Virus record (IMG/VR): IMGVR_UViG_3300034072_001021
Location: 186,001-250,000 of that record
Source: a virus
Strand: one strand, 5' to 3'
DNA: 64,000 bases
In this document: positions 1 through 64,000 of the stretch, piece after piece
How positions within the stretch are numbered: the stretch's first letter is position 1
Layout of the letters: each line of letters opens with the position of its first letter
Program-made: the position numbers and the translations under genes
Notes under the pieces: model-generated
What the model was told of the DNA's origin: nothing
The model's input: the letters and a program-made list of their open reading frames with translations, nothing else
Database searches by the model: none

Positions 1-621
1 GGCCACATGGCCATGGCCGTGGTCATCGGTGCCAAGCAATCCCTGCGCAACGCCGAGAACACCATCGCTTCGGTCAAGACCCTCGACGCCATCGCTCGTG
101 CCTCCGGTAAGCCGGTCATCATGCACCTGGGCTTCAACGCCAGCAAGTCCGTCTCCGACGCCGATGTCGACCGTGAAGCTCACGGCATGATCTCTGCTCT
201 GTCGGTACTGTGCTCGCGTCGTAACCACGGCCTGGACACCGCAGACCTGCGTTCGTTCTTCGACTTCACCAAGTCGACCGGCGCTCCTGCTCAACTGGCT
301 CGCATCCATGTGACCGACAACGTCGACTTCTTCGATCGCACCATGAACAACGGCGGCCTGTCGGCTGCTTACCTGTTGCGTGAGCAGAACGACGAGACCC
401 CCGGCACCTTCGTACCCTACTGCACCTACGGCACCATGCCGTCGATCGCGCAGTTCAACAGCAGCCTGTTCTTCGGTATCGAGAACGGTACGCTGGCGGA
501 CTTCCGTGAGCACGTGCAGCAACTGCAGAAGGAAATCGACATGCAGAAGCGCACCACCAGCGAGGCCGTTGGCTTCCTCGGCGCTGATGACAAGCTGTCC
601 GACACCGGTCTGGTGTTGTAA
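1..621 (+). CDS. phuZ: PhuZ-type phage tubulin, C-terminal part (cut by window edge)
   Basis: The frame is open from base 1, so this is the 3' part of a longer gene; the N-terminal GTP-binding and T-loop region lies outside the window. The visible 206 residues match the second half of PhuZ as I remember it from 201phi2-1: a VVIGAKQSLRNAENTI segment, a KTLDAIA helix, a long central helix, and an acidic end with a short hydrophobic tip (DTGLVL, compared with DEDGMVV). PhuZ is a tubulin-like GTPase that forms dynamic filaments which centre the phage nucleus and carry capsids to it; the C-terminal tail is needed for polymerisation in the studied homologs. Codons are strongly C-ending, as in an abundant protein. 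A GAAA-loop terminator follows directly. Assignment is from recalled similarity, not from a database search. Confidence 0.8.
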   Translation, partial: GHMAMAVVIGAKQSLRNAENTIASVKTLDAIARASGKPVIMHLGFNASKSVSDADVDREAHGMISALSVLCSRRNHGLDTADLRSFFDFTKSTGAPAQLARIHVTDNVDFFDRTMNNGGLSAAYLLREQNDETPGTFVPYCTYGTMPSIAQFNSSLFFGIENGTLADFREHVQQLQKEIDMQKRTTSEAVGFLGADDKLSDTGLVL

Positions 622-632
622 GTAGCATTGAG

Positions 633-663
633 GACTGTGGGAGGAAACTCCCACAGTCTTTAT
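633..663 (+). terminator. Terminator after phuZ
   Basis: An 11-bp perfect stem (633-643 with 648-658) with a GAAA tetraloop, followed by a short T-rich stretch. It sits between phuZ and the next gene. Confidence 0.8.
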
Positions 664-695
664 GCCGTCTCTGATTAAACCGATAAGGACACGCA

Positions 696-1157
696 ATGAG
701 TAACAGTAAAGCTCCAAATGCAGTAGTCGTCTCTGCACAACGCTTGCAAGATCTGCGTGATCTTTGCCAACCTTCGAATTTCAATACCACTGAGCAAGCA
801 CACAATGCCTTGCACGACGGTATCAGCAAACTGCTGAATGAGCGCAACGGTGTTGAGATCGTTCCTCATCGACTGATGATCGCCGATCGTTTCAAAGTAA
901 ACAAAGATTCTGAAGAAGTCTGGATCGTCACTGATCGCATTCGTGAATCTACGATCAACTTTAGTTCGTCCATCGTCCATGGCCTTGAGATCAATTCGTT
1001 CATAACGTCGAAGCCAGATAGGCTAATCGTGGTAACTGACACCGGTAGTAAAGACGGATACCTGAATCTTGATACGGGTATTCTGTACGAAACTATCGAC
1101 GGCATTGACATGACAATCGATCATGTCAATAAAGTCTATCTCATCAGCCAGCTTTAA
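696..1157 (+). CDS. Hypothetical protein, 153 aa
   Basis: I do not recognise this protein. The ATG at 696 follows an AAGGA-type ribosome site by a normal distance. The N-terminal half is helical and hydrophilic, and the C-terminal half alternates in a beta-rich way (segments such as LIVVTDTG and GILYETIDGID). There is no signal peptide or membrane segment. It is the first gene of a plus-strand run that continues through 2401 with short gaps, so it is probably co-transcribed with the next three genes. Confidence 0.75.
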   Translation: MSNSKAPNAVVVSAQRLQDLRDLCQPSNFNTTEQAHNALHDGISKLLNERNGVEIVPHRLMIADRFKVNKDSEEVWIVTDRIRESTINFSSSIVHGLEINSFITSKPDRLIVVTDTGSKDGYLNLDTGILYETIDGIDMTIDHVNKVYLISQL

Positions 1158-1171
1158 CCAGGAGCATCATC

Positions 1172-1891
1172 ATGCAAGTTACCGTAACCGATAAAGGCAC
1201 CATCCTCGACGCCGATGGCAAGCCGATGTATCAGCTGATCACTGAACCACATCGCACCGATGCGTTCATGTACGAAGATACCTTCGGCGGTGCCATCCTG
1301 ATGCGCGTAGGCTTCATCTCTCCGATCCCGCCGCGCCATCTCGATAACGGCGATTACGTCCATGACTCGCGCCCGATCGCATGGCCGCTCATCCATCCGT
1401 ACTGGGTAGTGCGCATGTCCGAAGACGCGAACATGATGATGGCCTACGTCGAGTCCGTCGATGATCTCAAAGTCTACTGGCCCGAAGCTACCGAGATCAC
1501 TGTGTTCGAAGAGAACGTCACCAAGTACCGTTTCAACAGTAACTTCCAGAAGCCGTCCTGGCTGGCCGAAGTACATCATCCGGACTTCAAGGTACTGCCG
1601 CACCGTCTGGGCGCATTCCGCATCTTCAATCCGAACGATGCAGATCTGAACATCATCGGCTTCGGTCCGGACGTCGACTACGCCGTCCAGCTGAACAACC
1701 ACAAGCTGGAATACGGCGTCCATGACAACGCCGAGTTCCAGGAAATGTACGATGGTCTCGAGAACGGCTGGCGCGATCTGCAGATCGAATACTACCCGGC
1801 CGAAACCATCGAGCTGGCCGAGAAGAAAGCCAAAGAACTGATCGCGTTCCACACCCCGATGGCCGAGATCCCGACCGAACTCCACATCTAA
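1172..1891 (+). CDS. Hypothetical protein, 239 aa, highly codon-biased
   Basis: Family not recognised. The start is set by AGGAG at 1161-1165. The protein is soluble, acidic and mixed alpha/beta, without membrane segments or clear catalytic motifs. Codon choice is strongly biased to C-ending codons, unlike the genes on either side, which suggests high expression in infection. It lies 14 bases behind the previous gene and 10 bases before the next one, so it belongs to the small early-type operon downstream of phuZ. Confidence 0.8.
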   Translation: MQVTVTDKGTILDADGKPMYQLITEPHRTDAFMYEDTFGGAILMRVGFISPIPPRHLDNGDYVHDSRPIAWPLIHPYWVVRMSEDANMMMAYVESVDDLKVYWPEATEITVFEENVTKYRFNSNFQKPSWLAEVHHPDFKVLPHRLGAFRIFNPNDADLNIIGFGPDVDYAVQLNNHKLEYGVHDNAEFQEMYDGLENGWRDLQIEYYPAETIELAEKKAKELIAFHTPMAEIPTELHI

Positions 1892-1901
1892 GGAAAACCA
1901 C

Positions 1902-2195
1902 ATGGCGCAGGTAATCATTGCAACCGTACGTGTCGACAACCTTGACGATCACTATGATCTCTATGCTTACCTGCGTGACTCATGTATCCCGGATGTCAGA
2001 CCGTTGTTCAACTGCCTGGCTGACCATTACGATGACAAACTCAAAGCGGCCGCTCTTATCAAACGCGCTGATGGGCTGCATGAGTTGGTGATCTGGTCTG
2101 GTTACGCGGAAGTGCGATTTAAGGCAAGTGTTCCTCGTAATCCACCAACGGTTGAAGAATTCACGACTCATCTTTTAAAGGAAAGCGCATTATGA
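1902..2195 (+). CDS. Hypothetical protein, 97 aa
   Basis: Small soluble protein of unknown function. The ATG at 1902 follows an AAGGAAAA site. The stretch around residues 50-75 (ALIKRADGLHELVIWSGYAE) looks like a helix followed by beta strands. Its stop overlaps the start of the next gene by 4 bases (ATGA), so the two are probably translationally coupled. Confidence 0.75.
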   Translation: MAQVIIATVRVDNLDDHYDLYAYLRDSCIPDVRPLFNCLADHYDDKLKAAALIKRADGLHELVIWSGYAEVRFKASVPRNPPTVEEFTTHLLKESAL

Positions 2196-2401
2196 GTGCT
2201 GACGTGTTTGAATGTGAAAAGTGCGGTAACGTTGACTCTATCCACACCACCCAAACCACATCGGCTGGTTATCTGTGTCATCGTTGCCTTACTGGAGAAT
2301 GGCATGGTCAGTTCAGTGAGGAACGATATTCGTTTGAGAAACACGGCCCGGCCTTGAATAAGGTCAATCCTGAAGATGGTTTCAACACCAGCTTCAGTTA
2401 A
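2192..2401 (+). CDS. Small zinc-ribbon protein, 69 aa
   Basis: Residues 8-11 are CEKC and residues 29-32 are CHRC: two CxxC knuckles about 18 residues apart, as in a zinc ribbon. The GEWHG segment after the second knuckle resembles a small zinc-finger protein often seen in Pseudomonas phages (from memory). Its target, DNA, RNA or protein, cannot be told from the sequence. It overlaps the gene before it by 4 bases, and the operon terminator follows at once. Confidence 0.8.
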   Translation: MSADVFECEKCGNVDSIHTTQTTSAGYLCHRCLTGEWHGQFSEERYSFEKHGPALNKVNPEDGFNTSFS

Positions 2402-2407
2402 ACGCAT

Positions 2408-2450
2408 AGAGAGCAGGGGCTTGATCCCCTGCTCTCTGACCTTATTTTTT
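2408..2450 (+). terminator. Rho-independent terminator
   Basis: A 12-bp stem (2408-2419 with 2426-2437), six-base loop, then a run of Ts at 2444-2450. It closes the operon from 696. Confidence 0.88.
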
Positions 2451-2493
2451 AAGGTAAATAAATCCCCGATCGACCTATCGTGTAGGGGGATCT

Positions 2494-2835
2494 ATGAATA
2501 TCAAATTTAAGGGCCCTACGGGCTTGATTTTCGACGTTTCTTCTATAAACCAGATGCTGGATGAGGAGGGAGTCTTTTCGCCCCTTGCAACGCAGTATGT
2601 GGTCGAGAGAGACCTAGTCGAAAAACTAGGACTCACAGTAATCAGCGACATCCCACAGTATCCATCGCTGCGTGAACAGTACAGTAATGTACGAAAGCTC
2701 ATGGCCCATCATGGATTAGAGTTTCATACACGCCTTCCGGAGTATATTGTCGGAATGTTGCGGATGTTCATCATCTCTGTGGTGATGGACAAGGAAGTAC
2801 TCATTATCTGCCTGCAGAAACAATTAAGGAGCTAA
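2494..2835 (+). CDS. Hypothetical protein, 113 aa (small-gene array, member 1)
   Basis: Unknown. This is the first gene after a terminator and heads an array of small genes to 6847. The ATG at 2494 has a GGGGGA site upstream. The C-terminal half is hydrophobic (residues around MLRMFIISVVMD), so a membrane-facing helix or a buried strand is possible. It is less clearly related to the later array members than those are to each other. Confidence 0.65.
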   Translation: MNIKFKGPTGLIFDVSSINQMLDEEGVFSPLATQYVVERDLVEKLGLTVISDIPQYPSLREQYSNVRKLMAHHGLEFHTRLPEYIVGMLRMFIISVVMDKEVLIICLQKQLRS

Positions 2836-2838
2836 CCA

Positions 2839-3438
2839 GTGCGGTTCATCAGTTTGCCTATTTCGGATTTGGTCAGCTATATCACCGACAACATCGATGA
2901 GTGGCCAGCCGGGTACAACCTAGAGCCTGGACAGGAAGCCCAGACAATCATCGATGCGGCAGCAGCATTTGCTACCCACTACATCTTCTCCGGACTGCCA
3001 CATGTGGCGGAAAAGAAAGATCCATTGGAGACCATGCTTGAGGTGCTTGGTTATCCAATCCACTTGATCAGTTACGAGCAAGTTGAAGATATCTGCGACG
3101 AGATCGACGAATACTTCCTTGCCATGACCGCCATTATGGATGTAATGGTCGATGGTATTGGTGAGTATCTCAAGAACAAAGAGATTACCGTTTCTCACAA
3201 GTCAGGATGTGAAGACATCGTTATCAACATTGATGACGACATCCGCCTGATCCAACTGCGCAAGCTGAATGGCCAGTTGAAAGAAATGATGCCGCCGAAG
3301 AAGATCACTGCCAAGAACATTGATGATGCTGAACTGGCAGTCGGTCGTTTCGTTCGTAAAGCGTTTGATGCAGCGTCATCTGAAGCGGTGCGTGTAGAAC
3401 TCAAGCGCATCTTCGACGAAGAGATCAAGCGCCATTGA
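2839..3438 (+). CDS. Hypothetical protein, 199 aa, GTG start (array member)
   Basis: The start is GTG at 2839 with AAGGAG in front. The protein opens with a short strand and helix (FISLPISDLVSYITDNIDEW), continues as a helical domain, and has a late strand DIVINIDDD near residue 133 followed by a basic helical tail. The same opening and strand signature recurs in 3454-3885, 5340-5687 and 5696-5998, which suggests a diverged paralog family. Function unknown. Confidence 0.75.
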   Translation: MRFISLPISDLVSYITDNIDEWPAGYNLEPGQEAQTIIDAAAAFATHYIFSGLPHVAEKKDPLETMLEVLGYPIHLISYEQVEDICDEIDEYFLAMTAIMDVMVDGIGEYLKNKEITVSHKSGCEDIVINIDDDIRLIQLRKLNGQLKEMMPPKKITAKNIDDAELAVGRFVRKAFDAASSEAVRVELKRIFDEEIKRH

Positions 3439-3453
3439 TAAAGGAGAGGCGAT

Positions 3454-3885
3454 ATGATTCCTGTATTGGTGTCGTCGTCTTCCCTTGAAGCAGTTGTCAC
3501 TGACATCTTCAATGACCAGTTAGGCAGTTGCTTCCCATCTGACGTATCGAGTCTGATAAGTCGTCTGTGTGTCAGTTATAATGAGACACAGGAAGATCTG
3601 TTGATTGATGCTGCCATTAAAGGCATGGAACGGGAGTTGTCCGACTACTCCCCAATCGACATGGTCGTTGAGTTCTTCATCAGGCTCGTGGACGGTTACG
3701 TCAATAAGGAGACACACCTCCCCGTACTCCAGTACGAGGCTACCCGAGAAACAATCGTGATTACTTCACGGTTGAAACCTAAACCAGCAGTGATCGATTC
3801 ATTGATCAAAGAGTACCGACATGCTGAATCCAGAGGTGATTACCTACCGGAGCGGTATCGTCGAGCATTCGAAGGATTGTTATAG
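3454..3885 (+). CDS. Hypothetical protein, 143 aa (array member)
   Basis: AAAGGAGAGG sits before the ATG. The N terminus (PVLVSSSSLEAVVTDIFNDQ) and the strand TIVITSRLKP near residue 105 repeat the pattern of the neighbouring small genes: short strand, helical body, late strand. The body carries an acidic helix ending in FFIRLVDGYV. Its 3' end overlaps the next gene by 65 bases out of frame. Function unknown. Confidence 0.72.
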   Translation: MIPVLVSSSSLEAVVTDIFNDQLGSCFPSDVSSLISRLCVSYNETQEDLLIDAAIKGMERELSDYSPIDMVVEFFIRLVDGYVNKETHLPVLQYEATRETIVITSRLKPKPAVIDSLIKEYRHAESRGDYLPERYRRAFEGLL

Positions 3886-4309
3886 GTCCTGGGGTGTACC
3901 GTATGTGGTCACCCGTGTGACTGTTAATAACGGGCCAGGGATGGTCAGGTTTGTCATGGTTGGTCTTCCGATCGACCATCGTGAGTTGCTGAAGATACAG
4001 GACGAGCTGTACGCTTTAGGGCTCGATGTCCCGTTGTTGGACATCATAAACTGTGGTCTAATGATGCACGACATCCTGGATACCGCGATAGTGCGCAGAT
4101 GGATGCGCAACAAGAACCCCACCAAACAACGACTGTTCTTACCGGATCTTGAAAAGACGTCCGACGTGATAAGCAGTCTTTTCTCTGGTCTCATGGCATC
4201 ATTCAAATTAAATTGCAAAGCCATAGACTATGATAATGGAGAGTTACTGTTGGAGATCTCTCGCGATGTCAAATGGGATGAACTCAATCGTTTTGAACCT
4301 AAACGATGA
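3821..4309 (+). CDS. Hypothetical protein, 162 aa, overlapping both neighbours
   Basis: An open frame of 162 codons starting inside the previous gene. The start is uncertain: the ATG at 3821 has no clear ribosome site, and the conserved-looking part begins about 25 codons later. The protein ends with a strand ELLLEISRD, like the late strand of the other array members. It overlaps the next gene by 44 bases. Function unknown. Confidence 0.6.
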   Translation: MLNPEVITYRSGIVEHSKDCYRSWGVPYVVTRVTVNNGPGMVRFVMVGLPIDHRELLKIQDELYALGLDVPLLDIINCGLMMHDILDTAIVRRWMRNKNPTKQRLFLPDLEKTSDVISSLFSGLMASFKLNCKAIDYDNGELLLEISRDVKWDELNRFEPKR

Positions 4310-4718
4310 GAAGGCGCTAGGCGAGCCGGGACGAAAGTTACTCGAGCTTGTCAGCGCCCAGGTTTTAGTCTATGCCGCAATCGCATTATTCGTGTTTGAA
4401 GAGAGTTACTATGCGGACGACTTACTGGCAAATTATCCAGAACAACACATTACCTTTATAGAGTGGCTGGAGCACTTCGGTGACGCCGCCTCTAAAGAAA
4501 TTCAAGACTTAAGGACTTTCTATGAAATACCCAATGATGCGTCCGATGCGAGTCCCGGCAGAAATGCTACGCCGTATCAACTCATTCGAGTCGGATATTC
4601 GGGCTCAGATGAATACCTCTTTGTCCGAGCGTCCAAGTGTGAAAGTCATCATCACCTTGGAAACAAATGGCGAGTTCTTAACGAAAGCGATGCGGGCATG
4701 TCAGGCCACAGGTCTTAG
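4266..4718 (+). CDS. Hypothetical protein, 150 aa, long 3' overlap
   Basis: The ATG at 4266 follows GGAGA at good spacing and is preferred to an in-frame ATG at 4230. The first 85 residues look normal, with a hydrophobic helix (VLVYAAIALFVFEESYY). The last 65 residues lie entirely inside the next gene in another frame, and their codon pattern there is poor, so the tail may be overprinted or the gene may be joined to the next by a frameshift. Function unknown. Confidence 0.6.
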   Translation: MSNGMNSIVLNLNDEKALGEPGRKLLELVSAQVLVYAAIALFVFEESYYADDLLANYPEQHITFIEWLEHFGDAASKEIQDLRTFYEIPNDASDASPGRNATPYQLIRVGYSGSDEYLFVRASKCESHHHLGNKWRVLNESDAGMSGHRS

Positions 4719-5061
4719 TCTCGACCAGCTGTTTGAGGTCTTGTCTGAGAACTTCATGGCGCGCCTCAATGACACGTTCCCACTAGCCCCCATGATGGAT
4801 TCCAAGATGCCATCTCAGGCTCAACTGGAAATCCAAGACAGTATCAGTTCGATTCTCGACGAACTGGAGCGTCAGGCCCAGTTCATTAACCGTAACAACA
4901 CCGAGAGTCTCAAGATTCTGGAGATTGACAATGATGATGAATGGGCACTCATCGAACTCAAACCCCGCAATGAACCTGACGCTCCCGCTGACGCTGGTGT
5001 TACAGTTAGACTCCCGGCACGTCGAAAGAACCGACAGGCTCCTGCTAATTCCAGCAATTGA
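4522..5061 (+). CDS. Hypothetical protein, 179 aa (array member)
   Basis: AAGGA six bases before the ATG and even codon use from the first codon support this frame over the overlapping one. Features: a helical N-terminal half, a region rich in Gln and Asn (residues about 105-130), a strand EWALIELKP, then a basic, Pro/Ala-rich tail that overlaps the next gene by 92 bases. The tail looks like a run-on past the conserved core. Function unknown. Confidence 0.72.
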   Translation: MKYPMMRPMRVPAEMLRRINSFESDIRAQMNTSLSERPSVKVIITLETNGEFLTKAMRACQATGLSLDQLFEVLSENFMARLNDTFPLAPMMDSKMPSQAQLEIQDSISSILDELERQAQFINRNNTESLKILEIDNDDEWALIELKPRNEPDAPADAGVTVRLPARRKNRQAPANSSN

Positions 5062-5434
5062 AGCTGCTCTGCGCGGTCTACTGACATCGTCTATCTCGGT
5101 TCAGTTTGCCGGCCTTGTCACCTTCTGGCGAGACCTGATCAAAGAGAACATGACTTGCAATGCCATCGACTTGTCGTGGGATAGAACGCTACTAACCGTG
5201 GAGGAGGCTTTCGAACCTCTTCTCGAATCTTTAAATGTCTATGTGGAATCTCTGCGCGAATACGGTAAGATCGATAACCTTATCGTGGACGTTCTCGGAT
5301 TAAATGCAATAGACGGTAGCGTCATAGTGAGGATAAGTGATGGCCGAGACAACAGCCATAATCCACGGCGCCGGGATCTACAAGAATTTCCTAAGCGACC
5401 TGTCACAGGTCATGGATCATTCGTACGATATTGA
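4970..5434 (+). CDS. Hypothetical protein, 154 aa (array member)
   Basis: I chose the ATG at 4970; the frame stays open upstream to a TTG at 4925, and no good ribosome site decides between them. A helical body is followed by the strand SVIVRISDG and then a basic 27-residue tail lying inside the next gene. This matches the pattern of core plus overprinted tail in the preceding gene. Function unknown. Confidence 0.62.
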   Translation: MNLTLPLTLVLQLDSRHVERTDRLLLIPAIEAALRGLLTSSISVQFAGLVTFWRDLIKENMTCNAIDLSWDRTLLTVEEAFEPLLESLNVYVESLREYGKIDNLIVDVLGLNAIDGSVIVRISDGRDNSHNPRRRDLQEFPKRPVTGHGSFVRY

Positions 5435-5687
5435 CGAGATATTCGTCCATTATCGCGACTGGGTCCGTCGTGGTGAATTGTTTGTCGACGAGTTTGTGAT
5501 GCCGATGTTCCCTCCCAGCTACAACGGTAAGGAACTCGTCGAGAGTGAAGATTTCATAGCGTTGAGAAATGCTATGATAAACCTGTACTGCGCGCTAGAC
5601 CACGCCACCCCAGGCATGGACAGACGCAGAGTTTGCCATGCGGCCTATTCGGAAGACGACGAGGCAGTAGTCATCGTTTTGCGTTAA
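5340..5687 (+). CDS. Hypothetical protein, 115 aa (array member)
   Basis: GAGGA at 5329-5333 favours the ATG at 5340 over the GTG at 5337. The protein has the array layout: N-terminal strand and helix (AIIHGAGIYKNFLSDLSQVM), helical body, and a final strand EAVVIVLR at the very C terminus with no tail. It overlaps the previous gene by 95 bases. Function unknown. Confidence 0.72.
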   Translation: MAETTAIIHGAGIYKNFLSDLSQVMDHSYDIDEIFVHYRDWVRRGELFVDEFVMPMFPPSYNGKELVESEDFIALRNAMINLYCALDHATPGMDRRRVCHAAYSEDDEAVVIVLR

Positions 5688-5695
5688 GGGAAATC

Positions 5696-5998
5696 ATGCG
5701 AATCATTAGTACTTCTGCGGCAATTGCTGAATTGTTGCCCGAGGTATTTTACGCACTGGACCCCGATGCCCCTCTGGACACTGAGGAGCTTCCAAGGTCG
5801 CTGCGGCGATACATCAATAATCTCATCATGGCCGCGTTCTTCTACCGTAGTGTCGACGACATTATCGATAGTGACTGGCTAACCAAGATCAGGCGAGATC
5901 CGTCTTTCCTAATGGTCTCCAGATTCCGATGGGTGGAATTGGATGTTATCGATACCGAGGGTACATATATCTTAATCATCGAGGAGAACCAACGATGA
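5696..5998 (+). CDS. Hypothetical protein, 100 aa (array member)
   Basis: AAGGGA before the ATG at 5696. It is a short version of the same layout: RIISTSAAIAELLPEVFYAL at the N terminus, helices, then GTYILIIEENQR at the end. Its stop overlaps the next start by 4 bases (ATGA). Function unknown. Confidence 0.75.
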   Translation: MRIISTSAAIAELLPEVFYALDPDAPLDTEELPRSLRRYINNLIMAAFFYRSVDDIIDSDWLTKIRRDPSFLMVSRFRWVELDVIDTEGTYILIIEENQR

Positions 5999-6408
5999 GC
6001 ATCACCGAGTATATCGGGTCTGTCGTCAATTTCGACACGGCAGCCCCAGGGATTCTGGGTACGAACCGACGTAACGTCCAAGTGCTCGCTGTACTGGACA
6101 TGGACACTGCGGCTATGATGTCCGATGTCCGTGCCCGGCATTCCCAAGTCAAGAACTACATTCAGGATCTCCCTGAAGCGGCCAGTTCCTACAACTACGT
6201 GAAGATCCGTTATATGAACGGTGACATCGAAGTTCTCGGTGTACCGTGGATCAAACACGATACCATTGAGGTGGTCACTAGCCGCAAGCTGGTAATCACC
6301 GTGAACAATGTCACCGATACCGTCGAGAACACAGTCAAGCAGGCACTTCTCCAAAATGGCATCGACTTTTCTATTGAACAAATCGGGACGGTTTCGCAGC
6401 CGACCTAA
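5995..6408 (+). CDS. Hypothetical protein, 137 aa
   Basis: GAGGAG ahead of the ATG sets the start. The protein is mixed alpha/beta with a beta-rich second half (GDIEVLGVPW, KLVITVNN). It departs from the simple array layout but keeps a late strand followed by a helix. It overlaps the next gene by 53 bases. Function unknown. Confidence 0.72.
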   Translation: MSITEYIGSVVNFDTAAPGILGTNRRNVQVLAVLDMDTAAMMSDVRARHSQVKNYIQDLPEAASSYNYVKIRYMNGDIEVLGVPWIKHDTIEVVTSRKLVITVNNVTDTVENTVKQALLQNGIDFSIEQIGTVSQPT

Positions 6409-6847
6409 AAGCCAGGTGGTGTTCGGAGCAAACGCCGAGAACACCCTCATCTATCCATTTGATCATCACTTCTTCATGAGGTACGGTGACTTCGTAGAAA
6501 AGGTCGGCAACATCGAAGGGATTGTGTATTCTGGAGATGAATGCACTGGCGGCATGATCGACATTCTCACTCCATACACCATCGTCGACATCATGCTCAA
6601 TGAAGAAAAAGAAGACATGAGTCTGACGACGTCTATTCAAGATACCTTGTATGACGAGTATGAGTACGATCTTGTCAATAAGGTTCTTGACGAGCTGTAT
6701 CGTTTCTACATGACCTCGGGCAAACCCCATGGTTTTTACGAGATCTTGAACATGGCTTCGATGAATGATCGATTCATTTATCTGAGCGACTTTTTCGGTG
6801 TCCGTGAAGAAGATTCGATGATCTACGTCTTGACCGAAAGTGAATAA
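6356..6847 (+). CDS. Hypothetical protein, 163 aa, last of the small-gene array
   Basis: The frame is open from further upstream; ATG 6356 is the most reasonable start but lacks a clear ribosome site. The first 20 residues are basic (SGRFRSRPK), and the rest is acidic with many Tyr and Asp. It ends just before a strong terminator, so it closes the array transcript. Function unknown. Confidence 0.68.
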   Translation: MASTFLLNKSGRFRSRPKSQVVFGANAENTLIYPFDHHFFMRYGDFVEKVGNIEGIVYSGDECTGGMIDILTPYTIVDIMLNEEKEDMSLTTSIQDTLYDEYEYDLVNKVLDELYRFYMTSGKPHGFYEILNMASMNDRFIYLSDFFGVREEDSMIYVLTESE

Positions 6848-6853
6848 AAACTA

Positions 6854-6893
6854 AGGGTGACTCTATTATGAGTCACCCTACTTTATTTTTTCT
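6854..6893 (+). terminator. Rho-independent terminator
   Basis: A 10-bp perfect stem (6854-6863 with 6870-6879) followed by TTTATTTTTTC. It separates the small-gene array from the polymerase gene. Confidence 0.9.
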
Positions 6894-6914
6894 TTTGTAC
6901 AGGACACAGCATCG

Positions 6915-9200
6915 ATGGAGAACCCATTCGTACTTCCCAAGGAAGCTTACACGCGTGATCTCGACCTGCTGAAAGGCTATTTCAAGCAGAATGTGTTCTT
7001 CCTCCACCGGATGACCGGTCAGTCGGAAGACCAGTGTCTTAAGTTCCTCAGAAAGACCCTGTCTCGTAACGGTCGTTTCCCGATGCAAGACCCGAATATG
7101 CTGGTTCTTCGTCAAGACAGTCCGGGCAATCGCGTAAAAGACGAAATGACGCTGCTCAGCTACGTCAAAACCGTTACCGACAGTGACCGTATTCTCTCTC
7201 CGTCCATGGTTTGCTACGAAAACCCGAATGTCCTGAAGTCTCCTTCGGCAAAGTTCGTGGAATCGGGCATCGCTGGCCGTAAGAAAGCCAAGAACGAGAT
7301 GTTCATGGCCCAGGTAGCCGAAGATAAGGTCCTGGAAAAGATCAAAGACGCCGAGCAGAACGCCAAGAAGATTGCGATTAACTCGCTGTCGGGTATGCAT
7401 GGCTTCACTGGCAACATTCTGTACGTAAAATCGGGTCACTCGAGCCTGACTTCCATGTGCCGTTCGGCTACCGGATACGGTAACGCCAACAACGAGAAGC
7501 TTTTGGCAGGTTCTCGTCATTATCACTCGCCCAAAATCACAGTCGCCAACATGGCGGCGCTGGTTACCAGCCAACCTCACGCCGAATTCGAAGCCGCCAT
7601 GCAAAAATGTGGCTTTGTCTACCCGAATGTTGAGCAAACTGCTGAATGTATCCGTCGCAGCACTGACCTTTACTGGCGCAACCCAGCTCAATTCCAGAAG
7701 ATCGTGGACTTCATTGTCCGCATGACTCCGTTGGAACGTGCCATCGTGGTCTACACGGGCGACCTTTATCACATCACCAAGTACAATGATGAGTTTGTCC
7801 GTACGTTCATGGACAAGATCATCAAGTTCGATCCGTCTAAAGACGATACCGTGATCGAAGACCCGAAGAAACTGCTCGACGGTAAGTCAATTGACGACGA
7901 TACCAAGGTTCTGGCTACTTACCTCAATGCCGATCTGGCTCGTGGTGAGAACTTCGACTCAATGGCCAAGAAAGGAATGAACGAGGCACTGCTTTATATT
8001 GCCCGTACAGCCCTAAACATCCAGAACGTCCTGCAGGAATACTTCGATTTCATCCGTGTCTTCCTGACCCCTGTGCTGTTGGCTCCTACTGTGGCTAACA
8101 TTAAAGGCATTCTGCGTCGCGTGGTGCTGGCGTCAGACACAGACTCCACCATTTTCACTACTCAGGAGTGGGTGACTTGGTATACCGGCAACGATAATCG
8201 CACCAAAGAAGGCGATGGTATCTGGTACACCACCACTTACATTGCCTGTCAGTGCATCGTACACGTCCTGGCCAAGCTGTCGGCTAACATGGGCGTTATC
8301 AAGGAAGACCTTCATCGTCTCACCATGAAGAACGAGTATGCATTCCCGGTCTTTACCCTGACCAGTCGTGCAAAACACTACTACGCATTCATGAGCTGCC
8401 GTGAAGGTAACGTCTATAAGGACTACGAGATGGAGATCAAGGGCGTGGCCCTGCGCTCCTCTACCGTGCCTGTGTCGATTATCAAGGCTGCCAAGGGATT
8501 CATGAAGGAAGTCATGAACCGGGCTGACCAGAACCAACAGTTCACCCTGGAAGAACTGTACCACAAGGTCTGGTCGTACGAGCAGGATATCTACAACTCC
8601 ATCAAGAACGGGGAACATAAGTACCTGAAGTCTGCACAGATTCAGGAATCTTACCCGAACATGAACAAGGAGAATCCTTACCTGGAGAAATCCAACTACA
8701 AACACTACCTCATGTGGGAAGAAGTGTTTGCGCCGAAGTACGGTCATGTTGAGAACCCACCCTACACCTGCATTAAGGTGCCGCTGGCTATCAAGAACAA
8801 GACCGACATGGCTGGTTGGTTCGCCAAGGTTGAGGAAACCGATCCCGAGTTCGCTGCTCGACTGAAGCACTACCACACGATGACCGGTCGGGACAAGATT
8901 GGTACACTGTACCTACCCTACTCGATTCTTGCTGGTATCGGCATGCCCGAAGAAGTCATGGTCATGATTGACGTACGTCGTCTGACCTACGAGATCCTGG
9001 AGTCGTTCTACATGATTCTGGAATCACTGGGCGTGTTCCAGGTCGATAGCAAGTACGTGCGTCTGATCAGCGACATCTATACTCCTGAAGGTGAAGTTAA
9101 TCTGCAGCCCTTGGCGACAGACTCCAACAGCACGATCGACGATGATGAAGAAGAGGACTTCCTTTACGAAGAGGAAGAAGACGACGAAATCTACTGGTAA
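6915..9200 (+). CDS. Family B DNA polymerase, C-terminal half (motifs B and C)
   Basis: This 761-residue protein carries the second half of a family B polymerase palm. Motif B is KIAINSLSG (residues 152-160), and motif C is SDTDS (407-411) with the two catalytic aspartates D408 and D410. There is no exonuclease domain and no motif A; those are on a separate minus-strand gene at 50336-52060. In motif B the usual Tyr of NSxYG is Ser159. The C terminus is a very acidic tail (about 20 residues, mostly Asp/Glu) ending EIYW, which could bind a partner. The two halves must assemble to make one active site. Split polymerases are known in some jumbo phages; the pairing here is inferred from complementary motifs. 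Confidence 0.85.
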   Translation: MENPFVLPKEAYTRDLDLLKGYFKQNVFFLHRMTGQSEDQCLKFLRKTLSRNGRFPMQDPNMLVLRQDSPGNRVKDEMTLLSYVKTVTDSDRILSPSMVCYENPNVLKSPSAKFVESGIAGRKKAKNEMFMAQVAEDKVLEKIKDAEQNAKKIAINSLSGMHGFTGNILYVKSGHSSLTSMCRSATGYGNANNEKLLAGSRHYHSPKITVANMAALVTSQPHAEFEAAMQKCGFVYPNVEQTAECIRRSTDLYWRNPAQFQKIVDFIVRMTPLERAIVVYTGDLYHITKYNDEFVRTFMDKIIKFDPSKDDTVIEDPKKLLDGKSIDDDTKVLATYLNADLARGENFDSMAKKGMNEALLYIARTALNIQNVLQEYFDFIRVFLTPVLLAPTVANIKGILRRVVLASDTDSTIFTTQEWVTWYTGNDNRTKEGDGIWYTTTYIACQCIVHVLAKLSANMGVIKEDLHRLTMKNEYAFPVFTLTSRAKHYYAFMSCREGNVYKDYEMEIKGVALRSSTVPVSIIKAAKGFMKEVMNRADQNQQFTLEELYHKVWSYEQDIYNSIKNGEHKYLKSAQIQESYPNMNKENPYLEKSNYKHYLMWEEVFAPKYGHVENPPYTCIKVPLAIKNKTDMAGWFAKVEETDPEFAARLKHYHTMTGRDKIGTLYLPYSILAGIGMPEEVMVMIDVRRLTYEILESFYMILESLGVFQVDSKYVRLISDIYTPEGEVNLQPLATDSNSTIDDDEEEDFLYEEEEDDEIYW

Positions 9201-9208
9201 GGTGTGTT

Positions 9209-9529
9209 ATGGAAACCAAGAAAGACCAGCCGTGTAAGATCTTGCATTTTAAGCCAAGGCAATATACAGTGTCTATTGCAGATCTGGGTGCATCATTGAT
9301 CTGTGATACATCGCTGTCTTCCATGGTTTCCGCAACCTGCATCTCGCCAATGTTGTCCGTCATTGTCTCTGATAAGTCTACCATTAGTACGGCATTGTCC
9401 GGAAATTCGGTAGACCTCAGAGACATCCTTGATCAGGCAGCCAAGCTCCATGAAGACATAAACCCAGAATTGGCCAGTGCTTTCATGGAACTCCTTAACA
9501 AAATAAGGAAGGACGATAGCAATGAGTGA
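9209..9529 (+). CDS. Hypothetical protein, 106 aa
   Basis: Starts 8 bases after the polymerase gene with AAGGTG ahead. The middle is rich in Ser, Thr and Val, and the C-terminal 35 residues form an amphipathic helix (LRDILDQAAKLHEDI). It overlaps the next gene by 8 bases. Co-transcription with the polymerase half suggests a replication-linked role, but nothing in the sequence proves it. Confidence 0.72.
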   Translation: METKKDQPCKILHFKPRQYTVSIADLGASLICDTSLSSMVSATCISPMLSVIVSDKSTISTALSGNSVDLRDILDQAAKLHEDINPELASAFMELLNKIRKDDSNE

Positions 9530-9899
9530 CGATAAGCCCGATGACCTTCCGATCTCTGAGGCAGACATCAAACTCCTCAGTATTCAGATCGACCCGAATG
9601 ATCCTGATCCAAACAAGACTGTCAGGACTATCTTGGGTAATATGGTGAGTCACACCGATGCCACTGTCCCACTTGGAATGAGTTACGAACAGAGTGCCAA
9701 TTATGGCCCTGGTGATTCTTCCGGTATCGTGAAAACGGTAATCTCTGTAACGTACCACGGTCAGCAACACCGGATCGCGATTCCCTCTGAGTGTACTCTT
9801 AAGGAACTGTACATGGAAATTTCCCGTCAAGTCGCTGCGTTCGACCCTAACGGTGAAATCTGCCTGGAACGCCAAGGTATGGCCACTGATGCTTGGTAA
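9522..9899 (+). CDS. Hypothetical protein, 125 aa
   Basis: AGGA nine bases ahead of the ATG. The N-terminal third is acidic and Pro/Asp-rich (IDPNDPDPNKT). The C-terminal half has a ubiquitin-like feel (VISVTYHGQQHRIAIPSE then a helix TLKELYMEISRQV), but this is only a fold impression. It is the last gene of the polymerase operon and converges with the minus-strand gene beyond the hairpin at 9910. Confidence 0.72.
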   Translation: MSDDKPDDLPISEADIKLLSIQIDPNDPDPNKTVRTILGNMVSHTDATVPLGMSYEQSANYGPGDSSGIVKTVISVTYHGQQHRIAIPSECTLKELYMEISRQVAAFDPNGEICLERQGMATDAW

Positions 9900-9909
9900 A
9901 AGACACAGG

Positions 9910-9943
9910 GCATAGAGAGGAGGCTACGGCCTCCTCTCTATGC
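9910..9943. terminator. Bidirectional terminator hairpin
   Basis: A 15-bp perfect stem (9910-9924 with 9929-9943) with a 4-base loop, lying between two convergent genes. The stem base GCATAGAG recurs in other terminators of this window. Confidence 0.85.
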
Positions 9944-9945
9944 TG

Positions 9946-11115
9946 TCACTCGAGATATTGCTTGATATTGCGGGCAATGTAGTCGGCCAAGTACTCAGCT
10001 ACGTCAGCTGGGATCTGGTTGACCAGATACTTACCACTCTCTGCCTCACGCAAGCTACGACGAATCCGATTCCGGTCTGCGTCGTTCTTTACGTTCTTAC
10101 TGAGGTAATCGAAACGTAGCAACATTGCAATGCATGGAAGACGTGCAATGGTCAGTGCCCAGATCGCTTGGTTGGTGTAGGCAATGTCGGGCATCTTGAC
10201 GACCTGCAGAAGATTATCCTGACCAATCACCGGGATGTTGGCCATGATTTCCATGTAGGTGTGCGTCTGAGAGATGAACTTGTCCACCACATCCTTGAGC
10301 GCCTTCTCAACCCGAGGGTAGAAGTCTGCCAGATAGAACGGCATGTCGCTGTCCAGTCTGACGTAATCCTGACTGCCCAGAAGAGAATGCACGGTATTCA
10401 GAATAGCCACATCCAAATGACTGGTCAGCATATTGGGAATGATGACCTGAGTAAGGAAGTGAGCCACTGGCTGAACGAAACCATCAGGAGCAGTGTTAGC
10501 CACTGTCATCCGCCACAAGTGGTACTGACATGCTAGAAGCGGGATATTGATTTCCACTACAGCAGTAGCGCCTTTAGCAAGACCCTTGATCTCGTTGGTA
10601 CCGTCAAGTTCAATGATACCGCAACCACTGACTGGATGTGACAGAACCCGGATAGGACTCATGTCTTTCCAGTTGAACCAGATCTGAGCAGGTGTGATTG
10701 TGTCATCAGCGATTGCAATGATGATCTCTTTTACACCTTTGCCATAGAAATAGCTGTCGGTGGTGACTCGGCCGTGGTGCGCCCCGTTACAGAACCCCAT
10801 CTGACCAGCCAGACGATTCACGATGCTGGACACCCGTAGGTAGTAATCGGGAAGGTCACCGTCAAACTTGACATCTATCTGCCCAAGGATGCGCTGAAGG
10901 ATATGGTCGCTCTTCAGGTAGCCTGGGTTCAATGCTCGGTAGCGTCGATACTGACCTACCTGTACATTAAGGATCTCTCGCTTAATGTTGTCAAAGGCCA
11001 TCGTAGCAGTGTTTGTCTGCCGTAGCGTCAGGCCTGAATTGAAGAGTGCGTACATGGAAATGGTTCCATTGTTAATAAGTCTCAAAGGATAGCTAGACTT
11101 ACAGCCAAACATCAT
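9946..11115 (-). CDS. Hypothetical protein, 389 aa
   Basis: Not recognised. It is the only minus-strand gene in the left 24 kb and lies immediately upstream of, and divergent from, chmA. Start: two adjacent ATG codons (11115 and 11112), neither with a strong ribosome site. The protein is a soluble alpha/beta protein with several Cys residues (MGFCNGAHHG near residue 108, VSGCGIIELDG near 165, LLACQYHLW near 194), which could bind a metal, though the spacing fits no pattern I know. Conserved position beside chmA would suggest an early role. Confidence 0.75.
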   Translation of the reverse strand: MMFGCKSSYPLRLINNGTISMYALFNSGLTLRQTNTATMAFDNIKREILNVQVGQYRRYRALNPGYLKSDHILQRILGQIDVKFDGDLPDYYLRVSSIVNRLAGQMGFCNGAHHGRVTTDSYFYGKGVKEIIIAIADDTITPAQIWFNWKDMSPIRVLSHPVSGCGIIELDGTNEIKGLAKGATAVVEINIPLLACQYHLWRMTVANTAPDGFVQPVAHFLTQVIIPNMLTSHLDVAILNTVHSLLGSQDYVRLDSDMPFYLADFYPRVEKALKDVVDKFISQTHTYMEIMANIPVIGQDNLLQVVKMPDIAYTNQAIWALTIARLPCIAMLLRFDYLSKNVKNDADRNRIRRSLREAESGKYLVNQIPADVAEYLADYIARNIKQYLE

Positions 11116-11382
11116 TTCGTGTAAAAAATAACATGTTTACCCCTATTGTATAGGAGATGTGCTCCGGGCAGGGTTGTGACCCTGTCGCCAAGGGAGGGTA
11201 TTTCCTTTTCCCGGTTTTTATCGGTGTACACGCAGTAAAAATAAACCCCACCAACTGATACGATGAAGCACGGAATGTAAATTCCATTCGAATTATTCAT
11301 GTAGATACATTATCAACGTGAATAGTGGAGCAACGCTTCAACGTTCACTAGGCCTAGTAACAAAAACCCAAGGAGTGTTTCA
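11116..11382. promoter_or_regulatory. Divergent intergenic region upstream of chmA
   Basis: These 267 bases hold the chmA promoter box (11304-11313) and, on the minus strand about 30 bases before the 11115 start, a TATACAATA sequence resembling that box. A small inverted repeat, GGGCAGGGTTGTGACCCTGT, lies in the middle. The two overlapping minus-strand open frames here are probably chance. Confidence 0.45.
11304..11313 (+). promoter_or_regulatory. Early-type promoter box for chmA
   Basis: The GATACATTAT box lies 70 bases before the chmA start, with an AT-rich TTATTCATGTA segment directly upstream. The same box precedes the genes at 20239, 25152 and 45139, and variants precede others, so it is a shared promoter element; phiKZ early promoters have a comparable AT-rich element. 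Confidence 0.65.
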
Positions 11383-13278
11383 ATGTCCGTCAACGATCCG
11401 CACAACGGTCAAGAATCCGTGAACACTGGCGCCGAGCAGCGTCAAGACCGTGCAGCCCCTCAGCAGCAACAGCGTCAGGCCCCGGTGGTTAACTCCATCC
11501 TCGACCTGAACCGTCTCCTGGGTGGCGGCATGTCCCGTCGCACCAGCGGTGAACAACTGATCGCCGCCATCGCCGCCTGCAAGTTCTGGTTCTCCGCTGA
11601 CCGTCAACTGGCCGCCGCCGGTGGCATCGATCTGACCAAGATCCAGGTGATCGGCCTGGAAGCTTCCGAGCACAACGTCGAGGTCTCCTCGGTCATCCTG
11701 GCCTACCCGGTCGAGTCCCAGGGCACCCTGCGTGTTCTGACTCACTTCCTGGCCCTGGAATCCAGCCTGGCTGAAGAGAACCAGGTCCGTACCGTCAACC
11801 TGAACCATCGCGACTACCCGCTGCCGGTAGTGGTCTCCGACTACATGACCGAGTCCTACATGGCTCTGGTCGATGAGATCGTGAAGAAGCACTTCGAGCA
11901 GTCCCGTCGCAACGTCGAAGTACAGCGTGCCGGCTGGCGCACCGTCTCCCGCAAGGTCAACTTCTCCGAGCCGGAAAGCACCGAAGCCCGCAACGTCGTG
12001 TTCTACGCCCAGGCGGCCATCGTGGCCATGTACAACCACGTCTACGAGCGTGACCTGTACTTCAGCCTCGAGTGGCTGAGCAAGAACTCCACCCTCGAGA
12101 TCTCGGTCGACATGTCCGGCCGTGAGGCCCACAGCGCCGATGGCCTGCCGCGCCGCCGCGACATCGCGGTGAACGTAGCCGGTAAGGTGGCCAAGGGCGA
12201 CCAGACTGCTTCGGTTGGCCTGGCCAGCCTGGGTGGTTACGTCAGCCTGATGTACTCGCCGCCCCAGGACGAAGACCGCTGGAATCGCAACGTCCGTCGC
12301 GATACCCCGTACTTCACTCCGACCCTGATCATCAACGCCATCGACACCGGCACCAACAGCATCACTGCTGAGCAGCTGCTGCTCGGTCTGGCCGGCGCTT
12401 CGGTGATCAGCTCCAACCAGGCGTGGGCTCAGACCTTCCTGCCGGGCGAAGTTGCCCGCGGTGAGATCGACTACCGTGACACCGGCCTCCTGGGCCTGCT
12501 CGGTCCGGACAAGACCGCTTTCGAGATCGAAGCACGTACCAACCTCGACACCGACAAGTGGGGTCAGTACTTCTTCTCCCTCGTGAACGAGAACCTGGCC
12601 TGGGCTATCGAACTCGAGGAGGGTGGTGACAACTCCTGGATCATGGGTCTGCTGCTCGACGCTGCTTCCGACACCAGCCCGAACCGTGACGCCGTACGTC
12701 GTCTGTACGACTTCGCCGATCGTCTGACCAACAACAACTTCTCCCGTCGCGCTGCCGAACTGGACGTCACCGTCCCGCTGCAGCTGTCCGGTGCCCGTTA
12801 CCTGACCGGTACCTGGATCGACGAGCGTGGTGAAGAGCGTGACCTGCGCGAGTGGGATCTGCTCCGTTGGATGGCCCAGAACCCGACCGACGAAGGCACC
12901 TCGGCCCTGAACTACCAGGACGTCATCGACCGCGTCGACCTAGACGTGGAAGTGCGCGTATCCGAGCAGTTCACCCAGCTGACCAGTGCTCTGGGCGCGT
13001 CGAACGTGAAGTTCAGCCGCTACGTCGACCTGGCGTACATCAATCCGAAGTTCATCCAGGCCCTGGCCGCTGCTGTGGCAGACTGCAAGATCAACATCGA
13101 TCAGCGCAGCGCTCACTACAGCTTCGGCGCTCGTCGTCTGCGTGGCAACACTCGCATCCGCGATTTCGTGGGTGGCGACCTGACCAACGGCATGCTGTCC
13201 AGCCGTCGGATCGGTGGCAACGAGCGTTCCCTGCGTGGTCACGTGGGCAACGGCTTCGGCCATGGTTCGTCCTTCTAA
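11383..13278 (+). CDS. chmA: Chimallin (ChmA), phage nucleus shell protein
   Basis: A 631-residue protein, the length I recall for 201phi2-1 gp105. ChmA self-assembles into the single-layer lattice that encloses phage DNA in the cytoplasm. Supporting features: Gln/Arg/Pro-rich flexible N-terminal 35 residues and a flexible Arg/Gly-rich C-terminal 50 residues, as expected for the segments that lace subunits together; a folded two-domain core between; extreme C-ending codon bias, as expected for the most abundant early protein; its own early-type promoter; and the next gene is the nvRNAP beta-prime N half, exactly the phiKZ gp54-gp55 order. AAGGAGTG precedes the ATG. The assignment rests on length, layout, expression signal and synteny rather than on an alignment, so a structure prediction would settle it. 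Confidence 0.85.
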   Translation: MSVNDPHNGQESVNTGAEQRQDRAAPQQQQRQAPVVNSILDLNRLLGGGMSRRTSGEQLIAAIAACKFWFSADRQLAAAGGIDLTKIQVIGLEASEHNVEVSSVILAYPVESQGTLRVLTHFLALESSLAEENQVRTVNLNHRDYPLPVVVSDYMTESYMALVDEIVKKHFEQSRRNVEVQRAGWRTVSRKVNFSEPESTEARNVVFYAQAAIVAMYNHVYERDLYFSLEWLSKNSTLEISVDMSGREAHSADGLPRRRDIAVNVAGKVAKGDQTASVGLASLGGYVSLMYSPPQDEDRWNRNVRRDTPYFTPTLIINAIDTGTNSITAEQLLLGLAGASVISSNQAWAQTFLPGEVARGEIDYRDTGLLGLLGPDKTAFEIEARTNLDTDKWGQYFFSLVNENLAWAIELEEGGDNSWIMGLLLDAASDTSPNRDAVRRLYDFADRLTNNNFSRRAAELDVTVPLQLSGARYLTGTWIDERGEERDLREWDLLRWMAQNPTDEGTSALNYQDVIDRVDLDVEVRVSEQFTQLTSALGASNVKFSRYVDLAYINPKFIQALAAAVADCKINIDQRSAHYSFGARRLRGNTRIRDFVGGDLTNGMLSSRRIGGNERSLRGHVGNGFGHGSSF

Positions 13279-13303
13279 GTAAGGTCGGTCCGTTAAATAG
13301 TTT

Positions 13304-13340
13304 GGGGAGCTTCGGCTCCCCAGGCTATGTTCTTTTGTTT
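13304..13340 (+). terminator. Terminator after chmA
   Basis: A 7-bp GC-rich stem with a TTCG tetraloop (13304-13310 with 13315-13321), followed by a loose T-rich stretch. It probably lowers read-through from the strong chmA transcript. Confidence 0.65.
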
Positions 13341-13363
13341 TAATCCCAACCACAGGAGCGAGC

Positions 13364-14827
13364 ATGAACAAACGCAATGGCATTTACTTGCGGGTGCTCA
13401 ACTACGACACTATGTTCCGGCATATGTCGACCCAGGCAATCCTCATGAACGACTTCAACATCGATCTGGAGAGCGACCGCCTGAAGTTGAATCGCCTCAT
13501 TTATGCCAGCCTTGATGGTGACTCACTCAGCAACACAGCAAGCTGCGACTGTGGTGAAATCGTCGGCATGGATAATTACGGTGTGCGCTGTAACACCTGT
13601 CTGTCCACTGTCGTACCGATCACCGAAAAGCCGCTGGAATCGAAGCTGTGGCTGCGCGTCCCTCCGGGCATCAAGGCGTTCATTAACCTGACCGTCTGGC
13701 GCATTCTTTCCAAGAACCTGACTCACTCCAACTTCAGTATCCTCGAGTACCTGTGCAACCCCCGCTACCAACCGCCTGGCAATCTCGCGGTAGACAAGAT
13801 GCGGAAACTGGAACGCCTGGAAATCCCTCGCGGCTACAACCATTTCATCGAGAACTACGAAGCAATCCTGGTGGCGTTGTTCAAGGCCGGCCTGCTCGGG
13901 CCTTCTGCCTCGGCACGTCAGCGGCGCAAGATCATGCGCTTCCTCCAGGAAAACTACGACCGTACGTTCTCCGAGTACATGCCATTCCCGACACGCCTGG
14001 GCTTTATCCGGGAGAGCGCGAATAACCGCATCACGGCCGACCCGAAGATGGTAGCAGCGATCAACGCCGCGCACATCCTCATCGGTATCGAGACTCGTGA
14101 GTCGGCTGAGAACCAGCCCAAGCTCACACAAGCGGTTAAAGAGGCTCGGGTAGTCACGGCGCTACAGGGCATGGATTCGTACTACAAGACTTTCGAGTCT
14201 GAAATCGTCTTCAAGAAACCGGGCATTTCCCGTAAGCTGGTATATGGCACCAAGCCGTACTTCAGTTTCCGGGCAGTGATTACCTCCCGCCAGAAGCCGC
14301 ACCGCCAAGATGGATTGGAGCTGCCCTGGTCGTTGAGTACGTTGCTGTTCAAGCTCCATCTGCAGAACAAGCTGATGGATCGGAACTACACGCCCAATGA
14401 AATGGAGGCGATGATCTACGAGAACACGCTGCGTTGGCACCCTGAGTTGGATCGTCTGTTCAAAGAGCTACTTGCCGAGGCTCCGAATGGTACCATCCCA
14501 ACGACCTTCGGGCGCAACCCGACGCTGACTCGCGGATCGATTGGCTACAACCAGATCGACACCATCAAGACAGACCCGACGGATAACACCATCTCCCTGT
14601 CTCCGCTGAACCTGATCGACAAGAACGCCGACTACGATGGCGACGCGCTGTGGGGTGAGCTTCCGCTCGACCATAAGAACGCCAAAATCATGTCCCGCCT
14701 TGACCCGGTCACCGGCGTGATGGACCTCAATAAACCTTTCACCGTCTCGCGAAACACGACGTTGCCGGCGCCGCTTATCGCGACCCTGACGAACTGGATC
14801 ATTGAGGGCGACGCTGTATCGAAATAA
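13364..14827 (+). CDS. Non-virion RNA polymerase, beta-prime N-terminal subunit (phiKZ gp55-like)
   Basis: The 487-residue protein contains NADYDGD at residues 421-427, the beta-prime motif (NADFDGD in bacteria) whose three Asp residues hold the catalytic magnesium. Near the N terminus Cys61, Cys63, Cys76 and Cys79 form a zinc-ribbon-like set, as in RpoC. The protein stops about 60 residues after the catalytic motif, so the rest of beta-prime is on a second gene (27385-29475). In phiKZ the non-virion polymerase is a five-subunit enzyme that transcribes middle and late genes. AGGAGCG before the ATG sets the start. Position right after chmA matches phiKZ. Confidence 0.9.
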   Translation: MNKRNGIYLRVLNYDTMFRHMSTQAILMNDFNIDLESDRLKLNRLIYASLDGDSLSNTASCDCGEIVGMDNYGVRCNTCLSTVVPITEKPLESKLWLRVPPGIKAFINLTVWRILSKNLTHSNFSILEYLCNPRYQPPGNLAVDKMRKLERLEIPRGYNHFIENYEAILVALFKAGLLGPSASARQRRKIMRFLQENYDRTFSEYMPFPTRLGFIRESANNRITADPKMVAAINAAHILIGIETRESAENQPKLTQAVKEARVVTALQGMDSYYKTFESEIVFKKPGISRKLVYGTKPYFSFRAVITSRQKPHRQDGLELPWSLSTLLFKLHLQNKLMDRNYTPNEMEAMIYENTLRWHPELDRLFKELLAEAPNGTIPTTFGRNPTLTRGSIGYNQIDTIKTDPTDNTISLSPLNLIDKNADYDGDALWGELPLDHKNAKIMSRLDPVTGVMDLNKPFTVSRNTTLPAPLIATLTNWIIEGDAVSK

Positions 14828-14842
14828 GGAGCAACCAAACCG

Positions 14843-15466
14843 ATGGCAATTGCAGTCTATGCAAGCGACGATGACTACGGCTTCATGCGCTATGGTCTTC
14901 CCTCCACCAACGAGAGAAGCATGCTGCGTGACCGAATCGAGCACACCGCTCGCTCGCACGGGTTGCTGGATACGGACTTCTATCGCCGAGCGATAGATAA
15001 GTTCAACTCCATCGACTTCGAGCGCATTGAGCGCAAGATCGAGGCCGTCCGTCGTAAGGTGACCCACATCTTCGACCGCGACATCATTAAACCGATGTCG
15101 TCGATCGGGGAGTTCCAGCAAGCAGGTCCCAATCAAGCTCGCTGGCTCATGGCAAACCCACGGGCTAAGAAATTGTTCGAGCAAGATATGATCCATGGCT
15201 GGCGTGACATGTTCACCAATCGTAACCCAGGCCGTTATGGGGACGATGATCCTGACTACCAACAGGTGATGAACGGTCTTGCCCAGTTTGACGACGAGGG
15301 CAATGAGAAGTTCGTGCAGTATCTGCATCTCTACGATGAAGATGGCCGTACGGAACTCTCGTTCGCCGACCAAGTCAGGGTCAGGGACAGCATGTGGGCT
15401 AACTTCAACGCGTTCCTAGACGAGGGCCTTGACGACCCTTCGGACGAAAACAACGGTTCGTTGTAA
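14843..15466 (+). CDS. Hypothetical protein, 207 aa (phiKZ gp56-like by position)
   Basis: AAGGAG lies 15 bases behind the polymerase gene stop. The protein is hydrophilic and helical, with an RRKVTHIFDRDIIKP segment and a run of charged residues; the last 30 residues are acidic. No catalytic motif or membrane segment is visible. It is probably co-transcribed with the beta-prime gene and ends at a strong terminator. Function unknown. Confidence 0.75.
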   Translation: MAIAVYASDDDYGFMRYGLPSTNERSMLRDRIEHTARSHGLLDTDFYRRAIDKFNSIDFERIERKIEAVRRKVTHIFDRDIIKPMSSIGEFQQAGPNQARWLMANPRAKKLFEQDMIHGWRDMFTNRNPGRYGDDDPDYQQVMNGLAQFDDEGNEKFVQYLHLYDEDGRTELSFADQVRVRDSMWANFNAFLDEGLDDPSDENNGSL

Positions 15467-15474
15467 TAAGGAAG

Positions 15475-15526
15475 CACAGCACATGCCTTGATGGTATGTG
15501 CTGTGTCTACCCTTAATTTCTTTTTT
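15475..15526 (+). terminator. Rho-independent terminator
   Basis: A 13-bp stem (15475-15487 with 15493-15505, one wobble pair) followed by TTTCTTTTTT. Confidence 0.88.
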
Positions 15527-15540
15527 GTCCGAGGTGAACA

Positions 15541-15966
15541 ATGGCTAAAGTCGTCCCCGTCCTTGGTCCTGCAGGTTTTTCATCAGACCTCACGATCAAA
15601 GCAGATGAAGTCATGGCCAATTTCTACATTGGTCAACGATCCCAGTCTGACATGTTTCGCGGGTTCACTGTAAGTCTGAGCGATATTATCGCCCGTTACG
15701 GTAACTCTGAAATCGAGGTAGTGCGTGAACTGCGCAGTAAACTCGAACCCTATCTGGAGCGTCAGTTTGATGAGGTGACGCTGGATGTCACCAGCACATC
15801 TACCGACACCAGTATTCAAATACAGATCTCGGCTATGTTACGAGACGGTAACAAGAGTGTCGATATTGCGCACGTTGTATCGTCAGCCGATTCGAAGATT
15901 CGATCCATCATCGATCTTCAAAATGACGGAAGGCCACTGCGTTTGGCTGACCAACTCTTCAAGTAA
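15541..15966 (+). CDS. Hypothetical protein, 141 aa
   Basis: GAGGTG ahead of ATG 15541. A helical N-terminal half (LSDIIARYGNSEIEVVRELRS) is followed by beta strands alternating Thr and Ile/Val (LDVTSTSTDTSIQIQISAML) and a C-terminal helix. The order of helix and late strand is similar to the small-gene array at 2.5-6.8 kb, but direct kinship is not clear. Function unknown. Confidence 0.72.
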   Translation: MAKVVPVLGPAGFSSDLTIKADEVMANFYIGQRSQSDMFRGFTVSLSDIIARYGNSEIEVVRELRSKLEPYLERQFDEVTLDVTSTSTDTSIQIQISAMLRDGNKSVDIAHVVSSADSKIRSIIDLQNDGRPLRLADQLFK

Positions 15967-15977
15967 TGGAGCTTCAA

Positions 15978-16559
15978 ATGTCCGAGCACGAGCAAAACCA
16001 AGACAACCGCCTGGCCTCGCTGGAAGAGCGCGTAGCGCAGCTGGAAACCAGCCTGCTGCAGGCCAACGACACCATCATCGGCCTGCAACGCACCATCGTC
16101 GAAATCACCGCTGACCACGTGAACCGCATCTTCAACGATCAAGTCCTGCTGGACTCCATCGCTCAACGCGTTCTGGTCGCCGGCGCCAACGCCATCTCCT
16201 TCAAGGCCAAGGCCTCCCGTCAGCAAGCCCCCGAGCTGATGGTCGTGGAAGGCTATCTGAAAGGCGCCATCCGCGTCACCCTGAACGATGAAGGCGTCCT
16301 GGTCGAGATGGAAGACAATCCGGGCAGCGGCAACTGGGTCACTGGCGAAGAACTGCCGGAAGGCATGCGTTCCCCGGAAGTCGCCCACGTGTTCGGTGAT
16401 CTGCTGATCTCCTACGGCGCCGAAGTCGGCAAGGCCTACTTCATCATGGAGAAGGGCGACATCGAAGCCGCACGTGCAGAAGCCAACAAGGCTGCACTGG
16501 CGCTGACTGGTCTGGGTGAAAGCAGCGAAGAACAACCTGCTCCCGAAACCACTCACTGA
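15978..16559 (+). CDS. Coiled-coil protein, 193 aa, highly codon-biased
   Basis: An in-frame ATG exists at 15966, but GGAG at 15968-15971 places the start at 15978. Residues 10-50 form a coiled coil (RLASLEERVAQLETSLLQAN), and the rest is a compact alpha/beta domain with an acidic tail. Codons are strongly C-ending, so the protein is probably abundant. Oligomerisation through the coiled coil is likely. No family recognised. Confidence 0.78.
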   Translation: MSEHEQNQDNRLASLEERVAQLETSLLQANDTIIGLQRTIVEITADHVNRIFNDQVLLDSIAQRVLVAGANAISFKAKASRQQAPELMVVEGYLKGAIRVTLNDEGVLVEMEDNPGSGNWVTGEELPEGMRSPEVAHVFGDLLISYGAEVGKAYFIMEKGDIEAARAEANKAALALTGLGESSEEQPAPETTH

Positions 16560-16566
16560 TCGGCCA

Positions 16567-16584
16567 GGGGAGGGAAACCTCCCC
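16567..16584 (+). other. Intergenic hairpin without T-run
   Basis: A 7-bp GC stem with a GAAA tetraloop between two genes of the same operon. Without a T-run it probably protects mRNA 3' ends or attenuates, rather than terminates. Confidence 0.55.
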
Positions 16585-16603
16585 ATCCATTGGAGATAAG
16601 ACC

Positions 16604-17194
16604 ATGCAACTGAACGAAAACGATTTCAGTGAACTGGAAGCCATGGGTCGTGATACCTGTGCTCGTCTGCGCGAATCCGACTTCGTCAAGCGCCTACTGC
16701 CGCACCTGATCCCGTCTGAAGACGGCGACACCAATCGTCGTGTCGACATCTACGTGGCAGCTGCTGGTCATGCCAATCGCATGATCGAGGTGGTCGCCGA
16801 CAACAACCCTGAAAAGGTGTTGTATGTCGTTCCTCCACTGATCTCTCAGACCCCGATGGTGATCCGTTCTGAAGACTCTCGCCCCGAGACTTCGGTCAAC
16901 GTGCTGGCAGACGAGTTCGAAGTATCGATCACCACTCAGCATCCTGGTTATGTCATTGACCAGTATGTCCGTCGTCTGGTAGACCTGGCGTATAGCCCGA
17001 CCGACGCCATTTCCATGCTGTACTCGCGTATGTGGGCCTCGATCTACATGCGTTACAACATTCCGCTGGAACGCCTGTTTGGCGATCAGGCCGATGCCGT
17101 CCGGAAAGAGTTCAATCTGGATCAGACAGCAACGGCTGAAGAAAAGGGCCCAAAACTCGATGACTTCACCGAAGACGATTTCGAACCCATGTGA
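16604..17194 (+). CDS. Hypothetical protein, 196 aa
   Basis: TGGAGA ahead of the ATG. Soluble alpha/beta protein; the middle (residues 45-110) is beta-rich and the second half helical (YVRRLVDLAYSPTDAISMLY). The C terminus is acidic (DDFTEDDFEPM), a pattern seen in proteins that dock on a partner. It stands directly before the SbcD-like nuclease with a short gap, which suggests the same operon. Function unknown. Confidence 0.75.
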   Translation: MQLNENDFSELEAMGRDTCARLRESDFVKRLLPHLIPSEDGDTNRRVDIYVAAAGHANRMIEVVADNNPEKVLYVVPPLISQTPMVIRSEDSRPETSVNVLADEFEVSITTQHPGYVIDQYVRRLVDLAYSPTDAISMLYSRMWASIYMRYNIPLERLFGDQADAVRKEFNLDQTATAEEKGPKLDDFTEDDFEPM

Positions 17195-17210
17195 ATTGAC
17201 GCCCTTGGCC

Positions 17211-18353
17211 ATGGGTGTCATGAAAGCCAATCGCACTGACAAGTTCTTTGCGACGGTCTCTGACATCCATCTGGCCCATCCTCGGACAAATACCTACCAC
17301 ATCATCGAGAGCCTCAGGCAGGCATTTCCCGATAATGCGGAGACAGGCAATCTAGATATCATCTTCTTTGCCGGTGATGTGTTTGACCGTCTGATGAATC
17401 TGCCTCAAGATGAGGTGGACGCCATTCAAGAATGGATCGCGGATTTCTTGAAGATCTGCGTGAAATGGAACATTCTGGTTCGTGTCCTCGAAGGTACGCC
17501 GAGTCACGACTGGCATCAGTCCAAGCAATTCGTTAACGTCAACTCGGCGTTGGAAATACAGGCCAATCTCAAGTACGTCGAAACCCTCAGCATTGAGGTG
17601 ATCAATGAGCTTGGTGGTATGAGTGTCCTGTACGTTCCCGATGAATGGAATGCCGATGCTTCAGTTACTTGGAGTCAGGTACAAGAACTCCTGAGTATTC
17701 ATGGGATGCAGAAAGTCGACATCGCGTGCATGCACGGATCGTTCGACTACCAGCTCCCGATTCAGTCACCAAAGAACCACAACAGCGAAAACTACCAGTC
17801 CATCGTCAGGCACTATATCACGATCGGACATGTCCATATTCGCAGCGAGAATGGCATCATTCTGGCTCAAGGTTCATTGGATCGACTGTCGCATGGCGAG
17901 GAAGCTGCCAAGGGTCATTACAGGGCCTGCATTTCCCAAGATGGCAATTACCATTGGTTCGTTGAAAACACCAATGCCAAGATCTACAAGACCTTGGATT
18001 GTCGGGAGATGGAGTTGACCGAAGTGTTCGAGACGATGGAGGAAATGGAGAACTTCCCTGACGGTTCTTACTTCCGCCTTCTTATCAAACGCGACTCGGT
18101 TGTGCACCATGGTCTGAAAGACCTCAGGAAGCGCTTCCCCCAGTTTACGATCACCACTCAGATGGATGAGCTTAAACGTGCAGAGGATGCCCATCTCCTG
18201 CATGCTTACGATCAGAACACGATCGTCAAGCCCATCACGATCACCCCGACCAACGTCTGGCAGGTGCTCGACGAACACATGCGTAAGAAATACCCAGACA
18301 TCCCCGCTAATCAAGCACAGTCGATTGCTAAGGTGCTTGAAAAGTATAAGTAG
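17211..18353 (+). CDS. SbcD/Mre11-like metallophosphoesterase nuclease
   Basis: This protein has the metallophosphoesterase signature in order: SDIHL (residues 17-21, D-x-H), AGDVFDRL (GDxxD), GTPSHDW in place of GNHD, CMHGSF, and GHVHIRS (GHxH). SbcD/Mre11 (T4 gp47) is the nuclease half of a repair complex that trims DNA ends; its partner is an SbcC/Rad50/gp46 ATPase, which is not in this window. The C-terminal 140 residues would be the capping and partner-binding region. The start could be ATG 17211 or 17220; neither has a good ribosome site. The GNH motif changed to PSH is a mild oddity. Confidence 0.85.
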   Translation: MGVMKANRTDKFFATVSDIHLAHPRTNTYHIIESLRQAFPDNAETGNLDIIFFAGDVFDRLMNLPQDEVDAIQEWIADFLKICVKWNILVRVLEGTPSHDWHQSKQFVNVNSALEIQANLKYVETLSIEVINELGGMSVLYVPDEWNADASVTWSQVQELLSIHGMQKVDIACMHGSFDYQLPIQSPKNHNSENYQSIVRHYITIGHVHIRSENGIILAQGSLDRLSHGEEAAKGHYRACISQDGNYHWFVENTNAKIYKTLDCREMELTEVFETMEEMENFPDGSYFRLLIKRDSVVHHGLKDLRKRFPQFTITTQMDELKRAEDAHLLHAYDQNTIVKPITITPTNVWQVLDEHMRKKYPDIPANQAQSIAKVLEKYK

Positions 18354-18361
18354 GAGTCAGC

Positions 18362-19231
18362 ATGGCCATCGATCAGTACGCCATGGAGGCCCTCTCCAGC
18401 CGGGAGAAGGGGCAAATACCCATCTCCATCGGCAGTAGTCTGGCCCTCGAGGGTGCTTTCGGCATCCTCGAGGATAACCACAATCCAAAACCAATCATCA
18501 ACAATGTCGACGTCTTGTACGTTAACATCCGGACATTGATCCGGAACATGGTCGGTTCGATTGCAGGAGACCATCTCCACAACGTTCTTCCTGAAGATCT
18601 GGCTAATACTCTGCTCAATGAACTAACCATCATTGAACAGGCTGTTAAGACAGTTTCCAACGGACGGGTTTCGGTAGTACCTTACCTGTGTAGCTATCGG
18701 AGTCTTCCCAGAAAGTTCCCGTTCGCTATCCTTAAAGCAGCTCGCACTGATCTTCAGCAGCAGGCAGCTATGAGGGAAGAGAACACGGTCATTGAGTTCA
18801 AGGAAATCGCTAAAGTCCACCACTACACCAACTTGGTGGAGACGGACATCGACCTTCCCAACGACTCTCGCCGTGTACTCCTCATGACCAACTACGCGGT
18901 TGATCTGCTTCAGCGTTATAAGTTCGGATCGGTGACGTTGCTGGAATCGCATACCGGCGCTACCAAGCCTCCGGCCTTATGGCACACCAAGCTGACCAAC
19001 GGCAAAGAGTTGCCCAATATCCCGTTTGACCGGATGACCCTCCAGTTCTTCGGTGATGGTGGTAACTTATTTACAGGTTATCCAATCAAGTATCGTCGCA
19101 TTCTGCTGGCGATTGCTGAAAAGAACCGCTGGACAGCTATGACTACTAAGGACTATATCCTGAGTTCCGTGAAGAAGGCTTACGAGCCCGAATTGGAACG
19201 TCTGATCATCAGTCTTTACGCCAAAGCCTGA
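18362..19231 (+). CDS. Hypothetical protein, 289 aa
   Basis: Follows the nuclease gene by 8 bases with AGGAG in front. Helical and mixed; contains VVPYLCSYRSLPRKFPFAIL and a Tyr/Phe-rich segment LFTGYPIKYRRILLAIAEKN. No nucleotide-binding or metal motif was seen. Co-transcription with SbcD and position before the SSB-like gene suggest a DNA repair or replication link, but this is context only. Confidence 0.75.
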   Translation: MAIDQYAMEALSSREKGQIPISIGSSLALEGAFGILEDNHNPKPIINNVDVLYVNIRTLIRNMVGSIAGDHLHNVLPEDLANTLLNELTIIEQAVKTVSNGRVSVVPYLCSYRSLPRKFPFAILKAARTDLQQQAAMREENTVIEFKEIAKVHHYTNLVETDIDLPNDSRRVLLMTNYAVDLLQRYKFGSVTLLESHTGATKPPALWHTKLTNGKELPNIPFDRMTLQFFGDGGNLFTGYPIKYRRILLAIAEKNRWTAMTTKDYILSSVKKAYEPELERLIISLYAKA

Positions 19232-19300
19232 CGGCCACGTAAAAAAATAACTCACAGACCCATGATGTGAGTGCTCACTTCTTTAAAATTCGGAGGCGAA

Positions 19301-20068
19301 ATGAGCGAAGAACAAGGCGCCCGCGTCGAGACTATTCTGGATGAACCCTCGCTGGTTCTGAAAGCCCGCAAGCAAGAAGGCATGGAAGGCGAACCGACCC
19401 TCCGCGCCGCGTATTACGAGAATAATCCGCGCTTCGTCGTCAAGACCAAGGTGCCGAACGATCGTAATAACGGCAAGATCGAAGCAGCGATGAGCAATCG
19501 CGCTTTCTTCGCTGTACTGCGTGCTGTGGAAATGCTGGCCAACTCGAAAGAGCCCGGCGTGATCTGTATGGACAACAAAGGTCACCGCTTCGTCGAGAAG
19601 AAACGTGATCCGAACCCGTCCATCATGAGCACCATCAAGATCGAGAAGAACGCCGAAGGCGTGATGTCCATCTGCGTCAGCGCCGGCAAGAACCGTCCGT
19701 TGATCGAGTTCACGTTCCTGAACGAAACCTACCACCAGTTCCGCAGTGCCGAAGGCCCGATGCCAGTTGGTGTTGCTTCTCGTCTGTTCGCTCTCGGCTG
19801 GGTCGACACCATGCGCGAGTACATGACCCTGGTCATCGAGAAGAACTACAAACGCCCGGCCTGGATGGATCGTAACCGTCAAGGCGGTCAAGGTGGCGGT
19901 AGCTGGGGCGGCGGTGGTAACCGTCAAGGTGGCGGTAACAACTGGAACGGCGGTGGCGGTCAGCAAGGCGGCAGTAGCTGGAATGGTGGCGGTGGCCAAC
20001 AGCAACAGCAGCAAGCTTCCGTGTCCGGCGGCAATGATTTCAACTTCGACGACGACGTTCCGCTCTGA
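19301..20068 (+). CDS. Single-stranded DNA-binding protein-like (SSB-like)
   Basis: A 255-residue protein with a folded domain (residues 1-190), then a linker of about 50 residues made of Gly, Gln, Asn, Trp and Ser repeats, then an acidic tip DFNFDDDVPL. Bacterial SSB has the same plan: OB fold, glycine/glutamine-rich linker, and a DFDDDIPF tip that recruits repair and replication proteins. I do not recognise the N-terminal domain as a standard OB fold, so this may be a different DNA-binding fold that has gained an SSB-type tail. GGAGG at 19291-19295 sets the start. Strong codon bias suggests abundance, as expected for an SSB in a DNA-filled phage nucleus. Confidence 0.75.
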   Translation: MSEEQGARVETILDEPSLVLKARKQEGMEGEPTLRAAYYENNPRFVVKTKVPNDRNNGKIEAAMSNRAFFAVLRAVEMLANSKEPGVICMDNKGHRFVEKKRDPNPSIMSTIKIEKNAEGVMSICVSAGKNRPLIEFTFLNETYHQFRSAEGPMPVGVASRLFALGWVDTMREYMTLVIEKNYKRPAWMDRNRQGGQGGGSWGGGGNRQGGGNNWNGGGGQQGGSSWNGGGGQQQQQQASVSGGNDFNFDDDVPL

Positions 20069-20124
20069 GTCCATGATTTCAAGGTAGAGACCAATCCATA
20101 AATCCCTAAAACGTTGATGCGTTT

Positions 20125-20156
20125 CGACACAGGAGCATGAATTTGCTCCTGTGTCG
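20125..20156 (+). terminator. Terminator hairpin after the SSB-like gene
   Basis: A 13-bp perfect stem (20125-20137 with 20144-20156) and six-base loop, about 55 bases after the stop. There is no long T-run. Confidence 0.65.
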
Positions 20157-20197
20157 CCTATACCCTTCGGCTGTATTTTATTCGAAGTGGTTTTGGC

Positions 20198-20207
20198 GAT
20201 ACATTAT
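20198..20207 (+). promoter_or_regulatory. Early-type promoter box for the nvRNAP operon
   Basis: GATACATTAT, 32 bases before the next ATG, with GTATTTTATTCG just upstream. Same box as at 11304 and 25100. Confidence 0.65.
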
Positions 20208-20238
20208 ACCCTTGATCAAGTAACCATGAGGATTCGTG

Positions 20239-21813
20239 ATGCAGATTCAAATGAGGATGCCGGTCGAAGGGCCGCACGGGAAGATCGATATCTCCCACGG
20301 CGAAGAGACCCTTTCCTTGCTGATCGGCAGCTACCATTCGGCAGCTATCACAGACAAAGAGAACCTGTTCAAGGAGGTAAATGAATTCATCAACCGCATG
20401 CTCAGTGACGAAGAGCAGGCAGTGCTTTGGGGTATCTACTCCGACGTGCGCGAATACCTGGGTACCGATGGCATCGTAGGCTCCTACTTCGTTCGAGAGG
20501 AAATCGAGAAGCTGGTGCGGAAGATGTACTCCATCGTGACTTATGACCGTCTGCGCAGTTACGTGGATCGGGCTAACTTCAAGATCCCTGGCGATGTCAG
20601 TGAGGTCTTCAAGGAGTACAACGATCGTGGTCGTGTGAACTACCGCAATCAGACCTACATCCGTGCTGACTACATGGATCTGCAGGCGCTGGCGTTGGGT
20701 CTGCGCTTGATGGTGCCGATCTGGGGCGTATTCATCCAGAACGTCTCTGGCGATCATGGCAATGGGTTTAAGGAATCCGAAGCCGTCAAGATGATCGAGA
20801 TCGCCGGTGTGGTCAATTGGCCTCCGTACAAACGCATGCTCGACTACGTTGAAGCGTGTGTGGGCAAGGATACGTCAGCAATCTCCATGACCACCGTCAT
20901 GGCTGGTCTGTCCAGTGAAGAAGTGCCGCGTCACCTGATGGCCATGGCGCTGGTGCGCAAGATCGCTGTAGGTACGATCTCCACTGGTAGCGAATCCGAG
21001 TCCATGGCTCGTAACCTGTTCAACTACGTCAATGGTACGCTCCAGCGTATGGACGGCCGCTTCCAGAGTGTCACGGGTATCGTGATGCCGAAGAAGAGTC
21101 GTGCAGTCGATAAGTCTGATGAGGATAACTCGTCTGTATGGGATGACTACTCGCAGACCACCGACATCACTGAAGGTTCTCGTCAGCTGATCGAAGTGTT
21201 CTCCGAGAAGGTTGAAACGATCATCATGCGTTCCAACGAGCCGGTCGACATCTCTCGTGTCCAACAGTGCATTGCCATCTGTTCGCGCCACGAGTCCCGT
21301 CCGATCCTGCCGTTCCAGAAAGCGTTGATCTTCTGGGTCATTCGCAGTATCTCTCCTGATGCCCGTGATCTGCTGACCAAGCAGACCATGCTACGCCTGA
21401 TGGGTATTGCTCAGGCGATCCTGGCCCACTGTGGATATTACGAACTTGCCATTCTGATCTCCGCAGAAGAGCACATCAACGAAGAAGGCGTCTCGTTCAT
21501 GCCGACCGAGACTCGTAACAAGATCACCAAACAACAGGCGGAAATCCTCGACCAACAGTATCCTTACTACCGTCAAGAAACGAAGCGCCAAGATCCAGGC
21601 AAGCGGAGCAACGTGGCAGTCACTGCGATCGACATGATCGTAGCTGAGATGTCGGGCATCGCCTGGAAACCTCATGCGCCGCGCGACATCGTGGAGAAGA
21701 TCCCGATGCTGACGCAATCTGGTTACATGTATATCTCCGGCGACATCAAACGTCAGCTGGCCGATATGATAATCCGTATCAACAATACACTCAGGGGGCA
21801 ACATGGAGCTTAA
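20239..21813 (+). CDS. Non-virion RNA polymerase fifth subunit (phiKZ gp68-like)
   Basis: A 524-residue helical protein, close to the 521 residues I remember for phiKZ gp68, and in the same order relative to the gp69-, gp70-, beta C and beta-prime C-like genes. In phiKZ, gp68 is the extra subunit of the non-virion polymerase needed for promoter recognition, with no clear sigma sequence match. No catalytic motif is visible here, as expected. GAGGA before ATG 20239 sets the start (an in-frame GTG lies one codon upstream). It overlaps the next gene by 11 bases. The call rests on synteny and length. Confidence 0.72.
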   Translation: MQIQMRMPVEGPHGKIDISHGEETLSLLIGSYHSAAITDKENLFKEVNEFINRMLSDEEQAVLWGIYSDVREYLGTDGIVGSYFVREEIEKLVRKMYSIVTYDRLRSYVDRANFKIPGDVSEVFKEYNDRGRVNYRNQTYIRADYMDLQALALGLRLMVPIWGVFIQNVSGDHGNGFKESEAVKMIEIAGVVNWPPYKRMLDYVEACVGKDTSAISMTTVMAGLSSEEVPRHLMAMALVRKIAVGTISTGSESESMARNLFNYVNGTLQRMDGRFQSVTGIVMPKKSRAVDKSDEDNSSVWDDYSQTTDITEGSRQLIEVFSEKVETIIMRSNEPVDISRVQQCIAICSRHESRPILPFQKALIFWVIRSISPDARDLLTKQTMLRLMGIAQAILAHCGYYELAILISAEEHINEEGVSFMPTETRNKITKQQAEILDQQYPYYRQETKRQDPGKRSNVAVTAIDMIVAEMSGIAWKPHAPRDIVEKIPMLTQSGYMYISGDIKRQLADMIIRINNTLRGQHGA

Positions 21814-23290
21814 CAAGATTCAGTTTCGCGAACGGCCGGGTTATCGCGAGCTGCATCTGCGGCCGTTCAATTCCAACGCAACGCGTGAAGATGTCGAGAT
21901 CCTGAACGAAGTCACCCATGGTGGCGAGCGTCTGGAACCCTCGATCCTCTCTGGCGTGTCCGGGCGTATCATCAAGCCTTCCGCTACCACTTGCGGGGCT
22001 GTGAACATCGCCAACGGTTGGAGTGAACGTCGTCTGATGTTCGCAATGGAAGTCGTCCTCCGTCAAACGCGTACCGCAGTACAGCTGCTGGAGATCAGCG
22101 GCCACACCGATCACGTTGGCGCAGTTGACCGCGGTACTCGTGACGTGGCCCTCGACCGCGACATGCGCCTGTACTTCAACTCGATCACGGAGATCCGTCA
22201 CAACTACATCGAGACGCCTCGTGCCGCAGGCTGGTCGAGTTCGGTTGGTCAGTGCGTACACGTCATCAGTCCTCACGTCCGTCCCGACTTCAGTGTCGAT
22301 CGTTCGACTCAGGGCACAATGACCATGCGTCCGGAAGACATCTTCCATTCAGATCCGCGTGATGTCCTGCAGAAGAGCTTCGAGCGTCATGTTCAGCGTG
22401 AAGGTAACTTCATGGACATGCGTCACAGTGTCGGTAGCCAAGGCCTCGTCCTGTCCGACCGTCGTAACGACACCACCACGCACTTCCTGCATCGTTCTCT
22501 GCGTGCGCTGAACACCGCACACCAGACCGGTGTAGAGCGTCAAGGTATCGAGTTCGACAACTCGGCCGTACTGCGTGATGCACGTGGTCAACTGCGTGAG
22601 CGTACGTTCGTAGGCTTTGCACCGTTGGCGGATCTGGCCCGTGACAGCAACATCATGAGCCAGGGTTTCGTTACGCTGGGTGAACTGATGGACATGAACC
22701 CGGACTTCGACTGGAATGGCGTTGAGGTGGCGTTCCTGCCGCCTGAGCTGCGTCATGACTACAGCGGTAGCACCAGTGACTGGCGTGGTCGTGACCATAC
22801 CACCATTGCTGCGTCCCACATCGCTCGTGCGCTGCCAACGTACATGAACTACCACCAGATCGGTCTGTATCGTTCGCAGATCAACAACATGGGCTTTGGC
22901 GGCGAAGTGTCATTCTTGACCGACTCGTGCCGTGCTCTGAACATCCACGATGAGATCGATCGGTCTCGCCTGGATGCGTTTGAGCAGCGTCTGCGTACTG
23001 AATTGTTCGAAGAGATGCTGCCGTGGGAAGGCTGCATGTTCGACATGAGCATCAGTGCCGAGCTGGGTCGTGACGTGTTCATCTCGTTGTCTCTGGACGG
23101 CGAACCGATGGCTGAGTTCGCATTCCCGCTCTTTGCAGACTCCATGGTTGCTCCGGTAGTAGTTACCGACCATAGCCTGATCACCTCGATGGGTTCCACC
23201 ATCAGCGGTATCGTGGATATGTTCGGCGATCGACTCGCTCGTGACAATCCCCTTCAACTGCCGCGAGGCAACACCCAGTACAAGTTCTAA
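21803..23290 (+). CDS. phiKZ gp69-like protein; possible phage-nucleus import factor (Imp1/PicA)
   Basis: A 495-residue protein in the slot between the gp68-like and gp70-like genes. As I recall, phiKZ gp69 is the protein named Imp1 or PicA, needed to admit certain proteins into the chimallin compartment; that link is by position only. The sequence is Arg/His-rich and beta-rich, with no enzymatic motif (segments FVGFAPLADLARDSN, MGFGGEVSFLTDSCRAL). GGGGG before the ATG supports translation, and the 11-base overlap with the previous gene suggests coupling. The last 100 residues are smooth and hydrophobic, compatible with a docking surface. Confidence 0.65.
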   Translation: MELNKIQFRERPGYRELHLRPFNSNATREDVEILNEVTHGGERLEPSILSGVSGRIIKPSATTCGAVNIANGWSERRLMFAMEVVLRQTRTAVQLLEISGHTDHVGAVDRGTRDVALDRDMRLYFNSITEIRHNYIETPRAAGWSSSVGQCVHVISPHVRPDFSVDRSTQGTMTMRPEDIFHSDPRDVLQKSFERHVQREGNFMDMRHSVGSQGLVLSDRRNDTTTHFLHRSLRALNTAHQTGVERQGIEFDNSAVLRDARGQLRERTFVGFAPLADLARDSNIMSQGFVTLGELMDMNPDFDWNGVEVAFLPPELRHDYSGSTSDWRGRDHTTIAASHIARALPTYMNYHQIGLYRSQINNMGFGGEVSFLTDSCRALNIHDEIDRSRLDAFEQRLRTELFEEMLPWEGCMFDMSISAELGRDVFISLSLDGEPMAEFAFPLFADSMVAPVVVTDHSLITSMGSTISGIVDMFGDRLARDNPLQLPRGNTQYKF

Positions 23291-23299
23291 GGAGCCGGT

Positions 23300-24688
23300 A
23301 TGGATCTTCACAAGTTCAACTCCAAGCTGCTCGGCTGCATCGGTATCGCCGATGAAACCGGCAAAGGCCACCTGAGTCGTGTAATGGCGAATGGTTCGTC
23401 CATCCCGTTCACGATCGGCGGTAAGCGTGTCGTTCTTCCGACCAAAGAGAACCTGCGTTCTCCGGAAGACAACACCATCGTCTTCCACCCGCTGTCCGAG
23501 AACATCACTCGCAGCGAGTCGGAAGTCCTCAAAGCCATGCGCGACACCATCATGTACCAGCTGACCGTGTGTTCTGTCACGCTGCTGACCGAGATGGCTC
23601 GCGTAGCCGCTACCCCGTCCGAGCACAAGCGCCTGGATGCTGCGTCGCAGCGTTACATGAAGAAGCTGGGTGACTTCGATGAACGCGCCTACGAGACCGT
23701 CCGTAAGGGCCTGGTTCGCGTTGGCCCGGAACCCGAGAAGCGCCTGATCTCCATCGCCCTGCGCAAAGGCAAGCAAGCCGACGGCGTGCTGCGTCGTGCC
23801 AGCTACAAGTTCCCGGTGCTGGACAGCGTCCTGGGCGATGATCCCGATCTGCTCGGTGTCAAGTACCCTTCGAAGAAGGCCCGTCAAGCCATCCGTACGC
23901 TGTTCGAAGTGGTGCTGGGTGACGAGACCACCCGTGCTTCGTTCGACTACGGTAGCAAGAACCTGACGGCTCCGTACTTCGATGCGCTGATGAACGCGTT
24001 CTTCAACATGGCCAACCACCTGAACCAGGTGATCGAGACGCATCGTAAGCTGCTGGGCAAAGCCATCGACTCCGAAGGCAATGTCCTGGATCACGACGCT
24101 GCTGATGATCTGCTGTTCGACCTGTCCTGGTACGAGGGCATGGACAACCTGGTGGAAATGCGTAAGCTGGTACCGCCGCAAGAAGGCAACGAAGGCAACA
24201 TCATCGTCCAGGCACCGAAGGAGAAGGAAGATGCACCGGCTCGTGTAGCCGAGCGTATCGCTCCGCCTCGTGACCGCGCCCCGGCGCCCAGCCGGCAGGA
24301 ATCCCGTCCCGAACCGGAAGACCTGCCGTGGGATACCGATGATCGTGCTGCTCCGGTGATCCGTTCCGAACACCCGGTGTTGAAGCGCAAGTCCCTCGAC
24401 GACTTCGGTCGCCGTGACGAGCGTGACAGTCGTGATCGCTATTACGATGATCGTGATCGCCGTTACGACGACCGTCGCGACAGCCGTGACAGCCGCGATC
24501 GTTACTACGACGACCGTCGCGACAGCCGTGACTATCGCCGTGACGAGCGCCCGCCGGTACGCCGCATCGACTTGGGACTGGATACCGGTCGTGATCGTTA
24601 CGATGATCGCCGTGACTTCCGTCGTGATGATCGTGGTCCGGCCCGTCGTGAATTCGGCGGTGGTACGCCGCGCACGATGCGCTTCTAA
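23300..24688 (+). CDS. phiKZ gp70-like protein with Arg/Asp-rich disordered tail
   Basis: 462 residues. The first 290 residues form a folded, mostly helical domain. From about residue 300 the protein is low-complexity: first Pro/Ala/Arg-rich, then a run of DR, RD, DRYYDD and RRDSRD units to about residue 430. Such Arg/Asp/Tyr tails are disordered and often drive condensation or RNA binding. The repeat is real at the DNA level (GATCGT/GACCGTCGC units, 24410-24620). It sits in the nvRNAP operon and has a terminator after it. Function unknown; nucleus-linked by context. Confidence 0.75.
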   Translation: MDLHKFNSKLLGCIGIADETGKGHLSRVMANGSSIPFTIGGKRVVLPTKENLRSPEDNTIVFHPLSENITRSESEVLKAMRDTIMYQLTVCSVTLLTEMARVAATPSEHKRLDAASQRYMKKLGDFDERAYETVRKGLVRVGPEPEKRLISIALRKGKQADGVLRRASYKFPVLDSVLGDDPDLLGVKYPSKKARQAIRTLFEVVLGDETTRASFDYGSKNLTAPYFDALMNAFFNMANHLNQVIETHRKLLGKAIDSEGNVLDHDAADDLLFDLSWYEGMDNLVEMRKLVPPQEGNEGNIIVQAPKEKEDAPARVAERIAPPRDRAPAPSRQESRPEPEDLPWDTDDRAAPVIRSEHPVLKRKSLDDFGRRDERDSRDRYYDDRDRRYDDRRDSRDSRDRYYDDRRDSRDYRRDERPPVRRIDLGLDTGRDRYDDRRDFRRDDRGPARREFGGGTPRTMRF

Positions 24689-24695
24689 GCGGCAT

Positions 24696-24728
24696 AGAGG
24701 AGAGGGGCAACCCCTCTCCTCTTTCTTT
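24696..24728. terminator. Bidirectional terminator hairpin
   Basis: A 12-bp stem (24696-24707 with 24711-24722) with a CAA loop between convergent genes, carrying the GGCATAGAG stem base on the plus side. Confidence 0.8.
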
Positions 24729-24730
24729 GG

Positions 24731-25069
24731 TTAAATTCGTGCCTCAACTTGCCGGAACATCCGTTTAACGGTACCGACCATTTCAGGATTAGGTACCTTC
24801 AGTTCCTTGAAATCCTTTCGCATCTGGGTAGGACACGTGAACCCATTGACAGCCATCATGATGATCAGATTTTCAACGGGGTATCCCAACTCAATCAGCA
24901 AGGAGGTAAAGTTGTATTCGAACTTGTGAACAATTCCTGGATCAAGTGCTAAGTTCACAGAACCGGCCAACAGTAGCGATTTGTGAGCATGAACAAAGGT
25001 CAGGAATTCAGGCGAGTGATAGATGGTATTGCCTGAGCTTACCATCATCGACATTAGCGATGCGCTCAT
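24731..25069 (-). CDS. Hypothetical protein, 112 aa
   Basis: A lone minus-strand gene inserted between the gp70-like and beta C genes; AAGGAAC lies before its ATG. Features: Ser/Met-rich first 15 residues, a helical middle, a hydrophobic stretch around residues 56-70 (LLIELGYPVENLIIMM), and a basic C-terminal helix. It may be a small accessory gene added to the otherwise conserved operon. Function unknown. Confidence 0.7.
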   Translation of the reverse strand: MSASLMSMMVSSGNTIYHSPEFLTFVHAHKSLLLAGSVNLALDPGIVHKFEYNFTSLLIELGYPVENLIIMMAVNGFTCPTQMRKDFKELKVPNPEMVGTVKRMFRQVEARI

Positions 25070-25099
25070 CTAGAGTTCCTTGTTTGAATTTTATTCAGC

Positions 25100-25109
25100 G
25101 ATACATTAT
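25100..25109 (+). promoter_or_regulatory. Early-type promoter box for nvRNAP beta C gene
   Basis: GATACATTAT preceded by AATTTTATTCAG, 43 bases before the ATG at 25152, and located between divergent genes. Confidence 0.65.
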
Positions 25110-25151
25110 TCATACGGTAAGCTAATAATACCGATGTGTAAGGGGCACACA

Positions 25152-27350
25152 ATGAGTGACGAAAACCCAGACTATCATCAACTGTCGTCGTATGACGGCA
25201 ACGTTCAGCTTCATCCGGAGCTGATGTCGTTGTATGGTCTCAATCCATTCATTCGTCACATCTCGGCTTCTCGAGCTGCGATGTTTACGAACAACCTTTC
25301 TCAGATGGTCGTCATCAAGAACCCGATGGCCAAACGCATCATGTCCGGCATGGAGCGTCCGTTCGGGGAGACCACCTGTTCCATCGAATTCACCGATGAT
25401 GTCGAAATTCTCGAAGTCATCCCACGATTCGCCCACACGGCAGGTGCTAACCGCATCCGCCATTCACCGCAAACAGCGGTGATCTACGAGAACCACGAGA
25501 CCCACAAGATCGGCGTCAAGATGATTGTCGATTACCACATCTCGCACCAGCACTTTGGTACCGAGTTCGTGCGTAACCGCGATGTCATCGACCAGCTGCG
25601 CCGCGGTGCACGGTTCCGTAAGGGCACCAAGCTCGCCCGTTCGCCATTGATCGATGATAATGGCAACTACTGCTACGGTCGTGAGACCAACGTGCTCATG
25701 TGCTCTGACGTGGCAGGGACTGAAGACGGCGTTAAGGTACGCCGTGGCTACATCGAACAAATGGCTCCTACCGGTTTCGAGACCCGTGTCTTCGAGTTCG
25801 GTCGTGAGTACTTCCCCATCAATCAGTCTACTGTACCAGGCCAGTACAAGATCTTCCCGGACATTGGTGAACGTGTAAACAGCAGTGGTCTGCTGGTGGC
25901 TCTGCGTCGTTATGACCCCATCAGCGCCGTGGCCAACATGACCAACGAAGCGCTGCTGCAGCCGGACTACATCTTCGACCGCAAACGTTTCGTGCAACAC
26001 CTGGATGCGGAAGTGGTCGACATCAAAGTCGAACGCAACACGTCCATCAATATCCCGCCCTTGCCAGTCGGGATGGAAGCGCAGTTGTTGAAGTACTACA
26101 ACGCTGACACCGAGTTCTATCGGAAGATCGTTGACGTCTGGATGGATCTGCGTAAGAAGTGCAACCAGCGCAAGATCCAGCTGGAGCTGGAAGACGAGTT
26201 CAGTCAACTGGTGTACGAAGCTATCGGTCGTGTAGGGCCGGACTATCTGCGCCATGACGGCGGTTTCGGCCGTAGCGTTGATGAAACCATCAAGGTGGAC
26301 AAAGTCTACCGTGGTGTCAAGATCGATGCCTGGCGCGTGGAGATCAAGTTCAAGTACCTGTCGATCCCCAACAAGGGCTACAAGATCACCGATATCGACG
26401 GCGACAAGTCCGTAGTGGTAGAGGTGGTTGATGATGAAGACATGCCGCGCGATGAGAATGGCGTGGTGGTTGACATCGTCGTAGACCCCAACTCTCGCTG
26501 GAACCGAGTAACTCCGGCATCCCCCATCGAGATGGTGATCGGTGCATCTGGCCGTGATCTGGGTAAGCGCATCCAAGCCTCGTTCGGCTACGACATGAAT
26601 GTCCAGCTGAAAGAAGAAGAGTGCGAAGATGCGGTGTATCGTCCTGAGAACCTCGAACTGGTCAAGGCAGCTTATGCTGAACTGCTCGAGTACTACAAGG
26701 TCGTAGCGCCATTCCAGTACGAAGACATGACAGATCCTGAGTTCCTGGCGAAGAACCCGGAGCACATGTACGATCATGTCAAGTCCGTGCTGCTGGATCA
26801 CATGTACGGGCTGTATCTGTACATGCCGACCAACAACCCAGTCCATATGCCGACTGTGATCTCGACGATCCGCAAGCGCTGGCCGCCGTTCATTACCCCG
26901 GTGCGTTTCCGTGGTCGTGATGGCAAGATGAAAGTATCGCGCGAACCGATGCTGATCGGTCCGTCGTACTACATCAACCTGGAGAAGACCGCAGAAGACT
27001 CCTGGATGGCCGCTGCATCGTCGCGTTGCAACGTGTTTGGCACTACTGCGCGTCTGAGCAACAACGACAAGTACGACTCTCCCGGCCGCGAGTCCGGTAT
27101 CCGAGTCGGCGAGTCTGAGATCCGCTCTGAGTCTGCTTACTGTGGCGGTGAGGCAATTGCCGATCAGAAGGATGCCAGTAACAACCCGATTGCCCACAAG
27201 TTCGTGGCGCGTCGTGTACTTACCCATCCGACACCGACCAACATGGAAGAGGCGCTGGATCGCAAGATCGTACCTGTGGGTGGTCATCGTCCGCTGGCAT
27301 ACATGCGGCACATGTTCGCATGCTCCGGTAAAGAACTGACCAACGAATAA
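25152..27350 (+). CDS. Non-virion RNA polymerase, beta C-terminal subunit (phiKZ gp71-73-like)
   Basis: 732 residues corresponding to the C-terminal half of a beta subunit. Residues 409-422 (GYKITDIDGDKSVV) align with the bacterial GDKLAGRHGNKGVV block, keeping lysines 411 and 419 that contact the RNA and incoming nucleotide. The following VVVDIVVDPNS...GRDLGKRI matches the PVDIVLNP and THLG region. The N half of beta (phiKZ gp123) is not in the window. Start: AAGGGG before ATG 25152. The next gene (beta-prime C half) begins 34 bases on, after a small hairpin, so the two subunits are made from one transcript. Confidence 0.9.
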   Translation: MSDENPDYHQLSSYDGNVQLHPELMSLYGLNPFIRHISASRAAMFTNNLSQMVVIKNPMAKRIMSGMERPFGETTCSIEFTDDVEILEVIPRFAHTAGANRIRHSPQTAVIYENHETHKIGVKMIVDYHISHQHFGTEFVRNRDVIDQLRRGARFRKGTKLARSPLIDDNGNYCYGRETNVLMCSDVAGTEDGVKVRRGYIEQMAPTGFETRVFEFGREYFPINQSTVPGQYKIFPDIGERVNSSGLLVALRRYDPISAVANMTNEALLQPDYIFDRKRFVQHLDAEVVDIKVERNTSINIPPLPVGMEAQLLKYYNADTEFYRKIVDVWMDLRKKCNQRKIQLELEDEFSQLVYEAIGRVGPDYLRHDGGFGRSVDETIKVDKVYRGVKIDAWRVEIKFKYLSIPNKGYKITDIDGDKSVVVEVVDDEDMPRDENGVVVDIVVDPNSRWNRVTPASPIEMVIGASGRDLGKRIQASFGYDMNVQLKEEECEDAVYRPENLELVKAAYAELLEYYKVVAPFQYEDMTDPEFLAKNPEHMYDHVKSVLLDHMYGLYLYMPTNNPVHMPTVISTIRKRWPPFITPVRFRGRDGKMKVSREPMLIGPSYYINLEKTAEDSWMAAASSRCNVFGTTARLSNNDKYDSPGRESGIRVGESEIRSESAYCGGEAIADQKDASNNPIAHKFVARRVLTHPTPTNMEEALDRKIVPVGGHRPLAYMRHMFACSGKELTNE

Positions 27351-27352
27351 TC

Positions 27353-27370
27353 GGGAGGGGCAACCCTCCC
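27353..27370 (+). other. Intergenic hairpin between beta C and beta-prime C genes
   Basis: A 7-bp GC stem with a GCAA tetraloop and no T-run, inside an operon; similar to 16567-16584 and 31814-31835. Confidence 0.5.
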
Positions 27371-27384
27371 TCATGGAGATAACG

Positions 27385-29475
27385 ATGCGTCGAATCACTG
27401 CACGCAGTTTCATGAACCTCGACATCCATGCGATGTGGCCACTGCCTGATGAAAAGATGGAAGTGGAATTCGATGACGGTGTCATCGAGACCAACACTCG
27501 CCGCATGGTGCTGAGCTGGTTCTGTTGGGAACTGCATCGTAAGTTCCCACTCACCCCGTTGAACAAATCCCACTATGTGGGCAATGGGTTCCCGAGTGCG
27601 GACATGGTGCCGAAAACCATCTCCAACATCGTCCACGACCTCCACTACACCTACTTCGGTGACGGTCATCCTGAGATCCGTGATCACGATGCTGTGTATG
27701 ATCGTGAAGAGGTATGGCGGGTCGTTAAGGATGTAGGTAACGAGATCTACAACGTCCTGTCGATCAACCTGGAAGAGTGGCAAGTATCGATCAACGCGTT
27801 CCATCTGGACGAGCTGTTCTGGTACGAACCTATCGTCAAGATCCGCGACTCGCTGGAGCCTACCCAGATCTCCATCAGCCATGCGCTCGATGCAGCTGGG
27901 CAGATCCTGATGAAAGATCCGGCGATTCTGCACAACCCGATCGTTCGGGGCCTGCGCAGTAAGCAGATCAAGATGGGCCAGTTCCTGCAGATCCTGGTGT
28001 GCCTGGGCTTCCGAGACGACCTGGATCAGACCATCTTCCGGAAGCCGGTGATCAAGGGCTTCTATGAAGGTCTGACCACCTTGCACGATATCATGATCGA
28101 GTCGTGCTCGGCCAAGAAGGCGCTGATGTTCACCAAGAAGCCTCTGCAGATCGTAGAGTACTTTAACCGTAAGATGCAGCTGTCTACGGTGGTGGTCGAT
28201 AAGCTCCTCTGGGAAGACTGTGGGTCGGATCGCTACTCCGAGATCTACGTGGACTCCGTGATCCTGCCGCACCTGGAAGGTAAGCTGTACCTGGGCTCCA
28301 ATGGTAAGCTGACGCCGGTACGTCAAGATGACCACAAGCTGGTGGGTAAAACCATCAAGATGCGCTCTGCGTTCAACTGCAAGCATCGTGGCGAAGGGGC
28401 TGTCTGTCGTGTCTGCTTCGGTGAACTGGCTTGGTCGATTCCTCGCTTCACTTCCCTCGGTCACACCTGTGCTACCGAACTGTGCCGTGAGGGTTCTCAG
28501 CGTACGCTGTCCGTCAAGCACTTGGACGGTAGTTCGATGGTGGAGGTCATCGAGATCCCGGAAGAGTATCAGTCGTACATCGAAGTCTGCGCAGCCAACA
28601 CCGACGCCGATGGCGATGGTAACGTGGAACTGCAAGTGGACGTCGAGCTACTCGGTGAAGAGATCCCGCAGAGTGCCGATGAAAGTTCGCTGATCAAGTT
28701 CAACTCGCGTATCGCCAAGATGACCCCCATGCTCATCCTGAAGTCGACTCCCGAGAAGAATATCGAGAACGCGTCCAACCTGGTGAACCTGAACAAGGAC
28801 ACCAACATCAAGCACCTGAACATCCATCGCTTCACTGCGTTCCGTGAAGTGCAGTTGCGGATGGTCAACCTGCGTGAAGAAGCCACTGAGGTCTACGTCC
28901 CGGTAAGCCAGGGTGCCCGTCTGGGTTCCTTGACCCGCCTGCTCCTGAACCACATTCAGGAAAATGGCTACACTGTCGACGAGAACGGTGACTTCTGCAT
29001 CGACCTGAGCAACTGGGACTTCTCGTCCCCGGCGTTCAGCCTGCCGCGTCGTCATGCCAGTACGCTGGACTTCATGGCAGAGGTCGAGGCATTCATTCGC
29101 TCGCCGTCCAAGAAGTCTGAGCGCAATGGCTTTGCTGGCCGTATGCTCACCAGTTACACCGACCCTGTGACGGCACTGGTAGACTTCAGCGATCTGGTCA
29201 ACTCAAAGCTGCGTGTTAACATCGCGCCCTTGGAGGTAATCCTGCTGAGTCTCATGCGTCCTGCCGATGATCCTGACGACTATAACCTTCCGGATTACGA
29301 TCGCCCGATCAAGTTCGAAGAACATCGTCGGCTGATCCAGGAACGCTCCGCTGGCCAGATCTTCGCCTACGAACGGCAACCGGACTACATCGAGGATGTC
29401 AACGCGTATTCGCCGCACAAGCGCACGCCCGGCCTGCTCGATCCGTTTGTGTTCCCTGAGGTGATCAATACCTGA
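27385..29475 (+). CDS. Non-virion RNA polymerase, beta-prime C-terminal subunit (phiKZ gp74-like)
   Basis: 696 residues. An ATG at 27373 is in frame, but GGAGA before 27385 marks the start. The middle holds the bridge-helix/trigger-loop region: GFYEGLTTLHDIMIESCSAK followed by LSTVVVDKLLWEDCGSDRY, corresponding to the bacterial FISTHGARKGLADTAL...TEDDCGT region. The later CKHRGEGAVCRVC segment is a zinc-binding set, and REGSQRTLSVKHL corresponds to the EPGTQLTMRTFH block. Together with the gene at 13364 it makes a complete beta-prime. A terminator follows. Confidence 0.9.
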   Translation: MRRITARSFMNLDIHAMWPLPDEKMEVEFDDGVIETNTRRMVLSWFCWELHRKFPLTPLNKSHYVGNGFPSADMVPKTISNIVHDLHYTYFGDGHPEIRDHDAVYDREEVWRVVKDVGNEIYNVLSINLEEWQVSINAFHLDELFWYEPIVKIRDSLEPTQISISHALDAAGQILMKDPAILHNPIVRGLRSKQIKMGQFLQILVCLGFRDDLDQTIFRKPVIKGFYEGLTTLHDIMIESCSAKKALMFTKKPLQIVEYFNRKMQLSTVVVDKLLWEDCGSDRYSEIYVDSVILPHLEGKLYLGSNGKLTPVRQDDHKLVGKTIKMRSAFNCKHRGEGAVCRVCFGELAWSIPRFTSLGHTCATELCREGSQRTLSVKHLDGSSMVEVIEIPEEYQSYIEVCAANTDADGDGNVELQVDVELLGEEIPQSADESSLIKFNSRIAKMTPMLILKSTPEKNIENASNLVNLNKDTNIKHLNIHRFTAFREVQLRMVNLREEATEVYVPVSQGARLGSLTRLLLNHIQENGYTVDENGDFCIDLSNWDFSSPAFSLPRRHASTLDFMAEVEAFIRSPSKKSERNGFAGRMLTSYTDPVTALVDFSDLVNSKLRVNIAPLEVILLSLMRPADDPDDYNLPDYDRPIKFEEHRRLIQERSAGQIFAYERQPDYIEDVNAYSPHKRTPGLLDPFVFPEVINT

Positions 29476-29487
29476 GCTTAACAAATC

Positions 29488-29517
29488 GAAGGGAGGGCAA
29501 CCTCCCTTCTTCTTTTT
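29488..29517 (+). terminator. Rho-independent terminator after the nvRNAP operon
   Basis: A 9-bp stem (29488-29496 with 29501-29509), GCAA loop, then TTCTTTTTC. Confidence 0.9.
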
Positions 29518-29653
29518 CGTTTGGAGGTTTATGGTGTATGTGGAAGGCGTGGGACTATATAGGATTTCTATGGACGTCCTTGGACTTGTTTTTTGATAAC
29601 AATGTAGGGATTCTTATGTAGAAAGGGTTTATGCGGGTTAACAGGGCATTCCA

Positions 29654-31810
29654 ATGAAAATCGATGTGTATAGTCATGCCATCCGTGTAACTGATGTCAT
29701 TACAGATCGCGACTTGCAAGCAATGATGTCGTTCTGTCGTCCGTTGGTTGAATACGGATTCGAGAAGAAAGGGAAGCGGTTTGTCCCTAAGGGTCTCCGT
29801 ACATACGCGTCTGCAACACGTAATCGCAAAGAGTTCGGTTTTCATCGGAATCAACTGCAAGATTTGAAACGCCATTTGTTTCAGAATCATGGTTACGTGG
29901 AGCGACTCGTTCCGATAACTTATCATCCTATCGAAGAGATCAAGGTCGAGAAAGTTGAATTTGAAATCCGCAAGATGCATTCTCCTCGTGAGAAGCAGGT
30001 GGGTATCATCGACTACGTACTGGATGATGAGAATCCTGCATGGGATGCCATCATTAAGATGGTTACGTTGCAGACAGGTGGTGGTAAAGCACTGTCAGTA
30101 AAAACACCAGTACGTATACCTGGTGGCTGGAAGCTGATGGGTCAGTTGAAGGTGGGTGATGAGATCATTGCTCGCGACGGATCAACGACCACAGTGAAAG
30201 GATATTATCCTCAAGGCCCGAGAAAGATGTACCGGGTTACATTTGAGGATGGTCGATGGGTCGACGCTGACCTTGAACATCTGTGGTATGTCCAGACATT
30301 CTCTGGATGGAGGACGGTCACTACCGAGACCATCATGTCCATGATGAGTCGTCGGGCCGCTGTGAGCATTCCGCTTATTGAGCCAGAACGAGATAAGCTC
30401 AGGGAGCGCTTTGTCTCCATTGTCAGAGCACTCGGAACTGCTAAAGACGGTACATTCACAGTTAAAACCACCGATGCCAACAAACTGGCCTATCAGGTCC
30501 GTTCTGTAGGCGGTAAAGCATCCGTCCGGGACATGGGCGACGGGTATTCCGCAGTCACTGTGGAGAAGCGTCCCAAAGAAAGAACACTGGCTATCCGCTC
30601 TATTGTTCCAGTAGGTGTCGAGGAAGCTGCATGTATCGAAATCCACCACGAAGAAAAGCTTTACGTTGTGAAGGACTTCATTGTCACCCACAACACCTTC
30701 GTGGCTCAGTACTGCATGAACCAGCTAGGTGCACGCACCATCATCCACTTCAAGGGTGGTTACGTGCAGCGTTGGAAAGACGATCTGGAGGAAACCTTCA
30801 ACTTCAAACGTGGGGAGTTCCTGATTGTCCGTGGCTCCAAAGATCTGGCAGCATTGCAGCAGATGAGTCTTGATGGTGACCTGAAAGCTAAAGTCATTAT
30901 CATCACTTCGGCTACGATGCGTGATTACATCAAGGACTACGAAGAATCCAACGGACATAGCAAGCAGTTCCCAATCAAGCCTATCGATTTCTACCCGAAA
31001 TTGGGTATTGGCTTCCGGGTCACTGACGAACTGCACCAAGAGTTCCACAACAACTACAGGATCGACCTCTATACCCACGTGCCCAAGTCGCTTGGTCTGT
31101 CTGCCACCATGGTCAGCTCAGACGCTTTCAAGAACAAGGTGTACGACATCGCCTATCCGGTAATGCAACGGCATGACGGTGGCGGGTATCACGTTTACAT
31201 CGGTGTGATGGCTGTACTGTATCACATGGATGAAGATGTGCGGATTCGTTACATGGGTGCCCAAGGGTACTCACACACGACATTCGAAGAATCGATCATG
31301 CGACATAAAGGCCTGCTGAAGAACTACCTCAAGATCATCGATCATGCGATTTACCATCGCTTCGTTTCGGTGCGCGAGGAAGGTCAGTCTGCACTGGTGT
31401 TCTTCGCCAGGGTAGATATGTGCACGCTGATGGTCGAACGCCTGAAGAAGATGTACCCTGAACTGAACATCGTCCGTTACGTAGGTTCTGAGAACGATTC
31501 GTACGAAGACTTCTTGGAAGCAGACATTGCGGTATCGACGATCGGTTCTGCCGGTACTGCTGTTGACAAGCCCAACCTGCGGTCGAGTTTCATGACCACA
31601 GCGATCGATTCGCGCCAATCTAACGAGCAAGTACTGGGTCGTACCCGTCCGCTTAAAGACTGGCCACACGTGACTCCTGAGTTCATTTACTTCGGGTGTC
31701 TAGAAATCGATAACCACATGAAGTACCACCGTAACAAGAAAACGTTCTTCCACAGCAAAGTGCTGAGTCATGGGGAAATGATTTCTCGTTACGCGTTAAC
31801 CCTGAAATAA
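29654..31810 (+). CDS. SF2 DEAD/H-type helicase interrupted by an intein
   Basis: 718 codons; after removal of the 202-residue intein (residues 146-347) the host protein is 516 residues. Helicase motifs: the Walker A loop QTGGGK/TF is rebuilt only by splicing; DELH box at residues 458-461; LSATM (motif III); and SNEQVLGRTRP (motif VI with the arginine finger). Superfamily 2 helicases use ATP to unwind or translocate on nucleic acid. In phiKZ a helicase occupies the same place after the beta-prime C gene (gp75 by my count). The N-terminal 130 residues are basic. The 178-base gap before it has no shared promoter box that I can see. The ribosome site is weak, and the ATG at 29654 is the first in the frame. 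Confidence 0.88.
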   Translation: MKIDVYSHAIRVTDVITDRDLQAMMSFCRPLVEYGFEKKGKRFVPKGLRTYASATRNRKEFGFHRNQLQDLKRHLFQNHGYVERLVPITYHPIEEIKVEKVEFEIRKMHSPREKQVGIIDYVLDDENPAWDAIIKMVTLQTGGGKALSVKTPVRIPGGWKLMGQLKVGDEIIARDGSTTTVKGYYPQGPRKMYRVTFEDGRWVDADLEHLWYVQTFSGWRTVTTETIMSMMSRRAAVSIPLIEPERDKLRERFVSIVRALGTAKDGTFTVKTTDANKLAYQVRSVGGKASVRDMGDGYSAVTVEKRPKERTLAIRSIVPVGVEEAACIEIHHEEKLYVVKDFIVTHNTFVAQYCMNQLGARTIIHFKGGYVQRWKDDLEETFNFKRGEFLIVRGSKDLAALQQMSLDGDLKAKVIIITSATMRDYIKDYEESNGHSKQFPIKPIDFYPKLGIGFRVTDELHQEFHNNYRIDLYTHVPKSLGLSATMVSSDAFKNKVYDIAYPVMQRHDGGGYHVYIGVMAVLYHMDEDVRIRYMGAQGYSHTTFEESIMRHKGLLKNYLKIIDHAIYHRFVSVREEGQSALVFFARVDMCTLMVERLKKMYPELNIVRYVGSENDSYEDFLEADIAVSTIGSAGTAVDKPNLRSSFMTTAIDSRQSNEQVLGRTRPLKDWPHVTPEFIYFGCLEIDNHMKYHRNKKTFFHSKVLSHGEMISRYALTLK
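30089..30694 (+). mobile_element. Mini-intein with class 3 signature in the helicase P-loop
   Basis: Residues 146-347 of the helicase frame. The insertion point is exactly between K and T of GGGKT. The first intein residue is Ala, not Cys or Ser. Three positions match the class 3 WCT triplet: Trp two residues after the block B His (LEHLWYV), Cys at block F position 4 (AACIEIHH), and Thr just before the final His-Asn (VTHN). Thr is the +1 extein residue. In class 3 inteins the block F Cys attacks first, so no N-terminal nucleophile is needed. About 100 residues between blocks B and F include FTVKTTDANKLAYQVRSVGG, which resembles the end of a LAGLIDADG endonuclease; the catalytic part is missing, so it is a degenerate mini-intein. 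Confidence 0.9.
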
Positions 31811-31813
31811 GCT

Positions 31814-31835
31814 AGGGAGGGGTCATCCCCTCCCT
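31814..31835 (+). other. Hairpin after the helicase gene
   Basis: A 9-bp perfect stem with TCAT loop (31814-31822 with 31827-31835). No T-run follows, so termination is uncertain. Confidence 0.55.
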
Positions 31836-31861
31836 ATGCCCAACTACCAAGAGGAATGACC

Positions 31862-32821
31862 ATGATCGAGAAACACGAAGAACAGGTGCTGACAGTCATC
31901 AATCAAATGGCCCAGGTCATGGGCGATCCCAGCTACGTATCGGCCTACCCTGCGCTGCACGGTATGTTCGTGAGCATGCGCATGGGTCTGGATGCACTCA
32001 CTGGCACTATTCTTGGCAGTATGCGTCGAGAAGCGGTCCATGGCATGGATCAGGCAGCAATGCTGTACAAGATCGTGACGGGTAAGTCGGCCGGCATTCC
32101 TGAAGGTTTCATCGAGAACTTCAACCCGCTCAACGGCATTTCCTCTTATCCAAAGCGTACGGTGTCGGGGATCGTCAACTACGCCAAGAAGTGGCACGGT
32201 CTGGACAATGAGATCCTGACGTTCAATCAGAACGGTACTATCGCAGAGTACAATACCGAAGACAACTCGGTAAAAGTGCTCTTCGAGGGTTCCGATGCAT
32301 ACCTCGTGTTAGAGAGCGCTGATAGCAACCGCGCCAAGTTCCATTCCCCACTGATGTACGAGCCGCTGACCATTTCGGTAAATGTGCTGTGGATGGAGCA
32401 AACGTTCTCCAAACCCCTTATTGATTTACTGTGTGTACAAGAGCACATCGTGGACGACAGTAAGGAGGTTCTGGGCAACCTGTGGGATACGCCGGATGCA
32501 CACTTCAAAACCCGAGAGATGCCGGAGGCTGGCACTCAACTCAAGGTATTGTTGAGTGGTCGGATGTATGGTCGCGCTTGCCGTGGGTTCTGTCGCTTCA
32601 ACTTCAACGGTTATCAGTTCACGCTCGAGACCGAGGAGTGCTGGGAACCCACGCGCCACCACAAGTTCAAAATCACCACGGTTACCATGGTAGACGGCGG
32701 TAGTACAGTTTACCAGTGGTACCATAACCCGATTCTGGTTATGGATCTGCGGGACAATATCGAGCACATCATGAAAGACCTGCTCGATAAACATGAACTG
32801 GAAATGAAAGAGGAGTCCTGA
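31862..32821 (+). CDS. Hypothetical protein, 319 aa (phiKZ gp76-like by position)
   Basis: AGAGGA at 31850-31855 fits ATG 31862 better than the in-frame ATG at 31856. A helical N-terminal third (residues 1-80) is followed by a beta-rich domain with several Trp and Phe (VNVLWMEQTFSKPLIDLL, FCRFNFNGYQFTLE) and a short acidic C-terminal helix. It could be a virion protein, but nothing proves that. Function unknown. Confidence 0.72.
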   Translation: MIEKHEEQVLTVINQMAQVMGDPSYVSAYPALHGMFVSMRMGLDALTGTILGSMRREAVHGMDQAAMLYKIVTGKSAGIPEGFIENFNPLNGISSYPKRTVSGIVNYAKKWHGLDNEILTFNQNGTIAEYNTEDNSVKVLFEGSDAYLVLESADSNRAKFHSPLMYEPLTISVNVLWMEQTFSKPLIDLLCVQEHIVDDSKEVLGNLWDTPDAHFKTREMPEAGTQLKVLLSGRMYGRACRGFCRFNFNGYQFTLETEECWEPTRHHKFKITTVTMVDGGSTVYQWYHNPILVMDLRDNIEHIMKDLLDKHELEMKEES

Positions 32822-32838
32822 TCCATCACAATCCATCG

Positions 32839-32863
32839 ATTCGAATTTATTTCAACAATACAT
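32839..32863 (+). promoter_or_regulatory. Promoter-like 25-bp repeat, copy 1
   Basis: These 25 bases (ATTCGAATTTATTTCAACAA plus TACAT) are identical to 48711-48735. The last part is a variant of the ATACATTA promoter box. It lies about 40 bases before the start at 32904. Confidence 0.65.
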
Positions 32864-32903
32864 AGTGCTGTTGAATAAACCAATCGAATCGATGGAGGTT
32901 CGC

Positions 32904-33146
32904 ATGAACATGCTCTATAAAAACATCAATGCGAACTTCCGCATTGTACTGGACTTCGGTATGGAATACAACCATGCCAAAAAGATCGTAGCTCGCCTTG
33001 CTGGCAAGATCATTCTTGACATCAAACATGACGGCGACGATCATGTACGCATTGAGTACATCGAACACGGCATCAAAAACCGTGTACGCTTCAACAAAGT
33101 GATGGTCGAAGCTTATGACCTTGATGCTGCTCTGGCTGCACTGTAA
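32904..33146 (+). CDS. Hypothetical protein, 80 aa
   Basis: GGAGG at 32894-32898 sets the ATG at 32904; in-frame ATGs further upstream lack a site. Small alpha/beta protein (KIILDIKHDGDDHVRIEYIE) with a C-terminal helix. It is a single-gene unit: own promoter-like repeat in front, strong bidirectional terminator behind. Function unknown. Confidence 0.75.
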   Translation: MNMLYKNINANFRIVLDFGMEYNHAKKIVARLAGKIILDIKHDGDDHVRIEYIEHGIKNRVRFNKVMVEAYDLDAALAAL

Positions 33147-33157
33147 AAGGATTACGG

Positions 33158-33201
33158 CATAGAGGGAGGCTCAGGCCTCCCTCTATGTCTATTTCTTTTT
33201 T
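33158..33201. terminator. Bidirectional terminator
   Basis: A 13-bp stem (33158-33170 with 33175-33187) with the GCATAGAG base, then TATTTCTTTTTT on the plus strand; lies between convergent genes. Confidence 0.9.
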
Positions 33202-33217
33202 GGCTTACGGCAACAGC

Positions 33218-36088
33218 TTATAATCCGTAATATGCCAGCACATTTTGACGGGACTTCTCGTTAGGGATGTCCTTCAGCACGTCTTCCCACTTGATCAGAC
33301 GCTTCACAGCCAGGTCACGCTTTTCCGGATCAGCAGTCGACATCAGCACCGAGGTCAGGTTGTTGAAGTTACGCAGGCCTTTGGTACCGATGGCCATCTG
33401 ACCAACACCGGTGTAGATCTTCTTGGCCGAGCAGATATCTTTGCTGTGCTCGTGGAAGAAGTTCAGCAGCTCAGTCCAGCCTTGGACGAAGTCTTCGCCA
33501 TCCAGACGCAGGACACGACTGATGCAGCGATCCAGCAGGGTCTGGTACGGCGCTGCTTTCACAGCGTTGTCACCAGCTTCATCACGACCTTTGGCGTAGC
33601 TCTTCAGGTCTTCGCTCACGAACTTGACAGTCATCGTCATTGACTCCTCATGAATGTCACTGATACGCTTCTTAATGGAAGCAGCGTCCAGTTGGGTTGA
33701 AATACTGAACAGACGAGCAGCACGACTTGCAAGTGCAGCTTCATCTGTGTTGATGCCTGGAAGGATCTGACCACGGGCCCAAGCTTTGATCTCGCGCTTA
33801 GTCCAGTGTTCTACCTTACGATGGTCACGGTTCCGATCGCGGACGTAGATGCCCGACGGTGTGGATGGAACCCGAATACCGTTGAGAACATAAGATCTGG
33901 CATCTTCACGGTACCAGAAGACCGGTACTTTGAATCTGACGTAGATCTCTTCCCAGAGGTCTTCTTCAGGCGCCTTCTCAGTAGCTGAGATTTGCTTTCG
34001 CAACCATGCCTTCAGTTCAGCGTCACGCCATTCGATTGGCAGCTTATTTGGACGAGTGGGATCATTGATGAACACACCGTCTTCGAGCGCCAATGGACGT
34101 ACGTTGGATTTCAGATAATCAACAACCTCATCGACAGACCAGTGCACAGCACTTGTGTTGAACTGCACGCTAATCAAACGCTTTGCACGTTCGATGCACT
34201 CTGGATCACGCACCGAGAAATCAGCATGGACTTCGTCATTGGCCAAAGCCTTGATTTCGTCCCACGACCATGACAGAGGACTGTCCAACTTACGCAACCG
34301 ATCTTCAACCAGAACACCGTTGGTGGTCTTGAGAGGGTTCACCGAGTTGCGGTAGAAGTTGTAGATGTGATCGTCAGTCCAGTGCGGATCGATCCTGAAC
34401 TTAGAACGGATAGCCAGAAGAACATCTGCTTCAGAGAAGTTAGATGCTTTCACATCACCTTTCAGATACCCGATCAACTCCTCCTCACTTGCGTAATTCG
34501 GATTTGTGATTTCAGGCAGTTCTTCAGCAGGCGTCTCACCATTTGCAATGTAAGCAATCGCTTGCTCATCATTGTAACGGTCTGGCACTCGGAACTTGAT
34601 CCGAGCAGAAAGCAGCACCAGGCTCTTGGGTTTGCTGGTGTTGGCCTTACCTTGAGCCCAGGCCTTCAATGTCTCTGTAGACCAGTCTGCCGGATGTTCC
34701 TTGTCACGGTTCCGATCATTGAGCAGTACGCCGCTGTTAAAGCCCTCTGGGAGCTTCCCTGTAGCGAAGTAAGCATGAAGGTCAACGTCTGTCCAGTTAT
34801 CGACAGCTGTCGTACAACGCGCTCGTAGAGCGGCCATGAGCGTGGCATGTGTGACATTCATCCCCATGGGGATCAGACCCCACACCCAGCCGATCAGCTC
34901 AGACGCAGTCCATTCGGAGGCAGTCAGGAACTTACGCCGTTCGACATTGTCGATGACTTCCTTACCGATAGCGTGACAGAGTGCATTTACCAGTTCTTTA
35001 TCTTCGGTAACGACCACGGAAACTTGAGAAGGTTCTTCGTGAACTTCCTCATTGACCACAATGGGTTCTTCCGACGTGCCCTCACTGACGACATCATCAA
35101 CTGGGAGATCGTCTGCCGATGCAACTTCTTCGACAACGACGGGTTCTTCGTCATGGTCTTCTTGGACGACCTCTGCTTCATCCTCGGTTGGATTACTTTC
35201 GGTAACCTCATCGATGACTTCCTCTTCTACCGGATAACGGGCAGCAAGTACAGCAGACGCTTCAGTATCACCACTTTCAATCAGACTGTTCAGTTGATCG
35301 TCCGAGTAAGAAGCGTAATCATGAGTGAAGCTCGGGACTTCTCCAGTGGACACCCAATGACGAAGCTCGTCGATACCCCAGAACCATTCACCACCAAAGT
35401 GACTGATCGCTGTCTTCAACAACTCGGGGTTATCGGACTCGATCTCACCGAGTACCCAAGCGTGCAGCTCAGGATCACTCCACTTGTCCGCCTCTTTATC
35501 GAGACGATTACGATCATTGACCAACACACCTGTGCTAGTCATTGCCGGATAAACAGATTTCTGGATGTACTGGCAGTAATCTTCGAACGTGATGCCCATC
35601 GGCAACTCGAAACGGTTACATGCCTCATCAATGGCGTACATCTGGTATTTCTCAGGGGTTCCGAAGAACCCCATGCCCAGATCAATCAACTCACTGTCAT
35701 TCCAGTGAGTGGCATCTTTGACCCAGCGATCTGGATCGTTGACGTAGTTGCCGTTGATGGTCTTCTCAGGGACCTTCTCGAAGAGCAGCCAGTTGTCGAG
35801 GTCTTCTTCACCCCAACTTACAGCATCTTTATCTTCGAGCACGGCCTTGGAACGCACTGCTACGTAGAACTCAGTGGTGCCGGTAGTGTAGTTGGTGAAC
35901 AGTTCGCCAGACGCTAGGGCGTACAGTTCAGCCAGACTCCACTCGTTGAGAGGTTTGGCCTCACGCTCAACGTCGCCCACCCAGAGACCGTTACTGGTCT
36001 TGGCTGGTTCTCTCCCGAACTGCTCGTACAAAGAGACTTCTCTCTTCGACCAAGCAGCAGGATAGCGGCCGTCGTATTTGTCGGACAT
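33218..36088 (-). CDS. Large modular repeat protein, 956 aa
   Basis: Seven copies of a unit with the core G-v-x-v-x-D-r-x-R, then five to seven residues, W, then x3-E-l-k-a-W-a-x-G occur near residues 34-62, 113-140, 187-216, 453-481, 590-620, 670-700 and 746-775. Most are preceded by a second half-unit (W-x3-D-l-x2-Y, then a Pro), so the full repeat is about 75-90 residues. Residues 286-360 are an acidic Glu/Val-rich linker without the repeat. The last 150 residues are helical and non-repetitive. AAGGATC lies before the ATG. I do not recognise the repeat; the paired short helices with conserved Trp recall small nucleic-acid or peptide-binding helix-hairpin domains. It lies next to the virion RNAP beta-prime gene on the same strand and is probably co-transcribed. 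Confidence 0.82.
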   Translation of the reverse strand: MSDKYDGRYPAAWSKREVSLYEQFGREPAKTSNGLWVGDVEREAKPLNEWSLAELYALASGELFTNYTTGTTEFYVAVRSKAVLEDKDAVSWGEEDLDNWLLFEKVPEKTINGNYVNDPDRWVKDATHWNDSELIDLGMGFFGTPEKYQMYAIDEACNRFELPMGITFEDYCQYIQKSVYPAMTSTGVLVNDRNRLDKEADKWSDPELHAWVLGEIESDNPELLKTAISHFGGEWFWGIDELRHWVSTGEVPSFTHDYASYSDDQLNSLIESGDTEASAVLAARYPVEEEVIDEVTESNPTEDEAEVVQEDHDEEPVVVEEVASADDLPVDDVVSEGTSEEPIVVNEEVHEEPSQVSVVVTEDKELVNALCHAIGKEVIDNVERRKFLTASEWTASELIGWVWGLIPMGMNVTHATLMAALRARCTTAVDNWTDVDLHAYFATGKLPEGFNSGVLLNDRNRDKEHPADWSTETLKAWAQGKANTSKPKSLVLLSARIKFRVPDRYNDEQAIAYIANGETPAEELPEITNPNYASEEELIGYLKGDVKASNFSEADVLLAIRSKFRIDPHWTDDHIYNFYRNSVNPLKTTNGVLVEDRLRKLDSPLSWSWDEIKALANDEVHADFSVRDPECIERAKRLISVQFNTSAVHWSVDEVVDYLKSNVRPLALEDGVFINDPTRPNKLPIEWRDAELKAWLRKQISATEKAPEEDLWEEIYVRFKVPVFWYREDARSYVLNGIRVPSTPSGIYVRDRNRDHRKVEHWTKREIKAWARGQILPGINTDEAALASRAARLFSISTQLDAASIKKRISDIHEESMTMTVKFVSEDLKSYAKGRDEAGDNAVKAAPYQTLLDRCISRVLRLDGEDFVQGWTELLNFFHEHSKDICSAKKIYTGVGQMAIGTKGLRNFNNLTSVLMSTADPEKRDLAVKRLIKWEDVLKDIPNEKSRQNVLAYYGL

Positions 36089-36098
36089 GGAATGATCC

Positions 36099-37400
36099 TT
36101 AGGTAAAGGCCTTATGAAGATCGAGTTCGGCCGTTTTCAGTTCCTTAGCGTGCGCCGAGGCCATCATGATATCCATGAACTTCGATGCGACAGAGGTGTT
36201 TTCAGCAGCCAGACCAAACGGAAGTGCAGCCAATGCCTCGCCTGCGCACTTAGCACAGAAACCATCGCCCGGCGTCTTACAGAATGCAGGCGAACGAGTC
36301 AGCACTGACTTACCTTCGAGTGATTTGGCACGGGCTTCATCGAGCAACACCACTCCTTTATCTGTGATTTCCCACAGACCGGCGTAGTATTCGCCTTGAC
36401 CCGGTTCGATATTGCGAACAATACCCAACTTGCTGCCACAATCGTCCTCTGCAATGCTGGTGTTCTGGAACACACGCATGAAGAACTTCACGGCTTCACC
36501 GCCGAGAGCGGTCAGAGCACCACGATAGAAGGAACCGGCACGAGTGGAGTTGAACATTGGCACTACTTTGGAGGTATCCCAGCCTTCGTTCAGGCTATTG
36601 ACCACCAGTTCAGCGCTACCGCCCTCGTTAAAGCCAGCTTCAGGACCGTGAATCAGGAACATACGCTTACGAGCAGTGCCGAAAGTCTTGTTGGAAATCA
36701 AGAAACCCTCGGAAGGGTCGTCTTTGATCCACTTACGATCCATGTCGATCAGCTCATTCTGAATTTTCGAGACGACTACCGGGTCATGGAGACGATCTTC
36801 GTTCTCTTTCAGGCGCTGAGCACGCACATCTTTAACTTTCGGGTCGGTAGTCAGTGCTTTAGGTGACAACGTCGGCACAAAAAGCTGCACGAAACCAGCC
36901 AGAGCACCCACACAACGACCAAATCGCATGTACATCTTGACCGGAATCTGGTCTTCAGTCGGTTCGACACCTGAAATCTCCGGATCATCGACCAATTTCT
37001 TGGCAATGATGCGCTCGATAGCCGAAATACTACACGGACCGACTTGATAACTGATGCGTTTACCGAACGGTTCGACCAGAGCGATCCAGTTGAACAGCAA
37101 ATCGCCGTATGTGGAGGTCACTTCAGCCTCACAATTGGGAATTGTGTCCGGTGTTACGGTAATTTGATCAGCCGGATAGTAGAGAGGGGTCATCGGCTTG
37201 GAACCATCGACCACAACCCACTCGTTTCCGTGATCGAGAGGTACGTACATCTCAGTGCTGTTGACGTTGTAGCGCACGTCGTAGGGTTGAGGCACGTAAT
37301 CCTTCGGATCTTTGACGACACTGAACGCCCGAATGACCCATTCCTTCCGGGCGTAGGCTTTTGCTTGCAGTGCCTTTACATAAAGCTCTTCGCGATTCAT
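36099..37400 (-). CDS. Virion RNA polymerase, beta-prime C-terminal subunit (phiKZ gp80-like)
   Basis: 433 residues. Residues 284-326 (NSTRAGSFYRGALTALGG...SIAEDDCGSKLG) match the bridge-helix/trigger-loop region and EDDCGT block of beta-prime. FCKTPGDGFCAKC near residue 371 gives a zinc-binding Cys set. It is clearly different from the beta-prime C gene at 27385, so the window encodes two polymerases. In phiKZ the virion polymerase is packaged in the head and transcribes early genes after injection; gp80 is one of its four subunits and sits at this place. GGAG before the ATG. The remaining virion RNAP subunits are not in the window. Confidence 0.88.
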   Translation of the reverse strand: MNREELYVKALQAKAYARKEWVIRAFSVVKDPKDYVPQPYDVRYNVNSTEMYVPLDHGNEWVVVDGSKPMTPLYYPADQITVTPDTIPNCEAEVTSTYGDLLFNWIALVEPFGKRISYQVGPCSISAIERIIAKKLVDDPEISGVEPTEDQIPVKMYMRFGRCVGALAGFVQLFVPTLSPKALTTDPKVKDVRAQRLKENEDRLHDPVVVSKIQNELIDMDRKWIKDDPSEGFLISNKTFGTARKRMFLIHGPEAGFNEGGSAELVVNSLNEGWDTSKVVPMFNSTRAGSFYRGALTALGGEAVKFFMRVFQNTSIAEDDCGSKLGIVRNIEPGQGEYYAGLWEITDKGVVLLDEARAKSLEGKSVLTRSPAFCKTPGDGFCAKCAGEALAALPFGLAAENTSVASKFMDIMMASAHAKELKTAELDLHKAFT

Positions 37401-37403
37401 GGG

Positions 37404-38225
37404 TTACTCCGACAGCTGCTTCACACGACTCTTGACGTGCTTGAAGATTTGCTGGGTTGAGAAAATATCGTCATGCAGGTTCTCAACGTAGAACATGACT
37501 TCGTCTTGAAGCGCTTCGTTCGATACGTTGGTGTGCAGGGCGATCGAAATGAGGTCGTCTGCCACGACTTCCGGCTTCCCGGAGAGAAGACGTTCCTTGT
37601 TCTCATTGATGAGTGTCATCGGGTCTTCGTAGAGAACGCCGTTCTGAAGCGATTCCAGACCGATGGTCGTTGCAGTACCGACCAGATTCTGATGTTTATT
37701 CAGAACCTGTACGATTTCCTGCAGACCTTGTTTGGCAACTTCAGTGTTCTCGATATTTCGCTGGACAGTTTCATTGATAACAATGATGACATCCATCGGT
37801 ACATCCAGAACGTACTCCATGAGTTCTTCAGGAATCCGATTGGTCAGTAGCGCGAGGATGTCGGTGAAAATCTCAATGCTGTCTTCACCAGCCTCGATGA
37901 TGGCTTTGATTTCTTCATCAAAGTCACTGGGCTTGAAATGAAGTGCATCGAGGATCTCTGCCAGAATGTCCATGCGCAGACGTTCGAGATCCAGACCAAT
38001 GTTCATCTGCTGAAGCAGTGCAGCAACTTGGGTGTAGATGATCCCGATGGCACGATCTGACAGGGTCAGTTGGTCGTGGACGTTAGCCTCCATCTTGAGG
38101 TTAACGATTTGATCACGCCACAGAACAGCGTCGTGTTTCTGAAGTGCAGCAGCCAATGAAGAAACCCCGGCCATCACTTCGGGACTTACGCGGTTGACGA
38201 GAATGTCCGAGAGTTCTTGAAACAT
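37404..38225 (-). CDS. Helical protein, 273 aa (phiKZ gp81-like by position)
   Basis: Almost entirely helical, Asp/Glu/Leu-rich, with repeats of the type DPMTLINENKERLLSG and coiled-coil-like heptads across residues 60-180. AAAGG before the ATG. Its stop lies 3 bases before the start of the virion polymerase gene, so the two are likely coupled. It may be a virion or assembly protein; function unknown. Confidence 0.75.
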   Translation of the reverse strand: MFQELSDILVNRVSPEVMAGVSSLAAALQKHDAVLWRDQIVNLKMEANVHDQLTLSDRAIGIIYTQVAALLQQMNIGLDLERLRMDILAEILDALHFKPSDFDEEIKAIIEAGEDSIEIFTDILALLTNRIPEELMEYVLDVPMDVIIVINETVQRNIENTEVAKQGLQEIVQVLNKHQNLVGTATTIGLESLQNGVLYEDPMTLINENKERLLSGKPEVVADDLISIALHTNVSNEALQDEVMFYVENLHDDIFSTQQIFKHVKSRVKQLSE

Positions 38226-38322
38226 CGGTGTTTACCTTTCATAAAAAAAGTTTACTCAACCTAGTATGAGTAAAAGTACAAATAATTGGCCGCCCTTAAT
38301 TTAATAACACAAGGTCTGTGAA
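38226..38322. promoter_or_regulatory. Divergent AT-rich promoter region
   Basis: These 97 bases separate divergent operons and are about 70 percent A+T, with an ACTCA...TGAGT inverted repeat near 38254-38271. It does not contain the ATACATTA box, so it may hold late-type promoters in both directions. Confidence 0.45.
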
Positions 38323-38727
38323 ATGAGTGAAGTGCCCAAGACACCATACCAAAGTTTGGAACAGCTTAAAAACAGAGCGTTCAATAGCCTGTATCGTTAT
38401 GCCCAGTCGACCCGTGACATCGCGGTTCACAACTGGTTATCTGTCGAGCGTAAAGAACGTGCTCTCGTTCTAGCGGGCTTCATCAAGAAAGACCTTGGAG
38501 AATTCCGCATCCGTCACAGCAACCTCGGCGTTGACTTCGACAAGCTGCCGGGCAAAGTCCGTCAGCACCCCCATCACCCCGAGATGCTGAAGATCGGTGG
38601 TCGATACATTACCTTAATCGATGAACTGGAAGCTACCGTCGGCGCACGTGTGCGTGAGATGGTCGAGCTGGTCACCTATGACATCGACGAAATGAACGAA
38701 ACCGTCAAGAAACAGGCCCAATCATGA
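38323..38727 (+). CDS. Hypothetical protein, 134 aa
   Basis: AAGG lies before ATG 38323. Helical at both ends with a basic middle (VRQHPHHPEMLKIGGRYITL). The stop overlaps the next start as ATGA, so translation of the two genes is coupled; this suggests a small partner or chaperone for the larger protein that follows. No family recognised. Confidence 0.75.
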   Translation: MSEVPKTPYQSLEQLKNRAFNSLYRYAQSTRDIAVHNWLSVERKERALVLAGFIKKDLGEFRIRHSNLGVDFDKLPGKVRQHPHHPEMLKIGGRYITLIDELEATVGARVREMVELVTYDIDEMNETVKKQAQS

Positions 38728-40331
38728 GTGACGAACAAAACAACGAAGGCATGGAATCCATCGACGGCGATCCGATGGCAGAAAATGCAATCCCGAATGA
38801 TGATGCGGCTCCTGCAGCTCTCTTCGAGGAAGCTACTGTCGCTGCAGCAGCGAACATCGAGAACGAAAACCATGTTGAAGGCAGCGAGATTGCTAGCCCG
38901 ATCGACATGGAGCAGATCTGGGCGGATCTGGACAAGCCGAATAGCCACGTCACGATGGATTCGACTCCGACCGTCCGTCGTAAGACCGATCCCAACAAGC
39001 CGTATCTGGCTGGTCTGAAGGTTGGTATCGAAGAGATGGAAGCAATCCTCCAATCTCGTGGCCTGACCAACCTGTCCGATGAAAAGATCGCCAACCTCAG
39101 TCAGGAAGATCAGCGCCTGATCAACCTGGCCCGTGCACTGTCGCCTATTTGGCAGAACGTGTACTTCGACGATCTGGACAAGACGGGTGACTGGCATCAG
39201 ACCCTGCTGCACAACGAGACCAAGCTCTCGGCAGGTCGTGTACGCCCCGAGAACATGAAAGATCCGGTGCTGGCTATCCGGGCTACGTTCGGTCAGGGCT
39301 CGGTCGTTCAGGTTCCGCTGTGGAACACTGGCCTGTGGGTTTCTTTCCGTGCGCCAACTCTGCAAGAGCTGGCTGACTTCGATCAGCGTACGCGCATGGA
39401 GAAGATGAACCTCGGTCGTTCGAGTAATGGCATGTCCTTCTCGAACATCGAAGTGTACACTGTCGAGACCTATGCACGTTTCGCCCTGGAACATGTCGTC
39501 TCGGTCAACTATCAGTTCGAAACCGGCAACCATGTCGAAGAGCTGATGACTGTCATCAAGAACCGCGATTACCAGCAGGTAATCTGGGGTATGGTGATGG
39601 CGATGTATCCGGATGGTTATCCGTTCCGTCAGCCGTGTGTGGCCAACACCGACACCTGCAACCATGTGGATGAACTGGTCATCAACTTTGCTCGTATGGG
39701 CTTCGTTGATCGCAGCAAGTTCACCGAGAAGCAGGCGCTCATGATGGCTTCCCGTAAGACCATCCGTGATCGCAAGTGGCTGGAAGAGTATCAGCGTGAG
39801 TTCACGTTCTTCGAGAAACGTATCGTCATCAACGATACCCTCACTGCTGTACTGCGCGTCCCGACACTGCACGACCAGATCACTGCCGGTCATCTGTGGG
39901 TGGAAGGTATCGCCAAGGCAACCAACGAAGCCTTCGGTGCTCGCCTGTCCGAACTGGAACGCTATCGCCACATCATGCGTTCGGGTGAATTGACCAACCT
40001 GCGTCAGCACAGCCACTGGATCGCCAACTTCGAACACGCCGTTGACCAAGACAGCGCACCGCGCATCATCGACGATTACGAGAACAAAGATCGTATTCTC
40101 GAAATGCTCAGTGAAATGCCTGACGTCAGCACCAAGCTGTCCGAAGACATCCTTAAGTGGATCGGTGAATCGACTGTCTCGTACGTGGCCATGCCGAAGT
40201 ACAAGTGTCCGTCGTGCCAGAAGGAAGCTGAAGATCAGAGTCACCCGCACCTGATCCCGATTGACGTGAGCTACGTTTTTTTCACCCTAGCCGTGTTGAA
40301 AATCAGCCAAGTAGAAGGCGCGGCGGTGTAA
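38724..40331 (+). CDS. Probable virion or assembly protein, 535 aa (phiKZ gp83-like by position)
   Basis: The first 85 residues are acidic and Ala/Asn-rich, probably disordered. The core (90-500) is alpha/beta, with a CxxC pair (KYKCPSCQK, near residue 493) that could bind zinc. The last 30 residues contain a short hydrophobic helix (VSYVFFTLAVLKI). I cannot name a family; the layout of acidic leader, central domain and small zinc knuckle recalls baseplate-hub assembly factors of large myophages, but this is a guess. Confidence 0.7.
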   Translation: MSDEQNNEGMESIDGDPMAENAIPNDDAAPAALFEEATVAAAANIENENHVEGSEIASPIDMEQIWADLDKPNSHVTMDSTPTVRRKTDPNKPYLAGLKVGIEEMEAILQSRGLTNLSDEKIANLSQEDQRLINLARALSPIWQNVYFDDLDKTGDWHQTLLHNETKLSAGRVRPENMKDPVLAIRATFGQGSVVQVPLWNTGLWVSFRAPTLQELADFDQRTRMEKMNLGRSSNGMSFSNIEVYTVETYARFALEHVVSVNYQFETGNHVEELMTVIKNRDYQQVIWGMVMAMYPDGYPFRQPCVANTDTCNHVDELVINFARMGFVDRSKFTEKQALMMASRKTIRDRKWLEEYQREFTFFEKRIVINDTLTAVLRVPTLHDQITAGHLWVEGIAKATNEAFGARLSELERYRHIMRSGELTNLRQHSHWIANFEHAVDQDSAPRIIDDYENKDRILEMLSEMPDVSTKLSEDILKWIGESTVSYVAMPKYKCPSCQKEAEDQSHPHLIPIDVSYVFFTLAVLKISQVEGAAV

Positions 40332-40339
40332 GCATTCAG

Positions 40340-40762
40340 ATGAACCTCCATGTGGGCGATCGGAGGTTCGGTTACACGCAGCTACAGAACTACGAGGAAC
40401 CCTCTGTTCTGGACAAGGTGCTGTCTTCGTCCGAAAAGACGCTGGACAGCATTGCTGCACAAATTGTGACTACTGAATGCTACGACGATTATTTTGGAAT
40501 CTACGGGAACAGTTCCCAAGGCGACAGCCCTCTATCTTTGATAGGGATGCATGAACCTGAAGACCTGGCTCTCGTAGACCCGTACGACGTGTACCTTGAG
40601 CGGTACTTGGCTGCCAACGTACTTAAGTTTACGGGGATGACGTTTCAAGAGTTCATGACTCTTACCAAAGATCGTGGTGAAGCTATCCTTCGGCGTTGCG
40701 ATGCCATGGCATCGAAAGAAGACTCAGAAGTAGCCCATCTGGTTGCTGGAATGAAGCCATAA
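40340..40762 (+). CDS. Hypothetical protein, 140 aa
   Basis: Starts 8 bases after the previous stop; the ribosome site is weak (GATGAACC context), so coupling is likely. Soluble, acidic; C-terminal 60 residues helical (EFMTLTKDRGEAILRRCD). It is the last gene of the operon that starts at 38323 and is followed by a terminator. Pairing of a large and a small protein suggests a structural or assembly role. Confidence 0.68.
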   Translation: MNLHVGDRRFGYTQLQNYEEPSVLDKVLSSSEKTLDSIAAQIVTTECYDDYFGIYGNSSQGDSPLSLIGMHEPEDLALVDPYDVYLERYLAANVLKFTGMTFQEFMTLTKDRGEAILRRCDAMASKEDSEVAHLVAGMKP

Positions 40763-40764
40763 AG

Positions 40765-40792
40765 GCAGGGGGTAAATCCCCCTGCTTTCTAT
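40765..40792 (+). terminator. Rho-independent terminator
   Basis: An 8-bp stem (40765-40772 with 40778-40785), then TTTCTATTT. Confidence 0.8.
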
Positions 40793-40809
40793 TTCGAATT
40801 AAAGGAAGT

Positions 40810-40820
40810 TATACATTATA
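40810..40820 (+). promoter_or_regulatory. Early-type promoter box for macrodomain operon
   Basis: TATACATTATA, 70 bases before the macrodomain start, with AT-rich sequence upstream. Confidence 0.6.
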
Positions 40821-40890
40821 AAGATATAACCAACACCAAACTCTATCTGGCTCGGGCCATCCTCGTTGGACAATCTCTACGGAGACTATA

Positions 40891-41337
40891 ATGTCATTGG
40901 ACATCATCGAAGCCGATCTCTTCGATATCCAGGCAGATACCAAAGTCATCACGATTAACCTCGTTGGTGCCATGGGTGCAGGTGTCGCAAAGACTGCCAG
41001 AGATACAATCCCTGGACTGTATAAGCATTACAAGAAGATGTATCCGACTATCACACCGGATCAATTCATCCAGTATACCTACGGTGGAGTGAAATACCTC
41101 CTCGTCCCCACGAAGATTGATTGGAAAGCTCCATCGCCTCGTGACCTCGTATTGTCCAACCTTCACCGGTTGGCGTATCTGACCCGACGCTATAACGGGT
41201 TTGGTACAGTAGCCTTGCCACCAATGGGGTGTGGTAATGGTGGGCTGGATTGGGAGAATGATATCGTGAATTTCTATCACGCGTTGTTCGACCACCATCC
41301 TAGTAAATTTATAGCAGTAATAAAACCAAACCAGTAA
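40891..41337 (+). CDS. DarG-like macrodomain protein
   Basis: 148 residues, a single macrodomain. N23 and the glycine loop GAMGAG (26-31) match the ADP-ribose binding loop; VPTKIDW (72-78) matches the block with the lysine used by DarG/TARG1-type hydrolases; ALPPMGCGNGGLDW (108-121) is the typical second loop of that subgroup. DarG removes ADP-ribose from thymidine in DNA and so undoes the DarT toxin. A phage copy without the rest of DarG could protect phage DNA from host DarT-type defence, or hydrolyse another ADP-ribose product. It has its own early-type promoter and is followed 9 bases later by a phosphatase gene. Confidence 0.88.
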   Translation: MSLDIIEADLFDIQADTKVITINLVGAMGAGVAKTARDTIPGLYKHYKKMYPTITPDQFIQYTYGGVKYLLVPTKIDWKAPSPRDLVLSNLHRLAYLTRRYNGFGTVALPPMGCGNGGLDWENDIVNFYHALFDHHPSKFIAVIKPNQ

Positions 41338-41346
41338 GGGGAAACA

Positions 41347-41787
41347 ATGGAAACTGTACGTCTTACCAACATCGGCAAACACCATCTTCCGAATATCCCA
41401 CATGACGCGCCGTTGATCAGTATCAACGACCGTTACTCTCCGGCTCCGGAGATCCCGAACCGTGACAAACGGCCTGTGCTGTTTGTCACGTTCTTTCCGG
41501 GTGACCACCTGACCAGTACCGAGCGCCATGAGGGCATGACGCCAGACCTGGCCAAGAAGATCGTCAAGTTCGTGGAAGAGCACCGCGACAAGAAGCACAT
41601 CTTCGTTCAGTGCGGTGAAGGTCGTATCCGTTCCTGGACGATCTGCAGTGTACTGGAACGCATGCTCGACTTCACTGTTCATGATACCGAGCGTGCGACC
41701 ATCAAGCAAGGCATGGTGGACAAATACACCCACCACATCCTGATGTCCACGATCGTGGATATGGAGCAGGCTGGTGAACTGCTGTAA
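41347..41787 (+). CDS. Cysteine-based protein phosphatase-like protein (CX5R)
   Basis: 146 residues. VQCGEGRIRSW carries the CX5R(S) loop of protein tyrosine and dual-specificity phosphatases: nucleophile Cys89, Arg95 and Ser96. The residue before Cys is Gln rather than the usual His. A GDHL segment near residue 53 could be the general-acid loop. AAGGGG before the ATG; same operon as the macrodomain. Possible substrates are phosphoproteins, nucleotides or phosphorylated ADP-ribose products (macrodomains and phosphatases can act in the same pathway), but none can be chosen from the sequence. Confidence 0.8.
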   Translation: METVRLTNIGKHHLPNIPHDAPLISINDRYSPAPEIPNRDKRPVLFVTFFPGDHLTSTERHEGMTPDLAKKIVKFVEEHRDKKHIFVQCGEGRIRSWTICSVLERMLDFTVHDTERATIKQGMVDKYTHHILMSTIVDMEQAGELL

Positions 41788-41820
41788 AAAATAACGGCAG
41801 TAAGCTATATTTTGTAGAAG

Positions 41821-42238
41821 TGTCTGTCGCTCGAGTTGCCCCCGATAAGAGCGACAGACATGACTACACATCGTCCTTGCTGAATGAAGCCCGCGATGAA
41901 AAACAAGAGGCAGAAACAACGAGTGGGGTTAGTCGCCACTCTTGTCCAAAATGGTGAACTTACGGGGTAGCCTGAAAACTGTACCGGCTTAGTCAGCTGG
42001 TGAACCGTACGATCCTCTTCTGGATCTGGAGCGTAGCCCTCTCCATTCGGAGACGGTTAACTCCAGGGACTAATCCAGTTTTGGGTAAGTTGTTTGCGTA
42101 TCTTTCTGCATAGCCTGACGAGGGCATAGCAGGACAGGACGCACGCAGCCGTTGAGTCCTATAGATCCACCGGTGAGGCCGCCCGAAAGGGCCGCCGGGC
42201 TGCCGGGTACGGATTTGCTGGCCAGCCTATAGGACTCA
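41821..42238 (+). ncRNA. Structured non-coding RNA block 1
   Basis: From 41788 to 42271 there is no credible coding frame. Visible helices: an 11-bp stem 41821-41831 with 41850-41860; GAGTGG...CCACTC near 41920; and an 11-bp stem 42153-42163 with 42228-42238 that encloses a GC-rich domain with a CCC-GAAA-GGG tetraloop hairpin. Perfect long stems closing internal domains are typical of a functional RNA rather than spacer. It is transcribed in the same direction as the upstream operon, and a small gene follows. Confidence 0.6.
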
Positions 42239-42271
42239 TAGTACTAATTCAACCACCATGAGGACGACCTC

Positions 42272-48775: not shown

Positions 48776-49516
48776 ATGTACAACCAAAACGAATTTGAGA
48801 TCAACGAACACGGTAACGTGATCGTGACCCTTGAAGAAGGCGCAGAAGTGAACTACGGTCGTCTGCGACTCATCACTTCTGAGTCAGGCCGGATGCTGGT
48901 TACGGATCTTCGTAACTATGGTGACGTAGTGGAGATCTTCGGATCTGAAAGCCTGTCTATGGAACTGTTCGATGGGCGCGCCAACTTCAAACTGACTATC
49001 CAGGTCGGTGATGAAGGGTTGGCGGGTACCTTCCGTTTCTGGCCAGTGGTCAATGAAGACGTCGATCCTCTCTGCCGACTGTTTGCTGTGCAAACAGGTA
49101 AGCGAGTGACGGTCGAATCGATGGCAAGGATTCTTGCTGCGTACGAAGGCTGGGATCGTGGACAGGAAAGTGTGGAGAAGTCACATGGACTCGACAACTA
49201 TTACGAAGGAATCGACCCCGACGTAATTGAAGCTACCACCTGGCCACGCATCGAGATGACATTCGACCTGGCTAAAGCGATCCTTGCCGAAAGCATCCGT
49301 GATGAACTTCGCGATCATGCATTCGGTGATAAGGAACTCTACTGGCGCAATAAGTACGGTCATCTCATAGCCACTGGCTATTACGGTCGAGATTCTACTG
49401 ACTGTGCCATGGCCGGGTTTGATGTTCATTTCGATGGTGTCGAAGCTCGCGAGTTAGTGGGTCTTGGTACGTTGGGAGACGTTGAACGCAATGATTCGTT
49501 GGATGACAACGAGTAA
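48776..49516 (+). CDS. Hypothetical protein, 246 aa
   Basis: AAGGAGA before ATG 48776. Acidic, beta-rich N-terminal half (VIVTLEEGAEVNYGRLRLIT, FKLTIQVGDEGLAGTFRF) and helical C-terminal half. No membrane segment. The gene stands alone between its own promoter-like repeat and a hairpin. Function unknown; an early role is suggested only by the promoter type. Confidence 0.75.
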   Translation: MYNQNEFEINEHGNVIVTLEEGAEVNYGRLRLITSESGRMLVTDLRNYGDVVEIFGSESLSMELFDGRANFKLTIQVGDEGLAGTFRFWPVVNEDVDPLCRLFAVQTGKRVTVESMARILAAYEGWDRGQESVEKSHGLDNYYEGIDPDVIEATTWPRIEMTFDLAKAILAESIRDELRDHAFGDKELYWRNKYGHLIATGYYGRDSTDCAMAGFDVHFDGVEARELVGLGTLGDVERNDSLDDNE

Positions 49517-49524
49517 GTAATAAC

Positions 49525-49546
49525 TCGGGGTCGATATCGACCCCGA
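49525..49546 (+). terminator. Hairpin after 48776 gene
   Basis: A 10-bp perfect inverted repeat (49525-49534 with 49537-49546); no T-run, so it may be a weak terminator or an mRNA end stabiliser. Confidence 0.55.
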
Positions 49547-49571
49547 TTACCCTTAGACCTGAGGAGGTCAC

Positions 49572-49979
49572 ATGTCTCAACAAGCAATTATCTATGCACA
49601 GGCTCTTAACTTCACATGCACAATCGAAGATAAGAAAGTGTTCATTACTGCACTGGCGTTCTCGCTGTGCATTTTGTTGATCAGTATGCTCGCGACATCC
49701 TATTGGAAAGGCACCCCTAAAGGTGCTTTCAGTCGCATCAACCTGATCACCATGTTCTTCTGTATCCTTGGCACCGGTTTCTACCTGCAAGACCAAGATC
49801 GGGTATGTGAGTTCGCTCTCATTAACGAGAAAGGCACATGGATGCAAAAGGATGTTCGTACGATGTTCAGGCCATTTGAAGGAGTTCAATTGATCCTGAT
49901 TTACGACGAGCATGACAAACGGTGGGTGGCAACACCACCTGTCGATAAACTCCTGATGTCTCCGACGAACGGTCGTTGA
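49572..49979 (+). CDS. Membrane protein with two transmembrane segments, 135 aa
   Basis: AGGAGG before ATG 49572. Residues 24-46 (VFITALAFSLCILLISMLAT and on) and 57-75 (INLITMFFCILGTGFYLQD) are membrane segments; the C-terminal 55 residues are soluble. Small two-span proteins of phages include spanins, anti-holins and superinfection-exclusion proteins; none can be chosen. The end of the gene overlaps a host-like promoter. Confidence 0.72.
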   Translation: MSQQAIIYAQALNFTCTIEDKKVFITALAFSLCILLISMLATSYWKGTPKGAFSRINLITMFFCILGTGFYLQDQDRVCEFALINEKGTWMQKDVRTMFRPFEGVQLILIYDEHDKRWVATPPVDKLLMSPTNGR

Positions 49980-50003
49980 CAAGCAATGGAGTTGCTGTAA
50001 AAT
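49976..50003 (+). promoter_or_regulatory. Sigma70-like host promoter
   Basis: TTGACA at 49976-49981 and TAAAAT at 49998-50003 with a 16-base spacer. The -35 is a perfect match and the -10 has one difference from TATAAT. It overlaps the stop of the previous gene and reads toward 50058. Unusual in a phage with its own polymerases. Confidence 0.65.
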
Positions 50004-50007
50004 GGAG

Positions 50008-50033
50008 CATGGATGAGAATTATCTCATCCATG
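50008..50033 (+). promoter_or_regulatory. Palindrome at the expected transcription start
   Basis: An 11-bp perfect inverted repeat (50008-50018 with 50023-50033, ATTA loop), starting five bases after the -10 box. It could be a repressor operator or a 5' leader hairpin. Confidence 0.6.
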
Positions 50034-50057
50034 TAAAATCAATCTAACGGAGAAATT

Positions 50058-50264
50058 ATGAAGAATGGTAAAAAGAAGAACGGCAAAGCCGTAATCAAGG
50101 AAGAAAAACAAGTAGCTAAAAAGCTAGTGCGTAAGGTCAAGAAATTGATCGTCAAACACAAATGGAAGATAACCAAGTTTGCAGTGATGGGGGTTTACAG
50201 AAATTGGGACGTCATAGAACCGCAACTTGCAATATGGATGGAGGTCATCAAGACTCTGTTCTAA
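50058..50264 (+). CDS. Small very basic protein, 68 aa
   Basis: CGGAGAAA before the ATG. The first 35 residues are mostly Lys (KNGKKKNGKA, KKLVRKVKKLIVKHKW), and the rest is a hydrophobic-amphipathic helix (FAVMGVYRNWDVIEPQLAIW). It may bind nucleic acid or a membrane. It is the only gene between a host-type promoter with a palindrome and a strong terminator, so it is expressed on its own, perhaps by host RNA polymerase. Confidence 0.75.
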   Translation: MKNGKKKNGKAVIKEEKQVAKKLVRKVKKLIVKHKWKITKFAVMGVYRNWDVIEPQLAIWMEVIKTLF

Positions 50265-50279
50265 TGGAAACAACATAGT

Positions 50280-50334
50280 GACCACTGCAGAGGTTAGCGC
50301 CTCTGCAGTGGTCTACTGTGCTTTTTTCTTTTTT
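50280..50334. terminator. Strong terminator
   Basis: A 14-bp perfect stem (50280-50293 with 50300-50313), six-base loop, then CTTTTTTCTTTTTT. It separates convergent genes. Confidence 0.93.
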
Positions 50335-50335
50335 G

Positions 50336-52060
50336 TTACGCCACGTTTTTCAGTTCATCATTGAACAGTTCGAGCAGTTCGAAAGGATCAGGTGCCTTCA
50401 TGACTTCGGTCATGATCTCAATTGAGTTCACAGGCCCACCAGTCAAGTTAACACCCACCAACCGTTGTTTGCTAGGTGTCACACCTGCGATACGACACAC
50501 CTCGTACATGGTGGTCATCTTCGACAGGTTCATGATGATCTCGCCGTTTGGATACGTCGAACCGATGTCGGCGTCGGACGTATAACGACGTACGAAACTG
50601 TGCACGGTGGGGAGGTCCCTTACCATGCAAATGCCATTTCGTTCCACACTGTGCGTTGGTAGTGTGACGATCCACTCATCCTTACCCAGCAGCAGGTTAT
50701 CCAATTCATCGCTCATGCGATCGCTGAGAGTGCCTGCAACCATGCCATCCTTAAGCATGTCGAAGTAGAACGCATTGACGTTACGCTTCGGGTTGGAGTT
50801 GAAGATACTGTACTCGGACGACTCAGACAGAATACTGATCTGAGTGTTGAGGTCGGTGACCTTCTCATCCAGCATTTCCACACTAATACAGTCGTATACG
50901 TTATAGACTACGTAGTTGACTTTGTAGTCCTTCTGCATCTGCATGTGCCATTCGACACTACCAGGGTGCGCAGACGAATCACCAGTAGGGAAGTAGAGTT
51001 TGCCCCATTCCTCACCTAAGTTCTTCTTCAGGATTGCATCCAGAGCGTAGCTAGGCTCCTTACCCTTAGCACGACGGATATTACGGTAAACCGCAGCCGA
51101 GTCAATCCAGATGTGCGAGGACGGAGTATCGACCACATGCCAACGGTCGTACCATGCCAAGTTCTCTGACTTACCGTCAGCTTTCACTTTCTGGTCAGGA
51201 CCACGACGGTAATGGAAGTTACGGAACTCCCGTGGCACTGAAGGATCAGAGAAGACATCGGCCAGGTTGTAACCACCACGTTCCAGCTCACGGATCATGA
51301 CGGTCATGTCGAAGTCCATGTTCCAGAAGCTAACGAAGTCAGGCTTCCAGTCATGGCATCGATCGATACACCGCTTGATCATATCGCCACCAGACTTCAT
51401 GATGACGATCTCGAACTCCACGCCACGTGGTTTGACGATGTGACCTAGATACTGGTTCAGAGCGTTCTTGATGGTGTTGATCGGATCGGGAATACCTTCG
51501 ATCCAGGTATCAAGAATAGTCACAACCGCCTTGTTCTTGAACGTGACGGTCGAAATGATCACATCTTTACCGTCACCGTTCCACATGTCGGTTTCGGTGT
51601 CGAGTACGGCCACTTGGTTGTGCTTGAACAGACCTGGCCATTTCTCTTGATACTGGCGCTTGATCAGTGTTGCAGGAGAGATGTCGGCACCGTAGATGTA
51701 TTGATTACGGCACAGGGTCTTCAACTGCTGATTGGGGTTACCATATCCCAGGCGCTTGACGATGCTCTTGTTCAGATCGCGCTGAGTGCTTTCGCACTTC
51801 AGTAGACGATCTTCATACTCGACTTCTTTTTTGTCGGTATGGTTGCGGTATTTTTCTTTTGTGATCCAGAACGGCCGAGGGCGGTTCTTGTAGAAGCGTA
51901 GGCGTGGAACTGTAGTACCGTCTTTAAGGTGAACAATTTCCTTGACGGTTAGAAGGTCATCGGAGTCGTTGAGTGCATGTGTCGAGTAGATCGCGTGCTT
52001 ACATTCAATTCCCAAAATGTCCTCTTGGGAGATCTTTGGTGCAACCGATGTTTCAGACAT
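50336..52060 (-). CDS. Family B DNA polymerase, N-terminal half (exonuclease and motif A)
   Basis: 574 residues. Exo I is LDTET (D154, E156), Exo II is FWNMDFD (N247 to D251), and Exo III is YNVYD (Y386 to D390), so the proofreading 3'-5' exonuclease looks intact. Near the C terminus SDADIGSTYPN (D498, Y503, P504) is motif A of the palm (D-x2-S-L-Y-P in most family B enzymes). Motifs B and C are absent and are found on the plus-strand gene at 6915-9200, 41 kb away. Together they give one complete polymerase. AAAGGAAC before the ATG. Split between motif A and motif B means that both halves contribute to the catalytic site. Confidence 0.88.
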   Translation of the reverse strand: MSETSVAPKISQEDILGIECKHAIYSTHALNDSDDLLTVKEIVHLKDGTTVPRLRFYKNRPRPFWITKEKYRNHTDKKEVEYEDRLLKCESTQRDLNKSIVKRLGYGNPNQQLKTLCRNQYIYGADISPATLIKRQYQEKWPGLFKHNQVAVLDTETDMWNGDGKDVIISTVTFKNKAVVTILDTWIEGIPDPINTIKNALNQYLGHIVKPRGVEFEIVIMKSGGDMIKRCIDRCHDWKPDFVSFWNMDFDMTVMIRELERGGYNLADVFSDPSVPREFRNFHYRRGPDQKVKADGKSENLAWYDRWHVVDTPSSHIWIDSAAVYRNIRRAKGKEPSYALDAILKKNLGEEWGKLYFPTGDSSAHPGSVEWHMQMQKDYKVNYVVYNVYDCISVEMLDEKVTDLNTQISILSESSEYSIFNSNPKRNVNAFYFDMLKDGMVAGTLSDRMSDELDNLLLGKDEWIVTLPTHSVERNGICMVRDLPTVHSFVRRYTSDADIGSTYPNGEIIMNLSKMTTMYEVCRIAGVTPSKQRLVGVNLTGGPVNSIEIMTEVMKAPDPFELLELFNDELKNVA

Positions 52061-52187
52061 GTTCGTTCCTTTACAGAATTCTTTTCAGAGCTAAACCTCT
52101 AGGCAAATTATAATGCCGACCAGTAACAATTTACACCAATCTCTATGATTGGTCCTTACGCCACACCCTCCATAAAGAGATTCTGTC
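52061..52187. promoter_or_regulatory. Divergent promoter region
   Basis: 127 bases between the minus-strand polymerase half and the metallopeptidase gene. It contains AAATTATAATG on the plus strand and an ACCAATC...GATTGGT hairpin (about 52135-52153). It does not contain the ATACATTA box. Confidence 0.4.
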
Positions 52188-53519
52188 ATGAACAAAGCCC
52201 TTCAGGCATCGATGGAAGCCATCGATTTTCAGCGTAACTCTACGCTGATTAAAGAACTCGCCATGCAGTTCGATTCGGCAATGAAAAATCCGACCACCGA
52301 AGTCATCAAATCGATCGCTCCGGCTCTCGAGAAGATTGCGAACAAGCACACTGGCATGAAGTTCCGCTTCAACTTCGTTCGTGGCGACGGACACAATGCT
52401 TTCGTTATCCCGCCACAAGCTGACCAGGCCAACCCCATGCGCCCTGATGCAGTCGCTGAGCGTGTTCGTCGACTGGGTCGTCCTGCTTCTGAACAAGAAC
52501 TGTTCAAGGGCACTGTCGACATCAAGACGGGTAAGGTGAGCGGTATCTATTCCGAGATCCCGGTAGACATCTTCCTGGCTGTTGAATTCTTCAATGGTTC
52601 TCTGGGCCAGAATTTCAATGGCGAACACCTGGCTGCGATTACCGCCCATGAAATGGGTCATGGTTTCGGTTATTTGCGTTATCTCGGTCAGATGGTGATC
52701 AGTAACGTGGTGGTCGCCGAGATTGCCCGTCGTCAACACGAAGGTACCGACAACAAGATCGTGCAAGAAGTCGTCAAGGTAGCCGAACAGAAGACTGGCT
52801 GGCGCCTGCGTGATCTGGGCACTATCAATCGTGATACCGATCCTCTGGTCATCCAGCAGATCGTCATGGCAGGTATGGTCGAGAGCATTCGTTCCGAGAT
52901 GGGAACCAAGTTCTACGATCGTCGTGCGTTCGAGTTCACAGCTGATCAGTTCGTGGCTCGTCATGGCGGTGCTGCTCTCATCGTAGAAGCTCTCGATGCG
53001 CTGTACAAGTACTATCCGGGCGGCATTCGCGAATATCGCGGTCGTACGTCGAACATCATGGCGTCAATCACTGGCTACTGCATGTTGCTCGTCAGCACTC
53101 TGGGTACTGGCGTCGGTGTAGCTGCCATGGGTCTCATCAACCCAGTAGCGGGTGCCACACTGTTGATTTACAGTGTCCTGGGCGTCGTAGTCACACTCTT
53201 CGGTAACGTCGATGACGGTATCTATGACCCGATTCCCAAGCGATTCGCTGCCATGCGTCGTGAACTGATCGCTTCCTCCAAGGATCAGAACCTCACCACT
53301 GCTCAGCGCGCCGAAATCATTCGTCAGATCGAGTCTATCGACAACATCCTGGACAAGATGACGGACAAGTCCTACTTCGGTCCGCAACTCATCGGCGAAT
53401 GGCTGGTGGGTGTGTTCACAGGCCGTCCTGCTGAACAGAAGTTTCAACGTATGCTCGAAGAGCTGGTCAACAACCGCCTCTACGAAATGTCCAACAAACT
53501 CCAAGCTAAAACGGTGTAA
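52188..53519 (+). CDS. Membrane-anchored zinc metallopeptidase (M48-like)
   Basis: 443 residues. HEMGH at 154-158 is an HExxH zinc site, and EFTADQFVARHGG (E249, AD 252-253) supplies the third ligand in the manner of the M48/gluzincin families. Residues about 288-337 form a hydrophobic hairpin (two membrane segments: GYCMLLVSTLGTGVGVAAMG and ATLLIYSVLGVVVTLFG). The C-terminal 100 residues are helical. Similar proteins appear in phiKZ-like virions by my recollection; it may be carried in the head or tail and act on host envelope or phage proteins during entry. The next gene follows 2 bases later. Confidence 0.82.
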   Translation: MNKALQASMEAIDFQRNSTLIKELAMQFDSAMKNPTTEVIKSIAPALEKIANKHTGMKFRFNFVRGDGHNAFVIPPQADQANPMRPDAVAERVRRLGRPASEQELFKGTVDIKTGKVSGIYSEIPVDIFLAVEFFNGSLGQNFNGEHLAAITAHEMGHGFGYLRYLGQMVISNVVVAEIARRQHEGTDNKIVQEVVKVAEQKTGWRLRDLGTINRDTDPLVIQQIVMAGMVESIRSEMGTKFYDRRAFEFTADQFVARHGGAALIVEALDALYKYYPGGIREYRGRTSNIMASITGYCMLLVSTLGTGVGVAAMGLINPVAGATLLIYSVLGVVVTLFGNVDDGIYDPIPKRFAAMRRELIASSKDQNLTTAQRAEIIRQIESIDNILDKMTDKSYFGPQLIGEWLVGVFTGRPAEQKFQRMLEELVNNRLYEMSNKLQAKTV

Positions 53520-53521
53520 GC

Positions 53522-53956
53522 ATGAACATCCAGAAACTGCTGCAAATCCTCGATACCTGCGAGAAGCCCGAACTGCGTAAGGCTTTCCTGGAATCGACCC
53601 TGGCCATCGAGCTGGGCTACTCGGTGACCTTGCCTTCTTCCAAAGTGGAATCGGTGGTGGCTTATTTCGAGCAGTTCCATGCCGAAGCTGTCAAGCGTGT
53701 CATCGGCGAAATGAACGAGATGTATCCGATCGCCGTGAACGTGGTGTACAACATGGCTGTGGACGTGTTCCGCAACCGCTACGCCATCTGCCACGAGCCG
53801 ATGCTCCTGAGCTGTGAAGACATCGCCGCTCAACTGTCCCGCCCGGCCTTCGCTGCATCGGTAGATGCTGCACATGCTGAAGCTGTCCTGTGCAAGAACT
53901 CCTCGCTCCTGCGCAGTGACATCGGCCAGTTCATCCGCCGGTTCATCACTCAGTAA
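53522..53956 (+). CDS. Hypothetical helical protein, 144 aa
   Basis: Starts 2 bases after the metallopeptidase stop, so translation is probably coupled. All-helical with a few Cys; segments LLQILDTCEKPELRKAFLES and VEYFEQFHAEAVKRV type. Codons are more C-ending than in the upstream gene, which suggests a more abundant product, perhaps structural. Function unknown. Confidence 0.75.
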   Translation: MNIQKLLQILDTCEKPELRKAFLESTLAIELGYSVTLPSSKVESVVAYFEQFHAEAVKRVIGEMNEMYPIAVNVVYNMAVDVFRNRYAICHEPMLLSCEDIAAQLSRPAFAASVDAAHAEAVLCKNSSLLRSDIGQFIRRFITQ

Positions 53957-53965
53957 TAGCCGTGT

Positions 53966-53985
53966 AGGGGAGCTAAGGCTCCCCT
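53966..53985 (+). other. Intergenic hairpin
   Basis: An 8-bp GC stem (53966-53973 with 53978-53985) with TAAG loop and no T-run, between two virion-type genes. Confidence 0.5.
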
Positions 53986-54004
53986 GCCTATTTGGAGATT
54001 GTCA

Positions 54005-55414
54005 ATGGACATGGTTTCTGAAAGCGGTGCTATCACCGATGTGAATGAAATTGCTGCAGCACTAGGATTGACCCCGGAAGTGATCAAGGCCGAAGACGAA
54101 GCCGTTATGGCTACTTCGCTCGAAGATCTCCTCGAGGCAATCAACCAGACAGAGGAAATGGTTGCTGGTGAAGATGTCGATATCGACGTTCTTACTCCAG
54201 CCATGGAATCCATCCTCAATATCGCAAACGAAATCCAAGGCGCTGGCGCTATCTCCCGTGCTGACGCTATCACTCTTCGTCAGATGACCACTTCTCTCGA
54301 AGGGTTCCAGGATCTGTTTGCAACGATGCCGATGAACTCCTTCACCGAAATGCCATCGAAGGTAAACTTCGATGCATCGATGGAAGGCATCTTCGGTGAC
54401 ATCGGCCGCAAGATCGTAGAGTTCGTTAAAGCTATCGTTAAATGGCTGCGTGAACGTGCTAAGGCGTTCATCGGGTTTTTCCGGAGTAACCGCGTCAAGG
54501 TTAAACAGACCGAAGAAGCGGCAAAGAAAGTAGACGACGCGCTTGAGGCATCGGTTAAAGCAATGAAAGCCACTTCCAGCGAGATCGATGAGATTCTGGC
54601 AAGTGGTTTGTTCACTGCGTCTGCTAATGCTCAGGCTGCCGACAACATCAGCAAGACAGCTGAATCGCTCCGTGCACAACGTGCTCAGTTCGATGAACTC
54701 CGTCGTAAGCTCGGTGAGAAGAACGTTGGCGGCTGGGCAAACGGTGTTAAGGCCCGTACTCAGGCAAGTTCGTTCCAGCTCGATGTACCGATGTTGGCTA
54801 CATCCCTGGCATACGGTTCTCGTTCGGGTGGCGTTGCTCATGCGGTATTGTCCCTCCAACTCATCGCTATGAAACTTGGTCGCAATGCGATCGACTCGAC
54901 TAAGAACGACGTAGCGCCAGGGCTGATCGAGGACATCGTAGCTCTGGACAAGAAGCTGTTCGAAGAAAGCAAACTCACTAAACCAGACAACACAGTGGAC
55001 AGTGTGGCAAAAGCCATCAGGGACATTGTCTCTCGGCTACGTGAAGAAGCTGCTGATGTTGACGTGTTGACTGTAAGTGATCCGGAAAATGAAATCCGAA
55101 AAATCATCTCGTCTTTCAACACAGCTCAACTGTCCGGCAAAACAGACACCATGGGCAAAGCAGTTATCACTTCTTCTGAAGCAGCCAACAAGCGCATCAC
55201 TGCTCTTGAGGCAGAGATCATCAAGGCAAACAATGCTGGCGAGAAGCTGGTTGAAAACGATGAGCGGATTGTTCAAGTCCGTCGTCTGAAAACCATCGTC
55301 AAGTCATTCGAGGACGTTGAGTATATCTTCACTTCGATCATGGCGGCGTTTGCTAAGGTAACCACCATCGGTGGTAATCTGGCTAAGAACCCCGGTTCTG
55401 CAAAAGCAGCATAA
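54005..55414 (+). CDS. Head/inner-body-type virion protein with propeptide, 469 aa
   Basis: GGAGA sets ATG 54005. Residues 1-123 are acidic and helical (propeptide-like). An A-S-M-E site at 124-127 fits the S/A/G-x-E rule of the phiKZ prohead protease. It is followed by a basic amphipathic helix (GRKIVEFVKAIVKWLRERAK) and a long helical core with coiled-coil segments. The same layout, with A-S-Q-E at 126-129, is present in 62474-63715. In phiKZ a family of such cleaved proteins forms the inner body of the head. The assignment is by layout. Confidence 0.72.
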   Translation: MDMVSESGAITDVNEIAAALGLTPEVIKAEDEAVMATSLEDLLEAINQTEEMVAGEDVDIDVLTPAMESILNIANEIQGAGAISRADAITLRQMTTSLEGFQDLFATMPMNSFTEMPSKVNFDASMEGIFGDIGRKIVEFVKAIVKWLRERAKAFIGFFRSNRVKVKQTEEAAKKVDDALEASVKAMKATSSEIDEILASGLFTASANAQAADNISKTAESLRAQRAQFDELRRKLGEKNVGGWANGVKARTQASSFQLDVPMLATSLAYGSRSGGVAHAVLSLQLIAMKLGRNAIDSTKNDVAPGLIEDIVALDKKLFEESKLTKPDNTVDSVAKAIRDIVSRLREEAADVDVLTVSDPENEIRKIISSFNTAQLSGKTDTMGKAVITSSEAANKRITALEAEIIKANNAGEKLVENDERIVQVRRLKTIVKSFEDVEYIFTSIMAAFAKVTTIGGNLAKNPGSAKAA

Positions 55415-55416
55415 AG

Positions 55417-55450
55417 GCATAGAGAGCAGCCCTAGGGCTGCTCTCTATGC
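55417..55450. terminator. Bidirectional terminator hairpin
   Basis: A 15-bp perfect stem (55417-55431 with 55436-55450), CTAG loop, GCATAGAG base, between convergent genes. Confidence 0.85.
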
Positions 55451-55452
55451 TG

Positions 55453-58371
55453 TTACACCGAGTGTGCGTAGAAGTCGATCTCGATACTGTCTTCGACACC
55501 GTAGGTGGCGTTAGGTAGCGCTACCAGCTTCTTCGCAATGCACAGGCGAGACGACTCGTCAGCCATGGAGATCAGATCGTAGTTACGACTGCCGCCAAGG
55601 TTCTTCAGAGTCACACCCAGTACATCGGTACCCATCACTTCCTTCAACTTGGTTTCAAGACCGTTGCGGGTCACTTGAAGCTCCTTGAATTCAGCAGTGA
55701 TGGTCTTACGAGTGCTACGACGAATCTCTTCTTTCAGTGCCTCGTTTTGAAGCACAGACGGAGTGACGTAGTACTTGATCTCCAGGTGTTGACCAGCCTG
55801 GATATTGGTCTCGACGCTCTCATCAACAATCGCCTTGACCAGACCCACAGTCGCTTTCGGATGGAACCACAGAATGGTGTTCTCCAGGAGCTTATCGCGG
55901 ATTGGTTTCAGAGTGATGTTTACCCATTCAACGATCTGGTCAGGAACTGTGTCCTTGTATTCCAGGTCAGTTTGGGTGTTGACGAAGTAGTAGACGCCGT
56001 CCAACAGGCAAAGTTCCACTTGACGCAGGACTGCCCGTGGAGATGCAACGATCGGAGCACCATTCTGAAGAATGATGTCGCCACGGCGATGCAGGTAAAC
56101 CACCTGGTCGTTCTCGATCACCGTTTCTCCTACACGGTGTTCGTAAACGATGTACGGCTTGTCGTCCTGATCGCGTTCGATCACGATGGCGCCCGTTTCC
56201 GGATCGCGTGCAGGGATATTGCTGGTGTAGATCATCGGTACATCTTCATCGTACCGCAAGTACTGCTCTTCACCCACAGTCGAACGAGCACGTGCCCACA
56301 GACCATCGAGAGAAGAACCCAGCTTCAGAGTTACCTGTTCGTGGTAGAGACCAGTGACCTCAGTACCAATCAGGAACTTGCCCATGTCGTTGTCAATGGT
56401 GGTTTCTTGACCATCTTCCACGACTGTGTTATCCACACCGTAGAAGATATCGAAGACTGTGCTCATCTTGGCAGGATACGGATGAGGTGCAACACCTTCA
56501 CCTTCGAACCCGTCCAGATAAACGTAGTCATTCGAATCAACATCCCAAGTCGAACCAAACTGGAACTCGAAGATCCATTCCTTGCTTTCGATGTCACGAC
56601 CCACCAGATTACCGTTGAGATAAACTCGTGACACTTCACCCGGAGGAACGTAAGCCAGCTGAGCTACGAGAGCATCATCTTCCAGATCTTTAAGGGTATC
56701 AGTGCTGTCGGTCATGACCTGCAGTGCCCAACCATTCTCAGTCCGAATGAACCGATGAGTGTTGGTGCTCACGCCCACCCCCAGTGTCCCGTTGTCCGTC
56801 ACGAAGAACCGACGCGTGATCTCTGGAGAGCCGAAGTAGTACGGCCGTACTTTGAACACGTTGTTGGTGATGTCGTAAACGTAATGGAACGGAGTGTAGA
56901 AGTAGTTGTGATTGCGGACATTGTCGATCAGCAAGTCACTTGGCAACGACATGATCGTATTTCGCGATTCACGATCAACAATCGACAGATAACCACCTTC
57001 GTCCTTGTACAGAGTCGAAGGCAGGATGGTGATGCGTTGACCGTTGTCCATCACGTCTGCCATGGACAGAATTTCAGAGATGGATTTATTCAGCGGTACG
57101 ACGTTGGCACCAATGCCGGTCGAGATCTCTTTGATGTCGGGGATCGGAAGTTCCCGACTGGCAGCGTAGAGACGATTGGTGACGTTGTCGATGTCAGTCA
57201 CGCAGCTGAACCCAGCATCTGTCAGTCGATCCAGTTGAGTCTGGATCTGCACATTGGTGATCGGGATCTCGATGTTACCGAGAGCGTTGTTGATCACCCG
57301 CTGCTTCAGCTTCTCGAAGCTGATGGCGTTACTACCACCGGTGGCAGGAAGACCTGCAAGGAAGTAGCTACTAACCATACGCGACGTGGGGCCTGTGTAT
57401 TTGCCGTTGTCGTCGTTATCGTAGTCGAGATACTCAACCGTGAACATGTCGGCGCTGTAGCCCTGCACAGCGAGTTCTAGAGCCCCTTTGGAGCTGTAGA
57501 TATCGATCCGCAGGGCACGGTTCACCAGGCCATTACTGAAATACACCTGAGGCACACTGACGTTCAGTTCACCAGCATTATTCAGCTGCAAAACAGCAGT
57601 CGGTGTGTACGGGTCATAGACCTGATCACTGTGCGTGGTCTTGATCTCTTTCCACTTACCGTTGGCTTCCATGTGATAGACACGGCAGTAGTAGAACGAG
57701 TCGTTGAACGCGTACGACTTGCTGAAGACCTTGGCTGCAGACAGTTGAGCTGTGTAGCTCTTCATGTCCAACTGAACGACCGGAACTTCCATCTGGATGA
57801 ATTCACGACGTTCACTGTTGTAGTTGACGATGTTCCAATTGACGTTGTTCGTCTCCAACTGTTTCATCGGACTCGGCTTCGAGTTGTCGAACACGATCTG
57901 CATACCGCCGTGAGGCATCACACGGACTTCGATCGGATACAGCGACATGAAAGGGACACCACCTGCCCAGACCTTGGTGTGACGAGGGATGACAATCTTC
58001 TTCATCCCAGCTTCACCAGTCTCGACTGCCTTGGCCATCAACTCTTCCTTGTCATAGACCATGAGGATCTCACTGGTCGACGGAGAGGAGAAGACGTTCA
58101 GGTAATCGACATCGCTCATGTGACGATACAGTTCTTCACGGGACATGGCCAGTTCAGGGTACTGTACACGATTGAGGAACTCGTCCTTACGGGCTACGTT
58201 AGCGAACAACGTAGCTGAGAATTCCATCAGGTAAGCGAAGGCGTTGTTGGAGTCCACGATCTGAACTTCATTGTTGGTGATGGTCTCGACGTATTCGATA
58301 CCTGCACCAAAGATGGACATCGGATTGAGCTTCGCCTGCTCGATCATCTCGTCCAATTGACGTCTTGACAT
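55453..58371 (-). CDS. Large virion structural protein, baseplate-type, 972 aa
   Basis: 972 residues, beta-rich throughout with many short repeats of Tyr, Val and Asp, no membrane segment and no enzyme motif. The C-terminal part (residues about 810-900: PIRDKLLENTILWFHP, KATVGLVKAIVDESVETNIQ, then an EEIRRSTRKTIT helix) resembles the late domain of large baseplate wedge proteins, but I cannot prove it. It ends only 12 bases from the next minus-strand gene, so both belong to one late transcript. The size suggests a tail or baseplate part. Confidence 0.65.
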   Translation of the reverse strand: MSRRQLDEMIEQAKLNPMSIFGAGIEYVETITNNEVQIVDSNNAFAYLMEFSATLFANVARKDEFLNRVQYPELAMSREELYRHMSDVDYLNVFSSPSTSEILMVYDKEELMAKAVETGEAGMKKIVIPRHTKVWAGGVPFMSLYPIEVRVMPHGGMQIVFDNSKPSPMKQLETNNVNWNIVNYNSERREFIQMEVPVVQLDMKSYTAQLSAAKVFSKSYAFNDSFYYCRVYHMEANGKWKEIKTTHSDQVYDPYTPTAVLQLNNAGELNVSVPQVYFSNGLVNRALRIDIYSSKGALELAVQGYSADMFTVEYLDYDNDDNGKYTGPTSRMVSSYFLAGLPATGGSNAISFEKLKQRVINNALGNIEIPITNVQIQTQLDRLTDAGFSCVTDIDNVTNRLYAASRELPIPDIKEISTGIGANVVPLNKSISEILSMADVMDNGQRITILPSTLYKDEGGYLSIVDRESRNTIMSLPSDLLIDNVRNHNYFYTPFHYVYDITNNVFKVRPYYFGSPEITRRFFVTDNGTLGVGVSTNTHRFIRTENGWALQVMTDSTDTLKDLEDDALVAQLAYVPPGEVSRVYLNGNLVGRDIESKEWIFEFQFGSTWDVDSNDYVYLDGFEGEGVAPHPYPAKMSTVFDIFYGVDNTVVEDGQETTIDNDMGKFLIGTEVTGLYHEQVTLKLGSSLDGLWARARSTVGEEQYLRYDEDVPMIYTSNIPARDPETGAIVIERDQDDKPYIVYEHRVGETVIENDQVVYLHRRGDIILQNGAPIVASPRAVLRQVELCLLDGVYYFVNTQTDLEYKDTVPDQIVEWVNITLKPIRDKLLENTILWFHPKATVGLVKAIVDESVETNIQAGQHLEIKYYVTPSVLQNEALKEEIRRSTRKTITAEFKELQVTRNGLETKLKEVMGTDVLGVTLKNLGGSRNYDLISMADESSRLCIAKKLVALPNATYGVEDSIEIDFYAHSV

Positions 58372-58383
58372 GAGTCACTCCAA

Positions 58384-59604
58384 TTAAACAGTTGTGGCCG
58401 TAGTGGTGGTCTGAGCTGTGGTTTCTTCGGCCATCATCGTGTTAGGAAGTTTGGGGCCGTCTGCAGGATACGCTTTGGTGAACACCCCTTTACGGATGCT
58501 CTCGTATTCTGACTTAGGAATCCACCATTCCAGCTCGTTGTCATTCATCATGTTGATCCAAGGAAAACCCTTATAGTTAAAAAGCTTCCTTTCGTCTGAT
58601 GGAATCTTGACCATCGCTTTCTGGCGCTGTCCATCGCCCATGTCCGGATTGAACATGACGACGACTTTATTGAACTCCCACAGGGTTATGGGGTCGTTGT
58701 ATTCTGCAACTGTACATTCAAATGTTGTTTGTACAGATTTGTTGTTTTCGTTGTAGGGGTTGTCACGCTGGTAGTTGAACGACGTACCCATGGAAAGACC
58801 CACTGGCATTGCCGCGCCACACGCAGCCCACTTCTGAACGAACTTGCCAGACCAGTCCATCGAGAAACGATAGATGCGGGTCATGTAATCAATTTCATTC
58901 TGGACGATGTTGTAACCGGCAGGCAGAATCTTGGTGCCCAGGTACACACCCCCTATGTAAAGAAGCCACGTAAATAGCGTCAATGATATAGGGTCACCTA
59001 GTGTGTTTTCAAAGGTACAGTCCAGTGAAAAACGACCATTGATCTCAGCAATTGAGTCGTTCATCATCCACACTTCCTTGGCCATACCTTCGTTGGTAGA
59101 GTATGCATGGAGTGTCAGATCGGGCCACCCGGACATGTTGGTCAGGGTGTTGCTGAGAAGCGGCATAAAAGCTTGTTTGTTGTCGAAGATCTGATTGTCT
59201 TTAGGAGACTCATCACGATCATCCCAGCCATCCGGCCAGAGCATCCGACGGACGATTCGTCCGTAAGAATCGGGCTTGGAATTGGCCAAAACTGTCAATT
59301 GACGCATCGCCATGATGTTATCGTATGACAGGTTCAAATTTGGACGTGTAAAGAACGTCAAACCCTGCATGTCAGTGTTAGCGGGAACGGCACTGCCTTG
59401 CTGAGTTCTGTTGTACCCTCCAAGCAAATCTTGGAACCTTGAACCAAAGGCGCCGCTGCCTTGTTCTCTGGTGAGCCGGCTCATTAACGCATTATCACCA
59501 TCGAAGCCACCATTCTTAGCGATGGTGTCTAGGATTTTGAGCATGCCGTTACCGAGCGTATCATCGCCCTGGTTACCGGTTTTAACCTTGAAATACTCAC
59601 TCAT
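58384..59604 (-). CDS. Virion-type protein, 406 aa
   Basis: ATG at 59604 preferred to an in-frame GTG one codon upstream; AAGGTA is the ribosome site. The first 60 residues are Gly/Asn-rich and flexible, the middle contains a short hydrophobic stretch (SLTLFTWLLYIGGVYLGTKI) typical of a membrane-touching or buried helix, and the tail is Thr/Ala-rich (TTAQTTTTATTV), a pattern common in phage tail proteins. Co-transcribed with the large 55453 gene. Probably tail-related. Confidence 0.65.
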   Translation of the reverse strand: MSEYFKVKTGNQGDDTLGNGMLKILDTIAKNGGFDGDNALMSRLTREQGSGAFGSRFQDLLGGYNRTQQGSAVPANTDMQGLTFFTRPNLNLSYDNIMAMRQLTVLANSKPDSYGRIVRRMLWPDGWDDRDESPKDNQIFDNKQAFMPLLSNTLTNMSGWPDLTLHAYSTNEGMAKEVWMMNDSIAEINGRFSLDCTFENTLGDPISLTLFTWLLYIGGVYLGTKILPAGYNIVQNEIDYMTRIYRFSMDWSGKFVQKWAACGAAMPVGLSMGTSFNYQRDNPYNENNKSVQTTFECTVAEYNDPITLWEFNKVVVMFNPDMGDGQRQKAMVKIPSDERKLFNYKGFPWINMMNDNELEWWIPKSEYESIRKGVFTKAYPADGPKLPNTMMAEETTAQTTTTATTV

Positions 59605-59633
59605 CACACTGTACCTTAAATAAGGAACTTTCC

Positions 59634-60932
59634 ATGAAATCGACAGTCTCTAACGAGGGCCTGGTCCTCGGCGGGGTTTTGGCCAAAGGTGCCATTAGTG
59701 TGGCTGGAGGCCTGCTCGTTAAATACGGCCCTCAAATAGCCAAGACCATTGCTGAAAAGGTTACCGACATCGCCGGTACCAAAGCAATTGAACGGGCTAA
59801 AGAACAACTGGCCAATAGCAACGGAGTGGGTTCCGATCTCGTTCGCTTCACACAATCTGCACGAGTTGAGCCGATTCTTCTGATGGACAAGAACGCAGTC
59901 AACGTACCGTTCATTCAGGACGTGGTACACACTGCCTTCAATATGTTCACCGGCTACTGGCTGTTGGCGGTTTCGCTCGATGCCAAGATCAACGGCATTT
60001 CCGTCGGTCGTCGTCTGGACAAGTTTGCCACTGATCGTTCGCTGGGCGATGCCACGCTTACCATGCTCACCGAGAGTACTGGTTTCGGTAAAACATCGAT
60101 GGAAAGTTTCGGTCTTCCGTTCATTGAAGAGATTCTTCAAGAAGAAACTGCATCGATGGAAGCAGTCGAAGACAAGGCAATGGCCGAAGCTGCCGAAGCT
60201 GCCGCTGAGCTTGCAGGTGAGAAGAAAGAAGAAGAAAACAAAATCACTGGTGGTACTGGTGTAACCAACGCTGCCAAGTATGTCGAGAAGATCACCAACC
60301 TGGCTGTTGGTAGCGTCATCGACGTATCGATCAAGGAAGATGGTAAGGAAGCCGTCGTTCCGGTAACCATTCGTCTGCGTGTCGCTGGCATGCCGTCCGA
60401 CGTCATGGTTCAGACCCTGGCTGTAGGTGGTAAGGACGTTACCTTCCGTAGCCGCTGGCGCGCCTGGCGTGCTGGTGAGATCGGTTTCTGGTCTGACTTC
60501 GTTCTGGCCATGGATCGTGTTGACGCTCACCGCGCTGCCATGATGAAGGATGAGACCGGCTACTACAAGGCCGTGTATGGTCGTGCGACCAACAACCAAC
60601 TGACCCAGGAAATCCTGAAGAACGGCCCATCCCTGTCGACTGCCAGCTCCATCATCGTGATGACTGAGCAGACTGCCAAGGATCTGGAACGTCGCATCAG
60701 CGGTGAACTGAAGAACTTCAAGACCCGCCAGGGTATCTTCGGTCACACCTACTCGATGCTCATGATCATCGTCGATCCTGACTGGGAGTCGGTCACCATC
60801 TACACCCGTGGTATCGAAATGCCGACCAAGCTGACTGCTCGGGACATCAAGACTGCCGGCAAGTCCGACAGTAAAGAACTGATGGAAATCCTCAAGAGCT
60901 ACCAGCTGGGCCGCGCTCCGGGCCGGTTCTGA
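59634..60932 (+). CDS. Virion-type protein, 432 aa
   Basis: Divergent from the previous gene, with AAGGAA before ATG 59634. The first 45 residues are Gly/Val/Ala-rich and hydrophobic (LVLGGVLAKGAISVAGGLLV), perhaps a membrane or core helix. Residues 170-205 are an acidic Glu/Ala segment, followed by a beta-rich domain ending with LGRAPGRF. Codon bias rises toward the 3' end. It starts the last virion operon of the window. Confidence 0.7.
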   Translation: MKSTVSNEGLVLGGVLAKGAISVAGGLLVKYGPQIAKTIAEKVTDIAGTKAIERAKEQLANSNGVGSDLVRFTQSARVEPILLMDKNAVNVPFIQDVVHTAFNMFTGYWLLAVSLDAKINGISVGRRLDKFATDRSLGDATLTMLTESTGFGKTSMESFGLPFIEEILQEETASMEAVEDKAMAEAAEAAAELAGEKKEEENKITGGTGVTNAAKYVEKITNLAVGSVIDVSIKEDGKEAVVPVTIRLRVAGMPSDVMVQTLAVGGKDVTFRSRWRAWRAGEIGFWSDFVLAMDRVDAHRAAMMKDETGYYKAVYGRATNNQLTQEILKNGPSLSTASSIIVMTEQTAKDLERRISGELKNFKTRQGIFGHTYSMLMIIVDPDWESVTIYTRGIEMPTKLTARDIKTAGKSDSKELMEILKSYQLGRAPGRF

Positions 60933-60960
60933 TCCCTCTCTCATTAGGAAATAAGAGAAA

Positions 60961-61848
60961 ATGAAACTCCTCGACTATGTTCGAAAACTGGGCAAATCTC
61001 TGTCCAAGGATGAGCTGCGTGAATCCATCCGTGTATTCATGCAGGGTCTCCAGAAAGCCATCGAAAGCTTCATGAACGCCGAGACCACGGTTCAGTCGTT
61101 CAAGTCGAAAGCCGGCCGCGACTTCGAAGCCAACTTCGACAAGGCGATTCGTCGTCCCCCGAAACTGTCGGTGTTCGGCTACATCCGTCAAGTGATGGCC
61201 AACATGGCCGTGACTGCTGAGATGCTGTCGGCGCTGGCTGACAAGCAATTCGGTCAAGACGTCGTCGTCGAAGGCATTACCTACAAACGTGCAGAACTCC
61301 TGCGCACTATCGGGTACATGGACTTCGTGGTGTCGTACTCGATGCAGTTGCTGCATTATCTCCTGGTCGCTGAGGCGTCTGTGGTATCGAAGAGTCATGC
61401 CGATGGTCAAGAGCGTCCCAAGCCCGAACTGGCTTGGCTGATGAACAACCAGAAAGCCTACCTGACCCTGCTGACTACCTTTGCTCGCCCCAGTCGTGAA
61501 CTGGCTACGCTTCTGGATGCCATTCCGGACATCGCCATCGGTGACGATGACGAGCGTGTGATCGTTCCTCAGGTCGGTATCAACAAGATCGACCCGCTGA
61601 AAAACAACTTCATTCCGCTGGTCACCAAAGGTGCGATGTCGATCGGCCTGGCCTGGGTTCACTTCCAGGTACATCGTTACGAGCGTCTGAAAGAAGATGC
61701 TCGCTCGATCCAACTGCGCCTGGAACAACTGCGTCTGCAAGCCGAAGGCAAGCAAGATGCTCAACTCGAGCGCACCATCGAGAAGTACGAGCAGTACCTG
61801 AACCGTACTGCTGAGAAAATCGCCAAGATGGAGGAGAAGTGGACATGA
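60961..61848 (+). CDS. Virion-type helical protein with C-terminal coiled coil, 295 aa
   Basis: AGGAAATAAG before the ATG. Helical throughout; a moderately hydrophobic segment near residue 220 (FIPLVTKGAMSIGLAWVHF), then a coiled coil to the end (RLKEDARSIQLRLEQLRLQA, KQDAQLERTIEKYEQY). Its stop overlaps the next start as ATGA, so the two are coupled. A role in head or neck assembly is possible, from context only. Confidence 0.7.
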   Translation: MKLLDYVRKLGKSLSKDELRESIRVFMQGLQKAIESFMNAETTVQSFKSKAGRDFEANFDKAIRRPPKLSVFGYIRQVMANMAVTAEMLSALADKQFGQDVVVEGITYKRAELLRTIGYMDFVVSYSMQLLHYLLVAEASVVSKSHADGQERPKPELAWLMNNQKAYLTLLTTFARPSRELATLLDAIPDIAIGDDDERVIVPQVGINKIDPLKNNFIPLVTKGAMSIGLAWVHFQVHRYERLKEDARSIQLRLEQLRLQAEGKQDAQLERTIEKYEQYLNRTAEKIAKMEEKWT

Positions 61849-62372
61849 CAGTCCTACGTACCCATCGCGGTTTCGTTCTGGACAGTCGGTCTTCTCATCC
61901 GGAAGGCTACATCGACCTCCCGCTGGTAGATACCCTCTATCAGCGCATGGAGGCCACTCATGACTGGCACGATGATTTCGAATATCTCGAGCAAGTTGTG
62001 AAGGCTGCCAAGCAGCTGCTGTTCACGAAAGACGACCGGTTCATCCTGACATCTCAACTGAAAGAACCGCTTCCTCATTGGGTTCTGAAGTTCACGTTGT
62101 CGACTCTGGACTTCCTGAACGGGAAACCTCGCCAGCTCAGCCTGGAGAATTTCCGTGATCTTATGGTGTTCCATCCGCAAGATGCCGTCACGCACGATCA
62201 CTCCAAAGCGATCCGTGACAACAACTACGGCTGGATGTTCCAGGCTACCCCCGGTGACATCGTCTCTGCGTGGTTGTCCCAGGAAGATGGTTTGACTGAT
62301 CTGGTGATGTCACTTTACCTGATCGGCGGTAAGTTGCCGAGTGATTGGCATTCCAAGTCTGAGGCTCTCTGA
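61845..62372 (+). CDS. Hypothetical protein, 175 aa
   Basis: ATG 61845 overlaps the previous stop by 4 bases, with GGAGG upstream. Soluble, mixed, with several His/Asp/Trp residues (HDWHDDFEYLEQVV, DAVTHDHSKAIRDNNYG), but no known metal motif. Short acidic C terminus. It lies between two virion-type genes. Function unknown. Confidence 0.72.
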   Translation: MTVLRTHRGFVLDSRSSHPEGYIDLPLVDTLYQRMEATHDWHDDFEYLEQVVKAAKQLLFTKDDRFILTSQLKEPLPHWVLKFTLSTLDFLNGKPRQLSLENFRDLMVFHPQDAVTHDHSKAIRDNNYGWMFQATPGDIVSAWLSQEDGLTDLVMSLYLIGGKLPSDWHSKSEAL

Positions 62373-62473
62373 GCCTCAGATTCATCCCTACACCTATGGT
62401 GTGCAGAGGTACACGCGTTGTCCTAGGTTCAACCGTACCTCTTTCTTTGTTTGCAAACATGGAGAACAACCCA

Positions 62474-63715
62474 ATGCGTAACAGCATTCTGCAAAGCGCC
62501 CTTTCCGTATCCCTGGAGTCCGATGACCTCCCGATGGAAGGCGCCGAACTGAACCCGGTCACCGAGACCACTACCGTTCAAGTGGACGAAGTCCTGGAAG
62601 AAGTGCGTGAAGCCGGCGATGCCGTCGAAGAGCACGAAGAAGCCGTCGAAGAACTGGACGGTGCTGCCGAGTCCCTCGAGTCCCTGATCGCCTCCCTGGA
62701 AAGCGCCATCGCCGATGGCGGCATGTCCCCGCAGACCGCCGACGTTCACAGCCGCGCCATGGCCAACGCCGTTCGTCGCCTGCCGATCGATGCCAGCCAG
62801 TTCACCGTCTCCAACGAGTCCTTCGGCGGCACCGGCGACAAGCTGGTTGCTTCGCAAGAAGCTCTGGAAGGCGCCAAGGCCATGCTGTCCAAGATCTGGG
62901 CTGCCATCAAGAACACCGTGATCAACGCCTGGAAAGCCGTGGTCAACTTCGTCCAGACCCTGGGCAAGTCCGCCGCCGCTCTGAACAAGGCCGGCAAGCT
63001 GCTGATCGCCAGCGCCAACTCCGTGAAGGGTGACGCCAAGGGCAAGAAGATCGACGCCACCGGCGTAGCCAAGCTGCTGCACGTGAACGGTGACTTCGAC
63101 GGTAACGTTGCCGGCAAGCTGGCCACCATCGTTTCCAACGGCGCTCAAGTCGTGAACTCTGCCAAGGTCGCTCAGTCCGAGCTGACCAAGCTGGCTGGCG
63201 CCATCGCCACCGGCCGCACCACCACCGAAGAGCAAGCAGCTGGCCACGAAGCCATCCTGAAAGCTCTGCCGAAAGGCGCTCTGCCGGGCGGTCGCGAGAT
63301 CGTCGAAAGCGAAGGTGGCATGCCGAAGCTGACCGCCAAGGTCGATCTGAAGCTGGCCAAAGTCGAGCTGGACGTGCCGGACGCTGCCGCCATCAAGGGC
63401 ATCGGCCAGGGCATCATCAAGATCGCCCAGTTCATCGAAGACTACGACAAGAAGTACTTCAAGGGCCTGCAGAAGTCCATCGACGAGTTCGTCACCAAGC
63501 AGGACAAGCTGATCGTCCGCATGGAGCTGGAAGACAAGGCCGAGACCGCCAAGGTTCGTGCTGAGCTGAACGGCTTCAAGAAGATCTCTTCGATCGCTCG
63601 CGCTGTCGGCCCGGACTACCTGGGCTACGCTGCCAACGCCGCCAAGGCCTCCTTCAACTTCGGTAAGAAGGCTCTGGCTGCCCTGGGTGGCAAGGCTGAA
63701 GCTGCCGCTGCCTAA
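62474..63715 (+). CDS. Abundant head/inner-body-type protein with propeptide, 413 aa
   Basis: GGAGAAC before ATG 62474. The first 110 residues are very acidic with Glu/Val/Ala heptads (VEEHEEAVEELDGAAESLES). Two S-x-E sites follow: S-N-E (113-115) and A-S-Q-E (126-129), the second at nearly the same residue as A-S-M-E in 54005-55414. Next comes an amphipathic helix (AKAMLSKIWAAIKNTVINAW), a helical core and an Ala-rich tail. The codon bias is among the strongest in the window. It matches the plan of the cleaved inner-body proteins of phiKZ. Confidence 0.75.
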   Translation: MRNSILQSALSVSLESDDLPMEGAELNPVTETTTVQVDEVLEEVREAGDAVEEHEEAVEELDGAAESLESLIASLESAIADGGMSPQTADVHSRAMANAVRRLPIDASQFTVSNESFGGTGDKLVASQEALEGAKAMLSKIWAAIKNTVINAWKAVVNFVQTLGKSAAALNKAGKLLIASANSVKGDAKGKKIDATGVAKLLHVNGDFDGNVAGKLATIVSNGAQVVNSAKVAQSELTKLAGAIATGRTTTEEQAAGHEAILKALPKGALPGGREIVESEGGMPKLTAKVDLKLAKVELDVPDAAAIKGIGQGIIKIAQFIEDYDKKYFKGLQKSIDEFVTKQDKLIVRMELEDKAETAKVRAELNGFKKISSIARAVGPDYLGYAANAAKASFNFGKKALAALGGKAEAAAA

Positions 63716-63735
63716 GCAGTAGCAACCTCGCGCTA

Positions 63736-63770
63736 GACCTACCGGCTTCACGGCCGGTAGGTCTTTTATT
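63736..63770 (+). terminator. Rho-independent terminator
   Basis: A 10-bp stem (63736-63745 with 63754-63763), then TTTTATT. Confidence 0.85.
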
Positions 63771-63828
63771 CCGTTTAGACGAATTCTATGGTGAATTGCC
63801 CTACTTAATTTTCTCAGAGAACTTTCCT

Positions 63829-64000
63829 ATGTCCGAGCAAGACCTGCTTACTCCGGTAGGCGACATTAGCGAGGGCTTCTACGATATCCTGGAGTCTCGT
63901 CGAGAGATTGTGGAAGGGAATGCTGAACTCGAATCTTTGTTCAATGCGACAGATGCACTCGAGTCACTTTCCAACCACCTCGACACCTACGACGTCGTTT
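63829..64000 (+). CDS. Virion-type protein, N-terminal part (cut by window edge)
   Basis: ATG 63829 with the frame open to the window end (57 codons visible). The segment EGFYDILESRREIVEGNAEL then TDALESLSNHLDTY is acidic and helical and looks like the propeptide starts of the genes at 54005 and 62474 (ESLESLIASLE in the latter). It is probably a further paralog of that head family. Confidence 0.65.
   Translation, partial: MSEQDLLTPVGDISEGFYDILESRREIVEGNAELESLFNATDALESLSNHLDTYDVV

Follow-up and report, generated by a model that had tools for sequence, protein, structure and literature searches.

The helicase gene and its insert

The window, the whole stretch of 64,000 nucleotides analysed here, belongs to a virus record of 259,140 bases and carries on its plus strand an open reading frame (29654..31810) for a helicase precursor of 718 amino acids, identified by its match to the PHROG 16 DNA helicase family (2e-30) and by its motifs. 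The P-loop of this protein is split by an in-frame insert of 202 residues (30089..30694, plus strand; ORF residues 146-347), which lies exactly between the Lys and the Thr of TGGGK/T. It separates an N-extein of 145 codons (29654..30088, plus strand), ending in TLQTGGGK, from a C-extein (30695..31807, plus strand) whose first residue, Thr+1, is the P-loop Thr, so that the junctions read TLQTGGGK / ALSVKT...FIVTHN / TFVAQY. Without the insert, the predicted spliced product has 516 residues and intact helicase motifs, namely TGGGKT, the Walker B sequence DELH (31025..31036, plus strand) and QVLGRTR.

The insert has the residues of a class 3 intein, which is defined by Trp at B:12, Cys at F:4 and Thr at G:5 in the accessible parts of PMC5222942 and PMC5050341. 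Position 1 is Ala; the lack of a nucleophile there, a mark of class 3 inteins, led us to reject a class 1 intein, which would have Cys, Ser or Thr at this position. The Trp is Trp66, which follows His64 by two residues in the block B sequence Asp61-x-x-His64-x-Trp66 (30269..30286, with the Trp codon at 30284-30286). The Cys is Cys182 at block F position 4 (30632..30634), the predicted initiating nucleophile and the sole Cys of the intein, and block G reads Thr200-His201-Asn202 (30686..30694), with a nucleophile at +1 (THN|T). The first-pass annotation had given the Ala, the block B His, the W-C-T set and the His-Asn, together with the coordinates, the junctions and both lengths, and all of them proved exact.

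The window also contains an ORF (11383-13278) that matches the PHROG 4795 nuclear shell protein (1.3e-65), and split RNA polymerase subunits are encoded in the same record. We therefore took the record for a phiKZ-type nucleus-forming jumbo phage, and the host protein of the insert is an SF2 helicase of such a phage. An RNA polymerase subunit gene precedes the helicase gene in the window and in the eight relatives examined, with one small ORF between the two in pPa_SNUABM_DT01. As the helicase copy of phiKZ is matched as a single unbroken piece of 1,491 bases, phiKZ has no insert of the size of the window intein. In Salmonella phage SA002 (L007, 2579-5169) the annotation divides the homologous helicase into two ORFs of different frame, with the junction at the P-loop adjoining the intein; this may reflect biology or a sequencing artefact.

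Class assignment and predicted splicing chemistry

In profile alignments W66, C182 and T200 corresponded to Trp67, Cys118 and Thr137 of the Mycobacterium smegmatis DnaB intein, Msm DnaBi1 (numbering from the available text of PMC6195587). A profile of 43 inteins aligned the window residues with the H-x-W, the Cys and the THN of 6bs8 and 6rix, placing Trp66 in the H-x-W of 6bs8 and Cys182 in the same column as its Cys118; the N-terminal stretch of this alignment was strong and the C-terminal stretch was weak when taken alone (i-E 0.33 for 6bs8, 0.92 for 6rix). The Trp and Cys thus fall inside blocks B and F of class 3 structures. An AlphaFold model built with 43 sequences (pLDDT 94.0, pTM 0.89) is predicted to adopt the HINT fold, and its best match was the class 3 M. 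smegmatis DnaB intein 6bs8 (Z 20.6, rmsd 1.5 Å over 123 residues), followed by the class 3 structures 6riy (Z 20.1) and 6rix (Z 20.0). Close behind came Prp8 (Z 19.5) and gp41-1 (Z 19.0 for an engineered form, 18.9 for the native one).

The class 1 intein gp41-1 also ranked level with or ahead of the class 3 structures in three sequence searches: the native form stood ahead of them in two and behind in one, and the engineered W-C-T form came first in all three. Similarity alone therefore does not set the class; the fold marks the insert as an intein, and the residues place it in class 3. Neither Pfam nor NCBIfam gave a match to the window intein above cut-off. An intein tree, made up only of inteins from this search and thus lacking class 1 inteins, gave no firm deep placement of the window clade and no clear sign for or against its descent from the full-length clade at the same site. 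The class 3 assignment made in the first reading is supported by motifs, by alignment with class 3 structures and by the predicted fold.

The window intein shares with Msm DnaBi1 and Mch DnaB1 (6bs8, 6rix, 6riy) the P-loop insertion before Ser/Thr, Ala1, the W-C-T triplet, the block B DxxH and the HINT fold. It differs in its host, an SF2 phage helicase, exceeds Msm DnaBi1 in length by about 63 residues, and has a half-endonuclease that is predicted to be folded and a single Cys. Judging from motifs and model, the insert is very likely active and very likely splices by the ordinary class 3 mechanism. Cys182 would attack the bond that joins Ala1 to the P-loop Lys, so that the N-extein is held as a block F thioester, and the N-extein would then be transferred to Thr+1. 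Cyclisation of Asn202 would release the intein, and an acyl shift would leave a normal GGGKT loop.

Since position 1 is Ala, class 2-type splicing, in which Thr+1 would attack directly, has to be weighed. Inteins of class 2 are orthologs of KlbA in which G:6 is Ser and F:4 is Asp (PMC4031507, as far as its text is available), whereas in the window intein, which sits in a helicase, G:6 is His, F:4 is Cys and W, C and T occur together; we rejected it as a class 2 intein and find this chemistry hardly credible. The loss of the endonuclease motifs could also point to a decaying, splicing-dead intein in a pseudogene, but the splicing residues, the reading frame and the helicase motifs are all intact. 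Furthermore, comparison with a 202-residue intein that is 93% identical (L024), found by a search with the intein alone, gave a dN/dS of 0.026 for the whole intein and 0.016 for its splicing part (NG86, with synonymous change near saturation). The two inteins agree at 187 of 202 residues and at only 42 of 98 4-fold sites, and we consider a dead intein very improbable.

The first-pass annotation had further proposed that the ATPase is inactive until splicing, which could act as a timing switch. Its former half is a fair inference, as an insertion in the P-loop, called the classic insertion site between K and T in the accessible part of PMC5050341, should prevent ATP binding. For the switch itself, with the helicase held off until some stage or stress of infection, we found no evidence. 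A precedent for conditional splicing exists in M. smegmatis DnaB, where a class 3 intein in the P-loop is inhibited by H2O2, but the redox toggle of DnaBi1 requires a second intein Cys (both from the available portion of PMC6195587). The sole Cys of both the window and the L024 inteins is Cys182, the predicted nucleophile, which leaves the window intein no partner for the known intramolecular disulfide. The intein is also missing from 7 of 14 close relatives, which means that the helicase gene works without it. A regulated switch is therefore unlikely, and we retain ordinary class 3 splicing as the preferred reading.

A probable endonuclease remnant and turnover at the site

Between the splicing blocks, residues 98-166 (30380..30586, plus strand) appear to be a remnant: they align with a LAGLIDADG endonuclease in its second half but lack the catalytic acids. 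Full-length inteins at the same site (L011, L012, L015 and phage LucasX; 342-344 residues) have a LAGLIDADG_3 domain (1.6e-12 to 9.2e-9) with two acid motifs. In the alignment of the window's middle region with the second half, their GLVDTDG stands against SIVRALG, and TISYCTVSEQLAKDVQYLVRSLGGMARIR stands against TFTVKTTDANKLAYQVRSVGGKASVR. Compared by profile with full endonucleases, this region gave a modest match (75.6% probability over 25 columns), and a Pfam search of the window intein gave no LAGLIDADG match at E <= 10. In the whole-intein model, residues 104-159 form a helix-strand-strand-helix-strand-strand unit (block mean pLDDT 81-93), and superposition of the model on PI-SceI takes in 197-201 of its 202 residues (2.7-2.8 Å). 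Modelled alone, the middle domain gave a weak result (pLDDT 67.7), so that the evidence for a half-LAGLIDADG fold comes from the model of the entire intein. The middle-domain fold of the window model is also that of PI-SceI and other LAGLIDADG inteins, which splice by the class 1 route, but these carry two endonuclease halves with acids where the window has one half without them.

From the second-half alignment, the model and the superposition on PI-SceI, the most fitting reading of the insert is an intein that has been shortened and retains half of an endonuclease, now dead. An active LAGLIDADG homing endonuclease was rejected, the first half being absent, the second motif reading SIVRALG and the catalytic acids being gone. 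The earlier term mini-intein is apt insofar as both LAGLIDADG active-site motifs are gone, but it overlooks the apparent half endonuclease domain that is kept. Codon comparison indicates that this middle region is under constraint: 83 of its 94 residues are identical to those of L024, its 4-fold sites match at 18 of 48, and its dN/dS is 0.038, again by NG86 and with synonymous change near saturation. With L021, which is more distant, the identity is 56% in the middle region and 71% in the splicing part.

The same helicase site is empty in seven of the 14 related viral-contig loci (L014, L017-L020, L022, L023) and filled in the other seven (L010-L013, L015, L016, L021), although these loci are not all independent, L012 and L013 sharing the same intein ends and L017 and L018 being identical in the compared helicase stretch. 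Because the empty and the filled genes agree on the identical codon boundary, the insert is not due to chance. The helicase gene is also uninterrupted in pPa_SNUABM_DT01, the closest named phage. Across 14 distinct inteins of this site, the window's included, His64, Trp66, Cys182 and Thr200-His201-Asn202 are invariant, and residue 1 varies among Ala, Met, Arg and Leu.

Read at the level of sequence, inteins have been exchanged at this site. The helicases of L010 and L015 are 99.4% identical in protein and 97.5% in DNA, yet their inteins, of 228 residues (Arg1) and 342 residues (Met1), are 42% identical; the DNA upstream is 98% identical over 3.8 kb, and that downstream is mixed, with 98% in one part and 78% in another. 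For L011 and L012 the values are 96.5% for the helicases and 74.5% for the inteins. The reverse is seen in L015 and L016, with 97% for the inteins and 78% for the helicases, and in the window and L024, with 93% and 76%. A helicase tree of 16 rows rejected clades of the window with L024 (p 0.005), of L015 with L016 (p 0.0003) and of all filled genes (p 0.006); a clade of the window, L024 and L021 exteins was not rejected (p 0.09).

Helicase differences crowd within 75 nt of the site both in L010/L015 (9/150 vs 29/1335, p 0.011) and in L011/L012 (20/150 vs 76/1335, p 0.0009), where 75 nt was the sole distance tried and the p values are uncorrected. No clustering was seen in two more distant pairs, L012/L014 and L011/L014 (p values 0.54 and 0.71). 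Such clustering is the trace expected of co-conversion during homing, to which we would attribute the exchange, and other recombination could leave the same trace. We consider it highly probable that the insert is a class 3 intein in a phage-helicase P-loop, at a site repeatedly invaded and replaced in close relatives. Its ancestor would have been a mobile intein with a LAGLIDADG endonuclease, of which the first half and both active-site motifs were later lost and the apparent second half persists as a folded domain.

Neither the class of the window intein nor the kind of site that it occupies is new. The inteins of LucasX, Rebecca, Proteus phage 10, KpLz-2_45, VP4B and EL lie in the same helicase family, at the same position after GK and with the same class signature, and those of phage EL are listed in InBase. 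These inteins are 31-40% identical to that of the window, with A, L or M at residue 1; those of LucasX, Rebecca and Proteus phage 10 (344-346 residues) have both LAGLIDADG motifs, which the window intein lacks. The intein of this gene is partly flagged in public records already: the LucasX record is annotated "intein-containing" and the match in AerS_266 "DOD-type homing endonuclease". In a literature search that covered few subscription papers, no paper describing this helicase intein was found. The TerL1-a inteins of mycobacteriophages also interrupt a phage ATPase at the "classic" position between the P-loop Lys and Thr (PMC5050341, accessible part), but their host is a terminase rather than a helicase, and the likeness meant here is that of the described site.

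The locus amounts to a natural experiment, in which one codon boundary of the helicase is empty, filled with a complete homing intein, filled with shortened inteins or differently filled in near-identical genes of nucleus-forming phages. With such varied fillings, work on laboratory phages and in E. coli could put to a direct test the homing cycle, how freely residue 1 may vary in class 3 splicing, and the order in which the endonuclease is lost.

Class 3 inteins in the wider collections and loss of the endonuclease

The view that class 3 inteins are rare and known mainly from phage and DnaB-type proteins was not borne out in the collections searched. Relatives of the window intein are encoded at no fewer than 532 loci in viral contigs and at 154 loci in prokaryote genomes (tblastn E <= 1e-3). 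A first sample of 182 intein rows from 200 loci, without those in which letters close to the start were undetermined (L162, for example), yielded 156 distinct inteins. In all 156 the H, W and C were present and the residue after the intein was Thr or Ser; the T was present in 154, part of the sample having been picked by a pattern containing THN. The inteins sit directly behind GK or GR in 151 cases, and residue 1 was A in 121, M in 11, E in 8, S in 5, C in 3, R, D and Q in 2 each, and L and G in 1 each, one Q (L110) reflecting a start placed one residue late. The block B D-x-x-H of the window has its D in only 18 of the 156; the block B of Msm DnaBi1 also reads D-x-x-H in the available text of PMC6195587. 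A second, neutral sample of 71 distinct inteins, drawn with search patterns free of the W, C and T positions, had C, T and H in all 71 and W in 69, the other two having Asn.

Profiles of the two LAGLIDADG halves were built on 78 full-length inteins, and each recovered 78 of 78 held-out rows. Among 44 distinct inteins shorter than 330 residues, 25 matched the second half only, none the first only, five both and 14 neither at E<1e-3; the window intein is one of these 14, with an E of 0.03 for the second half. This sample was ranked by likeness to the window and is biased towards inteins that keep the second half. With both samples thinned at 70% splicing-domain identity, there were 15 second-half-only, 0 first-half-only, 24 neither and 75 both. 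The neutral sample held second-half-only inteins in 6 of 71 cases, all six already in the first sample, first-half-only inteins in 0 of 71, and fully deleted ones (170 residues or fewer) in 15 of 71; among its 54 new inteins were no second-half-only case and 14 fully deleted minis. Given the ranking bias and the lack of a fresh case in the neutral sample, the second-half asymmetry is a lead and not a law. It is a tentative and rather doubtful idea that the loss of homing in class 3 inteins follows a fixed order, in which the first LAGLIDADG half goes and the acid-less second half is kept folded and selected, either the splicing domain or the host phage having come to depend on it. The half-endonuclease of the window would then be a co-opted splicing or DNA-binding module.

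Several variants were seen in passing. L206 and L216 (151 and 148 aa) are P-loop inteins with Ala1, Cys at F:4 and THN, and with Asn in place of Trp at B:12, possibly a variant of the class 3 triplet. Inteins at L049, L051 and L053 (207 aa) combine Cys1 with the complete W-C-T set, so two initiating nucleophiles are possible, and Ser1 occurs with the full set in five further distinct inteins. L041 and L106 each carry two class 3-type inteins, in different ORFs.

Follow-up and report, generated by a model that had tools for sequence, protein, structure and literature searches.

A stand-alone DarG-like macrodomain and a lineage-specific phosphatase neighbour in a probable nucleus-forming jumbo phage

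Introduction

The N-terminal macrodomain of DarG, which strips ADP-ribose from thymidine in DNA, is known from structures of the T. aquaticus (5m31 and 5m3e), M. tuberculosis (5m3i) and Thermosipho (7omu) proteins. For the T. aquaticus enzyme (TaqDarG), Jankevicius et al. describe the K80A variant as inactive and N22A as the next most affected, and K29E impairs activity (PMC5179494). A stacking contact with the modified thymidine was suggested for W83, W83A had a small effect, and TaqDarG-macro by itself rescues cells from DarT (PMC5179494).

One study reports Macro domains for 56% of jumbo phages and suggests that they counteract defences that rely on ADP-ribose (PMC9503650). A jumbo-phage survey takes much the same view in its section on Macro domains (PMC7824862), and a similar discussion accompanies a Pseudomonas phage macro gene located near NAD+ reconstitution genes (PMC12846349). 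Links with phosphatases have also been described. Thus, rhodanese-phosphatase enzymes are often coupled in host genomes to ARG, another ADP-ribose-processing domain, and in several DNA viruses one of their clades, DUF4326, occurs as a fusion with Macro, SLOG or NADAR domains (PMC9503650). For Pseudomonas phage pPa_SNUABM_DT01 (DT01), the published description names gp212 as a macro gene, along with a tyrosine phosphatase and genes of the SLOG, NADAR and NUDIX types (PMC8541153). In an antisense screen of approximately one fifth of the phiKZ ORFs, knockdown of the macro gene gp104 lowered ChmA without substantially changing CFU or PFU, and the authors anticipate a benefit from genes of this kind where competition is stronger or the host carries other defences (PMC12571901).

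Jumbo-phage macrodomains and a proposed counter-defence role for them are therefore already published. Here we describe a macrodomain with a DarG-like active site and a lineage-specific phosphatase neighbour. The literature that we searched, outside which most subscription papers fell, yielded no report that pairs a macro gene of a phage with a phosphatase of this kind encoded by a gene of its own.

Results and discussion

Layout of the locus

The window, i.e. the whole 64,000-nt stretch of DNA that we analysed, corresponds to positions 186001-250000 of a virus record 259,140 bases long. The nearest named relative by DNA is DT01 (74% across 21% of the stretch compared). An earlier note had placed a macrodomain gene and a phosphatase gene side by side in this window, and both ORFs were confirmed, on one strand and 9 nt apart (Table 1). 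The stop codon of the macro gene overlaps the ribosome-binding stretch (TAAGGGG) of the downstream phosphatase gene, and the other neighbour of the macro gene codes for a 140-aa phage protein. Both genes are under purifying selection, with pairwise omega values of 0.05-0.36 in the 14 computable pairs out of 15, a set in which one dS value is saturated and several others exceed 1 and are unreliable.

Table 1. Coordinates of the features discussed in the window
Feature	Position	Strand	Basis or remarks
Stand-alone DarG/TARG1-class macrodomain ORF, 148 aa	40891..41337	+	Sequence, predicted fold, residues N23, T74, K75 (catalytic Lys), W78, G113-x-G115-N116-G117 loop
DUSP-fold phosphatase ORF, 146 aa	41347..41787	+	P-loop C89-GEGRI-R95-S96, candidate general acid D53
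Phage promoter motif TATTTCGAATTAAAGGAAGTTATACATTAT, head of the macro-phosphatase unit	40790..40819	+	Same motif in 7/7 lineage records searched
Exact TACATTAT sites	11306, 20200, 25102, 40812	+	Each 5' of a gene
Strong RNA hairpin, 13-bp outer stem, without T-run, 3' of the phosphatase gene	41820..41861	+	Ends taken from dot-bracket
Chimallin (phage nuclear shell) homologue	11383..13278	+	phiKZ gp54, PHROG and PDB matches
ORF with YDGDTL...IDTPE stretch	44585-45073	+	Sequence
HNH/NUMOD4-like homing endonuclease ORF, after tRNA genes	45127-45684	+	About at Pfam cut-offs

The macro protein

The Pfam Macro profile scored the macro ORF below its threshold (17 versus 22 bits). The DarG models of PADLOC and NCBIfam matched it with E values of 3.1e-21 and 6.4e-20, respectively, the NCBIfam match reaching 71.7 bits for a cut-off of 250 and spanning model positions 3-148 of 338, hence without the C-terminal half. 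In a phmmer search of the PDB, the top matches were three DarG structures (E values of 1.4e-14, 8.9e-11 and 2.4e-9), followed weakly by TARG1. The predicted model (pLDDT 90.2) superimposed on T. aquaticus DarG with ADP-ribose over 144 residues with a Z score of 21.6 and an rmsd of 1.7 Å (VIA comparison). Four DarG entries headed the fold ranking (Z scores of 21.6, 21.2, 21.0 and 19.9). TARG1 (C6orf130), which has the same lysine position and belongs to the same class, was the next-best characterised fold (Z score of 18.0, 16-17% identity), and Poa1p came after it (15.8).

The active site of DarG is largely preserved. K80, N22, T79 and W83 of TaqDarG correspond to K75, N23, T74 and W78 of the macro ORF, and G117, G119, N120 and G121 to G113, G115, N116 and G117. 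In contrast, K29 is replaced by an alanine (A30), and the protein, 24-29% identical to the DarG macrodomains, stands alone without a C-terminal half or an adjacent DarT. Across the 77 phage macro sequences in the alignment, K75, N23 and T74 never vary, and W78 is shared by 75; the patterns used to collect these sequences contain N23, the following G loop and the P110 loop, so that these columns are in part conserved by construction, and K75 and W78 lie outside the patterns. The earlier note had proposed a DarG-type macrodomain with ADP-ribose loops and a 'hydrolase lysine block'. DarG as the top match in both sequence and predicted fold bears out the former; the latter is real, K75 being its catalytic Lys.

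The macro fold, the GxG loop after the second strand and the Lys-based active site place the protein in the ALC1-like class (DarG/TARG1). Its loop reads GNGGL, where TARG1 presumably has GLDRL. It carries the ADP-ribose loops and catalytic Lys of the DarG type, and at only 148 aa it is devoid of the C-terminal DarT-interacting half of DarG. In the record, DarT (PF14487) gave no match, with control matches in 2 of 14 genomes, and neither a second macrodomain by PF01661 nor a NADAR protein was found (the NADAR control matched in 3 of 14). Macro_2 (PF14519, the type at DT01 gp212) gave no match, but its control also matched nowhere.

The fold ranking bears on two possible roles. The main one suggested for phage Macro domains is to clear small ADP-ribose derivatives (PMC9503650), which here could be ADPr-1''-phosphate, His-ADPR/IAD-like Thoeris signals or other TIR products. 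ADPR-base signals are used by Thoeris systems with macro effectors (PMC11204291), and a NUDIX gene is present in the same record. We nevertheless regard this role as doubtful for the macro ORF, the closest folds being those of the macromolecule de-ADP-ribosylases DarG and TARG1, not that of Poa1p. It is very improbable that the macro protein serves RNA repair by removing the ADPr-1''-phosphate left by 2'-phosphate transfer to NAD+. This is known macrodomain chemistry (PMC9503650), but no KptA/Tpt1 was found in the record (control matched in 4 of 14 genomes), and the fold is nearer to DarG than to Poa1p.

The phosphatase

The predicted model of the phosphatase ORF (pLDDT 94.7) aligned with DUSP structures over 116-128 residues (VIA comparison), with Z scores of 10-11.8 and 7-16% identity. 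The residues C89 (CX5R), R95, S96 and D53 are invariant in the nine aligned rows, and D53, which sits in FFPGDH, is the candidate general acid. The protein thus combines a predicted PTP fold with a C-x5-R-S/T loop, and profile comparison ties it to phiKZ gp40 (59 columns, probability 94.7), which is annotated as a dual specificity phosphatase and encoded beside PhuZ. Other searches were weak: the DSPc profile gave an E value of 0.18, phmmer returned no real match in the PDB and Foldseek by itself reached a best E value of 2.2e-3. We therefore base the DUSP assignment on the VIA Z scores, the profile link to gp40 and the CX5R loop. The Cys-based CX5R phosphatase described in the earlier note accordingly stands, with its loop intact and a DUSP fold in the predicted model.

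The phosphatase is probably functional, with a substrate of its own, although to name phospho-ribose as that substrate would be a guess. Macrodomains of the Poa1p type hydrolyse ADP-ribose-1''-phosphate themselves, so that a second enzyme would be unnecessary for this compound. No relatives of the phosphatase were found among 569 pattern stretches from bacterial genomes. Phosphatases similar to phiKZ gp40 occur in small Pseudomonas phages too. In phage 201phi2-1 (EU197055.1), a homologue of the gp40 type at 33649-33939 carries the annotation of a structural protein of the virion, a hint that this class of phosphatases may be packaged.

A candidate early promoter

The promoter motif at the head of the unit, TATTY-N-TACATTAT, ends 71 nt 5' of the macro start codon. 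Its exact core, TACATTAT, occurs four times in the window for 0.70 expected, always on the + strand, and none of 100 shuffles reached four. The genes that it heads code for the chimallin homologue, a PHROG 3209 protein of unknown function, RNA polymerase beta and the macro protein. Across the entire record, the longer pattern occurs at three places and the reversed control at none. The longer pattern also heads the macro unit, with either no gene or a single gene intervening, in six of six further lineage records, two of which gave one control match each; the resulting count of seven out of seven, window included, is not fully independent for the window and several relatives, as the pattern was drawn up after viewing their upstream stretches. 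A looser motif with one mismatch was found 12 times for 10.9 expected, and only the exact core is informative. No sigma-70-like site was identified at the macro-phosphatase unit, and we rejected a host sigma-70 promoter.

According to a review, each jumbo phage with its own RNA polymerases has an AT-rich motif of ~10 nt located 5' of presumed early operons, and where transcripts were profiled this motif was the early promoter (PMC7598289). Middle and late promoters of such phages could not be predicted there (PMC7598289). By analogy, the TACATTAT motif is a candidate vRNAP (early) promoter of the lineage, and early expression of the macro-phosphatase unit is likely. Since the genes for RNA polymerase beta and the PHROG 3209 protein have the motif at their head too, this timing is inferred. 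The early-type promoter claimed for this locus is thus upheld as a phage motif without a sigma-70-like site, its timing remaining by analogy, and the 9-nt gap and the single promoter motif support the claimed co-transcription of the two genes.

Distribution of the pair

Macro genes with 56-65% identity to the one in the window were found on 13 IMG/VR contigs. The phosphatase gene is found 3' of the macro gene in 12 of these contigs, as well as in the window and in DT01, i.e. in 14 of 15 lineage records, with no or one gene between the two. DT01 gp174 and gp176 (MW735835) share the lineage, gene order and promoter of the window, with 59% identity for the macro and 42% for the phosphatase proteins. 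They differ from the window in that one gene separates them, and gp174 was deposited as hypothetical. DT01 (MW735835.1) has two macro genes, gp174 and gp212, the latter beside a YspA-type SLOG gene.

The exception among the lineage records is the 51-kb fragment L020, in which, at 4001-5241, the macro gene is directly followed by the next syntenic gene and no phosphatase gene was found in the fragment. It would offer a natural comparison, with the macro gene kept and the phosphatase gene absent, provided that a phage of this kind is isolated. Between L007 and L010, identity is 95% for the macro proteins and only 74% for the phosphatases; possibly, the phosphatase gene was replaced separately from the macro gene, as an allele replacement within the unit.

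Beyond this lineage, no phosphatase gene was found near any of 67 more distant macro loci, with flanks of up to 4 kb per side and some loci cut by contig ends; the macro loci compared were the best 80 of 294, and L022/L023 and L027/L028 are near duplicates. A phosphatase profile scan of 22 whole records gave matches in five lineage records and weak ones in phiKZ and Psa21; the remaining 15 records, which include the L020 fragment, were without a match. The macro and phosphatase homologues are ~74 kb (phiKZ) and ~80 kb (Psa21) apart, with the phosphatase gene by PhuZ. The stand-alone macrodomains of jumbo phages, such as phiKZ gp104 (29% identical over its length), are homologous to the macro ORF, and gp104 differs in having no linked phosphatase, gp40 lying 74 kb off. 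The macro-phosphatase pairing is lineage-bound, and we rejected a two-gene module conserved across jumbo phages. The possible module of the earlier note is consequently not supported as a defined anti-DarT unit, the phosphatase being linked in one lineage only and missing in one of its members.

A single pathway, in which the phosphatase takes a phosphate off the ADP-ribose product freed by the macro protein or off its breakdown product, would fit the 9-nt spacing, the single promoter motif and the retention of the phosphatase in nearly all lineage records even though the intervening genes differ. In cells, a phosphatase occurs in just over 55% of the neighbourhoods of ARG (ADP-ribosyl glycohydrolase) domains, mostly of the rhodanese-phosphatase superfamily (PMC9503650). 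The L020 fragment, the 67 distant loci, the separate locations in phiKZ and Psa21 and the gp40-like phosphatases of small Pseudomonas phages all argue against such a pathway, and linkage is weak evidence because the lineage is generally syntenic. We consider it rather unlikely.

The nuclear shell and the possible targets of the macro protein

The chimallin homologue in the window matches phiKZ gp54 (E value of 4.2e-22), the PHROG nuclear shell protein (1.3e-65) and the chimallin/PhuN entries of the PDB (1.4e-23 to 8e-14). A chimallin homologue is a trait of Chimalliviridae, and the phage, known here from the virus record alone, is probably a nucleus-forming jumbo phage. Such phages are described as shielding their replicating DNA from DNA-targeting defences.

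The earlier note had viewed the pair as a possible anti-defence module that removes ADP-ribose marks early in infection, with DarT and its reversal by DarG as the model. That the macro protein is an anti-DarT enzyme, stripping ADP-ribose from thymidine in phage DNA like DarG, would agree with DarG macrodomains being its closest characterised relatives, with the rescue activity of the isolated TaqDarG macrodomain and with the retention as W78 of W83, the putative thymidine-stacking residue. The small effect of W83A makes W78 weak evidence of the substrate. In addition, DarG's C-terminal half has no counterpart in the protein, whose score is far below the cut-off of the full-length DarG model, and the phage-encoded anti-DarT protein AdfB is described as working likely by interaction with DarT (PMC11481870). 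As the chimallin homologue implies that the phage DNA is shielded, repair of DarT-modified DNA is less favoured than a cytoplasmic role, and we find an anti-DarT enzyme unlikely. A DNA target may still be exposed in the first minutes of infection, or be reached by import of the macro protein. Thus, of the anti-defence module, a general counter-defence role survives as the likeliest reading; the absence of a DarG C-terminal half and of DarT in the record, and the probable shielding of the DNA, speak against the defined anti-DarT part.

We propose instead that the macro protein is an early lysine-dependent ADP-ribosyl hydrolase of the DarG/TARG1 class and an accessory counter-defence enzyme of a nucleus-forming jumbo phage, most likely cytoplasmic, a proposal that we hold to have about an even chance of being right. 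The macro-phosphatase unit would be made early from the phage promoter motif. The macro protein would then act in the host cytoplasm, not in repair of phage DNA, on targets outside the phage nucleus such as exported mRNA, RNA ends or proteins of the phage or the host; alternatively, it may clear an ADP-ribose-based signal. The DUSP-fold phosphatase, presumably co-transcribed, could share a pathway with it. This reading draws on DarG as the top match by sequence and fold with key residues conserved, on the promoter motif common to the chimallin gene, on the chimallin homologue itself, since nucleus-forming phages exclude DNA-targeting defences, and on the effect of phiKZ gp104 knockdown on ChmA, together with the benefit against other defences expected by the authors of that screen. 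Against it, catalysis is predicted from sequence and model, with an alanine at the position equivalent to K29, and 'nucleus-forming' comes from homology only. Moreover, macrodomains may bind without catalysis: the macrodomain of ThsA binds ADPR and is described as inactive, both as a deacetylase and as a glycohydrolase, towards the two compounds tried (PMC11204291).

A more elaborate version is quite improbable. It is a two-enzyme, lineage-specific pathway in which an early cytosolic eraser would remove ADP-ribose from exported mRNA or RNA ends, a target beyond the protection of the phage nucleus, and the DUSP-fold enzyme would dephosphorylate the released product or the freed RNA or protein end. 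If true, a DarG-type eraser would here be directed at RNA instead of DNA.

The phage nucleus largely blocks DNA-targeting defences, yet the catalytic Lys of DarG is kept in every phage macro sequence that we aligned. This raises the question of which ADP-ribose mark outside the phage nucleus is worth erasing. Since a knockdown of phiKZ gp104 already exists in a laboratory phage, this question can be tested directly.

Other features 3' of the unit

The ~660 nt at 41788-42451 are without a convincing gene. The 41790-41880 segment folds with -35.1 kcal/mol (z score of -4.99), and the hairpin that it contains is possibly a transcript end or a processing site. The 41890-42260 segment also folds better than its shuffles (z score of -3.95), with no match in Rfam and no similar DNA in phage records; in the non-coding stretch 3' of the unit, only two tRNAs reached the Rfam gathering scores. 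A structured RNA near the tRNAs within 41788-42451 is possible. Farther downstream, the YDGDTL...IDTPE stretch of the ORF that precedes the putative homing endonuclease gene is one that we take to be typical of thermonuclease-like (SNase) proteins.
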